Positions 1 through 64,000 of a stretch of 64,000 nt of DNA are shown one piece after another. This DNA comes from Thiothrix subterranea (GTDB lineage Bacteria > Pseudomonadota > Gammaproteobacteria > Thiotrichales > Thiotrichaceae), in assembly GCF_030930995.1 (NCBI RefSeq), contig NZ_CP133217.1, positions 1,364,001 through 1,428,000 of the forward strand, read 5' to 3'. The translations under genes and the position numbers were made by a program. The notes under the pieces are model-generated. The model was not told the origin of the DNA. It worked only from the letters and a program-made list of their open reading frames with translations, and made no database searches. The stretch's first letter is position 1. Every line of letters begins with the position of its first letter.

Positions 1-2
1 TG

Positions 3-29
3 CCTGCGACTGAAATGGGCAAGTTTTAA
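3..29 (+). CDS. 3' end of an upstream gene (partial)
   Basis: One frame is open from the window edge to a TAA at 27-29, giving the tail PATEMGKF. Gene order suggests a nif gene such as nifU or an iscA-like gene, but eight residues cannot identify it. The frame could also be chance. Confidence 0.3.
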   Translation, partial: PATEMGKF

Positions 30-40
30 GGAGTGGTGTT

Positions 41-1258
41 ATGAGTGAAGGTATTTATCTCGATAACAATGCGACTACGATGGTGTCGCCGGAAGTTGTG
101 CAAGCCATGCTGCCGTATTTCACTGAGCAGTTCGGCAACCCGTCCTCCATCCACCAGTTCGGCAACAAGGTCGGGCTGGCGATTAAAGCTGCCCGCAAGC
201 AAGTGCAAAAGCTGCTGGGTGCGGAACACGATTCCGAGATCGTTTTCACCTCCTGCGGCACGGAATCCGATTCCACCGCGATCCTCTCCGCCCTCAAGGC
301 GCAGCCGGAACGCAAGGAAATCATCACCACCGTGGTTGAGCATCCTGCCATTCTGACCCTGTGCGAAAATCTGGAAAAAGACGGCTACACCGTGCATTAC
401 CTCAAGGTAGACGGCAAAGGGCGGCTGGATCTGGATGAATACGCCAAGCTGCTTACCGACAATGTGGCGATTGTGTCGGCGATGTGGGCAAACAACGAAA
501 GCGGCACGTATTTCCCGGTGGTGGAAATGGCTGAAATGGCGAACGCGGCGGGCATCATGTTCCACACCGATGCGGTGCAAGCCGTCGGCAAGATTCCGAT
601 GAGCCTGAAAGATACCAAGATCGACATGCTGTCGGTGTCGGGGCATAAATTACACGCGCCCAAAGGTATTGGTGTGTTGTATTTGCGCCGAGGCACACGC
701 TTCCGTCCGCTGCTGCGCGGTGGGCATCAGGAACGTGGGCGGCGTGCGGGGACGGAAAATGCCGCTTCCATCGTTGCGCTCGGCAAAGCGGCTGAAATGG
801 CGATGGAACACATGGAGCACGAAAACATTTGTGTGCGTGCCATGCGTGACCGTTTGAAAGAAGGTTTGCTGGCTGCCATCCCCAACTGTTTCGTGACCGG
901 CGACCCGGATAATTGCTTGCCGAATACGCTCAATATCGCGTTTGAATACATCGAAGGCGAAGCGATTTTGCTGATGCTCAACAAGCAAGGCATCGCGGCT
1001 TCCAGCGGTTCGGCGTGTACGTCTGGCTCGCTGGAACCGTCGCACGTGATGCGGGCAATGGGCATTCCTTACACCGCTGCACACGGCACGATCCGCTTTT
1101 CGCTGTCGCGCTACAACAATATGCCTGAGATCGAGAAAGTCATCGCCGCCGTTCCGCCGATTATTGCGCAACTGCGCAAGCTGTCGCCGTATTGGGATGC
1201 TGCTAATAATGTGCCAGTGGAAGAACCGGAAAAGGCGTTTGCTCCGGCGTATGCCTGA
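41..1258 (+). CDS. nifS: Cysteine desulfurase NifS
   Basis: PLP enzyme that takes sulfur from L-cysteine as a persulfide and delivers it to a scaffold (normally NifU) for nitrogenase Fe-S clusters; cytosolic. The 405-aa length is normal. The PLP lysine lies in SGHKLHAPKG (Lys203) and the persulfide cysteine in SSGSACTSG (Cys326). The N-terminus YLDNNATTMVSPEV is typical of NifS/IscS, and the nif context favours NifS. The start is set by AAGGAG at 28-33, seven bases before the ATG. The last ~20 residues are a poorly conserved Pro/Glu/Ala tail. A small NifZ-like gene follows after a 75-bp gap with a C-rich hairpin. Confidence 0.95.
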   Translation: MSEGIYLDNNATTMVSPEVVQAMLPYFTEQFGNPSSIHQFGNKVGLAIKAARKQVQKLLGAEHDSEIVFTSCGTESDSTAILSALKAQPERKEIITTVVEHPAILTLCENLEKDGYTVHYLKVDGKGRLDLDEYAKLLTDNVAIVSAMWANNESGTYFPVVEMAEMANAAGIMFHTDAVQAVGKIPMSLKDTKIDMLSVSGHKLHAPKGIGVLYLRRGTRFRPLLRGGHQERGRRAGTENAASIVALGKAAEMAMEHMEHENICVRAMRDRLKEGLLAAIPNCFVTGDPDNCLPNTLNIAFEYIEGEAILLMLNKQGIAASSGSACTSGSLEPSHVMRAMGIPYTAAHGTIRFSLSRYNNMPEIEKVIAAVPPIIAQLRKLSPYWDAANNVPVEEPEKAFAPAYA

Positions 1259-1260
1259 AG

Positions 1261-1304
1261 ACTCCCTCACCCCCCAGCCCCCTCTCCCAGAGGTAGAGGG
1301 GGTG
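1261..1304. repeat. C-rich interspersed repeat with hairpin
   Basis: After nifS there is a CCCTCACCCCCCAGCCCC tract. It leads into a hairpin with CCCCCTCT at 1278-1285 and AGAGGGGG at 1295-1302. No T-run follows, so this is not a standard terminator. Similar CCCTCACCCCCCAGCCCC repeats occur between genes in many bacterial genomes (from memory). Confidence 0.6.
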
Positions 1305-1333
1305 TAAGAGATTGTTTTTGTATCGGAGATGAC

Positions 1334-1585
1334 ATGGATATTGCTCAAATTCAACTGGGTGACATGGTGTTTGCTGCTGCCGACTTGTTCAGTGACGGCG
1401 AAATTCCGGGCTACGCCGAAGGTGCGCTGGTCGTCAAAGCGGGGACTCGCGGCGTGCTGATCAATACCGGGCATTATGAGGAATACCCGGATGTGGAGTT
1501 TTATTTGGTGCAGTTTGAGGATGAGAGCGGGACGTTGGGGCTTTCTCTGGGGTGTTGGGCGGAGGAGCTGGCTACCAACGCATAA
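1334..1585 (+). CDS. Small NifZ-domain protein
   Basis: 83-aa protein with the NifZ-family signature: GTRGVLINTGHYEEYP, then EFYLVQFE. Full NifZ, which helps form the second P-cluster half of MoFe protein, is encoded at 19847-20287. This is a short single-domain relative, like the small NifZ-domain proteins sometimes found by nifS/nifU. ATG 1334 is preceded by GGAG at 1325-1328. It probably shares a transcript with nifS, and a role in Fe-S cluster assembly is inferred from that context. It ends three bases from the converging gene. Confidence 0.75.
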   Translation: MDIAQIQLGDMVFAAADLFSDGEIPGYAEGALVVKAGTRGVLINTGHYEEYPDVEFYLVQFEDESGTLGLSLGCWAEELATNA

Positions 1586-1588
1586 CGC

Positions 1589-3463
1589 TTAGCAAACCTC
1601 CCACACCAACCGCTCAAACCCCAATGCCACCACCGCCAGACACCGCAACCGCTGCGGTTCACGGTACTTTGCCTCCAACACCTCGCGGTAATGCTGCAAT
1701 TGCTGCCGCGCTTCCTGCATGGCAGTTTGCACCGCAGGCAATGACGCCGATTCATCCCGCTGCTGGGAACGAACCTGTTCCCCAGTCAGCCCCAACTCTG
1801 CCAGCGGCAAGTATTTGAATTCCAGCACCATATCCAACAGCGCGTATTGGCGCATATTCGGGCGCACAATCAGGGTCAAATCGGAATAACGCCGCTGCAA
1901 TGCCGCTTCCGAATCCATAATGTAATAGGTGTCATTGAAGAGCAGGGTCAGGAACGCGGTTTTAACCGTCAGCTCATTACTCCAGCGGTAATCCCGGTTA
2001 TTGAACACCGCGAAGTATTTGCTTTCCATGAATTCTGCCAAGGGCTGCAAATCGGCAGTTTGGTAAAATTTATCGGTCAAACGGTGCAAACTGTGCCGAT
2101 CACCCGCATCCGGCAAGGCATTACGTTTGATTTCATCGACATACAAACCACGGATTACCAGATTGGGGATGCCCAACACCAATTCACCAATCATGCCGCG
2201 CCCACTCAGGGTCAGCACCCCGAAGAAATACAGCAAGGACACCATATAATCCGGGTCAGTTTGAATATCGTGGAGTTTTTCAATGCCAAACTGGTTTTCC
2301 AGACGTGCCAGCGTCACCGCCTGTTGCTCATCCAGAATATTGGCAATCACCGCCTTGCCTGCTGGCAGATTGGCGATGTAACGGATTTTGTTGGCATCCA
2401 TTGCCAAGTTGCCATCCAGTATCTGCGGTGGGGCACTGCAATATTCTTGATAGTGGCGCAGGAAATAAAACGTCAACGTCGGGTTGTAAACACAGGCTTG
2501 CTGCATATCGCCGCAAAAACGGTAGCCATTGTAAAAGACCCGCATGGTTTCCAATGTGGTTTGCACACTATCACTGGGTTGCTTGCATTCCGCACTGATG
2601 GTTGTTACCAACTGCGTCAGTTCGGGGGTTGTCACACCACACAGCGCATTGAATTTAGGCTCAAGGTAGATGTGGGTAGCAACGTTGTAGCCGCTGGTCA
2701 TATCACTCATCACCAAGGGCGACACGCCCGTGATGAATACCCGCCCTATCTTACCTTCTGAAGCATTGGCTTTAATGGCTTTGAATAAGGTTTTTAAAAT
2801 CCCTTCGCTTTGCACCAAGTCTTCGTAACGTTGCTGATTGGGTCGGGTTTGCATCAGCACTTCATTGGCGAAATTGTCGTATTCATCAATGAGCAGGTAG
2901 AGCGGATAACCACTGTTTTGGACAGCATTCGCCAGCGATTCAAACGAAGCAAGTCCATTGTCGGGAAGGATGTCGATGTCAACCGTCAGATACTGTTGAT
3001 ACTGCCCTTTAAATCCCTTAATCGCCTGATTGATATGGTCAAACAAATGGCGGGTAATCGCTGCTGTATCGCCCTGCGCGGATACTTTGGAAAAATCCCA
3101 GCGCAAGACCATGTATTGGCTGTGTTCTGCCGTCGGATTTTGCCCTACCACCAAATCCCCAAACAACGTGCCAAACTCACCCGCGCGGTTCAGGTCATAA
3201 TAATTTGCCAAGGTTGACAGCAGCAGCGACTTACCGAAACGGCGCGGACGCAGAAACACCAGTTGCTTCCCCGCCGCTTCCAACAAGGGGATGTGGTGGG
3301 TACGGTCAAGGTACAAATACCCTTCGGTACGTAAAGCGTAGAAATCGCTGTTTCCATAGGGGAAATTAATCATAATGCCACTGCCATCCAACCAACCAAC
3401 GTGATTGCCTGATTCTAGCATGGTACGCGGCAAGGCGGGCATCTCACGGCCGTCAATTGCCAT
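1589..3463 (-). CDS. AAA-ATPase-like protein with C-terminal PD-(D/E)XK nuclease-like domain
   Basis: About 624 aa. The N-terminal half has the unusual Walker A of the AAA-ATPase_like family, RPRRFGKSLLLSTL, and a Walker B-like LLIDEYDNF. The last ~150 residues contain DMVLEFKYLPL, the E-x-K core of the PDDEXK_9 family that usually ends these proteins. The family is widespread and often in variable loci; its function is unknown. The frame extends to a TTG at 3541 inside the divergent ABC-F gene, so I use ATG 3463, just after a G-rich stretch; ATG 3421 and 3373 are also possible. There is no visible link to nitrogen fixation. Confidence 0.8.
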   Translation of the reverse strand: MAIDGREMPALPRTMLESGNHVGWLDGSGIMINFPYGNSDFYALRTEGYLYLDRTHHIPLLEAAGKQLVFLRPRRFGKSLLLSTLANYYDLNRAGEFGTLFGDLVVGQNPTAEHSQYMVLRWDFSKVSAQGDTAAITRHLFDHINQAIKGFKGQYQQYLTVDIDILPDNGLASFESLANAVQNSGYPLYLLIDEYDNFANEVLMQTRPNQQRYEDLVQSEGILKTLFKAIKANASEGKIGRVFITGVSPLVMSDMTSGYNVATHIYLEPKFNALCGVTTPELTQLVTTISAECKQPSDSVQTTLETMRVFYNGYRFCGDMQQACVYNPTLTFYFLRHYQEYCSAPPQILDGNLAMDANKIRYIANLPAGKAVIANILDEQQAVTLARLENQFGIEKLHDIQTDPDYMVSLLYFFGVLTLSGRGMIGELVLGIPNLVIRGLYVDEIKRNALPDAGDRHSLHRLTDKFYQTADLQPLAEFMESKYFAVFNNRDYRWSNELTVKTAFLTLLFNDTYYIMDSEAALQRRYSDLTLIVRPNMRQYALLDMVLEFKYLPLAELGLTGEQVRSQQRDESASLPAVQTAMQEARQQLQHYREVLEAKYREPQRLRCLAVVALGFERLVWEVC

Positions 3464-3511
3464 GCCCCCCTGCTTGCTGTACGCTTTTCGAGGCACAGTC
3501 AGGAGTTCCTT

Positions 3512-5083
3512 ATGACGCAAGTAGTCTGCCAGTTTTCCCAATTAACCCAACAGTTTGATACCAAAACGGTATTTGCGGGGCTTTCCTCAACGCTGACCGA
3601 CGGATTGACTGGATTGGTCGGACGCAACGGGCAAGGCAAATCAGTCTTGCTCGCCCTACTCGCGCAAGATTTCCCACCCACCAGCGGCGGCATCCGCTGG
3701 CTTGTGCCGTTCTATTGGGTACGGCAATTGCAACGCCTGCAAGGTTTGAATCTGGCGGATGCGCTCGGCGTTGGCGCGTTGTATGACTGTTTCGAGCGCA
3801 TCCAGTCCGGTGAAGCCAGCGCGGACGATTTTGCACAAGTCGAAGACCGTTGGCATCTGCCCGCCTTGTGGGAACAGGAACTGCATGAAGCGGGGCTGGA
3901 TTTGCCCCTATCGACACCTGTCCAACACCTGAGCGGCGGCGAACAAACCCGACTGGCACTGTGTCGAGCGTTCCTGCAACCTGACCACTACCTGCTGCTG
4001 GATGAACCCAGCAACCATCTGGATACCGCAGGTCGGCACTGGCTGCTGGCAAAGCTGACCCAACACCCAGCAGGCGCATTGGTCGCCACCCACGACCGCG
4101 AATTGCTGCAACAAGTGGAACGGATTCTGGAACTGGATCAGCACGGTCTGAACGAATACGGCGGCAATTACGCAATCTACCACACCATCCGCGATGCCCA
4201 GGTTGCCGCCACCGAACAACAAATGGCAACGCTCAAACGCAACCGCCAGCAACAAAAACTCGAACAACAAGCGGCGTTGGAAAAATCCGCCCATCGCCGC
4301 AAACAGGGCGAACGTCAACGCCATTCCGGTTCGCAAAGCAAACTGCTGATGGATGCGCAACAAGATCGCTCAGAAAACACGCTATCCAAACTCAAGCAAC
4401 AACACCAGCAACGCGCCGAACAACTGGCAACCGAATTGGGCGCTACCCAAACCCGGCTGGAAATCATCAAACCGCAAACCTTACGCTCTGCCCCGGAAGC
4501 AGCACATCACAGCCTGTGCCTGCATCTGTCCGAACTGGTGTTGCCCTACGTACACCATGCGCCGCTGACCCTCACCGTACAGCAGGGCGAACGCTGGCAT
4601 ATCCAAGGCAGAAATGGCTCTGGCAAATCCACCCTGCTGCGCGTGATTGCCGGTCTGGAACAGCCCATTTCAGGTGTTTGCGAGGTGCATGGACGTTGCG
4701 TATATCTGGACCAGCACTTCAGCCTGCTGGATGAAAACGCATCCGCACTAACCAACCTGCAACGCTTGCACCCTGACAGCAGTGAAACCCTACTGCGTAC
4801 CGAACTGGCAGGCTTACGGATGCGCGGCGACAAGGCATTGCAACCACTGAAAGAACTGAGTGGTGGCGAACGTTTAAAAGTAGCCTTGCTGGCTGTGCTG
4901 GTGGGTGAGAATGCCCCAACCTTGCTGCTGCTGGATGAACCCGACAACCATCTGGATCTGGACTCGCGTTTATTGCTGGAACAAACCTTGGCAGACTATC
5001 CCGGTGCATTGCTGGTGGTATCGCACGATCCGGCGTTTATTGCCGCCCTGAATATTTCGGCAAGCCTCACATTAACCGCTTGA
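3512..5083 (+). CDS. ABC-F family ATPase
   Basis: 523-aa soluble protein with two ABC ATPase domains and no membrane segment. Domain 1 has GRNGQGKS, signature LSGGEQTRLAL and LLLDEPSNHLD. Domain 2 has GRNGSGKS, LSGGERLKVAL and LLLDEPDNHLD. A charged Gln/Lys/Arg-rich coiled linker joins them at about residues 235-310. ABC-F proteins act on ribosomes (translation factors or antibiotic protection); the exact subgroup cannot be set here. GGAG precedes ATG 3512. Its last 17 bases overlap the 3' end of hrpB. Confidence 0.9.
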   Translation: MTQVVCQFSQLTQQFDTKTVFAGLSSTLTDGLTGLVGRNGQGKSVLLALLAQDFPPTSGGIRWLVPFYWVRQLQRLQGLNLADALGVGALYDCFERIQSGEASADDFAQVEDRWHLPALWEQELHEAGLDLPLSTPVQHLSGGEQTRLALCRAFLQPDHYLLLDEPSNHLDTAGRHWLLAKLTQHPAGALVATHDRELLQQVERILELDQHGLNEYGGNYAIYHTIRDAQVAATEQQMATLKRNRQQQKLEQQAALEKSAHRRKQGERQRHSGSQSKLLMDAQQDRSENTLSKLKQQHQQRAEQLATELGATQTRLEIIKPQTLRSAPEAAHHSLCLHLSELVLPYVHHAPLTLTVQQGERWHIQGRNGSGKSTLLRVIAGLEQPISGVCEVHGRCVYLDQHFSLLDENASALTNLQRLHPDSSETLLRTELAGLRMRGDKALQPLKELSGGERLKVALLAVLVGENAPTLLLLDEPDNHLDLDSRLLLEQTLADYPGALLVVSHDPAFIAALNISASLTLTA

Positions 5084-7622
5084 CCTTGCGCGTGGCAATC
5101 GCCTGCAACGGATCATCCGGCCACGGATGCTTGGGGTAACGCCCTTTCATATCCTTTTTCACCTCATGGTAAGAGGTGCGCCAGAACCCCGCCAAATCCT
5201 GCGTAATCTGCAACGGCCTGCCCGCAGGAGACAGCAGATGCACCAGCAGCGCAACCCTGCCATTGGCAATGGTCGGGGTTTGTTGGCAACCAAACATTTC
5301 CTGCAATTTCACCGCGAGTACCGGCGGCGATTGGCTGTAGTCGATGGCGATGTCATGACCGGAAGGCACTTCAATATGTTTGGGCGCAAGCTGTTCGATG
5401 CGCTGTTGCATTTCCCACGGCAATAGACTGCTGAGGATGCTGGTCAAATCGAGCTTTTTGAAATCACCCAGCACATTAACTGCATTCAGATACGGTGCAA
5501 GCCAATCTTCCAGTGTTGCCAGCAAGTTAGCGCGGCTGACATCAGGCCATGCTCGTTCCGGTTCGACACCTCGCAAAAGATTGATTCTTGCGCACCATTG
5601 TTCCTGTTCCGCCTGCCAGGGCAATACATCCAGCCCTTGCTTGCGGATGAAACCGATCAGTGCGGTGCTTTTAGCTTCACCCGGTACGGCTTGCAGGGCT
5701 TTGCGCTGTAACACCAATGCGCCGATTTTTTGCTGTGCTTCGGCGATGAAACGCCCGGCTTTGTTATCCCATTCCACCACGGTTTGCACGCGCACCTGAT
5801 CTGCCAATGCACTGGCAAACAGCTTGTCATCCAGCGCGGCAGCGGAGCGGATGGTGTCGCTGCTTTTGCCCACCATGCTGCTGACTTCCGCAATCGCCAG
5901 CCATGCCTGATTGCCGAGCGCGTGTTTGTCGGGCAAGTCGGCACTGCGCCCGTTGGCAAGCTGGTAGCCGCCGGAATGCCGCCGCCGTGCAATACGATCG
6001 GGGTAGGCACAGGCCAGCAAATAGCCATTGATTTGCGCGACGGGCAGCAAAAAGCTCACGCTGCTTTCTGGCAATTTCTGGCTGCGGATTTGTTCCATAA
6101 ATTGGTTTGCCAGTTGGCGGGTACGCTGTAACCAGCCCTGTTGCGGGTATGGACAACGGCTTGTGCCTGTCAGTATTTCCAGCGATTGGCTAATGTCTGG
6201 ATTGTCTTGGCTGAACGGATTGCGCTCGGAAAGCAGGCTCGCAAGGTTGGCGGCAGCGTTCAGGTGTCCGGCTTGTGCGCCGCAAATCAGCAGGTGGGCA
6301 AGGCGCGGATGCACGGGCAGATTGCACATCACTTGCCCGTGCGCAGTCAGCACCGTGGCTTTGCCCTTGCGTGCAATCGCGCCGAGCGTTTCCAGCAAAT
6401 CCAGTGCTTGTTGCCAAAGACCGGAAGGCGGCACATCCAGCCAACGCAGTTCCGTCGGCTCATCCACACCCCATTGCAGCAGTTGCAGGGCAAGCGGGGC
6501 GAGGTCGGCACGCAGGATTTCAGGGGTATTGTGGGCGGCAAGTTGTTCTTGCTGGCTTTCCGTCCACAGTCGATAGCACATGCCGGGGGCAAGACGACCT
6601 GCACGTCCGGCACGTTGGGTGCTGGAGGCGCGAGAAATGCGTGTGGTGTGTAAGCCGGTCATGCTCGTACCGGGGTCGAAACGGGCTTCGCGCACCAGCC
6701 CGGAATCGACCACCACATCCACGCCTTCGATGGTCAGGCTAGTTTCAGCGATGTTGGTTGCCAGCACCACTTTGCGTTCGTCCGGGTTGGCAAGCGGGGC
6801 AATGGCTTGTTGCTGTTCGTCCAGCGTGAGGTTGCCGTACATTGGGCGCAGGTGTACGCCGCGAATTTTGCGTTCCACCAACCATTCGCCGAGTGCTTCG
6901 GTGGTGCGGTGAATTTCCCCCTGACCGGGCAGGAAAGCGAGGATGCTGCTGTCGGGGTTGTCGCTCAAGGCTTGCCGCAAGGTAGCAACCATGCGCTCGA
7001 CAATGCGCTCATTGGGTTTGGCGGCTTGCCCGTAGCGGATATTTACCGGATAGGTGCGGCCTGCGCTGCGTACTACTGGCGCATCATCCAGCAGGCTGGC
7101 AATCGCAACGCTATCCAAGGTAGCGGACATGACCAGCAGTTTCAGCGGATTGCTATCATCGCGGAACAGTTCACGCCCTTTCAAACACAAGCTGAGGGCG
7201 AGGTCGGAATCGAGATTGCGTTCGTGGAATTCGTCGAAAATCACCAAGCCAACGCCTTCCAGCGATGGGTCTTGCTGTAGTTGACGAGTGAGGATGCCTT
7301 CGGTAATAACTTCGATACGGGTTTTGCGGCTGATTTTATGGTCGAGGCGCATCCGGTAGCCGACGGTTTGGCCTGCGCTTTCGTTCAGCAGGCTTGCCAT
7401 GCGGTGCGCGGCATTTTTGGCAGCAATGCGGCGCGGTTCGAGCATGAGGATTTTTTTGCCCAAAAGCCACGGCTCATCCAGCAAGGCCAATGGCACGCGG
7501 GTGGTTTTGCCCGCGCCCGGTGGCGCTTCCAGCACGACTTCGTGACGTTCACGTAGGGCTTGTTTTAGGTCGTCGAGGACGGCATCAATGGGGAGGAACG
7601 GTTCGTTACATAGCGTTTTCAT
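5067..7622 (-). CDS. hrpB: ATP-dependent helicase HrpB
   Basis: DExH-box superfamily 2 helicase of about 851 aa from ATG 7622, normal for HrpB. Motifs: Walker A GAGKTTRVP, DEFHERNLDSDL in place of DEAH, motif III SATLD, and motif VI QRAGRAGR. The C-terminal HrpB domain ends PKHPWPDDPLQA. Its substrate is unknown in most bacteria. The frame opens further upstream to 7706, but those residues lie inside the SIR2-like gene and do not look like HrpB. It overlaps that gene by 17 bp and may be read through from it. Confidence 0.93.
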   Translation of the reverse strand: MKTLCNEPFLPIDAVLDDLKQALRERHEVVLEAPPGAGKTTRVPLALLDEPWLLGKKILMLEPRRIAAKNAAHRMASLLNESAGQTVGYRMRLDHKISRKTRIEVITEGILTRQLQQDPSLEGVGLVIFDEFHERNLDSDLALSLCLKGRELFRDDSNPLKLLVMSATLDSVAIASLLDDAPVVRSAGRTYPVNIRYGQAAKPNERIVERMVATLRQALSDNPDSSILAFLPGQGEIHRTTEALGEWLVERKIRGVHLRPMYGNLTLDEQQQAIAPLANPDERKVVLATNIAETSLTIEGVDVVVDSGLVREARFDPGTSMTGLHTTRISRASSTQRAGRAGRLAPGMCYRLWTESQQEQLAAHNTPEILRADLAPLALQLLQWGVDEPTELRWLDVPPSGLWQQALDLLETLGAIARKGKATVLTAHGQVMCNLPVHPRLAHLLICGAQAGHLNAAANLASLLSERNPFSQDNPDISQSLEILTGTSRCPYPQQGWLQRTRQLANQFMEQIRSQKLPESSVSFLLPVAQINGYLLACAYPDRIARRRHSGGYQLANGRSADLPDKHALGNQAWLAIAEVSSMVGKSSDTIRSAAALDDKLFASALADQVRVQTVVEWDNKAGRFIAEAQQKIGALVLQRKALQAVPGEAKSTALIGFIRKQGLDVLPWQAEQEQWCARINLLRGVEPERAWPDVSRANLLATLEDWLAPYLNAVNVLGDFKKLDLTSILSSLLPWEMQQRIEQLAPKHIEVPSGHDIAIDYSQSPPVLAVKLQEMFGCQQTPTIANGRVALLVHLLSPAGRPLQITQDLAGFWRTSYHEVKKDMKGRYPKHPWPDDPLQAIATRKVKRLM

Positions 7623-8481
7623 GCTGGGCATGATAGCCAGTGACACCCGCAGCTGCCAGCAAATCAGCGACATCCGCCGCGATAATCTCAATCCCCATAC
7701 GCGCACAAAACCGTACTTCCTTGTCAGTCGGTTGCGGAATCAATGCCCAGCCTTTGGGTTCAGCCGAGGCGTAGGTAATGTCCGACATCACCATGCGGTC
7801 GGTGTCGCGTTGCAAGCGCATCCCGATGAACAAATATTGCTTGCCCTTGCGGTATTCCTTGAGGAAATCGGGAATCGCAAACCCGCCCATCAACTCGGTG
7901 ATGTAGTCCACATAGTCTGCGTCGGAGGCAATGTAATTGGCATCCGGGCGCGGGCTACCCATTGGCTTGAACAGGATAGGCAGTGCGGGATTGACCTCTT
8001 CCTGCGTAATCTCGCGGTAGCCACCGCTACCCACGTATTCGTTCAGCACGAAACGGTAATTCGTGCCAGAAATCCGCGCCGTTCCCCGGATCAGCGTATG
8101 CGGCTGGTCGGCGTAGGTATCCTGCAACTGGGTATCGCGGTTGCTGTCGATCACGTAATGCGGCTCGATGCTGGCAAGCCAATCGTGCAACGGGGCGCGT
8201 GTCCACTTGCGCTTGCCGTAGGTGTCTTCGAGGAAGTTGTGGACGGCTTTGCGCCCGCGTTTCAGCTCCACATCCATCGCCGCACGCGGGAATTCCCACA
8301 TCAGGCGTTTCGACATCGGTTTGCCGCCGTTCATGGCAAGGATCAGGCTGTCGCTGTCAGCAGGAATGGCAACGCCGCTCAGTTTATCGACCGAACCTTG
8401 CAGCGCACCTGCGCCGAGGTAGGGGACGATGGTATTGTTGGCGACCCCGGCGAGCAGGGTTTGAAGCGTCATTTCTGACAT
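7606..8481 (-). CDS. SIR2-like domain protein encoded just downstream of nifA
   Basis: 291 aa. The N-terminus NNTIVPYLGAGAL resembles the glycine-rich NAD-binding start of SIR2-like proteins. The rest (for example GTNYRFVLNEYVGSGGYREI and MRLQRDTDRMVMSDITY) fits no family I recognise with certainty. The gene starts 43 bp after the nifA stop on the same strand, so it is probably read from the nifLA promoter. SIR2-like proteins may hydrolyse NAD or bind ADP-ribose. A nitrogen-fixation role is inferred only from position. No membrane segment or signal peptide is seen. Confidence 0.6.
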   Translation of the reverse strand: MSEMTLQTLLAGVANNTIVPYLGAGALQGSVDKLSGVAIPADSDSLILAMNGGKPMSKRLMWEFPRAAMDVELKRGRKAVHNFLEDTYGKRKWTRAPLHDWLASIEPHYVIDSNRDTQLQDTYADQPHTLIRGTARISGTNYRFVLNEYVGSGGYREITQEEVNPALPILFKPMGSPRPDANYIASDADYVDYITELMGGFAIPDFLKEYRKGKQYLFIGMRLQRDTDRMVMSDITYASAEPKGWALIPQPTDKEVRFCARMGIEIIAADVADLLAAAGVTGYHAQHENAM

Positions 8482-8524
8482 GGTGATTCCTCGTGATAGT
8501 TGTCAATGGATTAATGTTTACGTA

Positions 8525-10123
8525 TCAGATTTGCCGCACCTGAATATTCAGTATCTGGATGCGGTAGGCAATTTGCCGTGGTGTCATATTCAGCAACCGT
8601 GCGGCTTTGGCTTGCACCCAACCCGCTTCTTCCAGTGCGGCAATCACGCGCTCGCGTTCATCCAGATCCGGGTCATTCAAATCCGCCTTCGGTTTGCCGC
8701 TACCTGCCGCCGTAGAGACGCAAAATTTTGCGTCTCTACCACCACCACAGCCATCATCAGCCGGAAATTGGCTATCCAGCCCCGTCAAACGGATCACTTG
8801 CTGGTCGATATGCCCATCGGCGCTGAGAATCGCGGCACGTTCCATGCAGTTTTCCAACTCGCGCACATTGCCCGGCCAGCCGTGGTGCATCAGCGCACGA
8901 ATCGCACTGTCGCCAATATCCAGCGGTCGCCCTTGCTTGTTACTGATTTTATTGACCAGAAAGCGGGCAAGGTCGGGGATGTCTTCCAGCCGTTCACGCA
9001 ACGGCGGCATAATGATCGGCATCACGTTGAGGCGGTAATACAAGTCTTCGCGGAATTCGCCTGCTCGCACTTCCTGTTCCAGATTGCGGTTGGTGGCGGC
9101 GATGACGCGCACATCGACCTTGAGAGTGCGCGTACCGCCGACGCGCTCGAACTCGCCTTCCTGCAAGACCCGTAGCAATTTGGCTTGGAACGCGGGGGTG
9201 ATTTCACCGATTTCATCCAGAAACAGCGTGCCGCCGTCGGCTTGCTCGAAACGTCCTTTGCGTTGGCTGATTGCGCCGGTAAATGCGCCTTTTTCATGCC
9301 CGAACAGTTCGGATTCGAGCAAATTGTCCGGCAATGCGGCGCAGTTGAGTTTGATGAAAGCATTGTTGGCGCGGGGCGAATGGTAGTGAATGGCGTTGGC
9401 AATCAGCTCTTTACCCGTACCGGATTCGCCGCGAATGAGCACGGTAGTGTTCCATTTGGCGACTTGCCGCGCTTGGTCGAACACGACTTGCATGACGCGG
9501 GTGCGTCCGATCAGATTGGCGAAACCGGATTCGCCTTTGACCTTGCGGCGCAAGGAGTCGCGTTCTTTTTGCAGTTCCTGCTTGTCGCTGGCGACTTCGT
9601 TGGCAAGGACGACGTTTTGCCCGATCAGGTTGCCGATCATTTCGAGAAAGCGGCGGCGTTCGCCCAGCAAATGCAGTTCGGCGGGCGGTTGCGCGGCTAA
9701 TACGCCGACGATTTCATCACCACGCGCGCGGATGGGGACGGCAATCAGCGGCAACACCGGGTTGTATACGCCGAGTTTGTCGAGAAAACGCGGTTCATCG
9801 GCTAACTTGCGGATAATGAGCGGCTTATCCATTTCAATCGCCAGCCCCATAATGCCTTCGCCTGCTCGGTAGCGCACATTTTCCACGGTAAGTTTGTCGG
9901 CACGGTGCAATTCCAGCAGCAGCAAATCGCCGCTATCGCCATCCAGCAGGCTGACCATGCCGTGTTCGAGCTGGCCTTCTTCGTGCAATACGCGCAACAC
10001 TTCGCGCAAGGTTTCCTTGAGGTTGAGGGAGCGGCTTAACACCTTGCTGACGGCGTAAATACAGGCAAGTTCGTCTTCCAGCAAGTTCAGGGTTTGTTGC
10101 AATTGCGCGTTGTCGTGGCTCAT
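8525..10123 (-). CDS. nifA: Nif-specific transcriptional activator NifA
   Basis: Sigma-54 enhancer-binding protein, ~532 aa from ATG 10123. It overlaps the nifL stop by 4 bp, with a GGGGGGA RBS. Domains: N-terminal GAF (about 20-175); AAA+ domain with Walker A GESGTGKE (232-239), sigma-54-contacting GAFTGA (279-284) and Walker [13 protein letters not shown]-terminal Fis-type HTH ([17 protein letters not shown]). The AAA+/HTH linker contains a palindromic repeat translated as [10 protein letters not shown] (residues ~462-471). The paired C-x4-C motif of oxygen-sensitive NifA is absent; with NifL beside it, redox control should act through NifL. It should activate all eight sigma-54 promoters in this window, including its own. 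Confidence 0.96.
8712..8739. repeat. Family A palindrome inside nifA
   Basis: 28-bp perfect palindrome, ends GTAGAGACG/CGTCTCTAC, core CAAAATTTTG. It is read in the nifA frame as RDAKFCVST, between the AAA+ domain and the HTH. The same sequence lies in clpX at 18111-18138. Confidence 0.95.
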
Positions 10124-11688
10124 TCCATCCCCCCGTTGCTGGTTTTTAGGGGTAGGTTGACACGGATGCGGCAACCGTTGGGGTAATCGGGGTCAATGCT
10201 GATACTGCCGCTGTGGTTGTTGACGATTTCTTGCGCCATGCACAAGCCCATGCCGACATTGCCGTTGCCGCGTTTCCAGCCGCTGTGGAAGGGTTCAAAC
10301 ACTTTCAGGCGTAGCGCGGGGGGAATGCCAATGCCGTTGTCGGTGATTTCTACGCTAATGCTGTCGTCGTGCAAACGGGTGTGAATGCGCAATTCGCGGT
10401 AGACGCGCCCGGCTTCGTGCAGTGCGAGCAGGGCATTGTCGAGCAGGTAATTGAACATACGCCGCAAGGAGGCTTCGTTGCCCATGATGGCGGGTAGCAC
10501 GGGTTCGGGTCGCCAATCGACGACTACGCCTTCTGAGAGCATCCGGTCAGTCGCAATAATCAGCAAGTCTTTGAGCACTTGATTGATGTTGACCAAAGAA
10601 TACGTGCCGTGTTCGGCTCTGGGGATTGCCATGCGCATGGCGTTGATGGCGCGGTAGGACGATTCCAGCACTTGTTGCAACACCGGGTACAAGGCTTCGG
10701 TGGAAGAGGGCGGCATGACCAGCGCGGCTTGGATCACGTTGAGCGGAGTTTCCAGTTGGAAAATCGCGCCTGCCAAAGTTTCGCGGATGCTGCTGGTGAG
10801 TTCCTGTTCCGCCATTTGTACTTTGAGGTGTTGGATGCGGGCGCGTTCCAGCTCGGCTTTGCGGGTAGTGATGTCGGTGGCAACCAACAGCAGGTAATGC
10901 CCGCCGCTGTTGGTTAAGGCGAAATAGTTTTTGGCGGCATCGTCGAGTTCTTCGACGTGGATGCCGGAGAGGGTGAACCAGCATTCGTTGCCATTGGGCG
11001 CGTCGAAACGGACTTGCACGTCGTGAAAATTGTCGAAGGTTTCACCGTCAAGCGAGGGCAGGCGATCTTTGAGCGCGTCGAGGAATAGGTGGATGGGTTC
11101 GATGCTGCCGAATTCGACTTTGAGGCGTTTGTAGGCTTTGTTATCCATCAGGATATTGCGGTTGCTGTCGAGCAATACCACGATGGCGGGGGCGAGGTCG
11201 AAAATGGTGTCGGAGAGGATTTTTTGGTGTTTGAGTTGCTGTTCCAGATTGTGAATGACCGAAATATCGCGGTGCATTCCGAGGAAGTTGGTGATATTGC
11301 GCTGGGCATCCAGCACGGGCGCAATGGTGACTTCGGCGAGGTAGCGTTCGCCCGCTTTGTTGCGGTTGATCAGCGTGCCGCGCCATTCTTTGCCGCTTTG
11401 GATGGTGCGCCACAGGGTGCGGTAAAGTTCCAGCGGGGTGGTTTTGCAGGACAGTACCGATTCGTTTTGCCCGCAAATCTCGTCGCGGGAATAGCCGGTT
11501 AATTCCTCAAACGCGCTGTTGACGTAGAGGATATTGGCGCGGGTGTCGGTAATGGAAATCGCAACGGGGGCTTGCTCCACGGTTTCGAGGATGGCTTGCA
11601 GCGATAAGCCGGGGGTCACATGCTCGAATCCGGCAATGCGCGAGAGGTCGGCGTAGTGTTCGGCGAATGAGGTGCTTGGCTTGTGCAT
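10120..11688 (-). CDS. nifL: NifA anti-activator and redox sensor NifL
   Basis: About 522 aa from ATG 11688. The first PAS domain (about 25-140; VNSAFEELTGYSRDEI, FLGMHRDIS) matches the FAD-binding PAS of NifL. A second PAS-like region follows, then a histidine-kinase-like part ending in a GHKL ATPase domain (NYLLDNALLALHEAG, DNGIGIPP, GMGLCMAQEIV). The H-box position reads AIFQLETPLNVIQAA with no histidine, fitting control by protein contact rather than phosphotransfer. NifL inhibits NifA under oxygen or fixed nitrogen. It precedes nifA in one operon behind a sigma-54 promoter at 11721-11736. Confidence 0.94.
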   Translation of the reverse strand: MHKPSTSFAEHYADLSRIAGFEHVTPGLSLQAILETVEQAPVAISITDTRANILYVNSAFEELTGYSRDEICGQNESVLSCKTTPLELYRTLWRTIQSGKEWRGTLINRNKAGERYLAEVTIAPVLDAQRNITNFLGMHRDISVIHNLEQQLKHQKILSDTIFDLAPAIVVLLDSNRNILMDNKAYKRLKVEFGSIEPIHLFLDALKDRLPSLDGETFDNFHDVQVRFDAPNGNECWFTLSGIHVEELDDAAKNYFALTNSGGHYLLLVATDITTRKAELERARIQHLKVQMAEQELTSSIRETLAGAIFQLETPLNVIQAALVMPPSSTEALYPVLQQVLESSYRAINAMRMAIPRAEHGTYSLVNINQVLKDLLIIATDRMLSEGVVVDWRPEPVLPAIMGNEASLRRMFNYLLDNALLALHEAGRVYRELRIHTRLHDDSISVEITDNGIGIPPALRLKVFEPFHSGWKRGNGNVGMGLCMAQEIVNNHSGSISIDPDYPNGCRIRVNLPLKTSNGGME

Positions 11689-11720
11689 AACGGTTTCCAC
11701 GGTTGCTGTGTTTATTGCGC

Positions 11721-11736
11721 TGCAATAGGCGTGCCA
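11721..11736 (-). promoter_or_regulatory. Sigma-54 promoter of nifLA
   Basis: On the minus strand: TGGCAC-GCCTA-TTGCA, a full -24/-12 element, 33 bp before the nifL ATG. The NifA site at 11848-11863 lies 111 bp upstream, so nifLA can autoregulate. NtrC control is also possible, but no clear NtrC site was seen. Confidence 0.88.
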
Positions 11737-11766
11737 GTGGATGGGAATAGGGGATAGAGAGAAGAT

Positions 11767-11833
11767 GGGCGACCAGCCGGTCGCCCCTACAGGCATTTCC
11801 ACGTAGGGGCGACCGGCTGGTCGTCCTCTTCAA
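11767..11833. repeat. Pair of family B palindromes in the nifL-rnfA gap
   Basis: Two GGGCGACC-type palindromes in inverse orientation. Their CCCCTAC/GTAGGGG ends face each other across 12 bases, and their CTCTTC-type ends point outward. They lie between the nifL promoter and the shared NifA site. The rest of the 301-bp intergenic region (11689-11989) holds only the two promoters and that site. Confidence 0.9.
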
Positions 11834-11847
11834 TCCCTCAATCGATA

Positions 11848-11863
11848 TGTAGCAAACCCGACA
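11848..11863 (+). promoter_or_regulatory. NifA upstream activator site shared by nifL and rnfA
   Basis: TGT-AGCAAACCCG-ACA, matching TGT-N10-ACA. It is 74 bp from the rnfA -24 and 111 bp from the nifL -24. The CCCGACA half points towards rnfA, as at the other sites. Confidence 0.85.
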
Positions 11864-11937
11864 ATCCCCCCTCTTTGTCACAAACCCCACCCCGCAAAAT
11901 CCGCCGCAAACCCACGCCACGCAAGGCTTGCAGAGGC

Positions 11938-11953
11938 TGGCACGCTCCCTGCA
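11938..11953 (+). promoter_or_regulatory. Sigma-54 promoter of rnfA
   Basis: TGGCAC-GCTCC-CTGCA, 36 bp before the rnfA ATG. The -24 GG and -12 GC are invariant. It drives the rnf operon under NifA. Confidence 0.88.
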
Positions 11954-11989
11954 TTGCCTTGATCACAGATACACATCAGGGAATGCGCA

Positions 11990-12568
11990 ATGGAATATTT
12001 CATGATCTTGCTCGGTACAGTACTGGTGAACAACGTGGTGTTGGTCAAGTTCCTGGGGCTTTGCCCGTTCATGGGGGTTTCCAAGCAGATTGATTCGGCG
12101 ATTGGCATGGGCATGGCGACGACGTTTGTGCTGACGCTGGCGTCGGTGGCGGGCTGGATGCTAGAACATTGGGTGTTGCAGCCGTTTGATCTGGGATTCC
12201 TGCGGATTTTGTCGTTTATTTTGGTGATTGCGGCGACGGTGCAGTTTACCGAAATGGTGATTAAGAAGGTGTCGCCTGCGCTGTATCAGGTGTTGGGGAT
12301 TTTCCTGCCGCTGATTACCACCAATTGCGCGGTACTGGGCGTGGCTCTGCTGAATGTGCAGGAACAGCACAGTTTTCTGCAAACCTTGCTGTACGGCTTT
12401 GGGTCGGCGGTGGGGTTTACCTTGGTGCTGGTGATTTTTGCAGGTTTGCGGGAACGGTTGGCGTTGGCGCAAGTGCCAGCGGCGTTTGGTGGGTTGCCGA
12501 TTGCGTTCATTGTTGCCGGGTTGTTGTCGCTGGCCTTTATGGGTTTTGCGGGGCTGGCGAGCCAATAG
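11990..12568 (+). CDS. rnfA: Rnf complex subunit RnfA
   Basis: 192-aa integral membrane protein with six predicted hydrophobic segments, the RnfA/NqrE family length. Typical stretches are [18 protein letters not shown] near the N-terminus and [12 protein letters not shown] in the middle. The Rnf complex uses the ion gradient and NADH to reduce ferredoxin or flavodoxin for nitrogenase. RnfA and RnfE together hold a membrane Fe-S centre. It is the first gene of a tight seven-gene operon behind a sigma-54 promoter; rnfB follows after 16 bp. Confidence 0.95.
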
Positions 12569-12584
12569 GAAAGGGAGAAAAAGC

Positions 12585-13121
12585 ATGACTGCGATTTTGA
12601 TTCTGATGACCTTGGGGTTGTTGCTGGGCGGGCTGTTAGGGCTGGCAGGCCAGTATTTCAAGGTGGAAGGCAACCCGTTACAGGAAGAAATTGAATCCCT
12701 GCTGCCCGGTTCGCAGTGTGGGCAGTGCGGCTTTCCCGGTTGCAGCCCGGCGGCGGAAGCGATTGCGAATGGTGCAGCCCCCGTGACCGCTTGTCCGCCC
12801 GGTGGCAAGGCATTGGCGGAAACCTTGGCGGCGAAATTGGGGGTGAGTGTTGACCTTTCCGGTGTGGCAGACAAGGGGCCGATGATTGCGTATGTGCATG
12901 AAAATTTGTGCATCGGCTGCACCAAGTGCTTTAAGCGTTGCCCGACGGATGCAATTTTGGGCAGTTCCAAGCAGATTCATGCGGTGTTTGCGGATGCTTG
13001 CACCGGCTGCGAGAAGTGCTTTGAGGTTTGCCCGACGGAATGTATTGAAATGCGCCCGCTGACGCATACGGTGCAAACGTGGTATTGGCCGAGTCCGATC
13101 ATGACAGGAGTTGCAGCATGA
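12585..13121 (+). CDS. rnfB: Rnf complex ferredoxin subunit RnfB
   Basis: 178 aa from ATG 12585, with GGGAG upstream. One N-terminal membrane anchor is followed by a four-cysteine Fe-S motif (GSQCGQCGFPGCSPAAEA plus a later Cys) and two [4Fe-4S] ferredoxin motifs (CIGCTKCFKRCP, CTGCEKCFEVCP). It is the electron-exit subunit expected to hand electrons to soluble ferredoxin or flavodoxin. The frame is open further upstream inside rnfA, but the membrane anchor and RBS fix the start. It overlaps rnfC by ATGA. Confidence 0.95.
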   Translation: MTAILILMTLGLLLGGLLGLAGQYFKVEGNPLQEEIESLLPGSQCGQCGFPGCSPAAEAIANGAAPVTACPPGGKALAETLAAKLGVSVDLSGVADKGPMIAYVHENLCIGCTKCFKRCPTDAILGSSKQIHAVFADACTGCEKCFEVCPTECIEMRPLTHTVQTWYWPSPIMTGVAA

Positions 13122-14608
13122 AACTGTTCCGCATCCGTGGCGGCGTACACCCGCACGATTGCAAGACCCTGAGTGCGGACAAAGCCATCGAAGACCTGCC
13201 GATGCCGAGCCTGTTGCACATTCCCTTGCAGCAGCACATTGGCGCGGCGGCGAAACCGGCGGTCAAACGCGGCGATCACGTCCTCAAGGGTCAATTGCTC
13301 GCCAATAGCCAAGGGATGATTTCCGCGCCCATCCATGCCCCTACCTCCGGGCGCGTCGTCGGGGTCGGGCATTACCCCGCGCACCACGCCTCCGGCCTGT
13401 CGGTACACACCATCACCCTGCAACCCGATGGCAAGGATGAGTGGATCGAACTTTCCCCACCCGCTGACCCGTTCGCACTCGACCCTGCCGAAATCGCCAC
13501 CCGCGTCGCTGCTGCTGGTATCGTTGGCATGGGCGGCGCAACTTTCCCCTCCGCCGTCAAACTGAACCTGCGCAACCGTTACAAGCTGCACACGCTGGTG
13601 ATCAATGGCGCGGAATGCGAACCCTACCTGACCTGTGATGACCGCATCATGCGCGAATATTCCGCCAACGTGATCGACGGCATTCGCATCATGGCTTACG
13701 CGCTGGGGGTGGAAAATATCATCATCGGCATCGAAAACAACAAACCACAAGCACAAGCTGCCATGCGTGAAGCCGCTACCACTTTCCCCAACATCCAGGT
13801 GGTCGGTTTGCCAATGCGCTACCCGATGGGGTCGGAAAAACATCTGGTGCAAACCCTCACCGGGCTGGAAACGCCTGCGCGTGGCTTGACCGCTGACATC
13901 GGCATTGTGGTGCATAATCCGGCAACCGCGCTGGCAGTCCGTGATGCTTTGCGCGAAGGCAAACCGCTCGTTTCCCGCGTCGTCACTGTTTCTGGCGGGG
14001 CAGTGCGCCAGCCACGCAACCTGCGCGTATTGCTCGGCACGAAAGTGCAGGACGTGATCGACCATTGCGAAGGTTTCAACGTCGAACCTGCCCGTCTGAT
14101 CAGCGGCGGCCCGATGATGGGCAACCTGCTGCCCGATACCCGCGTACCGCTGGTGAAAGGTTGCAACGGTATTCTCGCCCTCACCGCCAAAGAGGTGTCT
14201 GAAAATCAGGAGTCGCCCTGCATCCGCTGCGCCAGTTGCGTGCAAGCCTGCCCGTGCGGGCTGTTGCCGCTGGAAATGGCGGCCAATGCCCGCGCTGGCA
14301 ACCTCGATGCCGTCACCAAACTGGGGCTGATGGATTGCATCGCCTGCGGTTCGTGTTCCTACGTTTGCCCCGCGCACATTCCGTTGGTGCAATATTTCAA
14401 CTACGCCAAGGGTGAACTCGCCAGCCGCCAACGCGCCAAGCACAAGCAGGACGAAACCAAACGCCTGATTGAACGGCGCAACGAACGTATGGCAGCGCAA
14501 GAACGTGCCAAGAAAGAAATGATGGAACGTCGCAAACGCGAAGCCGCCGCTAAGAAAGCTGCCGCAGCGGCTGCCGCTGCCAAAACCGCACAGGAGGCAA
14601 GCGCATGA
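13118..14608 (+). CDS. rnfC: Rnf complex subunit RnfC (NADH-binding)
   Basis: 496 aa. N-terminus MKLFRIRGGVHPHDCK; a glycine-rich NADH/FMN region (GMGGATFPSAVKL); two [4Fe-4S] motifs near the C-terminus (CIRCASCVQACP, CIACGSCSYVCP). It ends in a highly charged, then Ala/Lys-rich tail. It is peripheral on the cytoplasmic face and takes electrons from NADH. It overlaps both neighbours by ATGA. A 568-codon open frame on the opposite strand is a codon-bias shadow. Confidence 0.95.
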   Translation: MKLFRIRGGVHPHDCKTLSADKAIEDLPMPSLLHIPLQQHIGAAAKPAVKRGDHVLKGQLLANSQGMISAPIHAPTSGRVVGVGHYPAHHASGLSVHTITLQPDGKDEWIELSPPADPFALDPAEIATRVAAAGIVGMGGATFPSAVKLNLRNRYKLHTLVINGAECEPYLTCDDRIMREYSANVIDGIRIMAYALGVENIIIGIENNKPQAQAAMREAATTFPNIQVVGLPMRYPMGSEKHLVQTLTGLETPARGLTADIGIVVHNPATALAVRDALREGKPLVSRVVTVSGGAVRQPRNLRVLLGTKVQDVIDHCEGFNVEPARLISGGPMMGNLLPDTRVPLVKGCNGILALTAKEVSENQESPCIRCASCVQACPCGLLPLEMAANARAGNLDAVTKLGLMDCIACGSCSYVCPAHIPLVQYFNYAKGELASRQRAKHKQDETKRLIERRNERMAAQERAKKEMMERRKREAAAKKAAAAAAAAKTAQEASA

Positions 14609-15609
14609 GCTTATTGATTTCCAGCCCGCACACCCATTCCGGCAAAAGTGTCCACAGCACCATGTTGCTGGTGATGCTGGCACTTGCCCCCGCGACTGTT
14701 TTCGGCTTGTACCTGTTTGGTTTGCCTGCCATCAGCCTGTTTTTGATTACCATCCTCGGCTGCGCGCTGGCGGAGGCGATGGCGCTGAAAATCATGGGCA
14801 AGCCGGTGGGCAAATACCTCAGCGACGGTTCGGCGATCCTCACTGGCTGGTTGCTGGCGCTGAGTTTGCCACCGACTGCGCCTTGGTGGATTGGGCTGTT
14901 GGGTGCATTCCTCGCCATCATCATTGGCAAGCAAGTGTTTGGCGGCATTGGGCAAAACCTGTTCAACCCGGCAATGGTGGCGCGGGTGGCGTTGCTGATT
15001 TCCTTCCCGCTGGAAATGACCACGTGGGTGACGGTTGATGGCGTGAGTGGCGCAACGACTTTGGGGCATATCCGTACTGAAACCGGGCAAGGACATAGTT
15101 TGGCGAGCTTTACCGACAGTTTGCCGAGTGTCAGCGACATGGGGCTGGGGATGATCGGCGGCAGCATGGGCGAAACCTCGGCGGTCTTGTTGCTACTCGG
15201 CGGCTTGTTCCTGCTGTGGAAACGCATTATTACCTGGCACATTCCGGTGTCGCTGCTTGGCACATTGTTGCTGTTGGCGGGGGTCATGCACGCCATTAAT
15301 CCTGACGTTTACCCCGGTGTGGAGGTGCATTTGCTGGCGGGGGCAACCTTGCTGGGCGCATTTTTCATTGCTACCGATTTAGTTACATCCCCAGTGTCAG
15401 CGACTGGCCAACTGATTTTCGGCGCGGGCTGTGGGCTGCTGGTGTACGTGATTCGTACATGGGCGGGCTACCCCGAAGGCATGGCGTTTGCGGTCATGTT
15501 GATGAATGCGCTGACCCCACTGATTGACCACTATTTCCGCCCACGCATTTACGGGCGTGACCGCAAGGGCGAACCGCTCAACTATGCCAGCGGGGAGAAC
15601 AAACCATGA
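14605..15609 (+). CDS. rnfD: Rnf complex subunit RnfD
   Basis: 334-aa polytopic membrane protein of the NqrB/RnfD family. The covalent-flavin threonine lies in the VSGATTLG region (the SGAT pattern). Conserved stretches include DGSAILTGWLLALSLPP and GGIGQNLFNPAMVARV, then a C-terminal block ending FRPRIYGRDRKGEP. It carries electrons through the membrane and contributes to ion transport. It is translationally coupled to rnfC and rnfG by 4-bp overlaps. Confidence 0.94.
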   Translation: MSLLISSPHTHSGKSVHSTMLLVMLALAPATVFGLYLFGLPAISLFLITILGCALAEAMALKIMGKPVGKYLSDGSAILTGWLLALSLPPTAPWWIGLLGAFLAIIIGKQVFGGIGQNLFNPAMVARVALLISFPLEMTTWVTVDGVSGATTLGHIRTETGQGHSLASFTDSLPSVSDMGLGMIGGSMGETSAVLLLLGGLFLLWKRIITWHIPVSLLGTLLLLAGVMHAINPDVYPGVEVHLLAGATLLGAFFIATDLVTSPVSATGQLIFGAGCGLLVYVIRTWAGYPEGMAFAVMLMNALTPLIDHYFRPRIYGRDRKGEPLNYASGENKP

Positions 15610-16241
15610 CCACCGACACTAAAGATACTAAAACGCCGTTGCTGGAACGCATTCCCTATCAGGCAATTTTGCTGGGTGCGTGCGCCGCGATTGCCGCCGC
15701 GTTGCTGCTGGGCGTGGATAACGCCACCCGCGAACCGATTGCGCAGCGCAAGATGGAAGACTTGCAACAATCGCTGGCGCAAGTCGTGCCGGATGATTTG
15801 CACGATAACAATATGGTGGCAAAGCCGCTGCTGCTGACGGGGGAGGATGGCAAAGAGATCAAGGTTTATCAAGGCACAAAAGCGGGCAACGTCACCGCGC
15901 TGGTGTGGGAAACCGTCGGCTTCGGCTACGCGGGCGAAATCCGCACCATTATCGCACTTGACCCACAAGGCAACATCCTCGGCACGCGGGTGTTGTCGCA
16001 CAAGGAAACACCGGGGCTGGGCGACAAGATCGAAGCCGCCAAGGATGACTGGATCACCAAGTTCACCGGGCTTTCCTTTGGCAATCCGCCCGAAGACCAG
16101 TGGAAGGTGAAAAAGGACGGTGGGCAATTTGACCAGTTCAGTGGCGCAACCATTACCCCACGTGCGGTGGTGAAAAGCCTGCACGCAGCCTTGCAATTCT
16201 TTGCCGCACACAAAGCCGAGATGCTGGAGGTGAAACCATGA
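15606..16241 (+). CDS. rnfG: Rnf complex subunit RnfG
   Basis: 211 aa with one N-terminal membrane anchor (AILLGACAAIAAALLLGV) and an FMN-binding domain outside the membrane. The covalent-FMN threonine is in FSGATITPRAV. The stretch SHKETPGLGDKIE is also typical of the family. It overlaps rnfD and rnfE by 4 bp each. Confidence 0.94.
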   Translation: MTTDTKDTKTPLLERIPYQAILLGACAAIAAALLLGVDNATREPIAQRKMEDLQQSLAQVVPDDLHDNNMVAKPLLLTGEDGKEIKVYQGTKAGNVTALVWETVGFGYAGEIRTIIALDPQGNILGTRVLSHKETPGLGDKIEAAKDDWITKFTGLSFGNPPEDQWKVKKDGGQFDQFSGATITPRAVVKSLHAALQFFAAHKAEMLEVKP

Positions 16242-16939
16242 GCGATTACAGACGCATTGCCAAAGATGGGCTGTGGGACAACAACGTGGTGTTTGCGCAA
16301 GGGCTGGCACTGTGTCCGGTACTCGCCGTGACCAGTTCTGCCACCAACGGGCTGGGCATGGGGCTGGCAAGTACGGCGGTGTTGGTGATGTCGAATTTGC
16401 TGGTGTCCTTGATCCGCCAGTGGGTTAGCCCTGCGGTAAGGATTCCGGTTTATATTGTGCTGATTGCCACACTGGTGACGCTGGTGGATATGGCGTTGAA
16501 TGCGTGGGTGCATGAGCTGTACAAGGTGCTGGGGCTGTTTATCGCGTTGATCGTGGTCAACTGTGCGATTTTGGGGCGGGCAGAATCGTTTGCGTCGAAG
16601 AATTCGCCGATTCCGGCGGTGTTTGATGGGCTGATGATGGGGCTGGGTTTCACGCTGGCCTTGGTGATTCTAGGTGGAGTGCGTGAAGTGCTGGGTAGCG
16701 GTACGTTGTTTGCCAGTGCGTCGTTGTTGCTGGGCAAGGCATTTTCCTTTATGGAGCTGACGATTATTCCTGATTACAAGGGGTTTTTGTTGATGATTTT
16801 GCCGCCGGGTGGGTTTATGGCGTTGGGTTTCCTGTTGGCGGGGAAACGGGTTTGGGATGCGCGGATGATGCGCTTGTCGTTACAGCGGGGTAAGGGCGAC
16901 CGGCCGGTCGCCCCTACAGAAGTGGGGGGTGCGGTATGA
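16238..16939 (+). CDS. rnfE: Rnf complex subunit RnfE
   Basis: 233-aa polytopic membrane protein, homologous to RnfA (LIVVNCAILGRAESFASKN). The C-terminus after LAGKRVWDARMMRLSLQ is formed by a family B palindrome translated as GKGDRPVAPTE, then VGGAV and the stop. The repeat therefore extends the cytoplasmic tail in frame without breaking the gene. It overlaps rnfG and rnfH by 4 bp. Confidence 0.94.
   Translation: MSDYRRIAKDGLWDNNVVFAQGLALCPVLAVTSSATNGLGMGLASTAVLVMSNLLVSLIRQWVSPAVRIPVYIVLIATLVTLVDMALNAWVHELYKVLGLFIALIVVNCAILGRAESFASKNSPIPAVFDGLMMGLGFTLALVILGGVREVLGSGTLFASASLLLGKAFSFMELTIIPDYKGFLLMILPPGGFMALGFLLAGKRVWDARMMRLSLQRGKGDRPVAPTEVGGAV
16894..16917. repeat. Family B palindrome encoding the RnfE tail
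   Basis: GGGCGACCGG and CCGGTCGCCC arms followed by CTAC. It is read in the rnfE frame as GDRPVAPT (about residues 219-227 including flanks) and ends 22 bp before the stop. Confidence 0.93.
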
Positions 16940-17211
16940 ATGTGGGGATTGCTTACGCGGATAAGTTCAAGCAAACGTGGTTGAAGCTGGAAGTGCCGGA
17001 TGGCAGCACCATCAAGGAAGCGCTTGAGTTTTCGGGTTTGCTCAAGCAGTTCCCGGACATTGATCTGGAAAATCAGGCAGTGGGAATTTTTGGCAAGATC
17101 AGTAAGCTGGATACTAAGGTGGTGGATGGCGACCGGGTGGAGATTTACCGCCCGATTACGGCTGACCCGGAGACGGTAGAGCGGCGTGACCGCAATAATG
17201 ATGACGAATAG
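16936..17211 (+). CDS. rnfH: Rnf-associated protein RnfH
   Basis: 91-aa RnfH of the ubiquitin-like beta-grasp family (NVGIAYADKFKQTWLKLEVP, then DRVEIYRPITADPETVERR). It commonly closes nif-linked rnf operons; its biochemical role is unknown. It starts within the rnfE stop and ends with an acidic tail. Confidence 0.9.
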   Translation: MNVGIAYADKFKQTWLKLEVPDGSTIKEALEFSGLLKQFPDIDLENQAVGIFGKISKLDTKVVDGDRVEIYRPITADPETVERRDRNNDDE

Positions 17212-17224
17212 TGAGCGATTTACC

Positions 17225-17605
17225 ATGACCGATAATTTGTCAGACAAGATCAATGCCGCCGCGCCGCAAGCCGCCAATATTTGTGCGGAGTTGAACAGGC
17301 AAATTCTCAAGCTGGGTTTTCCGCCGGAACGCGCCGACGTGACGCTGGGTAGCCATGTGCAATACAGCCTGCAACGCGACACGTTTTCGGGGCTGGATTC
17401 GCTGCTGGGGGTGTGGATGCACCCCACCAGTGGCTACAAGCAGGGTTCGCTGCTGTTCCATGCAGATGGCACGTTCTTCGCCGAATACGACGTGTTGCAG
17501 CCGCACCCGACCAAGCGCAAGTGGTTTGTGGAAGCGGTGACGGTGTGGGGCAAGGGTGACGACATTAAAGGCGACCCGCGTTTGTTGCCTGCGCTGGGGG
17601 AGTAG
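17225..17605 (+). CDS. Conserved unknown gene after rnfH
   Basis: 126 aa from ATG 17225, 13 bp after rnfH; in-frame ATGs at 17186 and 17201 lie within rnfH and are less likely. Soluble, no signal peptide. Visible stretches: LNRQILKLGFPPERADVTLG and GVWMHPTSGYKQGSLLFHADGTFFAEYDVL. I do not recognise the family. Its place at the end of the rnf operon suggests co-expression under NifA and a role near Rnf or nitrogenase electron supply. Confidence 0.7.
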   Translation: MTDNLSDKINAAAPQAANICAELNRQILKLGFPPERADVTLGSHVQYSLQRDTFSGLDSLLGVWMHPTSGYKQGSLLFHADGTFFAEYDVLQPHPTKRKWFVEAVTVWGKGDDIKGDPRLLPALGE

Positions 17606-17665
17606 TATGGCTACGGGCGATTTCGCCCTGTAAACCATTGAGAAACGCCTTGCGTAATGCCGCGT

Positions 17666-18976
17666 TCAGGCTTGTAGAGACGCAAAATCTTGCGTCTCTA
17701 CGGTGGTGGGTGTTTCCGATTCGCGGTATTCCAGTACAATTTCTGCACCATCTTTCACCACGTCCTCTGTCACCACACACCGCACCACGTTTTCTTCCGA
17801 TGGCAAGGTAAACATCAGTTTGCGCAACAGCGTTTCCAACACCCCGCGTAAACCGCGTGCGCCCGTGCCATGCGCAATGGCCTTCTGCGCAATTGCCCGC
17901 AATGCTTCGTCGGTGAACTCCAGCTCGGCATTATCCAGCGCGAACAGTTGCTGGTATTGCTTAATCAGGGCGTTTTGCGGTTCGGTGAGGATGCGTACCA
18001 GCGCGTCTTCGTCGAGTTCGTGTAACGCGGTGATGACGGGGAAACGTCCGATGAATTCGGGGATCAGCCCGAAGTGGCGCAAGTCTTCCGGTTGCACCTC
18101 ACCCAACACCGTAGAGACGCAAAATTTTGCGTCTCTACCATCGGTCGGATTGCCGTGCGCTGCGTGGAAACCGATGCCTTTTGCGCCGGGTTTGAGGCGT
18201 TTTTCCAGCAGCTTTTCCAGACCGGAGAATGCGCCGCCGACGATGAACAGAATATTGCGCGTGTCGAGCATCACCGGGGCTTGGTCTTTGCGACCTTTGG
18301 CGGGGACTTTGACGGTGGTGCCTTCCACCAGTTTCAGCAGGGCTTGTTGTACGCCTTCGCCGCCGACATCGCGGGTTCCGTGCGAGTTTTCACCGCTGCG
18401 GGCGAGTTTGTCGATTTCGTCGATGTAAACGATGCCCCATTCCGCCAGTTCCTTGTTGCCGTCGGCACTGTCGAGCAGGCGGGCAATGATGCTTTCCACG
18501 TCTTCACCGACGTAACCCGCTTGGGTCAGGGTGGTGGCGTCGGCGATGACGAAAGGTACGCCCACGATCCGCGCCAAGGTGCTGGCCAGCAGGGTTTTGC
18601 CTGTGCCGGAAGGCCCCAGTAGCAGGATGTTGGATTTGTCGAGTTCCACCACCGATTTGTCGGTGCGGGTGCAGATGCGCGGCTTGTCGGTTTCCAGATT
18701 GAGGCGTTTGAAATGGTTGTAGACCGCGACGGCGAGGGTTTCTTTGGCGGTGTCTTGCCCGATCACGTAGCCGTCGAGGATCGCCTTGATTTGCAGCGGT
18801 TTGGGCGGAGTTTTGAGCGGTTCGCTCATGCTGCGCTTGCGGCTCCAGGTGCTGATGACTTGGTGGGCAAGGCGCACGCAGGCTTCGCAAATGTGCCCGT
18901 TCATTCCGGCAATCAGCGGGATGTGCGCGGTTTGCTCTTGTCCGCAGAAGGAACAGGCGGGTGTTTTATCGCTCAT
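17666..18976 (-). CDS. clpX: Nif-linked ClpX-type AAA+ unfoldase
   Basis: 436 aa from ATG 18976. N-terminal zinc finger (CSFCGQEQ...CEAC), Walker A GPSGTGKT, Walker B IVYIDEIDKLAR, and FGLIPEFIGRFPV of ClpX. A second clpX beside nifM is known in Azotobacter; the chromosomal clpX normally sits with clpP, which is absent here. It probably acts on nitrogenase or nif proteins with a ClpP encoded elsewhere. A family A palindrome is translated within a variable loop ([10 protein letters not shown], about 280-289). A second forms the C-terminus (VETQDFASL then QA) in the other open frame. It overlaps nifM by 4 bp. Confidence 0.92.
   Translation of the reverse strand: MSDKTPACSFCGQEQTAHIPLIAGMNGHICEACVRLAHQVISTWSRKRSMSEPLKTPPKPLQIKAILDGYVIGQDTAKETLAVAVYNHFKRLNLETDKPRICTRTDKSVVELDKSNILLLGPSGTGKTLLASTLARIVGVPFVIADATTLTQAGYVGEDVESIIARLLDSADGNKELAEWGIVYIDEIDKLARSGENSHGTRDVGGEGVQQALLKLVEGTTVKVPAKGRKDQAPVMLDTRNILFIVGGAFSGLEKLLEKRLKPGAKGIGFHAAHGNPTDGRDAKFCVSTVLGEVQPEDLRHFGLIPEFIGRFPVITALHELDEDALVRILTEPQNALIKQYQQLFALDNAELEFTDEALRAIAQKAIAHGTGARGLRGVLETLLRKLMFTLPSEENVVRCVVTEDVVKDGAEIVLEYRESETPTTVETQDFASLQA
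17674..17701. repeat. Family A palindrome forming the ClpX C-terminus
   Basis: Ends GTAGAGACG/CGTCTCTAC, with one mismatch in the core. It is read as VETQDFASL, followed by two codons and the stop, so it supplies the end of the clpX coding sequence. Confidence 0.93.
18111..18138. repeat. Family A palindrome inside clpX
   Basis: Perfect 28-bp palindrome, identical to the nifA copy, read as RDAKFCVST. It lies in the variable loop before the GEVQPEDLRHFGLIPEF segment. Confidence 0.95.
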
Positions 18977-19854
18977 GGGGATACCTCCGGGGTGGTGGCT
19001 TGCAATTGCTTTAACCATTCTTTCTGGCAGTTGCGTTGGGCACGTTCTTGCAACTGGGTACGGATTTGCGCTTTGGCTTTGGTCAGGGACACTTGTTGCG
19101 CGGGGTAAATGTGTTCGCACAGCAATAGGTGGAAACCGAGTTCGGTTTCAATGGGTGCGCTGACTTGCCCCATGCTCAAAGCAAAGAGTGCAGCGTCGAG
19201 TTGCGGGTAGAGTTTGCCGTAGGGCAGGTTGCCGAGTTTGCCGCCTTCCATCGCGGTCGGGCATTCCGAATATTGGCGTGCCAGCTTGCCGAATTGTTTG
19301 GCATTGCCTGTGGCTTGTGCGGCGATGTTGCGGATGCGTTGCAGCACGGTGTCGTACTGGTTTTCGGCGTAATCGTTGTTGACGGTGATGAGGATTTGCC
19401 GCACCAGCCGCGTTTCTGGCTGCATGAAACGCTCGCGGTTCATCTCGTAGTAAAGCTGTATGTCGATGTCGCCGATGGTGATGCTGCGGGCAGCGATTTT
19501 TTGCAGGATGCCGTCGAACAGCAGTTCGCGTTGCAGGGCTTGGCGCAGGGTGTCGGGGGTCAGCCCGTTCTGGCTGATGTCGAGGGTGAAGTCTTCGTCG
19601 TTGGGGTAGCGGTCGGCGATTTCTTGCAATGCCATATCGACCCGTTCGGGCTGGATGAGGATTTGGCTGGCTTCGGGGCTTTGTAAGGCTAGCGATTCGA
19701 GGTGAAAACTGCGGTCGGCGCGTTGGCAGACGCGGTTGAATTCCTTTTCGTCCAGATGCGGCAGGTTTTTCTGGAAGGCTTCCAATGCGTTACGCAGCAG
19801 GTGGTAGCGGTAGGCGGGCGGCTTGCCCATGATGGCGAAACTTAGGTTAGGCAT
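18973..19854 (-). CDS. nifM: NifM, peptidyl-prolyl isomerase for NifH maturation
   Basis: 293 aa from ATG 19854. The C-terminal parvulin-type rotamase domain has LVRQILITVNNDY, YSECPTAMEGGKLGNLPYG and GQVSAPIETELGFHLL. The N-terminal ~140 residues are the helical NifM region. NifM is required for stable, active Fe protein (NifH). It is the third gene of nifW-nifZ-nifM-clpX, overlapping nifZ by 8 bp and clpX by 4 bp, so translation is coupled. No signal peptide, so it acts in the cytoplasm. Confidence 0.93.
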   Translation of the reverse strand: MPNLSFAIMGKPPAYRYHLLRNALEAFQKNLPHLDEKEFNRVCQRADRSFHLESLALQSPEASQILIQPERVDMALQEIADRYPNDEDFTLDISQNGLTPDTLRQALQRELLFDGILQKIAARSITIGDIDIQLYYEMNRERFMQPETRLVRQILITVNNDYAENQYDTVLQRIRNIAAQATGNAKQFGKLARQYSECPTAMEGGKLGNLPYGKLYPQLDAALFALSMGQVSAPIETELGFHLLLCEHIYPAQQVSLTKAKAQIRTQLQERAQRNCQKEWLKQLQATTPEVSP

Positions 19855-20287
19855 CGGGGACTTCCTCCAGCAGCTTTTCGGGGACTTGCAGCGTGCGTCC
19901 GGGGAAGCGTACATGGTAGGCGAAGCCCGTCGGCAAGCCGCTGATCACTTTGAGGATTTCGCCGACATCACCGGGGTTGGCGATGACTTCGCCTTCAATG
20001 GCGAGGGTGACTTTGGTGGTCACTTTGTCGCGGAATTGGTAGAGGCTGGGTTCCCACGGGTCGTCGCCACCGATCAGTTCTTCTTCACGGCAACCGACAG
20101 TTTTTTGTTCGTCGAGGAAATGCACCGAGTAGATGATCTGGTCTTGCAGGAACGTGCCGACATCGCGCACGTAGCCGACACTGCCGCGCTTTACCAGTAG
20201 GTTGCCGATGGTTGCGCCGTAAAACGTGCCATCGTCACGCACGTTGCGGATCACGCGCACTTTCGCGCCGTATTCGTATTGGGGCAT
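19847..20287 (-). CDS. nifZ: NifZ
   Basis: 146 aa, normal for NifZ, beginning YEYGAKVRVIRNVRDDGT with a second NifZ-like block around residues 95-135. NifZ works with NifH in closing the second P-cluster pair of MoFe protein. It lies between nifW, four bases away, and nifM, which it overlaps. Confidence 0.93.
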   Translation of the reverse strand: MPQYEYGAKVRVIRNVRDDGTFYGATIGNLLVKRGSVGYVRDVGTFLQDQIIYSVHFLDEQKTVGCREEELIGGDDPWEPSLYQFRDKVTTKVTLAIEGEVIANPGDVGEILKVISGLPTGFAYHVRFPGRTLQVPEKLLEEVPDA

Positions 20288-20291
20288 GGCG

Positions 20292-20615
20292 TTACCCCTT
20301 CCCGAACAGGCTTTCCAGCGTGACGAAAGCGGTTTGCGGCTCGTTCATACGGTAGATTTTCAGCACTTTTTCGGTCTTGGCATCGGAACCTACGAAATCG
20401 GTATACGCTTTGGTCAGCAGGCGGGTGTACTGTTCGCGCAAGGCATCGTCGTCGCTGGCGACCGGCTCTTTTGTCAGGTAGTTGTGGAAGCGTTGCAGGA
20501 TGTGCAGGCGGTTGACATGCACCACGGTCTGGTCAAACGCGATGTCGAAGTAGTTGAGGAAGTCTTCCGCGCTGACCAGTTCTTCGAGGTCGAGGGTGAG
20601 GTCGGTATCGGTCAT
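20292..20615 (-). CDS. nifW: Nitrogenase-stabilizing protein NifW
   Basis: 107 aa, typical of NifW (LEELVSAEDFLNYFDIAFDQ, VVHVNRLHILQRFHNYL). NifW associates with MoFe protein and is linked to its protection and P-cluster maturation. First gene of the operon; a sigma-54 promoter and a NifA site are upstream. Confidence 0.93.
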   Translation of the reverse strand: MTDTDLTLDLEELVSAEDFLNYFDIAFDQTVVHVNRLHILQRFHNYLTKEPVASDDDALREQYTRLLTKAYTDFVGSDAKTEKVLKIYRMNEPQTAFVTLESLFGKG

Positions 20616-20647
20616 GTCGTGCTCCTTGTGCCAAATGAGGAAGATTA

Positions 20648-20663
20648 AGCAAAGGGCGTGCCA
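20648..20663 (-). promoter_or_regulatory. Sigma-54 promoter of nifW operon
   Basis: Minus strand TGGCAC-GCCCT-TTGCT, 33 bp before the nifW ATG. Confidence 0.88.
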
Positions 20664-20715
20664 TGTGTGGGAATTGTTTGTTATTCAGTGGCTTGGGTGT
20701 TATTGATGTGGGGTA

Positions 20716-20731
20716 TGTCGGGTTTGGTACA
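20716..20731 (-). promoter_or_regulatory. NifA site upstream of nifW
   Basis: Read towards nifW: TGT-ACCAAACCCG-ACA, 52 bp before the -24 element. Nearly the same as the rnfA site in its promoter-proximal half. Confidence 0.82.
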
Positions 20732-20843
20732 GGGACGGGAGGCGGGGGATTGTGGGAAAGGGGACATTGCCGCATTAATAGCAAACTGGCGGGGAATGCC
20801 AATGCTATAATCAACATTCAGTTCACAGGCAATCGGGATCAGT

Positions 20844-21062
20844 ATGGAACAAGCCGCACCCGCTCCGCGCATGATCAGGAAGGTGGTATGCATCACCACC
20901 AACAAAGACCAACCCTCTGACTACCAGTATTGGGTTACGCGCCCGATTGCAGAACGCATTGATGCCATTGAAATGCTCCGCCAATCTTATTTGAGTTTCC
21001 GTCAAGATGTTCCACCGCGACTTCAAAGAGTTTATCGAGTTACTGAACAATCACGGGGTTGA
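20844..21062 (+). CDS. Small partner of a nucleotidyltransferase (putative TA module)
   Basis: 72 aa. The middle, YQYWVTRPIAERIDAIEMLR, matches the small proteins that often precede DUF6036-type nucleotidyltransferases. Their start and stop regions overlap here by 56 bp in different frames. The role is unknown; an antitoxin-like partner is inferred from the arrangement. The RBS is weak, so translation may be low. Confidence 0.55.
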   Translation: MEQAAPAPRMIRKVVCITTNKDQPSDYQYWVTRPIAERIDAIEMLRQSYLSFRQDVPPRLQRVYRVTEQSRG

Positions 21063-21444
21063 ATACCTGCTGGTGGGGGGCTACGCGCTCGGTATTCACG
21101 GCTATCCGCGCTATACCGGCGATATGGATATTTGGGTCAAGCCTGAGCAGGTCAACGCCGAAAAAGTCATGGCAGTGCTGGAGGCGTTTGGCTTCGGCGA
21201 ACTTGATTTGAGTACCGATGATTTCACCAAATTGGGTAATGTGATTCAGCTTGGCTACCCGCCTTTGCGTATTGATCTGCTTACCCAACCGGATGGCGTG
21301 GATTTCCCCAGCAGCTACTCCCAGCGCTTGGATGTGGAGTATGGTGGTTTGACCGTTCACGTCATCAGTCTTGAGGATTTCAAGAAAAACAAGGCAGCGA
21401 GTGGCAGACCGAAAGACCTTGAGGATTTGCGTAATCTGACGTGA
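21007..21444 (+). CDS. DUF6036-type nucleotidyltransferase
   Basis: 145 aa with a minimal nucleotidyltransferase fold. The start FHRDFKEFIELLNNHGVEYL is followed by VGGYALGIHGYPRYTGDMDIW, which contains the GG...D-x-D catalytic pattern. A late K-x3-SGRPKDLEDL motif is also typical. Related proteins form type IV or AbiEii-like toxin-antitoxin pairs. It is the first unit of the accessory island between nifW and nifV. A second, different NTase pair sits at 36832-37741. Confidence 0.8.
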   Translation: MFHRDFKEFIELLNNHGVEYLLVGGYALGIHGYPRYTGDMDIWVKPEQVNAEKVMAVLEAFGFGELDLSTDDFTKLGNVIQLGYPPLRIDLLTQPDGVDFPSSYSQRLDVEYGGLTVHVISLEDFKKNKAASGRPKDLEDLRNLT

Positions 21445-21527
21445 TGCAAGCTTGTGTAACTTGCTGAATACTTTTCCTATCCGTGCCAGAATGTTCGCAT
21501 CTTCCCTAACAAAAAAGCCGGGCTTGT

Positions 21528-24155
21528 ATGGCAGAACTCCCTACCGAAGAAGAACTTGAGAAGCTCTATCATGAGAAAGGGCATGATGCGCTGGTGTGGT
21601 ATGCGTGGCGGAATGCCCTAAGATCACTTGCAATGTTGGGTTGTTCTCCATTTCCAGAAAAATGGTCTAAACAAAACCAAGTGCATATTCTGTATAAAAT
21701 TTGTCGGGTCTCATTGGTTCTGGCTCAATGGATAAATAGCTCGACGAGTTCCATTGCAGAAAGTCTTCAGGAAGGGATTATGGTTCCAGATTTGTCGCAT
21801 AATACAGCACCTCATGTAGCTTTGTTTTCCGCCATGTGTGCCTTTACAGGTGACATCGAAGATACTGGAAACAACAGTCATATTAGTGAAGCGAAGGTCG
21901 TGGCAAGGTATGCCATGTTGACCACTTTTGCTTTCACTCAATGCTTCAAGTTAGAAGAGAGCCGCTGTATTTCTAATTTTGAGGACATTACTGAAGCTGT
22001 AGTAAATGCAGCAGTAATCGACTACTTATTTTTAAACCAACAGAGGGGCAAACTGGATGAGCTGAACTGGCATTCAGCCTTATCTCTCTGGCCTCATCCA
22101 AAACCTAAGCAGATCCTGGAGTGGGAGGAGATATTATTAGGATATTTTCATCAGCTTCAGTTAGATTTTCTTGCAGATGATCTCCGCAGATTATGGGGTG
22201 GTAGGGATTTAGGTGAACATGCTCATAACTATGTGAAGACTTTATCCCAGGCTATCACGGGAGATTCAGAATTATTACGTCGGGCAATTTTTTTCGGTGA
22301 AACTACAGAAAGTGTTTATTCAGTTCGAGTTTTATTGCTTGGTGCTGGTGGTGCAGGTAAAAGTTCATTGGTTGATCGCTTATGGGATAAGCCTGTTGAA
22401 CAAGTGAAACCGGCCACCTTAGGTGTAAGATATGTGCAAGATCAGCCTTTGATTTTACATGATACTTTTTTTGAATTTGATTTGGATGAGCAAGAGCCTG
22501 AATTATATCTTTGGGATTTCGGTGGGCAAACTATCTTCCACGGGCTGCATAGTGCGTTTTTGCATGAAAACTGTGTTTACGTGCTGGTGGTGGATAGCCG
22601 TCACGAGCAAGCACCGGACGAATGGCTTCACCAAATCCGCCATTTGGCAGGCTCACAAGCTAAAGTGCTACTTGTCACTAACTGGTACGAACAGTGCGAA
22701 ACTCATCAGAACAAAACCCGCTTGCGGCGTGAGTTTCCAGACCTACTGACGGCTGATAGCTTTTTTTACTTCTCTTGCCACAACAAAGATGCGCCGGATT
22801 TCAAACGCTTCGTGCAATCCTTGGTAAAAGCCAGCCTCAACAGCCAGAAAATGGTGTTGAAAGAAACGCTGGACGTGCAGCGAGCATTGGATGAGAAATA
22901 CAAGGATGACGACACGGTTTTTGTACGTGAAAGCAAGCTGCGTGACCTGATCGCTACTGTCTCCCAACACCCAGAAAGTACTGACAGTACCCTAAATCAG
23001 TTGCAACAACTTGGTTTTTTGGTGCGGGTTGAAAAGGGCAATAGCCGCTACTGCCTCAAACCCGCATGGGCTGTGGACAACGCCTACCAACTGCTTTATT
23101 CCCCCATACTGCGCCAAGCCAATGGCATTCTGAATTTGACTGCATTGGAGCAAGTATTTGCAGGCAAAGTGGATGAAGACCACGTTGAATATCTGGTCAG
23201 CTTTCTCAATGAACGTTCCTTGTGCATTCGGTTACAGGATAACGGCAAGTATTTCTTTCCCGACGCAACACGGGCGGATGAGCCGCTATCTGTCAGCGAA
23301 TTACTGAACCAACAGAACAAACTAACGCTGCGTTTCGATGTGCCTTACCTGCCATTGGGTTTCCATGCAAGATTGGTGCATAAGTTGTTTGTGCCGCATA
23401 GCGAAGTGGGCATTCATGACCCGCAAGACATTTGGCGACAAGGTTTCATTCTGCGGGCGGGTATAACAAGTCAGGCTGTCGTGCATTACTTGCTGCGTAA
23501 AAACGTCATCGAAATGGTGCTGACCGGAGATTTGAAAGCATTTTCCGCACTGTTACGCGAGTTCTACACGCATCTGAAAGCGGTGCTGGTGAGTCCGAAC
23601 GGTATCCGACCGGAACAGATTCACCCATCGGTATTGTTCAACCAGCAATCATTCTCGGTGCATTCCGGCGAGGGCTTGGTTAAAGTGCTGGCTCAGATTG
23701 ATAGTTACGATCAACTTTTCCAAGAGATAAGAAACATGGCAAGCACGGTACACAACGAATATCACGAGCGCGTTTATAACACTGAAGTTACAGGCGACGG
23801 TCAAAATGCAATTGGTAGTGAAAATATCACCATGAATCAATTCATTGATAAATCAAACATTCAAGTCACCGCAGACCAACGCCAAATCATCAGTTCCGTG
23901 CTGGATGAAATGCTACGCCACAAAGCCAACCTCTCCGACGATGTGCTAGAGGCTGTTTACGATGTGCGCAAAGAGGTCAAGGCTGACGAAAAGCAGCCAA
24001 CAGAGAAAAGCCAATCGGTGTTGGGCAGACTCTGGGGTGGTATCCGTGAACTCACCAACGTTGCCAAAGACATGACCGATGTTGGCGGATTCGTTGTTGA
24101 ACATCAGGCAGCGATTGGGACAGCAGTGACGGCGGCAGCTGCTTTGCTTTCTTAA
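21528..24155 (+). CDS. Roco-type GTPase with unknown N-terminal domain
   Basis: 875 aa. Residues 1-260 form a helical domain I do not recognise (starts EELEKLYHEKGHDALVWYAW); no leucine-rich repeats. A Ras-of-complex GTPase follows with P-loop GAGGAGKS (272-279) and switch II DFGGQ (330-334). A COR-like region with winged-helix segments follows (about 460-720). The tail has a KADEKQPTEK linker and ends in a hydrophobic stretch IGTAVTAAAALLS that could reach a membrane. Such proteins often sit in bacterial conflict loci, so a defence role is an inference. Codon use is AT-rich up to about 22.53 kb and GC-rich after it, inside the GTPase domain. Confidence 0.75.
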   Translation: MAELPTEEELEKLYHEKGHDALVWYAWRNALRSLAMLGCSPFPEKWSKQNQVHILYKICRVSLVLAQWINSSTSSIAESLQEGIMVPDLSHNTAPHVALFSAMCAFTGDIEDTGNNSHISEAKVVARYAMLTTFAFTQCFKLEESRCISNFEDITEAVVNAAVIDYLFLNQQRGKLDELNWHSALSLWPHPKPKQILEWEEILLGYFHQLQLDFLADDLRRLWGGRDLGEHAHNYVKTLSQAITGDSELLRRAIFFGETTESVYSVRVLLLGAGGAGKSSLVDRLWDKPVEQVKPATLGVRYVQDQPLILHDTFFEFDLDEQEPELYLWDFGGQTIFHGLHSAFLHENCVYVLVVDSRHEQAPDEWLHQIRHLAGSQAKVLLVTNWYEQCETHQNKTRLRREFPDLLTADSFFYFSCHNKDAPDFKRFVQSLVKASLNSQKMVLKETLDVQRALDEKYKDDDTVFVRESKLRDLIATVSQHPESTDSTLNQLQQLGFLVRVEKGNSRYCLKPAWAVDNAYQLLYSPILRQANGILNLTALEQVFAGKVDEDHVEYLVSFLNERSLCIRLQDNGKYFFPDATRADEPLSVSELLNQQNKLTLRFDVPYLPLGFHARLVHKLFVPHSEVGIHDPQDIWRQGFILRAGITSQAVVHYLLRKNVIEMVLTGDLKAFSALLREFYTHLKAVLVSPNGIRPEQIHPSVLFNQQSFSVHSGEGLVKVLAQIDSYDQLFQEIRNMASTVHNEYHERVYNTEVTGDGQNAIGSENITMNQFIDKSNIQVTADQRQIISSVLDEMLRHKANLSDDVLEAVYDVRKEVKADEKQPTEKSQSVLGRLWGGIRELTNVAKDMTDVGGFVVEHQAAIGTAVTAAAALLS

Positions 24156-24276
24156 AAGAGCGGGTTTGTTGAAAAAGTTGGATGCGTGGATGGGCGGGAG
24201 CAATCCGTAACGTGTATGACCACGTTTGGCTCACTTCTTGGCAGGTACAACGATACAAGGTAATATCACATACCAT

Positions 24277-24708
24277 ATGAAGCTAGTCATTGATACCAAC
24301 GTCATCATTGCCGGATTCCGTTCCAAACACGGCGCATCCTTCCAGCTTTTGCAACGCATTTTGGAGGGCAGCCTGCCGTTTTTGTTGTCTGTGCCACTCG
24401 TACTGGAATACGAGGATGTGCTGAAAAGACCGGATACCCTTGCCGCGACAAGTTTGACGCTTGACGAAGTGGATACCGTACTGAATGTATTGTGCCTGCG
24501 TGGTAACGAAATCCTGATTCATTACCTGTGGCGACCACAACTGACTGATGCAAAAGACGATATGGTGCTGGAACTCGCCGTGAACGGCATGGCAGAAGCC
24601 ATTGTGACCTTCAATGTAAAAGATTTTCAACCTGCTGCCTCGCATTGGAATGTCGCCACGATTACCCCCGGCGAATGCCTACGCAACCTGAAACAACGAG
24701 AGGTGTAA
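24277..24708 (+). CDS. PIN-family toxin (COG1569-like)
   Basis: 143 aa from ATG 24277. The N-terminal LVIDTNVIIAGF carries the first acidic PIN residue. Later acids lie in LEYEDVL and DAKDDMVLELAVNGMAEAIVT. PIN toxins are Mg-dependent RNases. The toxin precedes its partner, two bases away, the reverse of the usual vapBC order but common in this subfamily. Confidence 0.85.
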   Translation: MKLVIDTNVIIAGFRSKHGASFQLLQRILEGSLPFLLSVPLVLEYEDVLKRPDTLAATSLTLDEVDTVLNVLCLRGNEILIHYLWRPQLTDAKDDMVLELAVNGMAEAIVTFNVKDFQPAASHWNVATITPGECLRNLKQREV

Positions 24709-24710
24709 CC

Positions 24711-24953
24711 ATGAGCCAATACGCACTGCGCCTGCCAGACTCCCTGTTGAAGCAAGCGCGTAAAACCGCCAAACGTGACAGCGTTTCCATGAACCAACTG
24801 TTCATCACCGCCATTGCCGAAAAGCTGGCAGTGCTGGAAGCCGAAAACCTAATTCTCCAGCGGGCAGCACGGGCAGATTTGAGTGCTTTCAAGCGCATTC
24901 TTGACCGTGTGGCGGATGTTCCCCCCATGCCCGGTGACGAAATTCTCAACTAA
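24711..24953 (+). CDS. Ribbon-helix-helix antitoxin of the PIN pair
   Basis: 80 aa: YALRLPDSLLKQARKTAKRD followed by a short helical segment fits a MetJ/Arc or HicB-type DNA-binding antitoxin. The start is just after the toxin stop, with an AGGTGTA upstream region. It should bind and repress the pair's own promoter. Confidence 0.8.
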   Translation: MSQYALRLPDSLLKQARKTAKRDSVSMNQLFITAIAEKLAVLEAENLILQRAARADLSAFKRILDRVADVPPMPGDEILN

Positions 24954-25001
24954 ATCGTGAACAGCGACCAAATCCTGCAAACCATCGCCACAACGTGACG
25001 T

Positions 25002-25582
25002 ATGCAAAACCCTTCCTACCAGTTCCAAACCTCTGCCCAGTTGACCAGCAAACTGGCAGCCATTGATGCCGCGCAAGCCGACATCCAGCGTTTGCGTGCG
25101 CAACAGCCTGACCGCTGGCAACCCATTCAGTAAAAACTCCGCGCCGAATGGACGTATGACAGCAACGCCATCGAAGGCAGCACCCTGACGCTCGGCGAAA
25201 CCATCTTCTTTTTGCAGGAAGGGCTGATGGTAGAGGGCAAGCCATTCAAGGACTTTCTCGATGCCCGCAACCATGGCAGCAATTGTGTGACTGGGTGAAC
25301 GCAAATCTGAACCAGCTTCATGCGGTCATGGTGGCGGGGATTGCCCATTACAACATGGTGCGAATTCACCCCTTCGACGACGGCAACGGGCGTGGTGCGC
25401 GGATATTGATGAACCTGATCCTGCTGATACAAGGCTATACCCCCGTCATCGTGCGCAACACCAAACGGCGGATTTACCTGCAAGCATTAGCAGCGGCGGA
25501 TAGGGGGGATATTGAGCCGTTTCTGGATTTCATCGCCGATTCCATGCTGGATACGCAGCGGGTGATACTGGCAGAATTATAA
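25002..25582 (+). pseudogene. Broken Fic-domain gene
   Basis: Fic family remnant. From ATG 25002 the frame reads QNPSYQFQTSAQLTSKLAAI and meets an in-frame TAA at 25131-25133. It continues as KLRAEWTYDSNAIEGSTLTL (the TYDSNAIEGSTL inhibitory helix) to FLDARNH. It then jumps to a different frame, LCDWVNANLNQLH, through the Fic motif HPFDDGNGRG to 25582. The segment between ARNH and CDWV is far shorter than in intact relatives, so there is one nonsense mutation plus an internal deletion with a frame change. Not expected to work. Confidence 0.85.
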
Positions 25583-25654
25583 GTTTTTCAGTATAAACAC
25601 CTTTTTCTATATAAAATTTGCAGGCATTATACAAAATCCACCCTACAGGAATGC

Positions 25655-27133
25655 TTGCTCATGTCCACCTTGTCCGGTTATCGCTGGTTGGCGCACCATT
25701 ACGGGCTAGAACCTGCCCAGCCATTCCTCACGCCTGCCCGTTTGCCCAGCACGCGCCCTGCGGATACCTTGGCAGGTCACTTGACGTTTGCTTTCAAATA
25801 CGAAGGCGTTCACCTTGAATGCCTGTCGCGTCTGTTTGTGCTGCTGCCGGTGCAGGAACTAGAGGTATGGCTGGCGCAAGAACCCAGCGGGCAATACGCA
25901 CGGCGGGCAGGTTTTTTTTACGAATGGCTAACCGGGCAGCGGCTGGCGTTTGCGGGGGTAACAGTCGGCAATTACGTGGATGCACTGAATCCACAACACT
26001 ATTTCACCGCCCACACCGCCACCAATAACCCGCGCTGGCGCGTGCGCGACAATCTGCTCGGAACGGCGGCTTATTGCCCGCTCATTCGCCGCACGGCAGC
26101 GATTCAAGCAGCGGAAACTTACGATTGCGCCCAGCATTTGCAGCATCTGGAACGGGCTTACGGCGAAGACCTGCTAATGCGCAGCGCCGTTTGGTTAACG
26201 GTGAAAGAAAGCCTTGCCAGTTTTACGCTGGAACACGAAGGTCAGCAAACCGACCGGGTGCAACGCTTCGCCGCCGCGATGGAACGGCATTGTGGACAAG
26301 CCCCCGCACCGCTGGCGGCGGATTTTCTGACCGCATTGCAGCGGGAAATCCTCGGCGATAAGGCTACCCGTTACGGGCTACGCCGTTCCCCCGTGTTTGT
26401 CGGTGAGGTGCAAGGTTTTCTGCCCGTGGTGCATTACATCGCGCCGCATTGGGACGATACGCCCGCGCTGTTGGCAGGTCTGGCAACAGTGGAACAGCGT
26501 ACTCGTGGGCAAGCCAGTGTGTTACGGGCGGCATTGTTGGCGTTCGGGTTTGTCTACCTGCATCCGCTGGTGGACGGGAACGGGCGGGTGTCGCGCTTTC
26601 TGGTCAATGACATCTTGCGCCGTGACGGGGTAATACCTGCACCGTATATCTTGCCTGTTTCCGCTACCATCAACCGTAATCCGGCAGCACGGCGAGCCTA
26701 TGATCAAGCGTTGGAAGCCTTTTCGCGCCCGCTGATGCAGCGTTACCGGGTGCAATATGCGTTTGGGGAAGAGCAGGAAGCGGCGGATGGGGTGCGTTAC
26801 AACCTGCATTTTCACGCTTATGCCGACGCGCTGCACGCTTGGCGTTACCCCGATTTGACGGCGCAGACCGAATACCTCGCCGGGGTAGTGGCGCAAACGC
26901 TGAAACATGAAATGCGTGAGGAAGCCGTCTATTTGCAAACCATGCGGCAGGCGCGGCTGGCAATCAAGGCGCTACTGGAAGCCCCAGATACTGACATTGA
27001 CCGGATTATTCGTTCGATACGCGAAAATCTCGCTGGCTTGTCACGCAAAATCCAGAAGGAATACCCGCTGCTGCAAGATCCGGCTGTGGGAGCAGCGGTG
27101 GTAGCAGTCGTGCGCCGCTATTGGCCGGATTAA
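25655..27133 (+). CDS. Fic/DOC family protein (intact)
   Basis: 492 aa. The Fic core HPLVDGNGRVSR begins at His303 and is complete (H-P-x-x-D-G-N-G-R-x-x-R). Fic enzymes transfer AMP or related groups to target proteins. The N-terminal ~200 residues are not assigned; the C-terminal ~100 are helical. This lineage differs from the broken fic just upstream. It converges on, and overlaps by 4 bp, the TPR gene of the nifV operon. Confidence 0.88.
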   Translation: MLMSTLSGYRWLAHHYGLEPAQPFLTPARLPSTRPADTLAGHLTFAFKYEGVHLECLSRLFVLLPVQELEVWLAQEPSGQYARRAGFFYEWLTGQRLAFAGVTVGNYVDALNPQHYFTAHTATNNPRWRVRDNLLGTAAYCPLIRRTAAIQAAETYDCAQHLQHLERAYGEDLLMRSAVWLTVKESLASFTLEHEGQQTDRVQRFAAAMERHCGQAPAPLAADFLTALQREILGDKATRYGLRRSPVFVGEVQGFLPVVHYIAPHWDDTPALLAGLATVEQRTRGQASVLRAALLAFGFVYLHPLVDGNGRVSRFLVNDILRRDGVIPAPYILPVSATINRNPAARRAYDQALEAFSRPLMQRYRVQYAFGEEQEAADGVRYNLHFHAYADALHAWRYPDLTAQTEYLAGVVAQTLKHEMREEAVYLQTMRQARLAIKALLEAPDTDIDRIIRSIRENLAGLSRKIQKEYPLLQDPAVGAAVVAVVRRYWPD

Positions 27134-27663
27134 CCCGCCGCCCTACGCAACACCGCAACCCCTTGCTGCTCATACAAATGTTCCTGCGCCAGCGTCAGCA
27201 ACGTCTTCGCGCCCAGTCGGTCATTGCTATCAATGTCGACCAGCGTTTGCAGCCGCCCGACCGCATCCGCCAGTTCGCCCAGCCGCATTTCCAGATAGCC
27301 CGCGCCCTTGTGTGCCATCAGGTAGAAGCGCGTCAGGGTCATGGAAACCAGTACGCCTTGCCCCAGATGCAAGCGGGTCAAATGCCGCCAATCTTCCGGC
27401 AGATGCAGCCGTTTGCCGCTGACGGCGATGGCTTTGTGCGCCACCACCAGCGCATCCCGCAGGCGGTGCTGATAGTAGAAATAGCGGTACAGCGCGACCA
27501 GCACGTTCAAATCTTCGGGGGCGAGGAAATAAGCACGAAGTAGCAGGGTTTCGGCCTCCGGTTCTGGGTAAAGGTTGGAGGCTTCCTCCAATAATGCGGC
27601 GATTTCAGGGTCGATGGCGGCGTTGAAATAAAGGTCTTCGGCTTCAAAATCCTGCAAATCCAT
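27130..27663 (-). CDS. TPR-like protein at the end of the nifV operon
   Basis: 177 aa from ATG 27663. Helical repeats (AETLLLRAYFLAPEDLNVLVALYRYFYYQHRLRDALV) look like tetratricopeptide repeats. Last of nifV-cysE-TPR, four bases after the cysE stop. Similar small TPR proteins occur in other nif clusters (from memory); the role is unknown. No signal peptide. Confidence 0.75.
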   Translation of the reverse strand: MDLQDFEAEDLYFNAAIDPEIAALLEEASNLYPEPEAETLLLRAYFLAPEDLNVLVALYRYFYYQHRLRDALVVAHKAIAVSGKRLHLPEDWRHLTRLHLGQGVLVSMTLTRFYLMAHKGAGYLEMRLGELADAVGRLQTLVDIDSNDRLGAKTLLTLAQEHLYEQQGVAVLRRAAG

Positions 27664-27667
27664 GATG

Positions 27668-28486
27668 TTAGTCCCCTGATTTTTTAAAGTGAATCGGATG
27701 TTCGGTGATAGGTGTGTTAGGTAATTCGTCGTCGCACAGATCGCGGGCATCGCAGTGGTTGCATTCCGCGCTGTCGTCTTCTTGTTCAGGCAAGCAGCCG
27801 CGTGTGCCTGTGGCTTCTTCGAGTAAACGGATGCGGTCGAGCAGGCACTGGATTGCGCCTGCCACCGGATCGGGAATCAGGTGGTGGTTGAGGTCGATGC
27901 CTTCGGGGTTGTCGTTGCGGGCAACTTTGTTTTGCACGATTTTGCCGGGGATGCCGACCACGGTTTTGCCCGCTGGAATGTTTTTGACCACCACGGAATT
28001 CGAGCCAACCCGCACGTCGTTGCCCAGCTCAATCGGGCCAAGGATTTTTGCGCCTGCGCCGACCACCACGCGGTTGCCGAGGGTAGGGTGGCGTTTGCCC
28101 TTGTTCCAGGATACACCACCGAGGGTCACGCCGTGGTAGAGCGTCACGTCGTCACCGATCTCGGCGGTTTCGCCGATCACCACGCAAGCCCCGTGGTCGA
28201 TAAAAAAGCGTCGTCCGATTTTCGCGCCGGGGTGGATGTCAATATTCGTCCAAAAGCGGGCAAAGTACGAAAGGAAGCGCGGGAAATACCGCCAGTCGCG
28301 CTTCCACAAGCTGTGGGCGATGCGTTGCAGCATGACCGCGTGGATGCCGGGGTAGAGCGTGGCAACTTCCAGCCGCGAACGGGCGGCGGGGTCGCGTTGG
28401 AAGACGCAGGTGATGTCTTCGCCGATTAATTGCCAAAGAGATGGGGTATCGGACGTTTCCGCTGTCAGTGCCATTTCTAATGACAT
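27668..28486 (-). CDS. cysE: Nif-linked serine O-acetyltransferase (CysE/NifP type)
   Basis: 272 aa from ATG 28486, overlapping the nifV stop. Left-handed beta-helix hexapeptides ([37 protein letters not shown]) and active-site DHGACVVIG. It makes O-acetylserine, the rate-limiting cysteine precursor; nif-linked copies boost cysteine for Fe-S clusters during nitrogen fixation. The C-terminus after IDLNHHLIP has cysteines in a [10 protein letters not shown] cluster, unusual for plain CysE. Confidence 0.9.
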
Positions 28487-29631
28487 ACAGCCGCCTCCGC
28501 CACACAAGTTTGTTGCAGAAACTGCTGCAAATCGTCCGCCGTCGGTGGGCGTTTGTGTTGGGTGGAAAAACGCCGTACCAGCGCGAGAATCGCTTCCGCC
28601 TGTTCATGTTCCAGCGATATGCCGAGCAGGGCGTAGGCACGTTGCACCCCGTGGCTACCGGAATGTTTGCCCAGCACCAGTTGGTGATGCCGCCCCATGT
28701 CCGCCGGATCGACACCTTGGTAATTGCGCGAATCTTTCAGCAAGCCATCGACGTGGATGCCGGATTCGTGGGTGAACACGCCTTCGCCGACCAGACTTTT
28801 TTGCCAACCGACTGGACGACCGGAGGCTTTTTCCACCAGCAAGGAGAGTTTAGGGAAGCGTTTGAGGTTGATGCCGCATTGCAGCCCGTAGAGACGGCTC
28901 AAGCCCATTGCCACTTCTTCCAGTGGTGCGTTGCCAGCCCGTTCGCCGAGGCCGTGGACGGTGGTATTGACGTGGGTAGCACCTGCGCGGGCGGCGGCAA
29001 GTGAATTGGCGGTGGCAAGACCGAGGTCGTCGTGGGCGTGCATTTCGATTTCCATATCGGTATGCGCCCGTAGCGAGGTCATCCAGTCGTGGGTGGCAAA
29101 CGGTTCAAGAATGCCCACGGTGTCGGCGAAGCGGAAACGTTGTGCGCCCGCCGCTTGTGCCGTTGCCAGCACTTGCAGCAGGAAGTCGCGGTCAGCGCGG
29201 GAAGCGTCTTCCCCGCCGACGCACACGCCAACGCCCAAGTCTTTGGCGATTTGTACGTGCGCCCAGATTTGTTGCAATACCCAAGCGCGGTCACGCTTGA
29301 GTTTGTGGAAAATTTGCTGGTCGGAAACCGAGATGGAAATGTCGATCATGTCCACCCCCAAATCACGGCACAGCAGGATGTCGTCGCGGCGCATCCTGCT
29401 CCACACCATCAGCCGCGCATTCAGACCAAGGCTGGCAACGGCGCGGATGGATTCGCGTTCTTCCTCGCCCATCGCGGGGATGCCGACTTCGAGTTCAGGT
29501 ACGCCCAAGGCATCCAGCCCGCGTGCAATCGCCAGCTTTTCCGAGAGGGAAAAAGCCACGCCAGCAGATTGCTCGCCGTCGCGCAGGGTGGTGTCGTTGA
29601 TGGTGATGAAACGCTTGCTCTGCTGGTGCAT
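28477..29631 (-). CDS. nifV: Homocitrate synthase NifV
   Basis: 384 aa, normal length. DRE-TIM metallolyase motifs [14 protein letters not shown] at the start and [16 protein letters not shown] in the middle. It condenses acetyl-CoA and 2-oxoglutarate to homocitrate, the organic ligand of FeMo-co. First gene of nifV-cysE-TPR, 36 bp after a sigma-54 promoter with a NifA site. It overlaps cysE by 10 bp. Confidence 0.95.
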
Positions 29632-29666
29632 GGTGTTCGCCTTGCTGATGATCTTTGCTTGATCTC

Positions 29667-29682
29667 AGCAAGACTTGTGCCA
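29667..29682 (-). promoter_or_regulatory. Sigma-54 promoter of nifV
   Basis: Minus strand TGGCAC-AAGTC-TTGCT, 36 bp before the nifV ATG. Confidence 0.88.
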
Positions 29683-29735
29683 CAGTTGTTAAGCTATTGT
29701 TTTTAAATAAATAGTGGTGAGTTTTTCATTGGTTT

Positions 29736-29751
29736 TGTCGAGTCTGCGACA
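29736..29751 (-). promoter_or_regulatory. NifA site upstream of nifV
   Basis: Read towards nifV: TGT-CGCAGACTCG-ACA, 53 bp before the -24 element. Confidence 0.82.
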
Positions 29752-29786
29752 CACGCAGGCAGGTGGGGGCTGTGCGGAAACCGACA

Positions 29787-31040
29787 TTACCCGTAACGTT
29801 CCATACCCAGCCCTTCTAATGCGATGTCCGCTGCTTGACCGCTGAGCATTGCTGCCAGTATTCGCCCGCTGCCTGCTGCCATTGTCCAGCCCAGCGTGCC
29901 ATGCCCGGTGTTGAGAAATAAGCCGGAATACGGCGTTTTGCCAAGGATGGGTGTGCCATCCGGTGTCATGGGGCGCAATCCCGCCCAGAAACTGGCCGTG
30001 CTGAGGTCGCTGCCGTTGGGAAACAGGTCAGATAGCACGTATTGCAGCGTGGCAAGGCGTTTGGCGGGCAGGCTCAGGTCAAAACCGTTCAGTTCCGCCG
30101 TTCCCCCCAGCCGGATGCGCTCCCCCAAACGGGTAATGGCAACCTTGTGGGTTTCATCCATGACGGTGGATTCGGGGGCGTGTTCCGGGTGGGTAATCGG
30201 TACGGTGAGGGAATAGCCTTTCACCGGATAAATCGGTAAGTGGATACCCAAAGGCTTGAGCAGCAACGGGGAATGGCTACCCAACGCCAGCACATACGCC
30301 TCAGCCTGCATCAAACCCTTGCTGGTTTGCACGCCGCTTAAGGTTTGCCCGCTGGCGACCAAGCCTTGAACGGTGGTGTTACAGTGGAAAATCACGCCCA
30401 TCTGTTCCGCCATGCCCGCTAAGGTTTGGGTGAAGCGGAAACAGTCGCCGGTTTCATCATCCGGCAAATGTAGCCCACCGACGTATTTGTGTTGCACCTG
30501 CGCCAGTGCCGGTTCGTGCCGAATCACGCCGTCCCGGTCGAGGATGTTGAACGGCACTCCTTGCGCTTGCAGGATGGCGGCATCGTTGTGGATACCGTCC
30601 AATTGTTGCTGGGTGCGGAATAATTGGAGCGTGCCGAGGCTGCGTTCGTCGTAATGAATGCCGGTTTCCGCCCGCAATTCGCGCAGGCAATCGCGGCTGT
30701 ATTCTGCCAGCCGTACCATGCGGGCTTTATTGAGCTGGTAACGGGGCAGGGTGCAATTGCCCAGAAAAACGCCTAACCAACGCCACATTGCCCAATCCAG
30801 ATGTGGGTAAACATGCAGCGGGCTGTATTCCATCAACATCCAGCGCAAGGCTTTGAGCGGAATGCCGGGAGCAGCCCAGGGCGCGGAATAACCGGGGGAA
30901 ATTTGCCCTGCATTGGCATGGCTGGTCTCGAATGCCACCTCGGATTGGCGTTCCACCAGTTGCACCTCATGCCCTGCCTTGGCAAGGTAATAAGCGGTGC
31001 TGACCCCAATAACACCGCCACCGAGTACGAGTACTTTCAT
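29787..31040 (-). CDS. dadA: D-amino-acid dehydrogenase DadA-like
   Basis: 417-aa flavoprotein with an N-terminal Rossmann motif [17 protein letters not shown], DadA blocks [12 protein letters not shown], and a C-terminal [14 protein letters not shown]. It oxidises D-amino acids such as D-alanine and feeds electrons to quinones. Last in the glutaredoxin-nitroreductase-dadA order, 47 bp after the nitroreductase, so it may be under NifA control. It also has a free-standing metabolic role in other genomes, so nif linkage could be chance. Confidence 0.88.
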
Positions 31041-31087
31041 GCACTACTCCTGTTCAAACCCTATCGGTTTGCGATTAGCCCTTGTGA

Positions 31088-32596
31088 TCATGGCTGGCGC
31101 TCTGTGGGCAAGTGGGCATACGGCGGCAACATTTCCAGCCGGGTGTCGATGACGGGATTGCCGACGGTGAAGTGGTAGAGGCTTTGGAATTGGGTATCTT
31201 GCAGCCCCAATACTTCATGTACGCTGTCGTCGAAGAAGCAGCCAATGCCTGTGCCGCGTACTCCGGCGGCTTCGGCTTGCAAATACAGCACTTGCCCGAT
31301 TAAGCCTGCTTCCCAGTAGAGGTGGCGGTAAACAGGTGCGCCTTCTGCCAGACCTGCGTCGAATTCCGCCAATATGCCGAGGCTGAAACTGCTGGTGGAG
31401 GCGATGTCTTGGTGGCAGGAAAGGGTGCGGGCGGCTTTGCGGGCATCGGCTTCCAGCAGGTGAAACAGCGGTAGATTATCGGGGCAGCCTTTTGGTGTTT
31501 GCCAGCCGAAATCGGGGTTCATGGCAGTGCGTAAGGTGGTTGCGGCTTCTTCATGGCGGGGCAGGGCATATAGGCCAGCGGGTAAGCCTTCGACACGATG
31601 CACGAACAATACCGGATGCAGGCGGATGGGCAATGTCCACACATCCCACGGCACGGGATTGCTGGCAGGCAGTAAGGCGGACAGCATCGTGTAGAACGTA
31701 TCGCGTGACATTGTGCTGGTTTTGCCGCTGAAGGCTTGGGCGCTGCGGCGTTGGCGGATTAGGGGGATGAGGTCGGGTTGTGGTTCATGAACGCCTGAAG
31801 AGGGCGTATGCAATACGCCCCTACGGGTGTTGTGGGTGGCGGTGGTTACTTCGTCGATGATTGCCCAATTGTATTTGGGGAAGCCGCCGAGGGCATTGGC
31901 TTTGCCGTGCCATTGCGTGACGGTGGGGAGGTGGAAGGGGGCGGCAGAACCTGTGTGGATGCGGAGTAGCATGTCGGGGTATTCGGCTTCGGCATCCGTG
32001 AAATCGTCTGCCCGATCTAACCCTAATAATGTGGAAATTTCGGTATCGGTGACGGGGAGGAGTTCTACCTGCAAGCCTAGTGCGGCAGCGGCATAGCGGA
32101 TTGCGCCCAGCGCGTGACCGGCATCAAGTTGCACGTAGCGGAATGCGCGTTCGCCATATTTCCACGCTTCGCGCCATGCGATGCTACTCAAGCCGAGCAG
32201 AAGTTGCGGCGGGGAATCGCTGTCAGCCAATTTGCCGCGTAATTCCAGTGCGTGTTCGTGGGGGGCGTAGTGGTAAACGCCATCGCTCAAGCCTTCGATA
32301 CCGTTGGCGATGAGATAGCCTTCGGTGGGGTGCAGGTTGCCGCTGGACGGGTTGCAGCGCAATGCCCAGCGGTCAGGGCCGTATTGTTTCCACGCGGATA
32401 GGCCGAGGGAAAGTTGCAGCAGGGCGGCAATTCCCTCGTTTTCTTCCAACGCCAACTCCACCACCTCCGCACCCGCAAACCGACGGAACGGGTTCGGCTG
32501 CTGATCCCAGTCCAGAAACTCTGGGCCTTTGGCGTAAGCGTCCAGCCGGTGTTTGGTGCGTTCGTGGTAGGCACGTACCGTTTGTGTGGTATCCAT
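31088..32596 (-). CDS. SagB/ThcOx-like nitroreductase-family protein
   Basis: 502 aa with two nitroreductase-like halves, each with an FMN-type region (NPSSGNLHPTEGYL and, in the second half, RQRRSAQAFSGK). Members act in oxidations of peptides or thiazolines; related genes occur in nif clusters, role unknown. The interdomain linker contains a GTAG-type palindrome translated as RRGVLHTPSSGV (about 258-267). It overlaps the glutaredoxin gene by one base and shares its promoter. Confidence 0.82.
   Translation of the reverse strand: MDTTQTVRAYHERTKHRLDAYAKGPEFLDWDQQPNPFRRFAGAEVVELALEENEGIAALLQLSLGLSAWKQYGPDRWALRCNPSSGNLHPTEGYLIANGIEGLSDGVYHYAPHEHALELRGKLADSDSPPQLLLGLSSIAWREAWKYGERAFRYVQLDAGHALGAIRYAAAALGLQVELLPVTDTEISTLLGLDRADDFTDAEAEYPDMLLRIHTGSAAPFHLPTVTQWHGKANALGGFPKYNWAIIDEVTTATHNTRRGVLHTPSSGVHEPQPDLIPLIRQRRSAQAFSGKTSTMSRDTFYTMLSALLPASNPVPWDVWTLPIRLHPVLFVHRVEGLPAGLYALPRHEEAATTLRTAMNPDFGWQTPKGCPDNLPLFHLLEADARKAARTLSCHQDIASTSSFSLGILAEFDAGLAEGAPVYRHLYWEAGLIGQVLYLQAEAAGVRGTGIGCFFDDSVHEVLGLQDTQFQSLYHFTVGNPVIDTRLEMLPPYAHLPTERQP
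31797..31824. repeat. Family B' palindrome inside the nitroreductase gene
   Basis: GAAGAGGGCGTATG ... CATACGCCCCTAC type (core TATGCAATA). Read in frame within the two-domain linker. A relative with core TATGGCATA lies at 55796-55819. Confidence 0.88.
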
Positions 32597-33003
32597 TACA
32601 GGGTGAGTTGTACCAGATTGTTAGCAGCGGTTGCCGGTTCAGTCATGGTAACGGAAACGCTGAGTTCTGGCAGTTTCCCTTGTTTTACCAGTGCTGCAAG
32701 CTGGGTTTGTAATTCACCACTGTTGTACATTTCTTCCACGATGTTGCTGCCACCGACCAATTCGCCGCCCACAAAGACTTGCGGGAAGGTGGGGAATTGC
32801 GAAAAGCGCGGCAGGTATTCGTAGATGAAGGGTGATTTCAGCACGTTGACGTAGGCGAATTCCACGCCGGTCTTTTTCAGGTAGCCGACCGCTTTGCCGG
32901 AAAAACCGCATTCGGGCGCGTCGGGCGTGCCTTTCATGTAGATCATCACTGGGTTTTCAGTGACTTGTTGCTGGATTTTGTCCAAGGTTTTGTCGCTGCT
33001 CAT
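32596..33003 (-). CDS. Monothiol glutaredoxin (Grx4/nif type)
   Basis: 135 aa. The active site is CGFS (ECGFSGKAV), with the Grx4-type FPQVFVGGELVGGSNIVEEM motif split over the second half. Such glutaredoxins carry or deliver [2Fe-2S] clusters; nif-linked versions are known in Azotobacter. It has a ~25-residue C-terminal extension (LPELSVSVTMTEPATAANN) beyond the usual end. First gene of a nif-regulated operon with a sigma-54 promoter and a NifA site. Confidence 0.9.
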   Translation of the reverse strand: MSSDKTLDKIQQQVTENPVMIYMKGTPDAPECGFSGKAVGYLKKTGVEFAYVNVLKSPFIYEYLPRFSQFPTFPQVFVGGELVGGSNIVEEMYNSGELQTQLAALVKQGKLPELSVSVTMTEPATAANNLVQLTL

Positions 33004-33041
33004 GGTGTGTTCCTGTCAGGTGAACGAATAAACAGGGTTAC

Positions 33042-33057
33042 AGCAGGAAACGTGCCA
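33042..33057 (-). promoter_or_regulatory. Sigma-54 promoter of the glutaredoxin operon
   Basis: Minus strand TGGCAC-GTTTC-CTGCT, 39 bp before the ATG at 33003. Confidence 0.85.
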
Positions 33058-33131
33058 GCCTAAATTTCCCATTTTTTATCAATCACCTGTGATTTTTTTG
33101 CGGTCGTTTGAATGGTGAGTTCAGGACGATT

Positions 33132-33147
33132 TGTCGGGTTCACGACA
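33132..33147 (-). promoter_or_regulatory. NifA site upstream of the glutaredoxin operon
   Basis: Read towards the gene: TGT-CGTGAACCCG-ACA, 74 bp before the -24 element, the same gap as rnfA. Confidence 0.82.
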
Positions 33148-33269
33148 CTGTTGCAAGCTGTTTATCGCCAGCCATGCAGACAATCATTGGCAAAAGATTT
33201 ATTTGCCAATAGGTATATTTACCACTATCTTTAAAAGACAATCTAATCAAATCTTCCAAGGTAACAGTC

Positions 33270-33521
33270 ATGCAAGAATGCACCATCGCCATTGGACAAA
33301 ATGGTCGTCTCGTCATTCCGATGGCAATGCGTAAAGCCCTGAATTTGCAGGAGGGGCAACGCTTACGCTTAAGGCTTGAAAATGAATCTATCATACTGGA
33401 AAAACCCGTCGATATTGTGAAAAAACTGCAAAACCGTTTCCGCAAGGTGTCTGTGAGCCTAGCGGATGAGTTGATTCAGGAACGTCGTCAGGAAGCGGCA
33501 AAGGAAAACCATGATTCTTGA
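33270..33521 (+). CDS. VapB-type antitoxin (AbrB fold)
   Basis: 83 aa. The N-terminal beta-hairpin (IAIGQNGRLVIPMAMRKALN) is an AbrB/SpoVT DNA-binding domain; the C-terminus ends VSLADELIQERRQEA. It overlaps the PIN gene by 11 bp. It should repress its own pair. Confidence 0.85.
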   Translation: MQECTIAIGQNGRLVIPMAMRKALNLQEGQRLRLRLENESIILEKPVDIVKKLQNRFRKVSVSLADELIQERRQEAAKENHDS

Positions 33522-33885
33522 TGCGTCGGCGCTGCTGGCTTTGTTACAGGACGAACCGGGTGCAGACAAAGTGCAGGCTGTGCTGCATCGTGCCATTATC
33601 AATACCGTCAACTGGTCGGAAGTGATCCAGAAACTCTCGGTGCATGACCCGGACGCAGCGGACATTCGTGCCGAAATGGAGTTGACCGGCTTAAAAATCA
33701 TGCCGCTCAGCATCGACCAAGCCGCAATCTCTGCAAGTCTTTGGAAGCAAGCCAAACCCTTTGGGTTGTCATTGGCCGACCGTTCCTGCATTGCGACAGG
33801 CATTGACCACAAAATGGAAATCATGACCACGGACAAGATTTGGCAGGAAATGGCGTTGCCTATTGCCATTCACGTCATTCGGTAA
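33511..33885 (+). CDS. VapC-type PIN toxin
   Basis: 124 aa with N-terminal ILDASALLALLQDEPGAD, SEVIQKL, and C-terminal SLADRSCIATG; these carry the acidic PIN active-site residues. A canonical vapBC pair between the glutaredoxin operon and nifE. Confidence 0.87.
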   Translation: MILDASALLALLQDEPGADKVQAVLHRAIINTVNWSEVIQKLSVHDPDAADIRAEMELTGLKIMPLSIDQAAISASLWKQAKPFGLSLADRSCIATGIDHKMEIMTTDKIWQEMALPIAIHVIR

Positions 33886-33941
33886 ACCCCAAGGTGAAAA
33901 TGTTATGTCCTGTCACAAATCCCCCTACTTGATTAACGATT

Positions 33942-33957
33942 TGTAGCATTCCCCACA
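33942..33957 (+). promoter_or_regulatory. NifA site upstream of nifE
   Basis: TGT-AGCATTCCCC-ACA, 44 bp before the -24 element of nifE. The match to the other sites is strongest in the CCC half. Confidence 0.82.
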
Positions 33958-34001
33958 ATCAGCCAGCAAACAATTACTATAAAAACAAAGCATTAAGCAT
34001 C

Positions 34002-34017
34002 TGGCACAGCCTTTGCT
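34002..34017 (+). promoter_or_regulatory. Sigma-54 promoter of nifEN
   Basis: TGGCAC-AGCCT-TTGCT, 36 bp before the nifE ATG. Confidence 0.88.
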
Positions 34018-34053
34018 TTACCTCCTGCATACATCGAGCCGAGGTAACGCCCC

Positions 34054-35454
34054 ATGATGAAGTCCAAAGACATTGCCGCACTGCTGGACGAACCAGCCTG
34101 TTCCCACAACAAAAAGGAAAAGTCCGGCTGTGCCCGCCCTAAACCCGGTGCATCAGCGGGTGGCTGTGCGTTTGATGGCGCACAAATCGCGCTGTTGCCG
34201 ATTGCGGACGTGGCACACATTGTCCACGGCAGCATCGCCTGTGCAGGCAGTTCGTGGGACAACCGGGGAACCCGTTCCAGCGGTTCGCGTCTGTTCAAGA
34301 TCGGCATGACTACCGACCTGACCGAACAAGACGTGATCATGGGGCGCGGCGAAAAACGCCTGTTCCATTCCATCAAACAAGCGATTGACAGCTACAGCCC
34401 CGCCGCCGTCTTTGTTTACAACACCTGTATTCCCGCGCTAATCGGCGATGACATCGAAGCCATCTGTAAGTCGGCGCAAGAACGCTGGGGAACACCCGTC
34501 GTGCCGATTGATTGCGCCGGATTTTACGGCACGAAAAACCTTGGCAACCGCATTGCGGGCGATGCAATGGTGAAACACGTCTGCGGCACACGCGAACCTG
34601 ACGCGCTGCCAATCGGCGCAGAAAGCGACACCTTCAAAGTTCATGATGTGAATCTGGTCGGCGAATACAATATCGCAGGCGAACTCTGGCACGTCTTGCC
34701 ACTGCTTGACCACCTTGGTATCCGCATCCTTTGCACCCTGTCCGGCGATGCGCGTTTCCACGAGGTGCAAACCATGCACCGCGCCAAAGTGAACATGATG
34801 GTATGTTCCAAAGCCATGCTCAACGTGGCGCGAAAGCTCGAAGACGCTTTCGGCACGAAATGGTTTGAAGGCAGCTTCTACGGCGTGCAAGACATGAGCA
34901 ATGCCTTGCGCGATTTTGCCCGCCTGATTGAAGACCCGCATTTGACTGCACGCACCGAAGCCCTGATTGCCAACGAAGAAGCCCGCATTAACAAAGCCTT
35001 AGAACCCTGGCGGCAACGTCTGAAGGGCAAGCGCGTATTGCTGTATACCGGCGGGGTGAAATCCTGGTCCATCGTTTCCGCCCTGCAAGATTTAGGCATG
35101 ATTGTGGTGGCAACGGGTACGAAAAAATCCACCGAAGAGGACAAAGCCCGCATCCGTGAAATCATGGGCGCAGACACCAAAATGGTCGAAGACGGTAGCC
35201 CGCGTGCCTTGATCGACATTGTGCGTGAATACAACGTAGACATCCTCATCGCGGGTGGGCGCAATATGTACACCGCGCTCAAAGCCCGCATCCCATTCCT
35301 CGACATCAACCAGGAACGCGAATTTGGTTACGCCGGTTACGAAGGGATGTTGGAACTCGCCAAACAACTGGCACTGACGGTCGAAAGCCCGATCTGGCAA
35401 GCCGTGCGCAAGCCCGCGCCGTGGGCAATAGCCAAGGAGATTTTTCATGGCTGA
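34054..35454 (+). CDS. nifE: FeMo-co scaffold subunit NifE
   Basis: 466 aa. NifE/NifN is the scaffold where the NifB-co precursor becomes FeMo-co. Visible NifE blocks: [10 protein letters not shown]-like [66 protein letters not shown], and GGVKSWSI near the C-terminal third. The N-terminus has extra cysteines ([11 protein letters not shown]). It overlaps nifN by 8 bp, so the two are coupled. Confidence 0.95.
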
Positions 35455-36835
35455 GATCACCAAACGCAACAAAGCTCTGTCGGTCAGCCCCTTGAAAGCC
35501 AGCCAAACCATCGGCGCGGCGCTCGCGTTCCTCGGCTTTCACCACGCCATTCCGATGTTGCACGGGGCGCAAGGTTGCACCGCCTTCGGCAAGGTATTTT
35601 TCGTGCGCCACTTCCGCGAACCGATTCCATTGCAAACCAGCGCGATGGATCAAATCTCGGCGATAATGGGTTCAGATGAAAACGTGGTCGAAGGGCTAAA
35701 AGCGATTTGCAGCAAAAACAATCCGTCGCTGGTCGGCGTGCCTACCACGGGCTTGGCAGAAACCCAAGGCAGCGATGTGACGATGGCGACGGGCGAATTC
35801 CGCAAGAAATACCCCGAATACGCCCACATTCCGGTGGTAGCGTTGTCTACTCCCGATTTCAGCGGCTGTCTGGAAAGCGGCTTTGCCAAAGCGGTGGAAG
35901 CGATTATTGCCACGCTGGTTCCCGATGCCGCCACCGCAGGTACGCAACCGGGCAAACGTCCGCGTCAGGTCAATGTGCTGGTCAATGCCTCGCTGACTCC
36001 CGGCGATTTGGAAGCCTTGAAAGACACCATCGAACTGTTCGGTTTGCGCCCGGTGGTGATTCCCGATTTATCGGATTCACTCGATGGGCATTTGCCAGAT
36101 GAAGATTTCAGCCCGCTGACCATCGGCGGTACGCTGGTGTCGGACATGGCAACGCTGGGCGATTCGCTGGCAACGCTGGTGATTGGTGCGTCGTTGAATG
36201 CGGCGGCGGATACCTTGCACCAGAAAACCGGCGTGCCGGATTACCGTTTCGACCATTTGATGGGGTTGGCGGTGAACGACCAGTTTGTCCACACCCTGCA
36301 CATGCTTTCCGCCGAACCTGTGCCGTTCAAGCTGCAACGCCAGCGGGCGCAATTGCAGGATGCGATGCTGGATACGCACTTCATGCTCGGCTTATCGCGC
36401 TTTGCGATTGCGGCTGACCCGGACTTGCTCAATGCCTTTTCGCAATTGCTGGCGGAAAACGGCGCGTATACCGTGGCGGCGGTTGCTCCGGCAAATGCGC
36501 CGATTCTCAAGCACATCGCAGCCGACAAGGTGCATATCGGCGATTTGGAAGATTTGGAAAAGGCGGCGGAAGCTAACGAAGCCGAAGTGCTGATTTGCAA
36601 TTCGCACGGGCAGGAAACGGCATTGCGGCTGGGTATTCCGCTGTTACGCGCTGGTTTTCCGCAATACGACTTACTGGGTGGGTATCAGCGGCAATGGATT
36701 GGGTATACGGGCACGCGCCAAACGCTGTTCGACATTGCCAATATTTTACTGTCGTTGGAGAAGGGCGAGATTCACCCGTATCAGTCGATTTATGCGCAGA
36801 AGCGGGATGGGGAAGCGGCGCATACACGGTATTAA
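35447..36835 (+). CDS. nifN: FeMo-co scaffold subunit NifN
   Basis: 462 aa, the nifK-like partner of NifE. Blocks: [36 protein letters not shown] (cluster Cys), [17 protein letters not shown]. It ends tail-to-tail with the AbiEii-like gene, overlapping it by 4 bp, so that module is inserted exactly at the nifEN end. Confidence 0.95.
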
Positions 36836-37542
36836 TCTTCGCGGGCATTCTCTTCAAAATCGCAAATCCGGTCAAAAATCACGGTGGCAATGTGTGCGCA
36901 CACGGCTTTTACGGTATTCCAGTCATGCCATTGGGGGGCGAGGTTTTTGTATTCGGACAATTCCGTGTCTTCCAGATCGTAGGGCATGGCATTGGCGAGT
37001 TGCACTTGCAGTTGTTGCAGGGGCGATTCGCCATTGTCTTGCTGGTATAGCTTGTCGAATGAACGGAGTGCTTGTGCTACCCGTTCATCGCCCATGTGGT
37101 CAGCCAGTGCCACGAAGTCGAGATAATCCCGTGTGGCATTGCGTTTGAGGATCAGCACGCCTTTGATGCGTAAAATTTCATGGTCTGTGGGTACGGTCAA
37201 ACGTTCGCCGTGATAATCAAGCACGGTGGTTTCCAAGGGGGCTTCGCGGATCAATTGCCGTACCCCGGTTTCAATCCCATCCAGACTACCCAGAATTTGT
37301 ACTGGACGTTGAACACGGGCAGTTTTCCAGCCCGCCACGGATTCGAGTTGCGCTAGTACCGAATCAAAGCGTGCCCGTAGGTCGGTCAATACGTGGTCAG
37401 CATCGCGTGAAAAACGGTGTTCGGCGTGAATGGCGGATGCTGTTCCACCAACTAATACGGCATCGGGCAGGATGCGTTGTAAATGTGCGGCAGAAGAGAG
37501 AACGAGTTCCCAGTCAGGCAGCGGGGCGGTGTGCTTGGGCAT
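36832..37542 (-). CDS. AbiEii-like nucleotidyltransferase (putative toxin)
   Basis: 236 aa. GG-x12[10 protein letters not shown] resembles the AbiEii catalytic core ([20 protein letters not shown]). AbiE pairs are type IV toxin-antitoxin systems in which the nucleotidyltransferase modifies tRNA or similar targets. Its partner at 37514-37741 overlaps its start by 29 bp. Lies between nifN and nifX. Confidence 0.78.
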
Positions 37543-37741
37543 AGTGCATCCAGAAGTGGTAACGTTGGGCGTAAGGGTCAGACAGGTAGGGACGGCAGAT
37601 GCGTTCTACTTTTTCCAGCAATGGTTGTTCTTGTAGAACGGCTTTGCGCAGTTCTGCCCAATCTTGCCAGCGTCCACGCGAAATGATGTCGTCGATGGCA
37701 GCGAGCGTGAAACGCTGGTGGTTGAGGTGACGGTGTATCAT
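37514..37741 (-). CDS. Small partner of the AbiEii-like protein
   Basis: 75 aa, HLNHQRFTLAAIDDIISRG at the N-terminus, then short helical segments. It overlaps the nucleotidyltransferase start, so the two are coupled. It is likely the antitoxin-like partner, but I see no known DNA-binding fold. Confidence 0.6.
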   Translation of the reverse strand: MIHRHLNHQRFTLAAIDDIISRGRWQDWAELRKAVLQEQPLLEKVERICRPYLSDPYAQRYHFWMHYAQAHRPAA

Positions 37742-37852
37742 GGTGAATACATTCCAGTAGTGGTTAGTGGTTTGATTTTAGCAAGAAATTAGGATGGATG
37801 TGTCCAAACAAACGATCCGGCATGTCATACATCCTTCACTTCTCCTTTTTAT

Positions 37853-37868
37853 TGTCGCATTCCCGACA
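37853..37868 (+). promoter_or_regulatory. NifA site upstream of nifX
   Basis: TGT-CGCATTCCCG-ACA, 45 bp before the -24 element. Confidence 0.82.
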
Positions 37869-37913
37869 ACCCGAAAAACCAAACAACCCATTACTAACAA
37901 TCACTTGGCTAAC

Positions 37914-37929
37914 TGGCACACCCCTTGCA
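37914..37929 (+). promoter_or_regulatory. Sigma-54 promoter of nifX operon
   Basis: TGGCAC-ACCCC-TTGCA, 36 bp before the ATG at 37965. Confidence 0.88.
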
Positions 37930-37964
37930 ACATCCCTGTAAACACGATTACGAGGTAAGCAGCT

Positions 37965-38453
37965 ATGGCGGCTCTGACACGGCGGCTCACAGTTCTCGGA
38001 CAAGACACTGAGGAACACTTCATGGAAACAGCCATTAAAGTTGCGTTTGCATCCACAGATATGAAGCACGTCGACCAGCATTTCGGCGCGGCTGAATCGT
38101 TTGCGATTTACGCCCTGACCCCTGACAACGTGCAACTGGTGGAGGCCACCCAGTTCGGTAAGCTGGCGATGGACGGCAACGAAGACAAGCTCGATGCCAA
38201 GATCAAAGTGTTGGACGGTTGCGTGGCGATTTACTCGCAAGCGGTCGGCGCATCGGCGGTTGCCAAGCTCAAGACTGCCAATATCCAACCCGTCAAAGTT
38301 AGTGCAGGCGCGGAAATCAGCGAATTACTGGAAGCCTTGCAAGAAGAATTGCGCCAAGGTCCCAGCGCGTGGCTGGCGCAAGCCATCAAACGGATGCAAG
38401 CCCCCAATACGCAACGCTTCGACTCGATGGAAGCCGAAGGCTGGGACGAATGA
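37965..38453 (+). CDS. nifX: FeMo-co carrier NifX
   Basis: 162 aa. The N-terminus MAALTRRLTVLGQDTEEHF matches NifX starts, so ATG 37965 is used rather than 38022. The core is IKVAFASTDMKHVDQHFGA, then a NifX/NifB-C fold. It binds and moves NifB-co or FeMo-co intermediates to NifEN. First gene of nifX-rseC-like-DUF269-DUF683-fdxB; overlaps the next gene by ATGA. Confidence 0.93.
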   Translation: MAALTRRLTVLGQDTEEHFMETAIKVAFASTDMKHVDQHFGAAESFAIYALTPDNVQLVEATQFGKLAMDGNEDKLDAKIKVLDGCVAIYSQAVGASAVAKLKTANIQPVKVSAGAEISELLEALQEELRQGPSAWLAQAIKRMQAPNTQRFDSMEAEGWDE

Positions 38454-38935
38454 TCGAAGAAACCGCTACCGTGGTTGCCGCCACCCCTGATTTCATTTGG
38501 GTGGAAGCCCGCGCCCGCAGTGCTTGTTCCAGTTGTGGCACACAAGACAGTTGCGCCACCTCCAGTGTTTCCAAATGGTTTGGAATGCGCCGCCAGCAGT
38601 TACGTTTGCCGAACCAGTTTGCCTCCAGCTTGGGGGAACAGGTGATTATTGGTGTGGAAGATCAGGTTATGGTCACGGCTTCGCTGGCTGCCTATATTTT
38701 GCCCGTGGTGCTGATGATCGTTGCTGCCATTGCCGCCGACATCTACGGCATGAGCGATAAGCAGCAAGCCATTGCCGCCAGTAGCGGACTGTTTCTGGGG
38801 CTGTTCGGCGCAGGAGTGCTCACCAGCAACCACCTGATGCAACGCTATTTCCAACCACAATTATTACGCAAGGCAGTCGCGCCGCTGACTGTCAGCCCTA
38901 TAGCATTTCAACCTTTCACAGGAGATACCCCATGA
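38450..38935 (+). CDS. RseC/SoxR-reducing-like membrane protein
   Basis: 161 aa. A cysteine cluster (RSACSSCGTQDSCATSSV) is followed by two hydrophobic segments (TASLAAYILPVVLMIVAAIA and IAASSGLFLGLFGAGVLTSN). This matches RseC/RsxC-associated proteins, which work with Rnf/Rsx complexes. Here it sits in a nif operon, so it may link Rnf to nitrogenase electron flow (inference). It overlaps nifX and the next gene by 4 bp. Confidence 0.8.
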   Translation: MIEETATVVAATPDFIWVEARARSACSSCGTQDSCATSSVSKWFGMRRQQLRLPNQFASSLGEQVIIGVEDQVMVTASLAAYILPVVLMIVAAIAADIYGMSDKQQAIAASSGLFLGLFGAGVLTSNHLMQRYFQPQLLRKAVAPLTVSPIAFQPFTGDTP

Positions 38936-39405
38936 GCGAAGCTAGCATGTTGATTGCCAACGATGATCCCGTTCTCGGCACCGATTTTGCCATCGAAATG
39001 TTGCGCCAGATGCGAGCACTCGACAGTTACGGTAGTTACGATACCTGGACACCCGCAAAAATCCTCGAACCGTTCATTCTCACCAAAGCGATGAAGCGCG
39101 AAATCCCCATCATCGGCGACCCGGATGAAATTATTGTGGCTCGCCTTAAAGTGTTCTACAACGCGATTACCGCGCTGATCGAAAAAGAATGCGGTTTGAT
39201 GGCGGTGCCAATGATGAATTTGTCGCACGAAGGTTTCGGACGCGCCCTGATCACCGTCGGCAAGCTGGTGGTGGTTGACCGTACTTTGCGTGACGTTCAC
39301 CGCTTTGGTTTCGAGTCGCTCTCGAAAATGAAGGATGAAGGTGACAAGTTACTTTCGGTTGCACTGGCGCTGATCGGTAAACATTCCGACGTTGCCGGTT
39401 TGTAA
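38932..39405 (+). CDS. NifX-associated protein (DUF269)
   Basis: 157 aa with the DUF269 pattern LRQMRALDSYGSYDTWTPAK and KEIPIIGDPDEI-like KREIPIIGDPDEI. It is found next to nifX in many diazotrophs (TIGR02935); the exact role is unknown, probably FeMo-co trafficking. It overlaps the gene before it by 4 bp. Confidence 0.9.
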   Translation: MSEASMLIANDDPVLGTDFAIEMLRQMRALDSYGSYDTWTPAKILEPFILTKAMKREIPIIGDPDEIIVARLKVFYNAITALIEKECGLMAVPMMNLSHEGFGRALITVGKLVVVDRTLRDVHRFGFESLSKMKDEGDKLLSVALALIGKHSDVAGL

Positions 39406-39415
39406 GGAGGTTGCC

Positions 39416-39625
39416 ATGACCCCGGAAGAACTCAAAGCCCTGCAAAAAGCGGTCAGCAAAGCCAAGCGCGTTGCCACCGAACACGCCAGCCAATTGCATG
39501 ATTTGGTGGAAGACAAGCTGCCTGCTGGCTATCAGGAATTGCCCGCGATTGCGCAAGCCACTTACGACGCTTGTTTGGCGTGGGCTGAAGCTAACGCCAA
39601 ACTGCAAGCCGCCGAAGCGAACTAG
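39416..39625 (+). CDS. CCE_0567-type metalloprotein (DUF683)
   Basis: 69 aa from ATG 39416, helical: EELKALQKAVSKAKRVATEH, LHDLVEDKLPAGYQELPAIA. Members form helical dimers that bind metal and lie after DUF269 genes in nif operons. It precedes fdxB by 11 bp. Confidence 0.85.
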   Translation: MTPEELKALQKAVSKAKRVATEHASQLHDLVEDKLPAGYQELPAIAQATYDACLAWAEANAKLQAAEAN

Positions 39626-39636
39626 AGGATACTGAT

Positions 39637-39948
39637 ATGGAACCAATCACTGGTCTTACCCGTGGCGGCATCGAGTGGACACCCGCCTTTATCACCACCT
39701 TGAATCAAGGCAAATGCATTGGCTGCGGACGCTGCTACAAAGTCTGTCCGCGTGACGTATTTGAGCTGGTCGAACGCGACGAGCTGGAACTGGAAGAAGA
39801 CGACGACAGCGATGACAGCTACGACGATGATGACAACACGATGGTGATGAACCTGAAAAACGTTTTGGATTGCATCGGTTGCCAAGCCTGCGCCAAGGTT
39901 TGCCCGAAGAAGTGCATGAGCCATGCACCGCAAGGTTTAACCGCGTAG
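39637..39948 (+). CDS. fdxB: nif-type ferredoxin III FdxB
   Basis: 103 aa with two [4Fe-4S] motifs, CIGCGRCYKVCP and CIGCQACAKVCP. An acidic insert (ELEEDDDSDDSYDDDDN) lies between them. It likely passes electrons to nitrogenase or to cofactor-assembly steps. Last gene of the nifX operon; a family A palindrome follows 18 bp later. Confidence 0.92.
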   Translation: MEPITGLTRGGIEWTPAFITTLNQGKCIGCGRCYKVCPRDVFELVERDELELEEDDDSDDSYDDDDNTMVMNLKNVLDCIGCQACAKVCPKKCMSHAPQGLTA

Positions 39949-39966
39949 AAAGGTTTGTGGTGTGTT

Positions 39967-39994
39967 GTAGAGACGCAAGATTTTGCGTCTCTAC
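39967..39994. repeat. Family A palindrome after fdxB
   Basis: Ends GTAGAGACG/CGTCTCTAC, one core mismatch (CAAGATTTTG). The only family A copy here outside a coding sequence. No T-run follows it. Confidence 0.9.
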
Positions 39995-40070
39995 GGCGAG
40001 GGGGCGTTTTTACCCATTATTATTAAAAAATGCCGCCAAGTTGTTGTCTAATTGGCTATAATTCTCCGCC

Positions 40071-42419
40071 ATGATTGGCTTGTGGCGCTATTTATTCGGG
40101 TGGGTGTTGCTGTTCTTGAGTGTCCAAGGATACGCTGCTGATACTTCGCTCATTCTTACGGAAGCTTTTACCGCAAGCAGCCGCGCTTCGTCGTACATTA
40201 CCCAATACGTTGACATTCTCGAAGATGCTGGTGGCAAACTGACACTGGAGGAGGTCAGTTCAGCCGCTTACGATGGCAACTTTACCCGCAATCACCGTAG
40301 CGAGCTGGATTTGCATTTCACCCGCTCAGCTTACTGGGTGCGCATCCGCCTGCTTAACCAGACACCGGAAAACGATTGGTATGTGCGCTTACCGGGTTCT
40401 TTGTCGCGCAAGGGTGACTTGTATCTGCGCACGGGCGATGGGGTTGCACAGCCGTTTATCCCGCAATCCATGCTCCCACGTTTCAAGGAGAGTATTTACC
40501 ACCTGCCATTAGCGGCGGATACGCCTTATACGCTCTATATGCGCATACAGGATGTGCAAGCCCCCATGTTCATCTTGCTGGACTTGCATACCGCCCCGCA
40601 GATGTTGCAACGGGTCACACTGGAATACCCCGTGTTTAGCTTCATCATTAGTGGCCTGATAACGTTGGCATTCTACAACTTCATGTATTTCTTGTACCTG
40701 CGGGAACGGAGTTTTTTGGCATTGTCGATTGCCATTTTGACCTTCGCGCTAACGCTGGGAAATCATATCGGGATACTGCATTATTTTGGGATTTTTCGGG
40801 CATATTTCGATTTTATCAGTTCCAGTGTGGCGTTTATTTGCATCGCCAGTAGTGTCAGTTTTCAGGTGAGACTGTTTAATATCCAGCACAATCTCCCGCG
40901 AGTTTATGGGATGTTTCGCAGCTATTTCTGGATTGCCTGCCTGTTAGTTCCTTTCGGGTATTTTCTGCCTTACAGCCTTGTTGTCATTGGTGGGTTTGGG
41001 GCCGTGGTGATGGCTACAATGTTTGTGAGCCTTGTCTTGATGTATCGGGAGCGTGTCAATCTGCCGTCTTCACTGCTGCTGGGAATCCTGATCGCTTTTG
41101 GCAGTATCATTCCGGCGTTATTGCGGGCGATGGGGGTGATTGGCAATTACGCCCTGTTATCAGAAGCGCCTTATGTCGGGTTGCTGATTGCTTTGATTTT
41201 ACTGTCGTTGACGCAAGCCGAGCAAATCCGCCACTCACACGAACAGGCGGAACGGATTGCAGCTTCTAACCAAGCCAAAGATGAATTCCTCACCACCATG
41301 AGCCATGAATTGCGTACCCCGATGAATGCGGTGGTCGGTGCGGGCAATCTGTTGAAAATAACGCCGCTTTCCGGTAAGCAGGAAGAGTATGTGCAGAAGC
41401 TGGAAATTTCCTCTCGGCACATGCTGGCGTTGATCAATGACATTTTGGATCTCGCCCGTGCGGATAGTAGTTTGCTGCGGCTGGAAAATATTCCGTTTGA
41501 TCTTGGGGATGTGCTGCACGAAATTGAACAGCTTCTCGCCGAACAAGCGCATAAAAAGCAGCTTGCTTTGACGCTGGACAATCTGTTCCAGCCAGCCGAC
41601 AAACCTTTACTGGTTGGCGACCCGACCCGCCTGAAACAGGTATTGTTGAACCTGCAAAGCAATGCCATCAAGTTTACGGGGCAGGGGCATGTCACCCTGA
41701 GTATTTTGCCGCTGCAACTCAGCGACGATGCTGTCACCCTGCAATTTGCGGTCAGCGATAGCGGTATTGGGATTTCGGCGGAACAGCAACAGCAGTTGTT
41801 TCAGCCGTTTTCACAGGCGGACAGTAGCACCAACCGCAAATACGGTGGCTCTGGATTGGGCTTGGCAATTAGCCACAAGCTGGTGGAACGCATGGGTGGT
41901 AAGCTGGAATTGGAAAGTGCGCACGCCAAGGGCAGCCGCTTTTTCTTTACCCTGACGTTCCCGTTGCAGGCGCAACCGGCAGTCATTGCCGACGTTCAAA
42001 CGGAAACAGCGATACCGGATTTGTTCAACGACTACCATATTCTGTTGGTGGATGATGACCTGATGAACCTGTTTTTCGGTCGGGAATTGCTGGCAGCACA
42101 GGGCATTGTGGTGACGACGGCGGAACGCGGTGCGGATGCGATTGCTTTGCTGGAGCGGCAACGCTTTGATTTGGTATTTATGGATGTCAGTATGCCGGAG
42201 ATGGATGGTTATCAGACGACTCAGCAAATCCGTACTGACCCACGCTTTGCGGCGTTGCCGGTGATTGCGTTGACCGCTCATGCGATTGCGGGGGAGCGGG
42301 AACGTTGTTTGGCGGCGGGGATGAATGATTATTTGAGTAAGCCGTTTGAAGTGGCGCAATTGCGGGCGATGCTTAAGTGTTGGCTGGGTTCAACGCCGCC
42401 GGTTGGTCGCCCCGCTTGA
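40071..42419 (+). CDS. 7TMR-DISM hybrid sensor histidine kinase
   Basis: 782 aa. Signal-like N-terminus (IGLWRYLFGWVLLFLSVQGY), periplasmic 7TMR-DISMED2 domain (~40-170), seven membrane segments (~190-385), HisKA with phospho-accepting His412 (MSHELRTPMNAVVGA), HATPase_c (NLQSNAIKFTGQG, GSGLGLAISHKLVE), and a receiver domain (LVDDDLMN, phospho-Asp in FMDVSMPEMDGY). The ligand is unknown; related DISM kinases sense carbohydrates or envelope signals. Probably a paralogue of the gene at 62197. Confidence 0.9.
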   Translation: MIGLWRYLFGWVLLFLSVQGYAADTSLILTEAFTASSRASSYITQYVDILEDAGGKLTLEEVSSAAYDGNFTRNHRSELDLHFTRSAYWVRIRLLNQTPENDWYVRLPGSLSRKGDLYLRTGDGVAQPFIPQSMLPRFKESIYHLPLAADTPYTLYMRIQDVQAPMFILLDLHTAPQMLQRVTLEYPVFSFIISGLITLAFYNFMYFLYLRERSFLALSIAILTFALTLGNHIGILHYFGIFRAYFDFISSSVAFICIASSVSFQVRLFNIQHNLPRVYGMFRSYFWIACLLVPFGYFLPYSLVVIGGFGAVVMATMFVSLVLMYRERVNLPSSLLLGILIAFGSIIPALLRAMGVIGNYALLSEAPYVGLLIALILLSLTQAEQIRHSHEQAERIAASNQAKDEFLTTMSHELRTPMNAVVGAGNLLKITPLSGKQEEYVQKLEISSRHMLALINDILDLARADSSLLRLENIPFDLGDVLHEIEQLLAEQAHKKQLALTLDNLFQPADKPLLVGDPTRLKQVLLNLQSNAIKFTGQGHVTLSILPLQLSDDAVTLQFAVSDSGIGISAEQQQQLFQPFSQADSSTNRKYGGSGLGLAISHKLVERMGGKLELESAHAKGSRFFFTLTFPLQAQPAVIADVQTETAIPDLFNDYHILLVDDDLMNLFFGRELLAAQGIVVTTAERGADAIALLERQRFDLVFMDVSMPEMDGYQTTQQIRTDPRFAALPVIALTAHAIAGERERCLAAGMNDYLSKPFEVAQLRAMLKCWLGSTPPVGRPA

Positions 42420-42489
42420 ACGCAATTGGTTGCCGGTGCTAGTATTGGCGGATAGATGTTTATCTGCTTATCCGTGCAGGAGGCTACAC

Positions 42490-42750
42490 ATGGCTGAGGC
42501 AATCCGTTGGACTATTACCTTTTCTCCTGAAACTGACCTTTCCTTACGCGGCTTTTTAGGTGCGCAAGGGATGAAAAAAGGCGACCTCTCAAAATTCGTG
42601 AAAGATGCAGCACGCTGGCCAATATTTGATCGTACCGTACAAGTTGTCAAAGAGCGCAATCAGGATATTTCACCCGAAATGCTGGAAGCCATGATTGATG
42701 ATGCGGTGCGTGAAGTACGTGCTGAATGCCACCCCGTAAACGGTGAGTAA
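42490..42750 (+). CDS. Ribbon-helix-helix antitoxin-like protein
   Basis: 86 aa from ATG 42490 (GGAGGC upstream). IRWTITFSPETDLSLRGFLG and KKGDLSKFVKDAARWPIFDR fit a ribbon-helix-helix antitoxin. No toxin gene follows in this orientation, so it appears orphaned. Confidence 0.55.
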   Translation: MAEAIRWTITFSPETDLSLRGFLGAQGMKKGDLSKFVKDAARWPIFDRTVQVVKERNQDISPEMLEAMIDDAVREVRAECHPVNGE

Positions 42751-42761
42751 GCTCAAACCAC

Positions 42762-42986
42762 TCATTTCGCCAACTCACGGCAAGCATTACGGTATTTGTT
42801 CAGTACCCTTTCCGCAGCGTGCATCTGCTCATCAAAATCCCGTCGATGGGCTGTCAGTATGAAACCCTCCGAACTTTCCAGAAAACACAGGCTATCACCT
42901 TTGTCTGCGTTCATTTTTTCCAGTACCTCTTTGGGCCAGACTATGCCAACAGTGTCCCCAATGGCGGTGAGCTTGACTTGTAACAT
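42762..42986 (-). CDS. AbrB-type antitoxin-like protein
   Basis: 74 aa from ATG 42986. LTAIGDTVGIVWPKEVLEKM and SLCFLESSEGFIL fit an AbrB/MazE-like antitoxin. No toxin gene is adjacent. A longer frame to 43094 exists, but its start has no family support. Confidence 0.6.
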   Translation of the reverse strand: MLQVKLTAIGDTVGIVWPKEVLEKMNADKGDSLCFLESSEGFILTAHRRDFDEQMHAAERVLNKYRNACRELAK

Positions 42987-43181
42987 GGCAGTATTTTTTG
43001 TGAGTAAAACGTAATAGTACGAGCCTAGCCGTAGGTTAGGAGAAGCGCAAGCGATATTCACAATAGCCTTTGACATGGATGGTTTTTCGCGCAAGTCACC
43101 ACTTGTCGCGAAGTATTTGGCATGAAGAAAAATTGAAGTTCTAATTGGGCTACATGAAAATTGTTATTTGGAGTTTCCCCT

Positions 43182-44000
43182 TTGGTATCACCACGTTTAG
43201 TCGCAAAAATTGAGTCTGAAGAGCCAACGCTCCGTTTAGCCGTCCTAATTGATGCAGATAATGCGCAAGCTGCTGTAATTGAAGGTCTGCTGGCAGAAAT
43301 AGCAAAGTTTGGGGAGGCAACCGTAAAGCGCATCTATGGAGATTTTACTGCACCGACGAGTGCGTCATGGAAAAAGGTATTGCAGCGGTATGCCATCAAG
43401 CCGATGCAACAATTTGCTTATACGACAGGGAAAAATGCGACAGACAGCACGCTGATCATTGATGCAATGGATTTACTTTATACACGCAAGTTTGACGGTT
43501 TTTGTCTAGTTACAAGCGACAGTGATTTTACTGGCTTGGCAATGCGTTTACGTGAAGAAGGGCTTACTGTGCTTGGGTTTGGTGAAAAGAAAACACCCGA
43601 TGCTTTCCGTAATGCCTGCCACAAGTTCGTATTCACCGAAGTGCTGCGTCCGACTGTCGAGCCTGCTGCCCCAACAGTCAAGATTGTTAGTGATCAAAAA
43701 ATCGAAAATGGGCAGAAATCTACAGTTAATGCTCTTCCTGCCGAAGCGGTAGAACAGAAAATCGAATTCCCGAAAAAATCTGTTTTGGCTGCATTGGAAC
43801 AATCGGTTGATGATACAGGGTGGGCACATCTGGGTACATTTGGTAGTTATCTGACCAGATTGCAACCGGATTTCGATTCACGCTTATATGGCTACAAAAA
43901 ACTATCTGATCTTGTCAAAACGAAAACAGATATTTTTGTCACAGAAGAACGGCCTGCGCCGGGATCAAGCCAAAAAGTTTTGTATCTACGGGCTAGATGA
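43182..44000 (+). CDS. NYN-domain protein with C-terminal OST-HTH-like domain
   Basis: About 272 aa from a TTG at 43182 (GGAG at 43169-43172). NYN (PIN-like) nuclease core: LRLAVLIDADNAQ and DSTLIIDAMDLLYTRKFDGF, with SDSDFTGLAMRLRE holding later acids. The C-terminus LGTFGSYLTRLQPDFDSRLY resembles an OST-HTH/LOTUS domain. Such proteins are predicted RNA-cleaving; role unknown. AT-richer than its neighbours, possibly transferred. Confidence 0.8.
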   Translation: MVSPRLVAKIESEEPTLRLAVLIDADNAQAAVIEGLLAEIAKFGEATVKRIYGDFTAPTSASWKKVLQRYAIKPMQQFAYTTGKNATDSTLIIDAMDLLYTRKFDGFCLVTSDSDFTGLAMRLREEGLTVLGFGEKKTPDAFRNACHKFVFTEVLRPTVEPAAPTVKIVSDQKIENGQKSTVNALPAEAVEQKIEFPKKSVLAALEQSVDDTGWAHLGTFGSYLTRLQPDFDSRLYGYKKLSDLVKTKTDIFVTEERPAPGSSQKVLYLRAR

Positions 44001-44014
44001 TTTACGTGGGTCAG

Positions 44015-44563
44015 TCATTCACTCACCAATTTCGCCAACAACGCCGGTTTAATCGCCTCAACCCAAGCACTCAACCGCGCCTCGGTCAACAAGCTCTGTG
44101 ACTGCTGATCCAGCACCAGCCCGACAAACTGCCCATCCACCACCGCAGGCGATTGCTTGAAGGTATAACCCTCAGTAGACCATTGCCCAACCACGTCCGC
44201 GCCGCGCTCCACGCCCCAGCGGTACAAATGAATCAGCGAATGCGCAAAGCGGTCGGCGTATTTTTCCTGATCGCCCAACCCGTACAGCGCAATCACCTTG
44301 CCGGACAAATCCTTGCCCGCCAGTTGCGGCATGAAATCTTCCCAACTGCCATCCTGAATATCGGTGCTTTTGCCCGGAAGCTGGTCGATGCCGTAAGTGG
44401 CAGTCCCCAGAATCAGCGCATCGTATTGCAACAGTTCTTCGGCAGTGGTGCGGTTGATATTGAGCGGCTTGGCAGCGACATCGCCCAACAGCTTCGCCAT
44501 CTTTTTCGCCATCAGCCGCGTTGTGCCGGAATTCGTGCCAAAAAATATCCCGATCTTATTCAT
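44015..44563 (-). CDS. nifF: Flavodoxin NifF
   Basis: 182 aa from ATG 44563 (MNKIGIFFGTNSGTT). FMN-binding GTNSGTTRLMAK and the long-chain flavodoxin length fit NifF. It donates electrons to NifH; here it can be charged by Rnf. Last gene of the nifHDK-containing minus-strand group; its start overlaps the DUF3144 gene by 8 bp. Confidence 0.93.
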   Translation of the reverse strand: MNKIGIFFGTNSGTTRLMAKKMAKLLGDVAAKPLNINRTTAEELLQYDALILGTATYGIDQLPGKSTDIQDGSWEDFMPQLAGKDLSGKVIALYGLGDQEKYADRFAHSLIHLYRWGVERGADVVGQWSTEGYTFKQSPAVVDGQFVGLVLDQQSQSLLTEARLSAWVEAIKPALLAKLVSE

Positions 44564-44788
44564 TAGGCACTCCATGCCGCATCTCGTGCAGGTTTTCCTT
44601 CAACATCTTGCGGTACTGCTCGGTGTAATACTCGATTGCCGCCGCTTCCTTGTCCTCATCACCCAAGGTTTCCCTGAAGTGGAAAGCGTTGTAACGCGCC
44701 GCCGCGTACAGGATCGCCGCACTGAGGAAATTCGGTGCCCATTCCTCGCTCAACTTGTGTACGCCCGACATGGGCATGAACTCATGGG

Positions 44789-46685
44789 GTGCAAGTCCCC
44801 TGTAGGAGAACCCACCGTTCTGGCTTTCAGAGCGGCATAACTACTAGCCGACGGCAACTGCCACCCCGCGAGGGCTGGTGGGAAGGAAGCCGAAGCGCAA
44901 AACTGCGAGCCTACGGACAGAAACGTCATACAAGGCTGAGTCTCAGGGATGAGTGGGCACAAGGTCACGAAATCCAGTGGTTCGCGAGATACAGTAAATG
45001 ACGGGGTTGTGCAGTGACAGTTCATGTTCTTATTCGGGGAGATCTGCTTAACCAGCGGTCGTCGTGAACCCGTACAGGCGCGGGTATAGAAAAGGTCTGG
45101 GCGTTCTGGCATGTCATCCGCCAGCAGCGAGCGAACCGGATGACAAACGGCAGCGCGGCGGGGAGCAATCTTCACCGTGATTAAGCAGAAGTCAGCAGAC
45201 GGCATAGTAGCCCAACGCCCGGCGTAATGGCGGGGACACGGTGAAGGCCGGAACATCAGGGGAGGAGCAGCCCACCTGACCTTGGCGGCAGCGATGCCAA
45301 AGGCGGTCAACGTGGCAGCGAGCCTCCCACAACATCCATTGAGCAACCATGAACATGGAACAAACCTTACTGAATGACATTTTGTTGCCCACCAACCTGC
45401 ACCCGGCATGGAAACATGTGCGGCAGAACAAGGGCAGCGCAGGCATCGACGGCATCACGCTGGACGCCTACCCGGACTGGGCGAAAGCCCACTGGGCAAA
45501 CATCCGGCGCGGGTTGCTGGCGGGTTATTATTGCCCGCAGCCAGTCAGACGGGTAGAGATTCCCAAACCGAACGGCGGTGTCCGTTTGCTGGGTATTCCC
45601 ACCGTCAACGACCGGCTGATCCAGCAAGCCATCGTACAACGCCTGCAACCGTTGGTTGACCCCAGCTTCTCGGAACACAGCTACGGCTTCCGTCCGCACC
45701 GTTCAGCCCACCACGCCATCAGGGCGGTACAAGGCTTCATCCGGCGCGGCGACCGTTACGCCGTGGACATCGACCTGTCGAAATTCTTCGACAACGTAGA
45801 CCACGACCTGCTGATGCACCGGCTGGGCAAACGGGTCAACGACCCGCATGTTCTTACCCTGATCGGCAAATACCTGCGGGCAGGTGTCAGCCACCACGGC
45901 AACATCGAAGCCACCCACGGGGTGTCCCCCAAGGTGGTCCACTGTCGCCACTGTTGGCAAACATCCTGCTCGACGACCTTGACCGGTTTCTGGAACGTAA
46001 AGGCTACCGGTTCGCCCGTTACGCCGACGACTTCGTGATTGGCGCAAAAACCCTTGCAGAAGGGCAGCGCATCAAAACTGAAGTCGAAACCTTTCTGCAA
46101 ACCCTCAAGTTGCCGGTCAACGCCGACAAAAGCAGCGTCCTGCCGATGAACGAACTCTGCTTCCTCGGCTACCAGTTCCGGGGACTCCACCTTATCTGGA
46201 GTCCTGCGAGTCTGGCAGCCTTCAAGCACCGTATTCGCCAACTGACCAACCGCTCGTGGGGCGTCAGTTGGGAATACCGCTACCGGAAGCTGAAGGAATA
46301 CCTCACCGGCTGGATGAACTACTTTGCTCTGGTCATCTTTGACCCGGTGGAACGGCTGGACTACTGGATACGGCGCAGAATCCGCATGTGCTACCTCAAG
46401 CAATGGCGGAAACCGCGCACCCGCATCCGCAACCTGATCAAGCTGGGCGTCCCGGAACGGTTGGCGGTCAGCATCGGGTTGAGTTCCAAAGGCTACTACC
46501 GGCTGGCAAAGACCAAGGCCATGCAAATGGGGCTGTCGAATCGCTGGCTGAAGGAACAAGGGTTAGTGTCGCTCAAGGATCAATGGGTCAAGTGCCGTTA
46601 TCCCAACGGCTGATGAACCGCCCTGTGCGGAGCCGCACGCAGGGTGGTGTGGGGGCTGGGGGTTAGAAACCTCCGGCTACCCGAT
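44789..46685 (+). mobile_element. Group II intron, probably IIC-like
   Basis: 5' end GTGCAAG; 3' end CTACCCGAT. A domain V hairpin at 46617-46648 has ACCGCCCTG/CAGGGTGGT arms, a CG bulge and TGCG-GAGC-CGCA at the tip; a domain VI-like hairpin follows. 44789-45348 is ribozyme RNA before the maturase. The element is 1,897 bp, normal for a group II intron without an endonuclease domain. Boundaries are set by motif and by the in-frame exon join; error about 1-2 bp. Small inverted repeats (GCCC-GACAT-GGGC, CATGA-AC-TCATG) lie just before the 5' end, fitting IIC target hairpins. Confidence 0.9.
45349..46613 (+). pseudogene. Group II intron reverse transcriptase/maturase, frameshifted
   Basis: N-terminal RT part from ATG 45349 (KNKGSAGIDGITLDAY-like QNKGSAGIDGITLDAYPDW, SYGFRPHRSAHHAI, DIDLSKFFDNVDHD). 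At about 45922-45930 the frame breaks: GVSPKVVHC instead of the expected GVPQGGP. The other frame carries PLLANILLDDLDRF, YADD (about 46020-46031), and the GIIM domain to 46613. No endonuclease domain. One or two extra bases in a C-run (GTGTCCCCC) would cause this; a sequencing error in the run is also possible. Confidence 0.85.
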
Positions 46686-46750
46686 TCGCCAGATTGACGA
46701 ATTCATCGGCGACCTCGTGAAAATCCAGTTCTTGCATAACCTATTTCTCC

Positions 46751-46826
46751 GTAGGGGCGACCGGCGGTCGCCCTTTTTGCGGGCAATATCTAATCCTGAA
46801 GAGGGCGACCGGCCGGTCGCCCCTAC
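46751..46826. repeat. Pair of family B palindromes after the 318-aa gene
   Basis: First GTAGGGGCGACC... then, 24 bases on, GAAGAGGGCGACC...CCCCTAC. The CTCTTC-type ends face each other. The last TAC supplies part of the TAG stop (46823-46825) of the next gene. Confidence 0.9.
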
Positions 46827-47779
46827 ACGTTGTAAGACCGCTGTTCCCACTCGCGCAGAATCTTCAAATCCCGCGCAGGCAAATACGCATAAGCCTCCAT
46901 CTGATCCCGCAACACCGCCTCCGCCACCGTCGTCGGCACGCCCTTGCGGTTTAACATGAGGAAATACCACGCAAACGGATACCCCACCTTGCGGTCAAAA
47001 CTGTGCAGGGCTTTTGCCATTTCCGCCCCACTCAAACCGTGGTTTTCCGGGAAATCTGCCACTTTTTCCGCAAACGTCGTCGTTGGCTTGATATTGTAAT
47101 GTTCCGCCTTGTCGCTGCCCTGATACGCCTGCAACACCATCACCCAATGCTGGCAGAAAACCGCATCGTTATGCCCCGCACTGCTGGTTTGCCAGTCCTG
47201 CATAAAGCGCAGCAGGTTCTGTACATGACGGCTATGGAAATTCTGGTCGGCAAACACCTCCGCCATCGCCTGCAAACGCCGGAAACGGTAATGCGGCTTG
47301 CCCACGGGTTCGGGTTCGAGGTGCGGGTAATCTACCGGCTCAAGGAACTCCTCCACGCTATCCGGCAAAAAATCGGGGTCAGACAGCGGACGATCCAGCA
47401 CTTCCTGCAACACTTCCACCTCAATCTGAAGGAAATCCTGCGGCTTGTCGCCGGTCGATGCGGTGAAATACAGCGTCGTGCCGCTGATTTTGGTGGCAAA
47501 CAGGATTTGCTCCGAACACTTGTCCAGCAAGGTTTCAATCTCACCGCCGGATTCGGTTTCTGCCCACAAGCGCAAATTGCTGGCAATCGGCTGCATATTA
47601 AGGTTCACCACGCCACCTAAATGATGCCAGCCACCGAGTTCCAGCACTTTCTCAAAGCTGAGGTTGAGCGGCGCAAACAGGGCATTAATGGTGTGCAGCA
47701 AGGCTTCGTGCGTTGCGCCCACTGCCAGTTCTGGGCACTGGGCGGCGAGTTTTTTAGCTTGCCAGTCGAATTCAGTCAT
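46823..47779 (-). CDS. Conserved unknown gene in the nifHDK-LRV operon
   Basis: 318 aa, soluble, no motif I recognise. Visible: WHHLGGVVNLNMQPIA, HVQNLLRFMQDWQTSSAG, HSFDRKVGYPFAWYFLML. It overlaps LRV by 8 bp and is likely under the nifH promoter. Its TAG stop is formed by the end of a palindromic repeat. Co-location with nif genes in other genomes would test a role. Confidence 0.75.
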   Translation of the reverse strand: MTEFDWQAKKLAAQCPELAVGATHEALLHTINALFAPLNLSFEKVLELGGWHHLGGVVNLNMQPIASNLRLWAETESGGEIETLLDKCSEQILFATKISGTTLYFTASTGDKPQDFLQIEVEVLQEVLDRPLSDPDFLPDSVEEFLEPVDYPHLEPEPVGKPHYRFRRLQAMAEVFADQNFHSRHVQNLLRFMQDWQTSSAGHNDAVFCQHWVMVLQAYQGSDKAEHYNIKPTTTFAEKVADFPENHGLSGAEMAKALHSFDRKVGYPFAWYFLMLNRKGVPTTVAEAVLRDQMEAYAYLPARDLKILREWEQRSYNV

Positions 47780-48491
47780 TGGTATCCATCTCCCGAAGCC
47801 GCTGACGGGCGACTTCTTTCACATCGGGGTCAGTGTCATACACCAGCGTTTCCAGCATCCCACGGGTAGCACGCTCGGCGACTTGCAAGCGCACACCCCA
47901 GTCGGAGTCATCCAGCAAGCCACTCAAGGCTTCCGGCTGGATGCGTTCTGCCACAATGCGGCGGATTTCCGGCTCGACATCGTTAAGCATCAGCCCTAGG
48001 CTTTCCGGCGGCAAACGGCGAGCAACGCTCATGCGCACTTCGCGGTCGGTGTCGCAAATCATGCGGAACAAACGCCCCGCAGGCATCCGCCGCGCCACGT
48101 ATTTGCGCACCAGATAATCGTGGTCATTGACCAGTGCTTCAAGCTGTTCCGCAGGCAAACGGTCAGCCACAGTAATGCGCACTTCGCGGTCAACGTCGCC
48201 AATCAGGCGGTACAATTCATCCACCGGCAAGCGGTAAGCCAATACGCGGCGTACCACTTCATCCGGGTCATCAATCAGTTCCAGCAGGCGTTGCTGCGAA
48301 ATGTAACGTGCCGCAATTGCCCGCCGTTCCCAGAAATCATCGCCGGTATAGCCTTGCGCCAGATCAGGATTTTCGCGAAAAAAGCGTTCGATTTGCCGCC
48401 CACTCATCGCCTGTACGCAAGCATCGCCCGGTTTGCAGCGACCTTTTTCCAGCCGATCCTCATGGTGCGGGCAAGTGGCGCAATCAGTCAT
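47772..48491 (-). CDS. LRV protein with N-terminal Fe-S domain
   Basis: 239 aa from ATG 48491. N-terminal four cysteines (CATCPHHEDRLEKGRCKPGD and the following AC) match the [4Fe-4S] domain of the A. vinelandii LRV protein. Then about eight leucine-rich-variant repeats (VRRVLAYRLPVDELYRLIGD, VRITVADRLPAEQLEALVND and so on). This protein family was described from Azotobacter nif regions; function unknown. It overlaps both neighbours by 8 bp. Confidence 0.9.
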   Translation of the reverse strand: MTDCATCPHHEDRLEKGRCKPGDACVQAMSGRQIERFFRENPDLAQGYTGDDFWERRAIAARYISQQRLLELIDDPDEVVRRVLAYRLPVDELYRLIGDVDREVRITVADRLPAEQLEALVNDHDYLVRKYVARRMPAGRLFRMICDTDREVRMSVARRLPPESLGLMLNDVEPEIRRIVAERIQPEALSGLLDDSDWGVRLQVAERATRGMLETLVYDTDPDVKEVARQRLREMDTND

Positions 48492-48756
48492 TATCCTCAC
48501 CCAGTTCGGCGATGACCACGCCGCTTGCCGCTTCCAGACTGGGGGTGAAACACAGGCAATGGTTGCTTCTATCCACCAGATAGACGTTGAAACCCTTGCC
48601 TTGCGCGACAGGTTGCGGGCCACACACGTCATCGTCCATGCACCAGGTAAAATGCAGTTCGGGGAAATGCGCCCGCAGGTAGGTCAGATTGCTGTCAGCC
48701 AAACCGTGTTGTGTGACCTGTTCCACCACACTGGCAAGCTGTTCCGGGGTCATCAT
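48484..48756 (-). CDS. DUF6129-like small protein
   Basis: 90 aa. TPEQLASVVEQVTQHGLADS and MDDDVCGPQPVAQGKGFNVY match small nif-cluster proteins I assign to DUF6129 (from memory). It overlaps the LRV and nifY-like genes by 8 and 4 bp, so it is in the nif transcript. Role unknown. Confidence 0.7.
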   Translation of the reverse strand: MMTPEQLASVVEQVTQHGLADSNLTYLRAHFPELHFTWCMDDDVCGPQPVAQGKGFNVYLVDRSNHCLCFTPSLEAASGVVIAELGEDND

Positions 48757-49226
48757 CCTTCAGCCTCAAGCAGTTCATCGTCTTCGTCATCGCCAGAAAA
48801 ACGGGCGCGTGTTTGCGGATCCTTGCCCATGACTTTGCCCAGCCACGGTGAGGGATTTGCTAGAGCCAGTTGTAGTTTTTCCAACAATTCGCTGGTGGGT
48901 ACAACCGTCGGTTGTTTGATCGGGTGAATGCCTCTCTTGATGATCTTGGCAGCAGCGGGGCCGCCGACTGAGGCGATGAACAAGACTTGGCAATCCAGAA
49001 TCAAGCTAGCGCGGTAAGCATTCTTGTCTTCTTCAGCCTCATCGTCGCCAACGTCGCGCACGTCGATCAGACGGTAGTCGGCTTGGGATACCTGATACAC
49101 CAGAAAGCGTTCGCAAGAACCAAAATGCCCATTCAGCAGGTCGCCGCTGTTGGACGCGCACGCAACGCGGATCGAATCAGGCATGTCGCCATCGGTATAA
49201 GGCAGGGGAGTCGGGATATTGCTCAT
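48753..49226 (-). CDS. NifX/NifY-family FeMo-co-binding protein
   Basis: 157 aa. DSIRVACASNSGDLLNGHFG and SCERFLVYQVSQADYRLID match the NifX/NifB-C/NifY fold. It is a second member beside NifX at 37965; position after nifHDKT-fdx suggests NifY or NafY, but it lacks the extra N-terminal domain of NifY. Binds FeMo-co or its precursors by family. Confidence 0.8.
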   Translation of the reverse strand: MSNIPTPLPYTDGDMPDSIRVACASNSGDLLNGHFGSCERFLVYQVSQADYRLIDVRDVGDDEAEEDKNAYRASLILDCQVLFIASVGGPAAAKIIKRGIHPIKQPTVVPTSELLEKLQLALANPSPWLGKVMGKDPQTRARFSGDDEDDELLEAEG

Positions 49227-49247
49227 GTGCGGCTCCTAGAATTCTTC

Positions 49248-49316
49248 GTAGGGGCGACCGGCTGGTCGCCCTCACAGGGTCGGGATTGAAGAGGGCGACC
49301 AGCCGGTCGCCCCTAC
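49248..49316. repeat. Pair of family B palindromes between fdx and the nifY-like gene
   Basis: Outer GTAGGGG/CCCCTAC ends, inner ends CCCTCA... and GAAGAGGG. It ends one base before the fdx stop codon (49318). Confidence 0.9.
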
Positions 49317-49317
49317 A

Positions 49318-49512
49318 TTAAACGTATTCGATGCAGCCATCTTCGAGGCAAACTTTCAAGCACTGTGGCTCGTCGAATTCGCCTTCACATTCGGTGCAGG
49401 TGTCTTCCACGATTTTGTAAGTGCCTTTGAATGGCTTGATGGATTTGGTTGGGCAAACGGGTTCGCAATCGCCGCAAGAGGTGCAGAGGTCGCGGTTAAT
49501 TTTCAGTGCCAT
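49318..49512 (-). CDS. 2[4Fe-4S] ferredoxin (FdxN-like)
   Basis: 64 aa from ATG 49512. CTSCGDCEPVCP binds the first cluster; CTECEGEFDEPQCLKVCLEDGC is a longer second motif, as in nif-linked ferredoxins. Electron carrier for nitrogenase or for NifB-type cofactor chemistry. Confidence 0.9.
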   Translation of the reverse strand: MALKINRDLCTSCGDCEPVCPTKSIKPFKGTYKIVEDTCTECEGEFDEPQCLKVCLEDGCIEYV

Positions 49513-49541
49513 GACTATTCTCCTTTCACTGGGTTCAGCAT

Positions 49542-49754
49542 TCAGCCGCGCTTGAAACGCAGCGTCGTCGGAAAAGCGGGTGGGGGGCTGATCGGGTCGA
49601 TGTACCACTTGGAACCATCAGTTAACTCGACAGTGCCACCCCATTCTTCAGCCGTATCTTTCTCGACTGTCGCAACCGTCTCTTCCATGTCTTGTTTGGC
49701 GACATAAAATTGCAAGTTGCCATCAGGCTTACGGCGGATCATCACGTTGGGCAT
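49542..49754 (-). CDS. nifT: NifT/FixU
   Basis: 70 aa from ATG 49754: NVMIRRKPDGNLQFYVAKQD, EWGGTVELTDGSKWYI. Small conserved protein after nifK; role unknown. A palindrome separates it from nifK. Confidence 0.9.
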   Translation of the reverse strand: MPNVMIRRKPDGNLQFYVAKQDMEETVATVEKDTAEEWGGTVELTDGSKWYIDPISPPPAFPTTLRFKRG

Positions 49755-49771
49755 AGGAATCTCCTTGGTGT

Positions 49772-49799
49772 GTAGGGGCAACCGGCCGGTTGCCCCTAC
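49772..49799. repeat. Family B palindrome between nifT and nifK
   Basis: Perfect 28-bp palindrome, GTAGGGGCAACC with compensating GGTTGCCCCTAC. The CA/TG change in both arms keeps perfect pairing. Confidence 0.92.
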
Positions 49800-49817
49800 G
49801 GGGGATCAGACCAATAA

Positions 49818-51389
49818 TTAACGAACCAAGTCGTAGTTATAGTCCGTAGTCCCCATCCCGCGAGTTTTCTCGTCCAAACGCTCCAACACTGCATTGGTCA
49901 ATGTGCGCAACATATACATTGCCCCCTCATAACCCAGCGTCGTGTCACGGTGCATGTGGTGGCGGTCGAAGATTGGGAAGCCGATGCGGATCAGCGGTAC
50001 TTCAAACTCTTTGCCTTTATGCAGCGTGTCGCGTTGGATGAACTTGCCGTAGCTGTTGCCAATCATGAAATCTGGCTTGTTGGTGAACATCAGTGAACGG
50101 AAGTGCCACAAGTCTTTGCTGATGTGAACTTCGCTGTTCGCGCCGTAAGGGGAAGAAGCCAGCAGCGCTTCGACTTCTTTCTTCCAACGCTTATTCGCGT
50201 GGTTACACAGGATTTGGGTAGGCTCTGCACCCACTTCCAGCAGGAACTTGGTCATGCCCAGCACGAAATCCGCATCGCCGTAGATGCCGAATTTCTTGCC
50301 ATGCAACCAAGTGTGGGAGTCCGTCAACATATCCACCAACCGACCGCGTTCAGTCAGCAGCGTGTCGGAAATAGGCTTGCCAGTGATTTCGGAGACTTTC
50401 ATCAGAAAATCATCTGTCCAGTCCAGACCCATCGGGATGTTGATTTTAGGCGCAGTGTGTTTCCACGTGCCTTGCACAAACTTCTTGGTCTTCTCCAACT
50501 GCCAAGGTTGCAGCAACAGCGTGTCATACGCATTGGGTGCGTCTTTGACTTCATCCATTGTCGTGCCGCCTGCGTACATGCGGAACGTGCCGTCAGCCGG
50601 AGTATCCAGCACTTCAGTCGGGTCAGACATCAGCGTGGCATCCACACCCATGTCCGCCATCATGCGCTTGATCACGCGGAAGTTGCCCAGGTAAGTCTCG
50701 AAGCCCGGTACAAGGTTGAGCTTGCCGTTGCTGCCGATTTCCTTGCCTTCCATGTGGTTCAGGGTGAAATAGCGGGCAATGCCTTCAAACATATTGTCCC
50801 AACCCGTGGTATGCGAACCCACGAAGCTTGGGGTATGTGCGAATGGCACGGGGTAATCTGCTGGGATATGCCCTTCTTTGCGAGAGTTGCCGATAAACGC
50901 ATTCAAGTCGTCACCGATAACTTCTGCCATGCAGGTAGTGGAAACCGCAATCATGTCCGGTTTGTACATCGCTTTGGCGTTTTCCAGACCGTCATACATG
51001 TTCTTCTGACCACCAAATACCGCTGCATCTTCTGTCATGGAGTCAGAGACGCACGAAATCGGCTCTTTGAAATGGCGGTTGAAGTAAGTACGGAAATACG
51101 CCACGCAACCTTGTGAACCGTGCACATACGGCAAGGTTTTCTCAAAGCCGAGTGCGCACAGCACAGCACCCAAGGGCTGGCAGGCTTTCGCCGGGTTAAC
51201 AGTCAGGGCTTCACGCGCAAAGTTCAGATCCTGATATTCCTTGGTGGTAGACCACAGAAAGGTTTCCTGAATCTTGTCGTCGGAGTGACGCTCTTCGTAG
51301 TTATCCTGCTTGTTTTTAATACTGGCTTTGTACTCGTCATTGCGGAACAAAGGGTAGCTGGGTTGGATGTTATCAACAGCTTGGCTCAT
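49818..51389 (-). CDS. nifK: Nitrogenase MoFe protein beta subunit NifK
   Basis: 523 aa. P-cluster cysteines at 70 (NPAKACQPLG), 95 (HGSQGCVAYFRTYF) and 153 (STTCMAEVIGDD), the same positions as in Azotobacter. Complete, with a normal C-terminus TDYNYDLVR. Follows nifD with a palindrome pair between. Confidence 0.97.
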   Translation of the reverse strand: MSQAVDNIQPSYPLFRNDEYKASIKNKQDNYEERHSDDKIQETFLWSTTKEYQDLNFAREALTVNPAKACQPLGAVLCALGFEKTLPYVHGSQGCVAYFRTYFNRHFKEPISCVSDSMTEDAAVFGGQKNMYDGLENAKAMYKPDMIAVSTTCMAEVIGDDLNAFIGNSRKEGHIPADYPVPFAHTPSFVGSHTTGWDNMFEGIARYFTLNHMEGKEIGSNGKLNLVPGFETYLGNFRVIKRMMADMGVDATLMSDPTEVLDTPADGTFRMYAGGTTMDEVKDAPNAYDTLLLQPWQLEKTKKFVQGTWKHTAPKINIPMGLDWTDDFLMKVSEITGKPISDTLLTERGRLVDMLTDSHTWLHGKKFGIYGDADFVLGMTKFLLEVGAEPTQILCNHANKRWKKEVEALLASSPYGANSEVHISKDLWHFRSLMFTNKPDFMIGNSYGKFIQRDTLHKGKEFEVPLIRIGFPIFDRHHMHRDTTLGYEGAMYMLRTLTNAVLERLDEKTRGMGTTDYNYDLVR

Positions 51390-51486
51390 GTCATTTCTCC
51401 TCCCGCGCCGCTAATCTGCGAACAACGGGTAGTAAATTTACAATCTGTGGGGCAACCGCCGGATGTTGACCGGACGTCCCCGGATT

Positions 51487-51553
51487 GGGCGACCGCCGGT
51501 CGCCCCTACATGGAATCTTCACCGTAGGGGCGACCGGCTGGTCGCCCTCTTCG
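51487..51553. repeat. Pair of family B palindromes between nifD and nifK
   Basis: GGGCGACCGCCGGTCGCCCCTAC-type element, 14 bases, then GTAGGGGCGACC...CTCTTCGG. Inner GTAG ends, as at 11767. The pair stops two bases before the nifD stop. Confidence 0.9.
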
Positions 51554-51555
51554 GT

Positions 51556-53034
51556 TTACGCAGCAGCAGCTACCGCTGGTGCAGCTTCGTCCTTGATCCA
51601 CGGCGCTTTCATCTTGCCCCAGCAAGGGTTGTTCAGCGTCATGTCCATGTCACGGGCGAAGATGGCGAAGCCGTCATAGCCGTGATAAGGGCCGGAGTAG
51701 TCCCAAGAGTGCATTTGGCGGAAGGGGATGCCCATTTTTTGGAAGATGTACTTTTCCTTGATGCCTGCACCGATCAGATCCGGCTTGACCTTTTTGACGA
51801 ATTCTTCAAATTCGTAGCCAGTCACGTCGTCATAGATCAGGGTCGCGTTGCCCATGTCTTTGATTGTACGGTCGTAATCGTCGTTATGGGCGAACTCGTA
51901 ACCCGTACCCACGACTTCCATGCCGAGGTCTTCATACGCACCGATAACGTGACGTGGGCGCAAACCACCGACGTACAGCATGACGCGCTTGCCTTCCAGA
52001 CGTGGACGGTATTTGGCAATGACTGCATCGTATTGGGCTTTGTAACGCTCAATCACGCGCTCTGCGCCTTCCTTGATGGTGTCGTCGAAGTAGCCAGCAA
52101 TCTTACGCAGGGATTCGGCGATTTTGGTTGGGCCAAAGAAGTTGTATTCAACCCAAGGAATACCGTACTTCTCTTCCATGTGGCGGCTGATGTAGTTCAT
52201 GGAACGGTAGCAGTGCAGCAGGTTCAGCTTCACTTTCGGAGTCAGTTCCATTTCAGCCAAAGTGCCGTCACCAGACCATTGGGAAACCACGCGCAGACCC
52301 ATTTCTTCCAGCAAGGTGCGGGAAGACCATGCGTCACCACCGATGTTGTAGTCGCCGATAATGGAAACGTCATACGGTGTGCCAACAAAGCTGTTGTCGC
52401 CGTCGCGCTTATCCAGCACCCAATCACGGATTGCGTCGTTGGCGATGTGGTGGCCTAAGGACTGGGAAACACCCCGGAAACCTTCGCAACGCACTGGCAC
52501 TACCGGCTTGTTGAGTTCTTTGGAGGCTTTCTTAGAAACGGCTTCGATGTCGTCACCGATCAGACCAATCGGGCATTCAGACTGGACAGAAATGCCTTTC
52601 GCCAATGGGAACAGGCTTTCGATTTCGTTCATGATTTTGGCGAGCTTTTTGTCGCCGCCGAATACGATGTCTTTCTCTTGGAAGTCAGAGGTGAAGTTCA
52701 TCGTACCGAACGTGTTGATACCGGTAGTACCAACGTAATAGTTACGGCGACCAGCGCGGGAATATTGTCCGCAACCGACCGGGCCGTGAGAAATGTGGAT
52801 CATGTCCTTGATCGGGCCCCAAACCACACCTTTTGAACCTGCGTAAGCGCAACCACGGATGGTCATCACGCCGGGCAGGGATTTGCGGTTAGAGGTAATG
52901 CACTTTTTGGATTGTTCAACGCTTTGGTCGTTGACTGTCAAGTGCTTGGCGCGGTCTTTCTTCGCCTTTTCGGGATAAATTTCCAAAACCTCGGCAATGA
53001 GGGCTTCGGTTTCTTCGCGGGTCAAATTCGTCAT
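51556..53034 (-). CDS. nifD: Nitrogenase MoFe protein alpha subunit NifD
   Basis: 492 aa. P-cluster Cys62, Cys88 and Cys154; FeMo-co ligands Cys275 (LLHCYRSMN) and His442 ([13 protein letters not shown]); active-site Gln191 and His195 ([11 protein letters not shown]). All lie at the classical A. vinelandii positions, which identifies a molybdenum nitrogenase. The C-terminus ends in a short Ala-rich run. Confidence 0.98.
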
Positions 53035-53100
53035 GTCTAGTCTCCTGATTCACTGCCACTAATCTGTGGACGGGTGAGGGGCAGAATTTGGGGGGAAGAT

Positions 53101-53132
53101 GGTGGGTATCGCTACGCTCAACCCACCCTACG
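53101..53132. repeat. GGTGGGTATCGCTACGCTC repeat between nifH and nifD
   Basis: GGTGGGT ... ACCCACC arms around ATCGCTACGCTCA. A different family from A and B. This type, with GCTACGCTC core, is common between genes in many bacteria (from memory). Confidence 0.75.
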
Positions 53133-53146
53133 TACCCGGTCTTTGC

Positions 53147-54980
<1,834 letters not shown>

Positions 54981-55060
54981 TTTTTTCCGTCTTACTTGTC
55001 ATCGGTGGGTAATCAGCTTAACGTTACTGTCAGACTTCATTACCCAGCAGGACAATAACA

Positions 55061-55609
55061 ATGACAGACGCCAGCCAACTCTATGCCGACCTCATTACCA
55101 GCATTGGCGAAGACATTACCCGTGACGGGCTGCAAAAAACCCCGGAACGCGCCGCCAAAGCCTTCGGTTTTCTGACCCAAGGCTACCAACAATCGCTGGA
55201 AACCATCGTGAATGGTGCGGTGTTTGCTTCAGATAACGATGAAATGGTGGTGGTGAAGGACATCGAATTCTATTCCTTGTGCGAACACCATTTGCTGCCC
55301 TTCGTTGGCAGAGCGCATATTGCGTATTTGCCGCAGGGCAAAGTGCTGGGGCTGTCGAAGATTGCCCGCATTACCGATATGTACGCCAGACGCTTGCAGA
55401 TTCAGGAAAACATGACCAAGCAAATTGCCGATGCGATTCAACTAGTGACCGGTGCGGCAGGGGTTGGCGTGGTATTGGAAGCGCAGCATTTCTGCATGAT
55501 GATGCGCGGGGTGCAAAAGCAGCAATCATCCACGGTCACGTCGATGATGCTGGGGGAATTCCGCGAAAATAGCCGCACCCGGCAGGAATTCCTGAATTTG
55601 ATCAAGTGA
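55061..55609 (+). CDS. folE: GTP cyclohydrolase I FolE
   Basis: 182 aa. [18 protein letters not shown] zinc-binding motif and [19 protein letters not shown]. First step of folate synthesis. Ordinary chromosomal gene; no nif link seen. Confidence 0.95.
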
Positions 55610-55613
55610 AGTG

Positions 55614-55778
55614 TTAGTCGCCGCTGACTACATCAACGACAGCGCCGCCAACTTGGAAAGGCACTTTCGCCACGCCAATTGCCGTGCCAGCCACTACGCC
55701 CACGGCAGAACTTGCCATTTGTACGGCACAGCCTTGCAGCAGTCCGGTGAGTGTTAACACCAGTAAGAATTTTTTCAT
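55614..55778 (-). CDS. Small lipoprotein
   Basis: 54 aa, too short for most ORF lists. KKFLLVLTLTGLLQGC is a lipoprotein signal with the LQGC lipobox; the mature part AVQMASSAVGVVAGTAIGVA is glycine/alanine/valine-rich, probably membrane-near. Function unknown. The next gene (folE) converges on it. Confidence 0.75.
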   Translation of the reverse strand: MKKFLLVLTLTGLLQGCAVQMASSAVGVVAGTAIGVAKVPFQVGGAVVDVVSGD

Positions 55779-55795
55779 AAGACAGCCCTTATTTC

Positions 55796-55822
55796 GTAGG
55801 GGCGTATGGCATACGCCCTTTT
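55796..55822. repeat. Family B' palindrome near the small lipoprotein
   Basis: GTAGGGGCGTATGGCATACGCCCTTTTC type. Its core TATGGCATA relates it to 31797-31824. It lies upstream of the small lipoprotein start and downstream of typA. Confidence 0.85.
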
Positions 55823-55824
55823 CA

Positions 55825-55852
55825 TAAAAAAAAGGGGCTGAAACAGCCCCTT
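55825..55852 (-). terminator. Rho-independent terminator of typA
   Basis: On the minus strand: AAGGGGCTG-TTT-CAGCCCCTT followed by a run of T. It lies 14 bp after the typA stop. Confidence 0.9.
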
Positions 55853-55865
55853 CTTGTGGCGTGAT

Positions 55866-57716
<1,851 letters not shown>

Positions 57717-57860
57717 AGCTAAAGTACTCAAATGAATTCATGAAAAGCGCGATTATACTTGGAATATGTTAATTTTCTAATGTATTTGCGAAATTACATG
57801 CGAATCAGCCGAAAAACGCCGTAGACTTTCGGCTTTATCGCTTGAAACACGAGGTTATGC

Positions 57861-58253
57861 ATGGAATTACCGATCACAACCCACTATGACATGCTCGGCG
57901 GCGAAGCCGGTATTTCGCGCTTAGTGAACCGCTTTTACGACATTATGGATGAATTGCCGGAAGCGTGGGAGTTGCGCAAAATCCACCCGCAAGATTCTCA
58001 ACCCGCTCGCGATAAGTTGTTTAAGTTTTTGTCGGGCTGGCTAGGCGGGCCGGGTTTGTATGAAGCAGAATACGGACACCCGCGTTTGCGGATGCGGCAC
58101 GCGCCATTTCCGGTGGATACCCAAATGCGTGATCAGTGGTTGCTGTGCATGAATATGGCATTGGATGAGCAAGTGACCGACGAATTATTGAAAATGCAGT
58201 TAAAGGCTTCCTTTGCGAATGTGGCTGACCACATGCGGAATCGGGCGGGCTGA
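57861..58253 (+). CDS. Group II truncated haemoglobin
   Basis: 130 aa. YDMLGGEAGISRLVNRFYDI, HPRLRMRHAPFPVD with proximal His, RDQWLLCMNMAL. Small haem protein for oxygen, NO or peroxide handling; useful near nitrogenase but not in a nif operon here. Starts after an AT-rich promoter region. Confidence 0.92.
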   Translation: MELPITTHYDMLGGEAGISRLVNRFYDIMDELPEAWELRKIHPQDSQPARDKLFKFLSGWLGGPGLYEAEYGHPRLRMRHAPFPVDTQMRDQWLLCMNMALDEQVTDELLKMQLKASFANVADHMRNRAG

Positions 58254-58343
58254 TAAATATTCAATCTCATAAAAACAATAAATAACGATTTCTTTCATTT
58301 CTGCTAAATTCATTAGAGCATAAACATAAATGAGGAAACGTAG

Positions 58344-58967
58344 ATGAATAAATATTTGCCTTTGGTGAGTGTCGCGGTTGTATTGTTCAGTGGTGTAGCA
58401 ATGGCAGGCTCGCCAAAAGCGCCTTATGTGGGCGTGGGGTATGGCATTAATACGTCGATTGATGATAACGATCTGAGTTCAGATTGTGGGGTTGGGGGCG
58501 TTGCGTGCCGTGAAGTGTGTGACACTGACCGCGCTGTCAATGCGTATGCTGGTTATCCACTTAGCCCTAATCTGGCTGTGGAAGCAGGTTACACCGATAT
58601 GGATTATACCGCCCGTATTGAGCAAGACGGCGGTGCAGTGCGCGGCGATCAACAGTCCAAAGCGTTGACGTTGAGCGCGGTCGGGCGTAAGCCCTTGAGT
58701 GCTAATACAGGTTTGTTCGGCAAAGTCGGCGCAGCTTATTGGGACAGCGAAGTAGAAACCACCGCAGGTAACACCGATGACTCCGGTTTCACCCCCGTTG
58801 TTGGCGTGGGTGCAGAATACAACTTCAGCGAACACATGGGTGTGCGGGCTGGCATTGACCATTTCGTGAGCATGGGTGAGCAGTCTAAAATCATTGAATC
58901 GGGCGTGGTTGGCACGGCGGACACCGGTGTTACCACCGCAACGGTTGGGTTGCATTACAACTTCTAA
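58344..58967 (+). CDS. Outer-membrane beta-barrel protein
   Basis: 207 aa. Signal peptide (KYLPLVSVAVVLFSGVAMAG), then OmpA/OmpW-like beta strands ending VGLHYNF, an aromatic-ended C-terminus typical of outer-membrane barrels. GAGGAAACGTAG before the ATG is a good RBS. A terminator follows. Confidence 0.85.
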   Translation: MNKYLPLVSVAVVLFSGVAMAGSPKAPYVGVGYGINTSIDDNDLSSDCGVGGVACREVCDTDRAVNAYAGYPLSPNLAVEAGYTDMDYTARIEQDGGAVRGDQQSKALTLSAVGRKPLSANTGLFGKVGAAYWDSEVETTAGNTDDSGFTPVVGVGAEYNFSEHMGVRAGIDHFVSMGEQSKIIESGVVGTADTGVTTATVGLHYNF

Positions 58968-59003
58968 GCGCTCTAGTTGCGTTGATTTTAGTCTTTAATG
59001 TTG

Positions 59004-59036
59004 AGCCGGATAATGGATGTTATCCGGCTATTTTTA
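59004..59036 (+). terminator. Rho-independent terminator
   Basis: AGCCGGATAA-TGGATG-TTATCCGGCT, then ATTTTTAT. Terminates the outer-membrane protein gene. Confidence 0.88.
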
Positions 59037-59056
59037 TGCCTTTACAATTGCCAATC

Positions 59057-59380
59057 TTAATGACCAGCACACTCAATTACCACGTTATGGAAGGGCGTTA
59101 CTATATCAAACGGTCGTTCGTAATTCCTGCCGTCACAGGTGAGCTTAGCGATGTATTTACCCGGTGGCAGTTCAGCGGTAAACGTATGGCGCTTATCGTG
59201 TTGTAAGCTGTGGCTATCCAGCCCGACAATTTCCCATTTGACTTCACGCAAAATAGCCTTGCCATTATCGACAGCACTAAACAGCACTTCGCCATTGACG
59301 GCGTATGCGTAATGGCTGCTTAAGATGAGGGTGGTAACAAACGTTGTGACGGCGTTACGTATTAGCTTCCTTGCTGACAT
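59057..59380 (-). CDS. Secreted protein of unknown function
   Basis: 107 aa from ATG 59380. Signal peptide (VTTFVTTLILSSHYAYAVNG), then a small beta-rich domain (TFTAELPPGKYIAKLTCDGR, a PEGA-like fold). Function unknown; possibly extracytoplasmic binding. Confidence 0.65.
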   Translation of the reverse strand: MSARKLIRNAVTTFVTTLILSSHYAYAVNGEVLFSAVDNGKAILREVKWEIVGLDSHSLQHDKRHTFTAELPPGKYIAKLTCDGRNYERPFDIVTPFHNVVIECAGH

Positions 59381-59525
59381 GGGCGCACTCCTTGGGTAAT
59401 CTGAGACTGTGAACAAAACCTGCTCTATAGATTAAATAGTAGTCTAGTTTTGACAGAAGTGAACCCTGAATGCACGATTAATGTTGATGAAATTATTTAT
59501 AATGGGTCATAAATAATTCAGCACG

Positions 59526-60275
59526 TTATGGGGTGGTCGCAATCGCAGGCAAACGCCCCTTTTCAGCTTCAATCCAGCGTTGCGCCTGTTGGTTAATGGC
59601 ATCGGTTTTCAAGCCTTGGGTGGCAAACGCCGGGCCGATGCTGACGGTAATCGTACCGGGTTTTTTGATCCACGCATGGCGTTGCCAGCTTAACCCCGCA
59701 TTGTGTGCCACAGGAACCACCGGAAAGCCGGAGTGGGAGGCGAGGATTGCGCCGCCAATTTTAAACGGTACGTTGGCATCCGGTGCGACGCGAGTGCCTT
59801 CGGGGAAAATAACCACGCAGATACCTTCTTGTAACAGCGCTTTGCCTTGGTGCGAAATTTGTTTGACGGCAGCTTTTCCGGCATTGCGGTCAATTGCAAT
59901 CGGGCGAATCAGCCGCAAGCCCCAGCCAAAAAACGGAATCTTCAACAATTCGCGTTTCATCACCCAGCTTAATTGTTGCGGAAAAATACAGGGGATCGCG
60001 AAGGTTTCCCAAGTTGACTGGTGATTTGCCATGATTATGAAGGCGCTATCGGTGGGGATGTTTTCGCGCCCGATCACTTGGTATTTCACCCCGCAGGTCA
60101 CTTCCAGCCACCAGCGGTTGAAACAGTTCCACAAAGTAGTCGCGGGGTAACGGTATTTGAGCGGAAACAACCAAGCCAACGGGGTTAGCAAGCCTGCCAA
60201 GAGGGTGCTGATCGCAAAGCCTACCCAGAAAATCGCGGCACGAGTGCCTAGCCAAAGCGTGTTGAGTGCGTTCAT
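59526..60275 (-). CDS. plsC: 1-acyl-sn-glycerol-3-phosphate acyltransferase
   Basis: 249 aa. NHQSTWETFAIPCIFPQQLSWVMK holds the NHQS-x4-D-like acyltransferase block I, and FPEGTRVAPDAN block III. N-terminal membrane segments. Makes phosphatidic acid. Coupled to gmhB by 4 bp overlap. Confidence 0.92.
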   Translation of the reverse strand: MNALNTLWLGTRAAIFWVGFAISTLLAGLLTPLAWLFPLKYRYPATTLWNCFNRWWLEVTCGVKYQVIGRENIPTDSAFIIMANHQSTWETFAIPCIFPQQLSWVMKRELLKIPFFGWGLRLIRPIAIDRNAGKAAVKQISHQGKALLQEGICVVIFPEGTRVAPDANVPFKIGGAILASHSGFPVVPVAHNAGLSWQRHAWIKKPGTITVSIGPAFATQGLKTDAINQQAQRWIEAEKGRLPAIATTP

Positions 60276-60817
60276 GCGAAAGTGTTTCCCAAAAGTGAGT
60301 CGGCGTAGTCTGCCAGATTATCAAACACGGGTATAGCGGCGGGGAGCTTGCCCTCCGCCAGTGTGCGCAAGCCTTTACCGGTGCGGACTTGGGCATAGCT
60401 TGCGCCTACCGCAGCGGCGGCTTGCCAATCGCGTAATGAGTCACCGACAACTTGGGCTTGCGCGGGATTTATGCCGAAATGTTCTGCAATAGTCAGCAGC
60501 ATCCCCGGTTTCGGTTTGCGGCAGTCACAATGATCGCTGCTAAGGTGCGGGCAATAGGCGATGTACGCGACTTCACCGCCGTGCGCGGCTAACAAATGGC
60601 GCAGTTTGGCGTGCATCGCATCCAAGGTCGCAACGTCGTAATAGCCACGCGCAATGCCCGATTGGTTGGTGGCAATCGCCAACGTGTAACCGGCGTGATA
60701 GAGCCGCGCCATTGCTGCAATGCTGCCGGGGATGGGAATCCATTCGTCCACCGTTTTGATGAACGCATCGGAGTCTTCGTTAATCACGCCGTCACGGTCG
60801 AGGATGATGAGTTTCAC
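60272..60817 (-). CDS. gmhB: D-glycero-beta-D-manno-heptose 1,7-bisphosphate 7-phosphatase
   Basis: 181 aa. HAD core [17 protein letters not shown] at the start, TNQSGIARGYY, CDCRKPKPGM, GDSLRDWQAA. LPS heptose pathway. GTG start overlapping the rdgB stop. Confidence 0.92.
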   Translation of the reverse strand: MKLIILDRDGVINEDSDAFIKTVDEWIPIPGSIAAMARLYHAGYTLAIATNQSGIARGYYDVATLDAMHAKLRHLLAAHGGEVAYIAYCPHLSSDHCDCRKPKPGMLLTIAEHFGINPAQAQVVGDSLRDWQAAAAVGASYAQVRTGKGLRTLAEGKLPAAIPVFDNLADYADSLLGNTFA

Positions 60818-61416
60818 CCGGCGTTCTCCAGCAGCATTTCATGCAATTTACGCAAGGCTTGCCCGCGATGGCTAATGCGGTTTTTTTCTTCCGCTGGTAA
60901 TTCGGCGGACGAGCAGTCGTGGGTTGGTACGTAAAACAAGGGGTCGTAACCAAAGCCATTCGCCCCGCTCAAGCTGTGCAGAATACGACCTTCCCAACTG
61001 GCTTCGGCAATGATCGGCAATTGGTCTTCGGCATGGCGCAAGTAAACGATGCAGCAATAGAAACGTGCAGTGCGTTGCGCGTCCGGTACGTCTTGCAAGG
61101 CTTCCAGCAGTTTGGCGTTATTGGCAGCATCGTCACCGTGTTCCCCCGCATAACGGGCGGAATACAGCCCCGGTGCGCCACCGAGAGCATCCACCACAAT
61201 GCCGGAATCGTCTGCCATCGCAGGCATTCCGGTGTGTTGAGCGGCGTTACGCGCTTTGATTAAGGCGTTTTCGACGAAGGTTAAGCCGGTTTCGTCGGCA
61301 TCTTGCACCCCAAATTCGCTTTGGCGTACAAATTCAATGCCCAAATCCGCCAGCATTGCGTTGAATTCGCGCAGTTTTCCGGCATTGCCGGAGGCTAAGA
61401 CGATACGTTGACTCAT
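60814..61416 (-). CDS. rdgB: XTP/dITP diphosphatase RdgB
   Basis: 200 aa. [13 protein letters not shown] at the start, [20 protein letters not shown] in the middle, [15 protein letters not shown]. Removes non-canonical purine nucleotides. Overlaps rph and gmhB by 4 bp each. Confidence 0.95.
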
Positions 61417-62129
61417 GATTCCAATGCCTGTTGTTGTGCTTGCATGATTTCCCGAATGCCTTTTTCTGCCAATACCAGCATGGCATCGAGTTCGTCGCGG
61501 CGGAAAGCGTGACCTTCGGCAGTGCCTTGCAATTCGATGAATTGTCCAGCTTCATTCATCACCACGTTCATGTCGGTTTCGGCTTTGGAATCTTCAGCGT
61601 AATCCAAATCCAGCACCGGCACGCCGTCAAAAATGCCGACGGAAATCGCCGCGATTTGCCCGTGCAAGGGGTTTTTCTTCAAGCGGCGGTTTTTTTGCAG
61701 CCAAGTAATCGCGTCACACAAGGCCACGTAAGCACCGCTGATTGAAGCCGTGCGCGTGCCGCCATCGGCTTGAATCACGTCACAGTCGATGGTGATTTGG
61801 AATTCGCCCAGTGCTTCAAGATCCACCACTGCTCGCAGGGAACGCCCGATTAAGCGCTGAATTTCCATGGTGCGCCCACCTTGTTTGCCTTTGGCGGCTT
61901 CGCGTGCAGTACGCGAACCCGTGGCACGCGGCAACATGCCGTATTCCGCCGTAACCCAACCTTGACCTTTGCCTTTCAGCCAGCCGGGTAAACGGTCTTC
62001 GACGGTGGCTGTACACAGCACCTTGGTATTGCCGAATTCCACTAATACCGAGCCTTCCGCGTGGCAGGTGTAATGGCGGGTAAATTTAACCGTTCGCATT
62101 TGCTCAGGGGCGCGTTCGCTGGGTCTCAT
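61413..62129 (-). CDS. rph: Ribonuclease PH
   Basis: 238 aa. [15 protein letters not shown] at the start, [37 protein letters not shown], phosphorolytic active site. 3'-end processing of tRNA. First gene of the rph-rdgB-gmhB-plsC minus-strand operon. Confidence 0.95.
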
Positions 62130-62196
62130 GGGGAATCCTTTTATCGCTTAGAGGGGAGAGCGGGGATTATACCCATCATTGGCGTGGGTTTCACGG

Positions 62197-64000
62197 TTAT
62201 GGTGCGGCAATGTGTGGTAGCCAGCGTTCCAGCATCACCTGCATCGTGGCGGGGACAAACGGTTTGGTGAGGTAATCATTCATGCCTGCGGCGAGGCAAC
62301 GTTCACGCTCCCCAGCAATGGCGTGGGCGGTTAGGGCAATAATGGGCAAGTGCGTGAAACGGGCATCAGCGCGAATCCGTTGTGTGGTTTCATAGCCATT
62401 CATCTCCGGCATACTCACGTCCATTAACACCAAGTCGATAGTATGTTGTTGCAATTGTTGGAGAGCGGCTGCACCACTATCGGCTATTACAACGTCAACG
62501 TGCAGTGTTTTCAGCAGAGCGCGACCGAAAAATAAATTCAGATCGTCATCGTCTACCAAGAGGATTCGGTATGTTGTTGCCGTGGGCAAACGTTTAATGA
62601 CCGCGATGTCGTCTTGCTGAGAAACGCTACAATGCGTGTCAACCCTGGCGAGATCAAAATCCAAACTGAAAAAGAAGCGGCTGCCCTGTTTCGGGGTGCT
62701 GCTCACTGCCAAGGTGCCACCCATTGCTGCTACCAATTTATGGCTGATGGATAAGCCTAGCCCCGTGCCTTTAAAGCGTTTGTCGGTTGAGGTTTGAGTA
62801 GCCGAGAAGGGTTCAAACAATTGCGCTTGTTGTGTTGGATCGATGCCAATGCCAGTATCGGTGACGTCAAAATGCAGTAATACCTTGCCGGTTACGTCCG
62901 CGCCCAGGTCACGAATCGCCAAGCTCACGCTGCCCGTTGCGGTGAATTTCAGGGCATTGTTCAACAGGTTGAGCAATATTTGCGACAAGCGGGTGAGATC
63001 GCCGAGTAGCAGGGTTTGCAGCGAAAAATCACTGTGCAGCTTCAGCGTTAAGCTTTTTTGTTGAGCGTGTTCGTGCAGGAGTTTTTCCAGGTTTTCCAGC
63101 AATTCGCCGAGGGTAAACGGGTGTGATTCGATTACCGGCAAGGTGTTTTCTAAGCGGGCTAAATCCAAAATATCATTGATCAGGTTCAGCATGTGGTTGG
63201 CGGCGGTGTCGAGCCGATCCACGTACTCTTGTTGTTGCGGGTTCAGTGGCGTGGTTTGCAGCAGTGTGCCTGTGCCGATGACCGCATTCATGGGCGTGCG
63301 CAATTCGTGGCTCATTGAGGCTAGAAATTCACCTTTGGCTTTGCTGGTGGCTTCAGCGCGTTGCGTTTGTTCGTGCAAGATGCGGGTGCGTTCTGCCTGT
63401 GACAGTGAGAGCAAAATCATAAACGCCAACATGCCGACATGCATAATATCAATGGCATAGGGCAAGTTGTGTACCAGCCCGAATCCGACCAAGATTAAGG
63501 GAATGCTGCTCAGCGTGACGATGCTGGATGCCCAGGCGAAACTTTTCGCTTCACGCAAGCCCCGCCGCCATAAGGTGAAGGTGGCGGGAACAATGATGCT
63601 GAGCAATAAAAAACCCAGCAGTGAGGTCAGCCATGCCCCAAACGCAAACCAGTGGTTGAGTAGGATGCTCAGCAATGCACCCCAAAACACGAGCCGCAGC
63701 GGTACGACAAAATACGGTAGCTGTTTGGGTAAGCCCATTAAGTGGTGGAAAAAGTGTGCGCCACTGGCAATAGCGGCGTAAGCAAACACCGATTGTATTA
63801 ACAGGTAATGTTCCTGAAACAGCGTGATGACATGCAAGAGACCCGTCAAACGGCTCAATTCTAAGGTCACAAAGACGATAAAAAATGCCAAACTCAAGAA
63901 GCTGATTTCGGTTAATTTGAAATAAGTCAGTAAGTTGTAAGCCGCCAACGCCAGCATTCCGCCCAAGACAATCCCGTAAAACAAGTAATCATGGATGGCT
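62197..64000 (-). CDS. 7TMR-DISM-type hybrid sensor histidine kinase (5' end outside window)
   Basis: At least 595 aa; the N-terminus lies beyond 64000, since the visible start already runs inside the membrane domain (GGMLALAAYNLLTYFKL). Then HisKA (MSHELRTPMNAVIGTGTLLQ), HATPase_c (GTGLGLSISHKLVAAMGG) and a receiver (LLVDDDDLNLFFGRALL, phospho-Asp in LMDVSMPEMNGYET). Very similar layout and sequence to the kinase at 40071, so a probable duplication. Confidence 0.88.
   Translation of the reverse strand, partial: AIHDYLFYGIVLGGMLALAAYNLLTYFKLTEISFLSLAFFIVFVTLELSRLTGLLHVITLFQEHYLLIQSVFAYAAIASGAHFFHHLMGLPKQLPYFVVPLRLVFWGALLSILLNHWFAFGAWLTSLLGFLLLSIIVPATFTLWRRGLREAKSFAWASSIVTLSSIPLILVGFGLVHNLPYAIDIMHVGMLAFMILLSLSQAERTRILHEQTQRAEATSKAKGEFLASMSHELRTPMNAVIGTGTLLQTTPLNPQQQEYVDRLDTAANHMLNLINDILDLARLENTLPVIESHPFTLGELLENLEKLLHEHAQQKSLTLKLHSDFSLQTLLLGDLTRLSQILLNLLNNALKFTATGSVSLAIRDLGADVTGKVLLHFDVTDTGIGIDPTQQAQLFEPFSATQTSTDKRFKGTGLGLSISHKLVAAMGGTLAVSSTPKQGSRFFFSLDFDLARVDTHCSVSQQDDIAVIKRLPTATTYRILLVDDDDLNLFFGRALLKTLHVDVVIADSGAAALQQLQQHTIDLVLMDVSMPEMNGYETTQRIRADARFTHLPIIALTAHAIAGERERCLAAGMNDYLTKPFVPATMQVMLERWLPHIAAP

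Follow-up and report, generated by a model that had tools for sequence, protein, structure and literature searches.

We found that a palindrome of 28 bp (GTAGAGACGCAAAATTTTGCGTCTCTAC, hereafter palindrome A), which is translated in frame in NifA, NifB and ClpX of a Thiothrix genome, is very probably a non-autonomous mobile element, namely a "double-foot" GTAG REP of subclass 2.4, whose in-frame copies are tolerated in linkers, loops and protein ends. This reading is supported by the copy number of palindrome A, its exact boundaries, repeat-free alleles in relatives, a bias towards positions outside protein domains and in-frame presence in RAYT-like transposases of other phyla. The window we analyzed is a stretch of 64,000 nucleotides (G000:C2:1364001-1428000, G000 being the source genome), and the comparison covered 16 Thiothrix genomes including G000.

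Four copies of palindrome A lie in the window (Table 1). A preliminary description of this DNA had proposed that three of them are translated in NifA and ClpX, and our reading bore out their positions and translations, with RDAKFCVST starting at residue 462 of NifA (counted from Ser-2) and residue 281 of ClpX, and VETQDFASL at residue 426 of the 436 residues of ClpX. Read from either strand, palindrome A encodes RDA[KR][FS]CVST or VETQ[ND][FL]ASL, and the third frame is closed by TAG because GTAG supplies the stop. As proposed, both open frames are used, and ClpX alone uses both: RDAKFCVST in its middle and VETQDFASL at its end. The copy at the ClpX end is an imperfect palindrome, owing to its changed centre base, and is not identical on both strands. 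The NifA linker, the ClpX loop and the ClpX end were confirmed as tolerant places in a free-living diazotroph of the genus Thiothrix, and the ClpX loop could be narrowed down to the one directly after the IGF motif, which we take to be the ClpP-docking loop. Additional copies of another palindrome, family G, start at 11763, 46799, 49248 and 49772.

Table 1. Positions in the window of the palindromes and of the genes that carry them.
Feature	Position	Strand	Remarks
palindrome A, RDAKFCVST, NifA linker (AAA+ lid / HTH)	8712..8739		flanking Pfam stretches 393-461 and 506-540
nifA, host of one palindrome A copy	8525..10123	-	ORF and Pfam; 11 genes read, 4 with palindrome
palindrome A, one centre base changed, VETQDFASL, ClpX C-terminus	17674..17701		
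palindrome A, RDAKFCVST, ClpX loop after IGF motif	18111..18138		
clpX of the nif region	17666..18976	-	second clpX elsewhere in the genome
palindrome A, one centre base changed, extragenic	39967..39994		
family G palindrome, KGDRPVAPT, C-terminal part of RnfE	16890..16917		

With up to three mismatches allowed, G000 carries 42 copies of palindrome A, while the reversed pattern used as a control gave 0. The palindrome is present in 11 of the 16 Thiothrix genomes and gave zero copies in the other five. The dispersed multicopy state is seen in G013, G000 and G015 (43, 42 and 36 copies); G002, G009, G014 and G001 have 17, 13, 12 and 10, and G004, G005, G006 and G011 have 3 to 5 each. The ends are sharply defined: 38 of the 42 copies run from GTAG to CTAC, three end in CTGC and one starts with GTGG. 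Copies are single units, with no pair among the 42 within 400 bp, and the similarity of flanks drops at the palindrome edge (84 flanks from G000 and 258 from genome-scan loci). A longer conserved element around palindrome A was rejected, the flanks being unconserved save for a weak GGTGG bias in Thiothrix. Nine of the 42 copies in G000 were judged intragenic by reading; by a scripted rule, 6 of 42 fall strictly inside ORFs of at least 200 aa as compared to 60% of random points at the same loci. Palindrome A is strongly kept out of genes.

Where palindrome A does lie in genes, its presence varies among relatives. It occurs in four of the 11 nifA genes read (G000, G013, G015 and, with one changed base, G011) and is absent from seven, two partial loci being left out. 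nifB, which sits outside the window, was read in 10 of 11 cases and carries the palindrome in G000 and G013 and not in the eight others; the filled gene is 27 nt longer than six aligned repeat-free alleles. The ClpX loop is filled in G000 and G015 (last base changed in G015) and empty in nine genomes read, G010 being left out. At the ClpX end, counted with two genomes left out, G000 has the palindrome and G013 a version with an internal deletion, the copies of G002 and G014 are decayed, and six genomes have none. As relatives carry repeat-free alleles, the palindrome A copies are insertions. It had been considered that orthologues might show the same residues on DNA that is not palindromic; what we found instead were repeat-free alleles that lack the residues, and the nearest approach was TQNLASL encoded by the decayed palindrome at the ClpX end of G002 and G014. 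G009 has another insertion in ClpX, between the zinc finger and the AAA+ domain. The nif genes of this genome look degraded, with a partial nifA containing an in-frame TAG and a ClpX that is cut short, and it gave no nifB match at the cut-off.

An insertion of 28 bp alone would shift the frame; surviving copies must therefore have lost or replaced host bases. Compared to the G007/G011 type, the filled ClpX loop is 3 nt and the G009 linker 6 nt longer. The PabB segment from LAVR to GD has, by hand count, 77 aa with palindrome A, 77 aa in G001, G015 and G003, where no repeat was recognised, and 79-81 aa in three species that carry a different palindrome, family C. Several sites are thus replacements and not clean 28-bp insertions.

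Besides NifA, NifB and the two sites in ClpX, in-gene copies in G000 were found in NuoG, PabB, PilQ, a proline-rich lipoprotein and the C-terminus of a NUDIX protein, probably isopentenyl-diphosphate isomerase (Idi); host proteins were named from sequence and Pfam. We compared the placement of 27 intragenic copies with Pfam domains (coordinates entered by hand), namely eight of the nine intragenic copies of palindrome A, the lipoprotein having no Pfam match, and 19 copies of families B and C. The latter came from 20 proteins picked from 38, with copies near ORF starts and doubtful ORFs left out and one protein without a match. Twenty-one of the 27 lie outside domains, where 8.9 were expected. 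In DNA polymerase I, for example, the copy separates the 5' nuclease domain from the 3'-5' exonuclease domain, and further copies outside domains lie in RecG, DnaX, Mfd, the lipoyl linker of pyruvate dehydrogenase E2 and an ABC exporter. The six copies inside domains include those in HypF, a heptosyltransferase and the ClpX loop. At one locus of G008 (L333), family C occurs in two adjacent lipoyl-domain genes, in both cases in the linker following the lipoyl domain; one gene is of the pyruvate dehydrogenase E2 type, and the other encodes a protein that combines lipoyl and pyridine-nucleotide oxidoreductase parts.

Families B (GTAGGGGCGTATTGCATACGCCC) and C (CTCCCCTGATAAGGGGAGG) are present in 14 and in all 16 of the Thiothrix genomes, respectively, and often form inverted pairs. 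Together with palindrome A and two repeats recognised by eye (D and E), they occupy the same loops in different species. Among the 15 of 16 species in which the NuoG loop was read, it holds palindrome A in seven (with four changes in G013 and G014). Family B forms an inverted pair there in G005, G006 and G011, and G004 has a decayed B-like piece; G008 carries family C, G012 and G007 carry the inverted repeat D, and no repeat was seen in the NuoG loop of G010. The PabB linker, again read in 15 of 16 species, carries palindrome A in G000, G002, G009, G013 and G014. Family C fills it in G005, G006 and G008, with decayed C-like sequence in G007 and perhaps G004 and G010; G011 has repeat E, and no repeat was recognised in G001, G015 and G003. 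A third case, a TPR protein, came unforeseen out of a wider, gene-blind sample of 65 sites (the listed exact C sites of G008 and G006 except nuoG and pabB, plus 12 B sites of G006): at one position of the alignment, two paralogues of G008 have family C and two of G006 have B-derived sequence. In this sample, 38 of the 65 sites lie in ORFs of at least 150 aa among the matches listed, and the strict rule applied to the listed sites gave 17/35 for C in G008, 7/18 for C in G006 and 4/12 for B in G006, versus 69% of random points. Family C is only mildly kept out of genes.

Two of 19 in-gene hits of family C in G008 (including two known hits that were added rather than scripted) fall in the set of eight genes that bear palindrome A in G000, each at the loop used by palindrome A. 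If 3,500-4,200 genes, an assumed number, were equally likely targets, the probability of this overlap would be about 6e-4 to 9e-4, which overstates the case because G008 was chosen after seeing the two hits. What may be new is this pattern, in which different Thiothrix species have unrelated families at one and the same place in NuoG, in the PabB linker and in the TPR protein, together with the location of 21 of 27 copies outside domains. We can only tentatively propose, and hold it to be rather doubtful, that certain interdomain loops are recurrent exchange sites in which unrelated palindromes swap during speciation at near-constant loop length, beyond a simple tolerance of insertions. If true, short mobile DNA would keep supplying conserved enzymes across the genus with new linker sequence.

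We weighed several other explanations for the in-frame copies. A chance inverted repeat was rejected on the grounds of 42 copies versus none in the control. An assembly error, the other danger pointed out beforehand, was rejected because filled alleles are common to separate genomes (the NifA copy to G000, G013, G015 and G011, the mid-ClpX copy to G000 and G015, the NifB copy to G000 and G013); chance and error together retain a negligible probability. Alternatively, the copies could have arrived within alleles acquired from other species by recombination, without insertion at the site itself. In the NuoG tree, unlike the concatenated tree, G001 and G015 fall with the G000 clade, whose palindrome they share; this suggests that these alleles were exchanged with the G000 clade, and palindrome A in NuoG may therefore represent one event. 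Bases adjoining the palindrome are also often unlike those of relatives. Recombination would explain the spread of some alleles but not the first entry of the element, and the repeat-free NifB read are 92-98% identical to the filled one of G000. We consider recombination an improbable source of the in-frame copies.

The remaining alternatives invoke selection. At six intragenic sites of palindrome A, 7 of 168 palindrome columns vary versus 141 of 720 columns in the nearest flanks, a contrast that is an upper bound because neither the decayed ClpX end nor the PilQ copy, which G014 lacks, is in the set. Tested one by one, three of these sites differ from the near flanks at P below 0.05. Low variation would be expected if the palindrome were kept for a role in DNA or RNA (hairpin, binding site, mRNA stability) with coding being incidental, and two of the four changes in the NuoG palindrome of G013 and G014 form a matched stem pair. 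However, decayed copies persist at the ClpX end of G002, G013 and G014, presence among species is patchy, the conservation set is free of decayed copies, and concerted evolution or re-insertion would account for low variation as well. We regard such a role as unlikely. Selection for the peptides themselves, as tags common to NifA, NifB and ClpX through which ClpX would be tied to nif regulation, seems less probable still. Three nif-linked proteins do carry palindrome A, and five copies lie within 48 kb (Poisson P 1e-4, for a region picked after the fact), but the frames differ (RDAKFCVST in NifA and mid-ClpX, VETQNLASL in NifB, VETQDFASL at the ClpX end), the palindrome is missing from NifA in seven of 11 and from NifB in eight of 10 genes read, and the same kinds of peptide occur in NuoG, PilQ and PabB. 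Most likely, the peptides encoded by palindrome A have no function.

The mobile REP reading raised the question of a transposase. The 28-mer pattern with two free centre bases matched at least 116 stretches in a genome scan, one of them from Thiothrix, and the matches listed come from Bacteroidota, Chloroflexota, Patescibacteria, Planctomycetota, Spirochaetes, Cyanobacteria, Proteobacteria and others. In Methylomonas, Kuenenia and Tenebribacter (3 of the 116 listed), palindrome A lies in frame inside a Y1-type, RAYT-like transposase gene just after the HUH motif, and in Syntrophus it lies 327 bp from the HUH motif of a Y1-type transposase; among the 116 stretches listed, only these four loci contain the motif MPNH[VIFL]H. 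Of the listed genome-scan loci, 29 of 103 usable sites are in ORFs of at least 150 aa, one being Thiothrix pabB. The best-fitting class for palindrome A is that of the double-foot GTAG REPs served by TnpA-REP/RAYT subclass 2.4. In 11 aligned RAYTs, judged by eye, NH[IFV]H and WQ are present in 11/11 and YIxNNP in 7/11. The match to the subclass is partial, since just one of the three transposases carrying palindrome A (Kuenenia) has YIxNNP and NCBIfam REP_Tyr_transpos scores all three below its cut-off. Pfam Y1_Tnp misses two of the three and scores the third weakly. An impression gained from Y1_Tnp that palindrome-rich Thiothrix genomes have no RAYT at all was rejected, as a direct protein search gave homologues in 7 of the 16.

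In these 16 genomes we found no transposase cognate to palindrome A, which is not inside any Thiothrix RAYT gene. Neither half of it (GTAGAGACG, CGTCTCTAC) occurs in any of nine Thiothrix RAYT loci of 3.2-3.5 kb, the nearest copy in wider stretches is about 3 kb off, and a tblastn search with two Thiothrix Y1 transposases gave no match among the 116 listed genome-scan loci. The cognate RAYT may have been lost or missed. Several Thiothrix RAYTs have other GTAG palindromes near or within them, which agrees with the REP reading. Family F accompanies one in G000, while one in G011 both contains H and is surrounded by it, as is the case with B for one in G005; G-like palindromes lie beside a RAYT 2.7 kb from nifB in G000 and also near nifB in G013, G015 and G011. 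At the RAYT locus of G003 the string GTAGGGGCG recurs; no palindrome was seen at the G004 locus, where the gene is broken. The RAYT-like gene near nifB in G000 (L397, G000:C2:1359736-1360230) precedes the window by about 4 kb. A RAYT near nifB and palindrome A in NifA occur in the same four species, and that RAYT goes with family G, not A. By eye, what look like in-frame pieces of the neighbouring palindrome follow the HUH motif of the transposase genes at L397, L395, L392, L391, L390 and L398, clearly so for L398 (family H) and L390 (family B).

We envisage that a putative HUH transposase would cleave the hairpin at its GTAG foot, in single-stranded DNA, and insert the element elsewhere. Being nearly self-complementary with two stop-free frames, a frame-keeping copy in a gene would add about ten residues, the frame presumably being restored when some host bases were lost or replaced. 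Selection would spare copies in linkers, surface loops and protein ends, so that NifA, NifB and ClpX could carry them with little effect, probably neutrally, and the Thiothrix copies may have outlived or borrowed their transposase. Several observations speak against the mobile REP reading: we found no RAYT next to palindrome A in the 16 Thiothrix genomes, the transposases that carry it elsewhere match the subclass in part, simple pasting does not predict replacement sites, and plain neutrality does not predict the low variation of the palindromes, although that set was chosen for recognisable copies.

Elements of this kind are known. In-frame REPs within the gene are described as a unique feature of TnpA-REP subclass 2.4, for which the motifs NH[IFV]H, WQ and YIxNNP are printed and which, by the citation given in that paper, is group 4 of the RAYTs in Bertels 2017 (Quentin 2018, PMC6006769). 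Its REPs are long hairpins with 5' GT[AG]G and 3' C[TC]AC ends. Palindrome A resembles the REP of this subclass in its 5' GTAG, 3' CTAC and long stem, in hosts scattered over phyla and, outside Thiothrix, in its in-frame position after the HUH motif of the transposase gene; it differs in that copies lie in host proteins, the motifs are partly matched and no cognate Thiothrix transposase was found. Intragenic GTAG REPs were likewise reported from several free-living species, with flexible linkers suggested as sites, replication and repair genes prominent among hosts, and different REPs at about one site in recB of two Xanthomonas species (Di Nocera 2013, PMC3733652). The GTAG tag and the in-frame copies in linkers and ends of known proteins are shared with palindrome A, and a free-living host, which had been pointed out as a contrast to Rickettsia, is therefore not new. 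That work describes different sites within a functional category, in contrast to the single loop with several unrelated families per genus seen here; we found no description of one loop used by at least three unrelated families within a genus in the open-licence literature searched, and, going by title, nothing related to GTAGAGACG or palindromic repeats of Thiothrix among the matches listed.

The suspected kinship with Rickettsia palindromic elements did not hold. Both are palindromic repeats in frame in several proteins, but intragenic RPE-4/6 are classed as CGTC REPs without a transposase partner, RPE-1 being longer (PMC3733652), whereas palindrome A has the tag GTAG, another sequence and another host. 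It works like such an element but is not one. Families B and C resemble REPINs in often forming inverted pairs, unlike the single units of palindrome A. What these data add is that, in free-living bacteria, selfish palindromes supply coding sequence to core proteins of nitrogen fixation, complex I, replication and repair, and that a single family can reach about twenty copies inside genes of one genome, that of G008. As repeat-free, filled and decayed natural alleles exist in one genus, the origin of new linker sequence becomes testable, as does the cost or benefit of RAYT-REP systems to their host.

Another mobile element was noted in the nif region of the window, a group II intron at 44862-46685 (three Rfam matches). 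Its reverse transcriptase is split over two frames (45349-46038 and 45954-46613), and the intron is therefore probably disabled.
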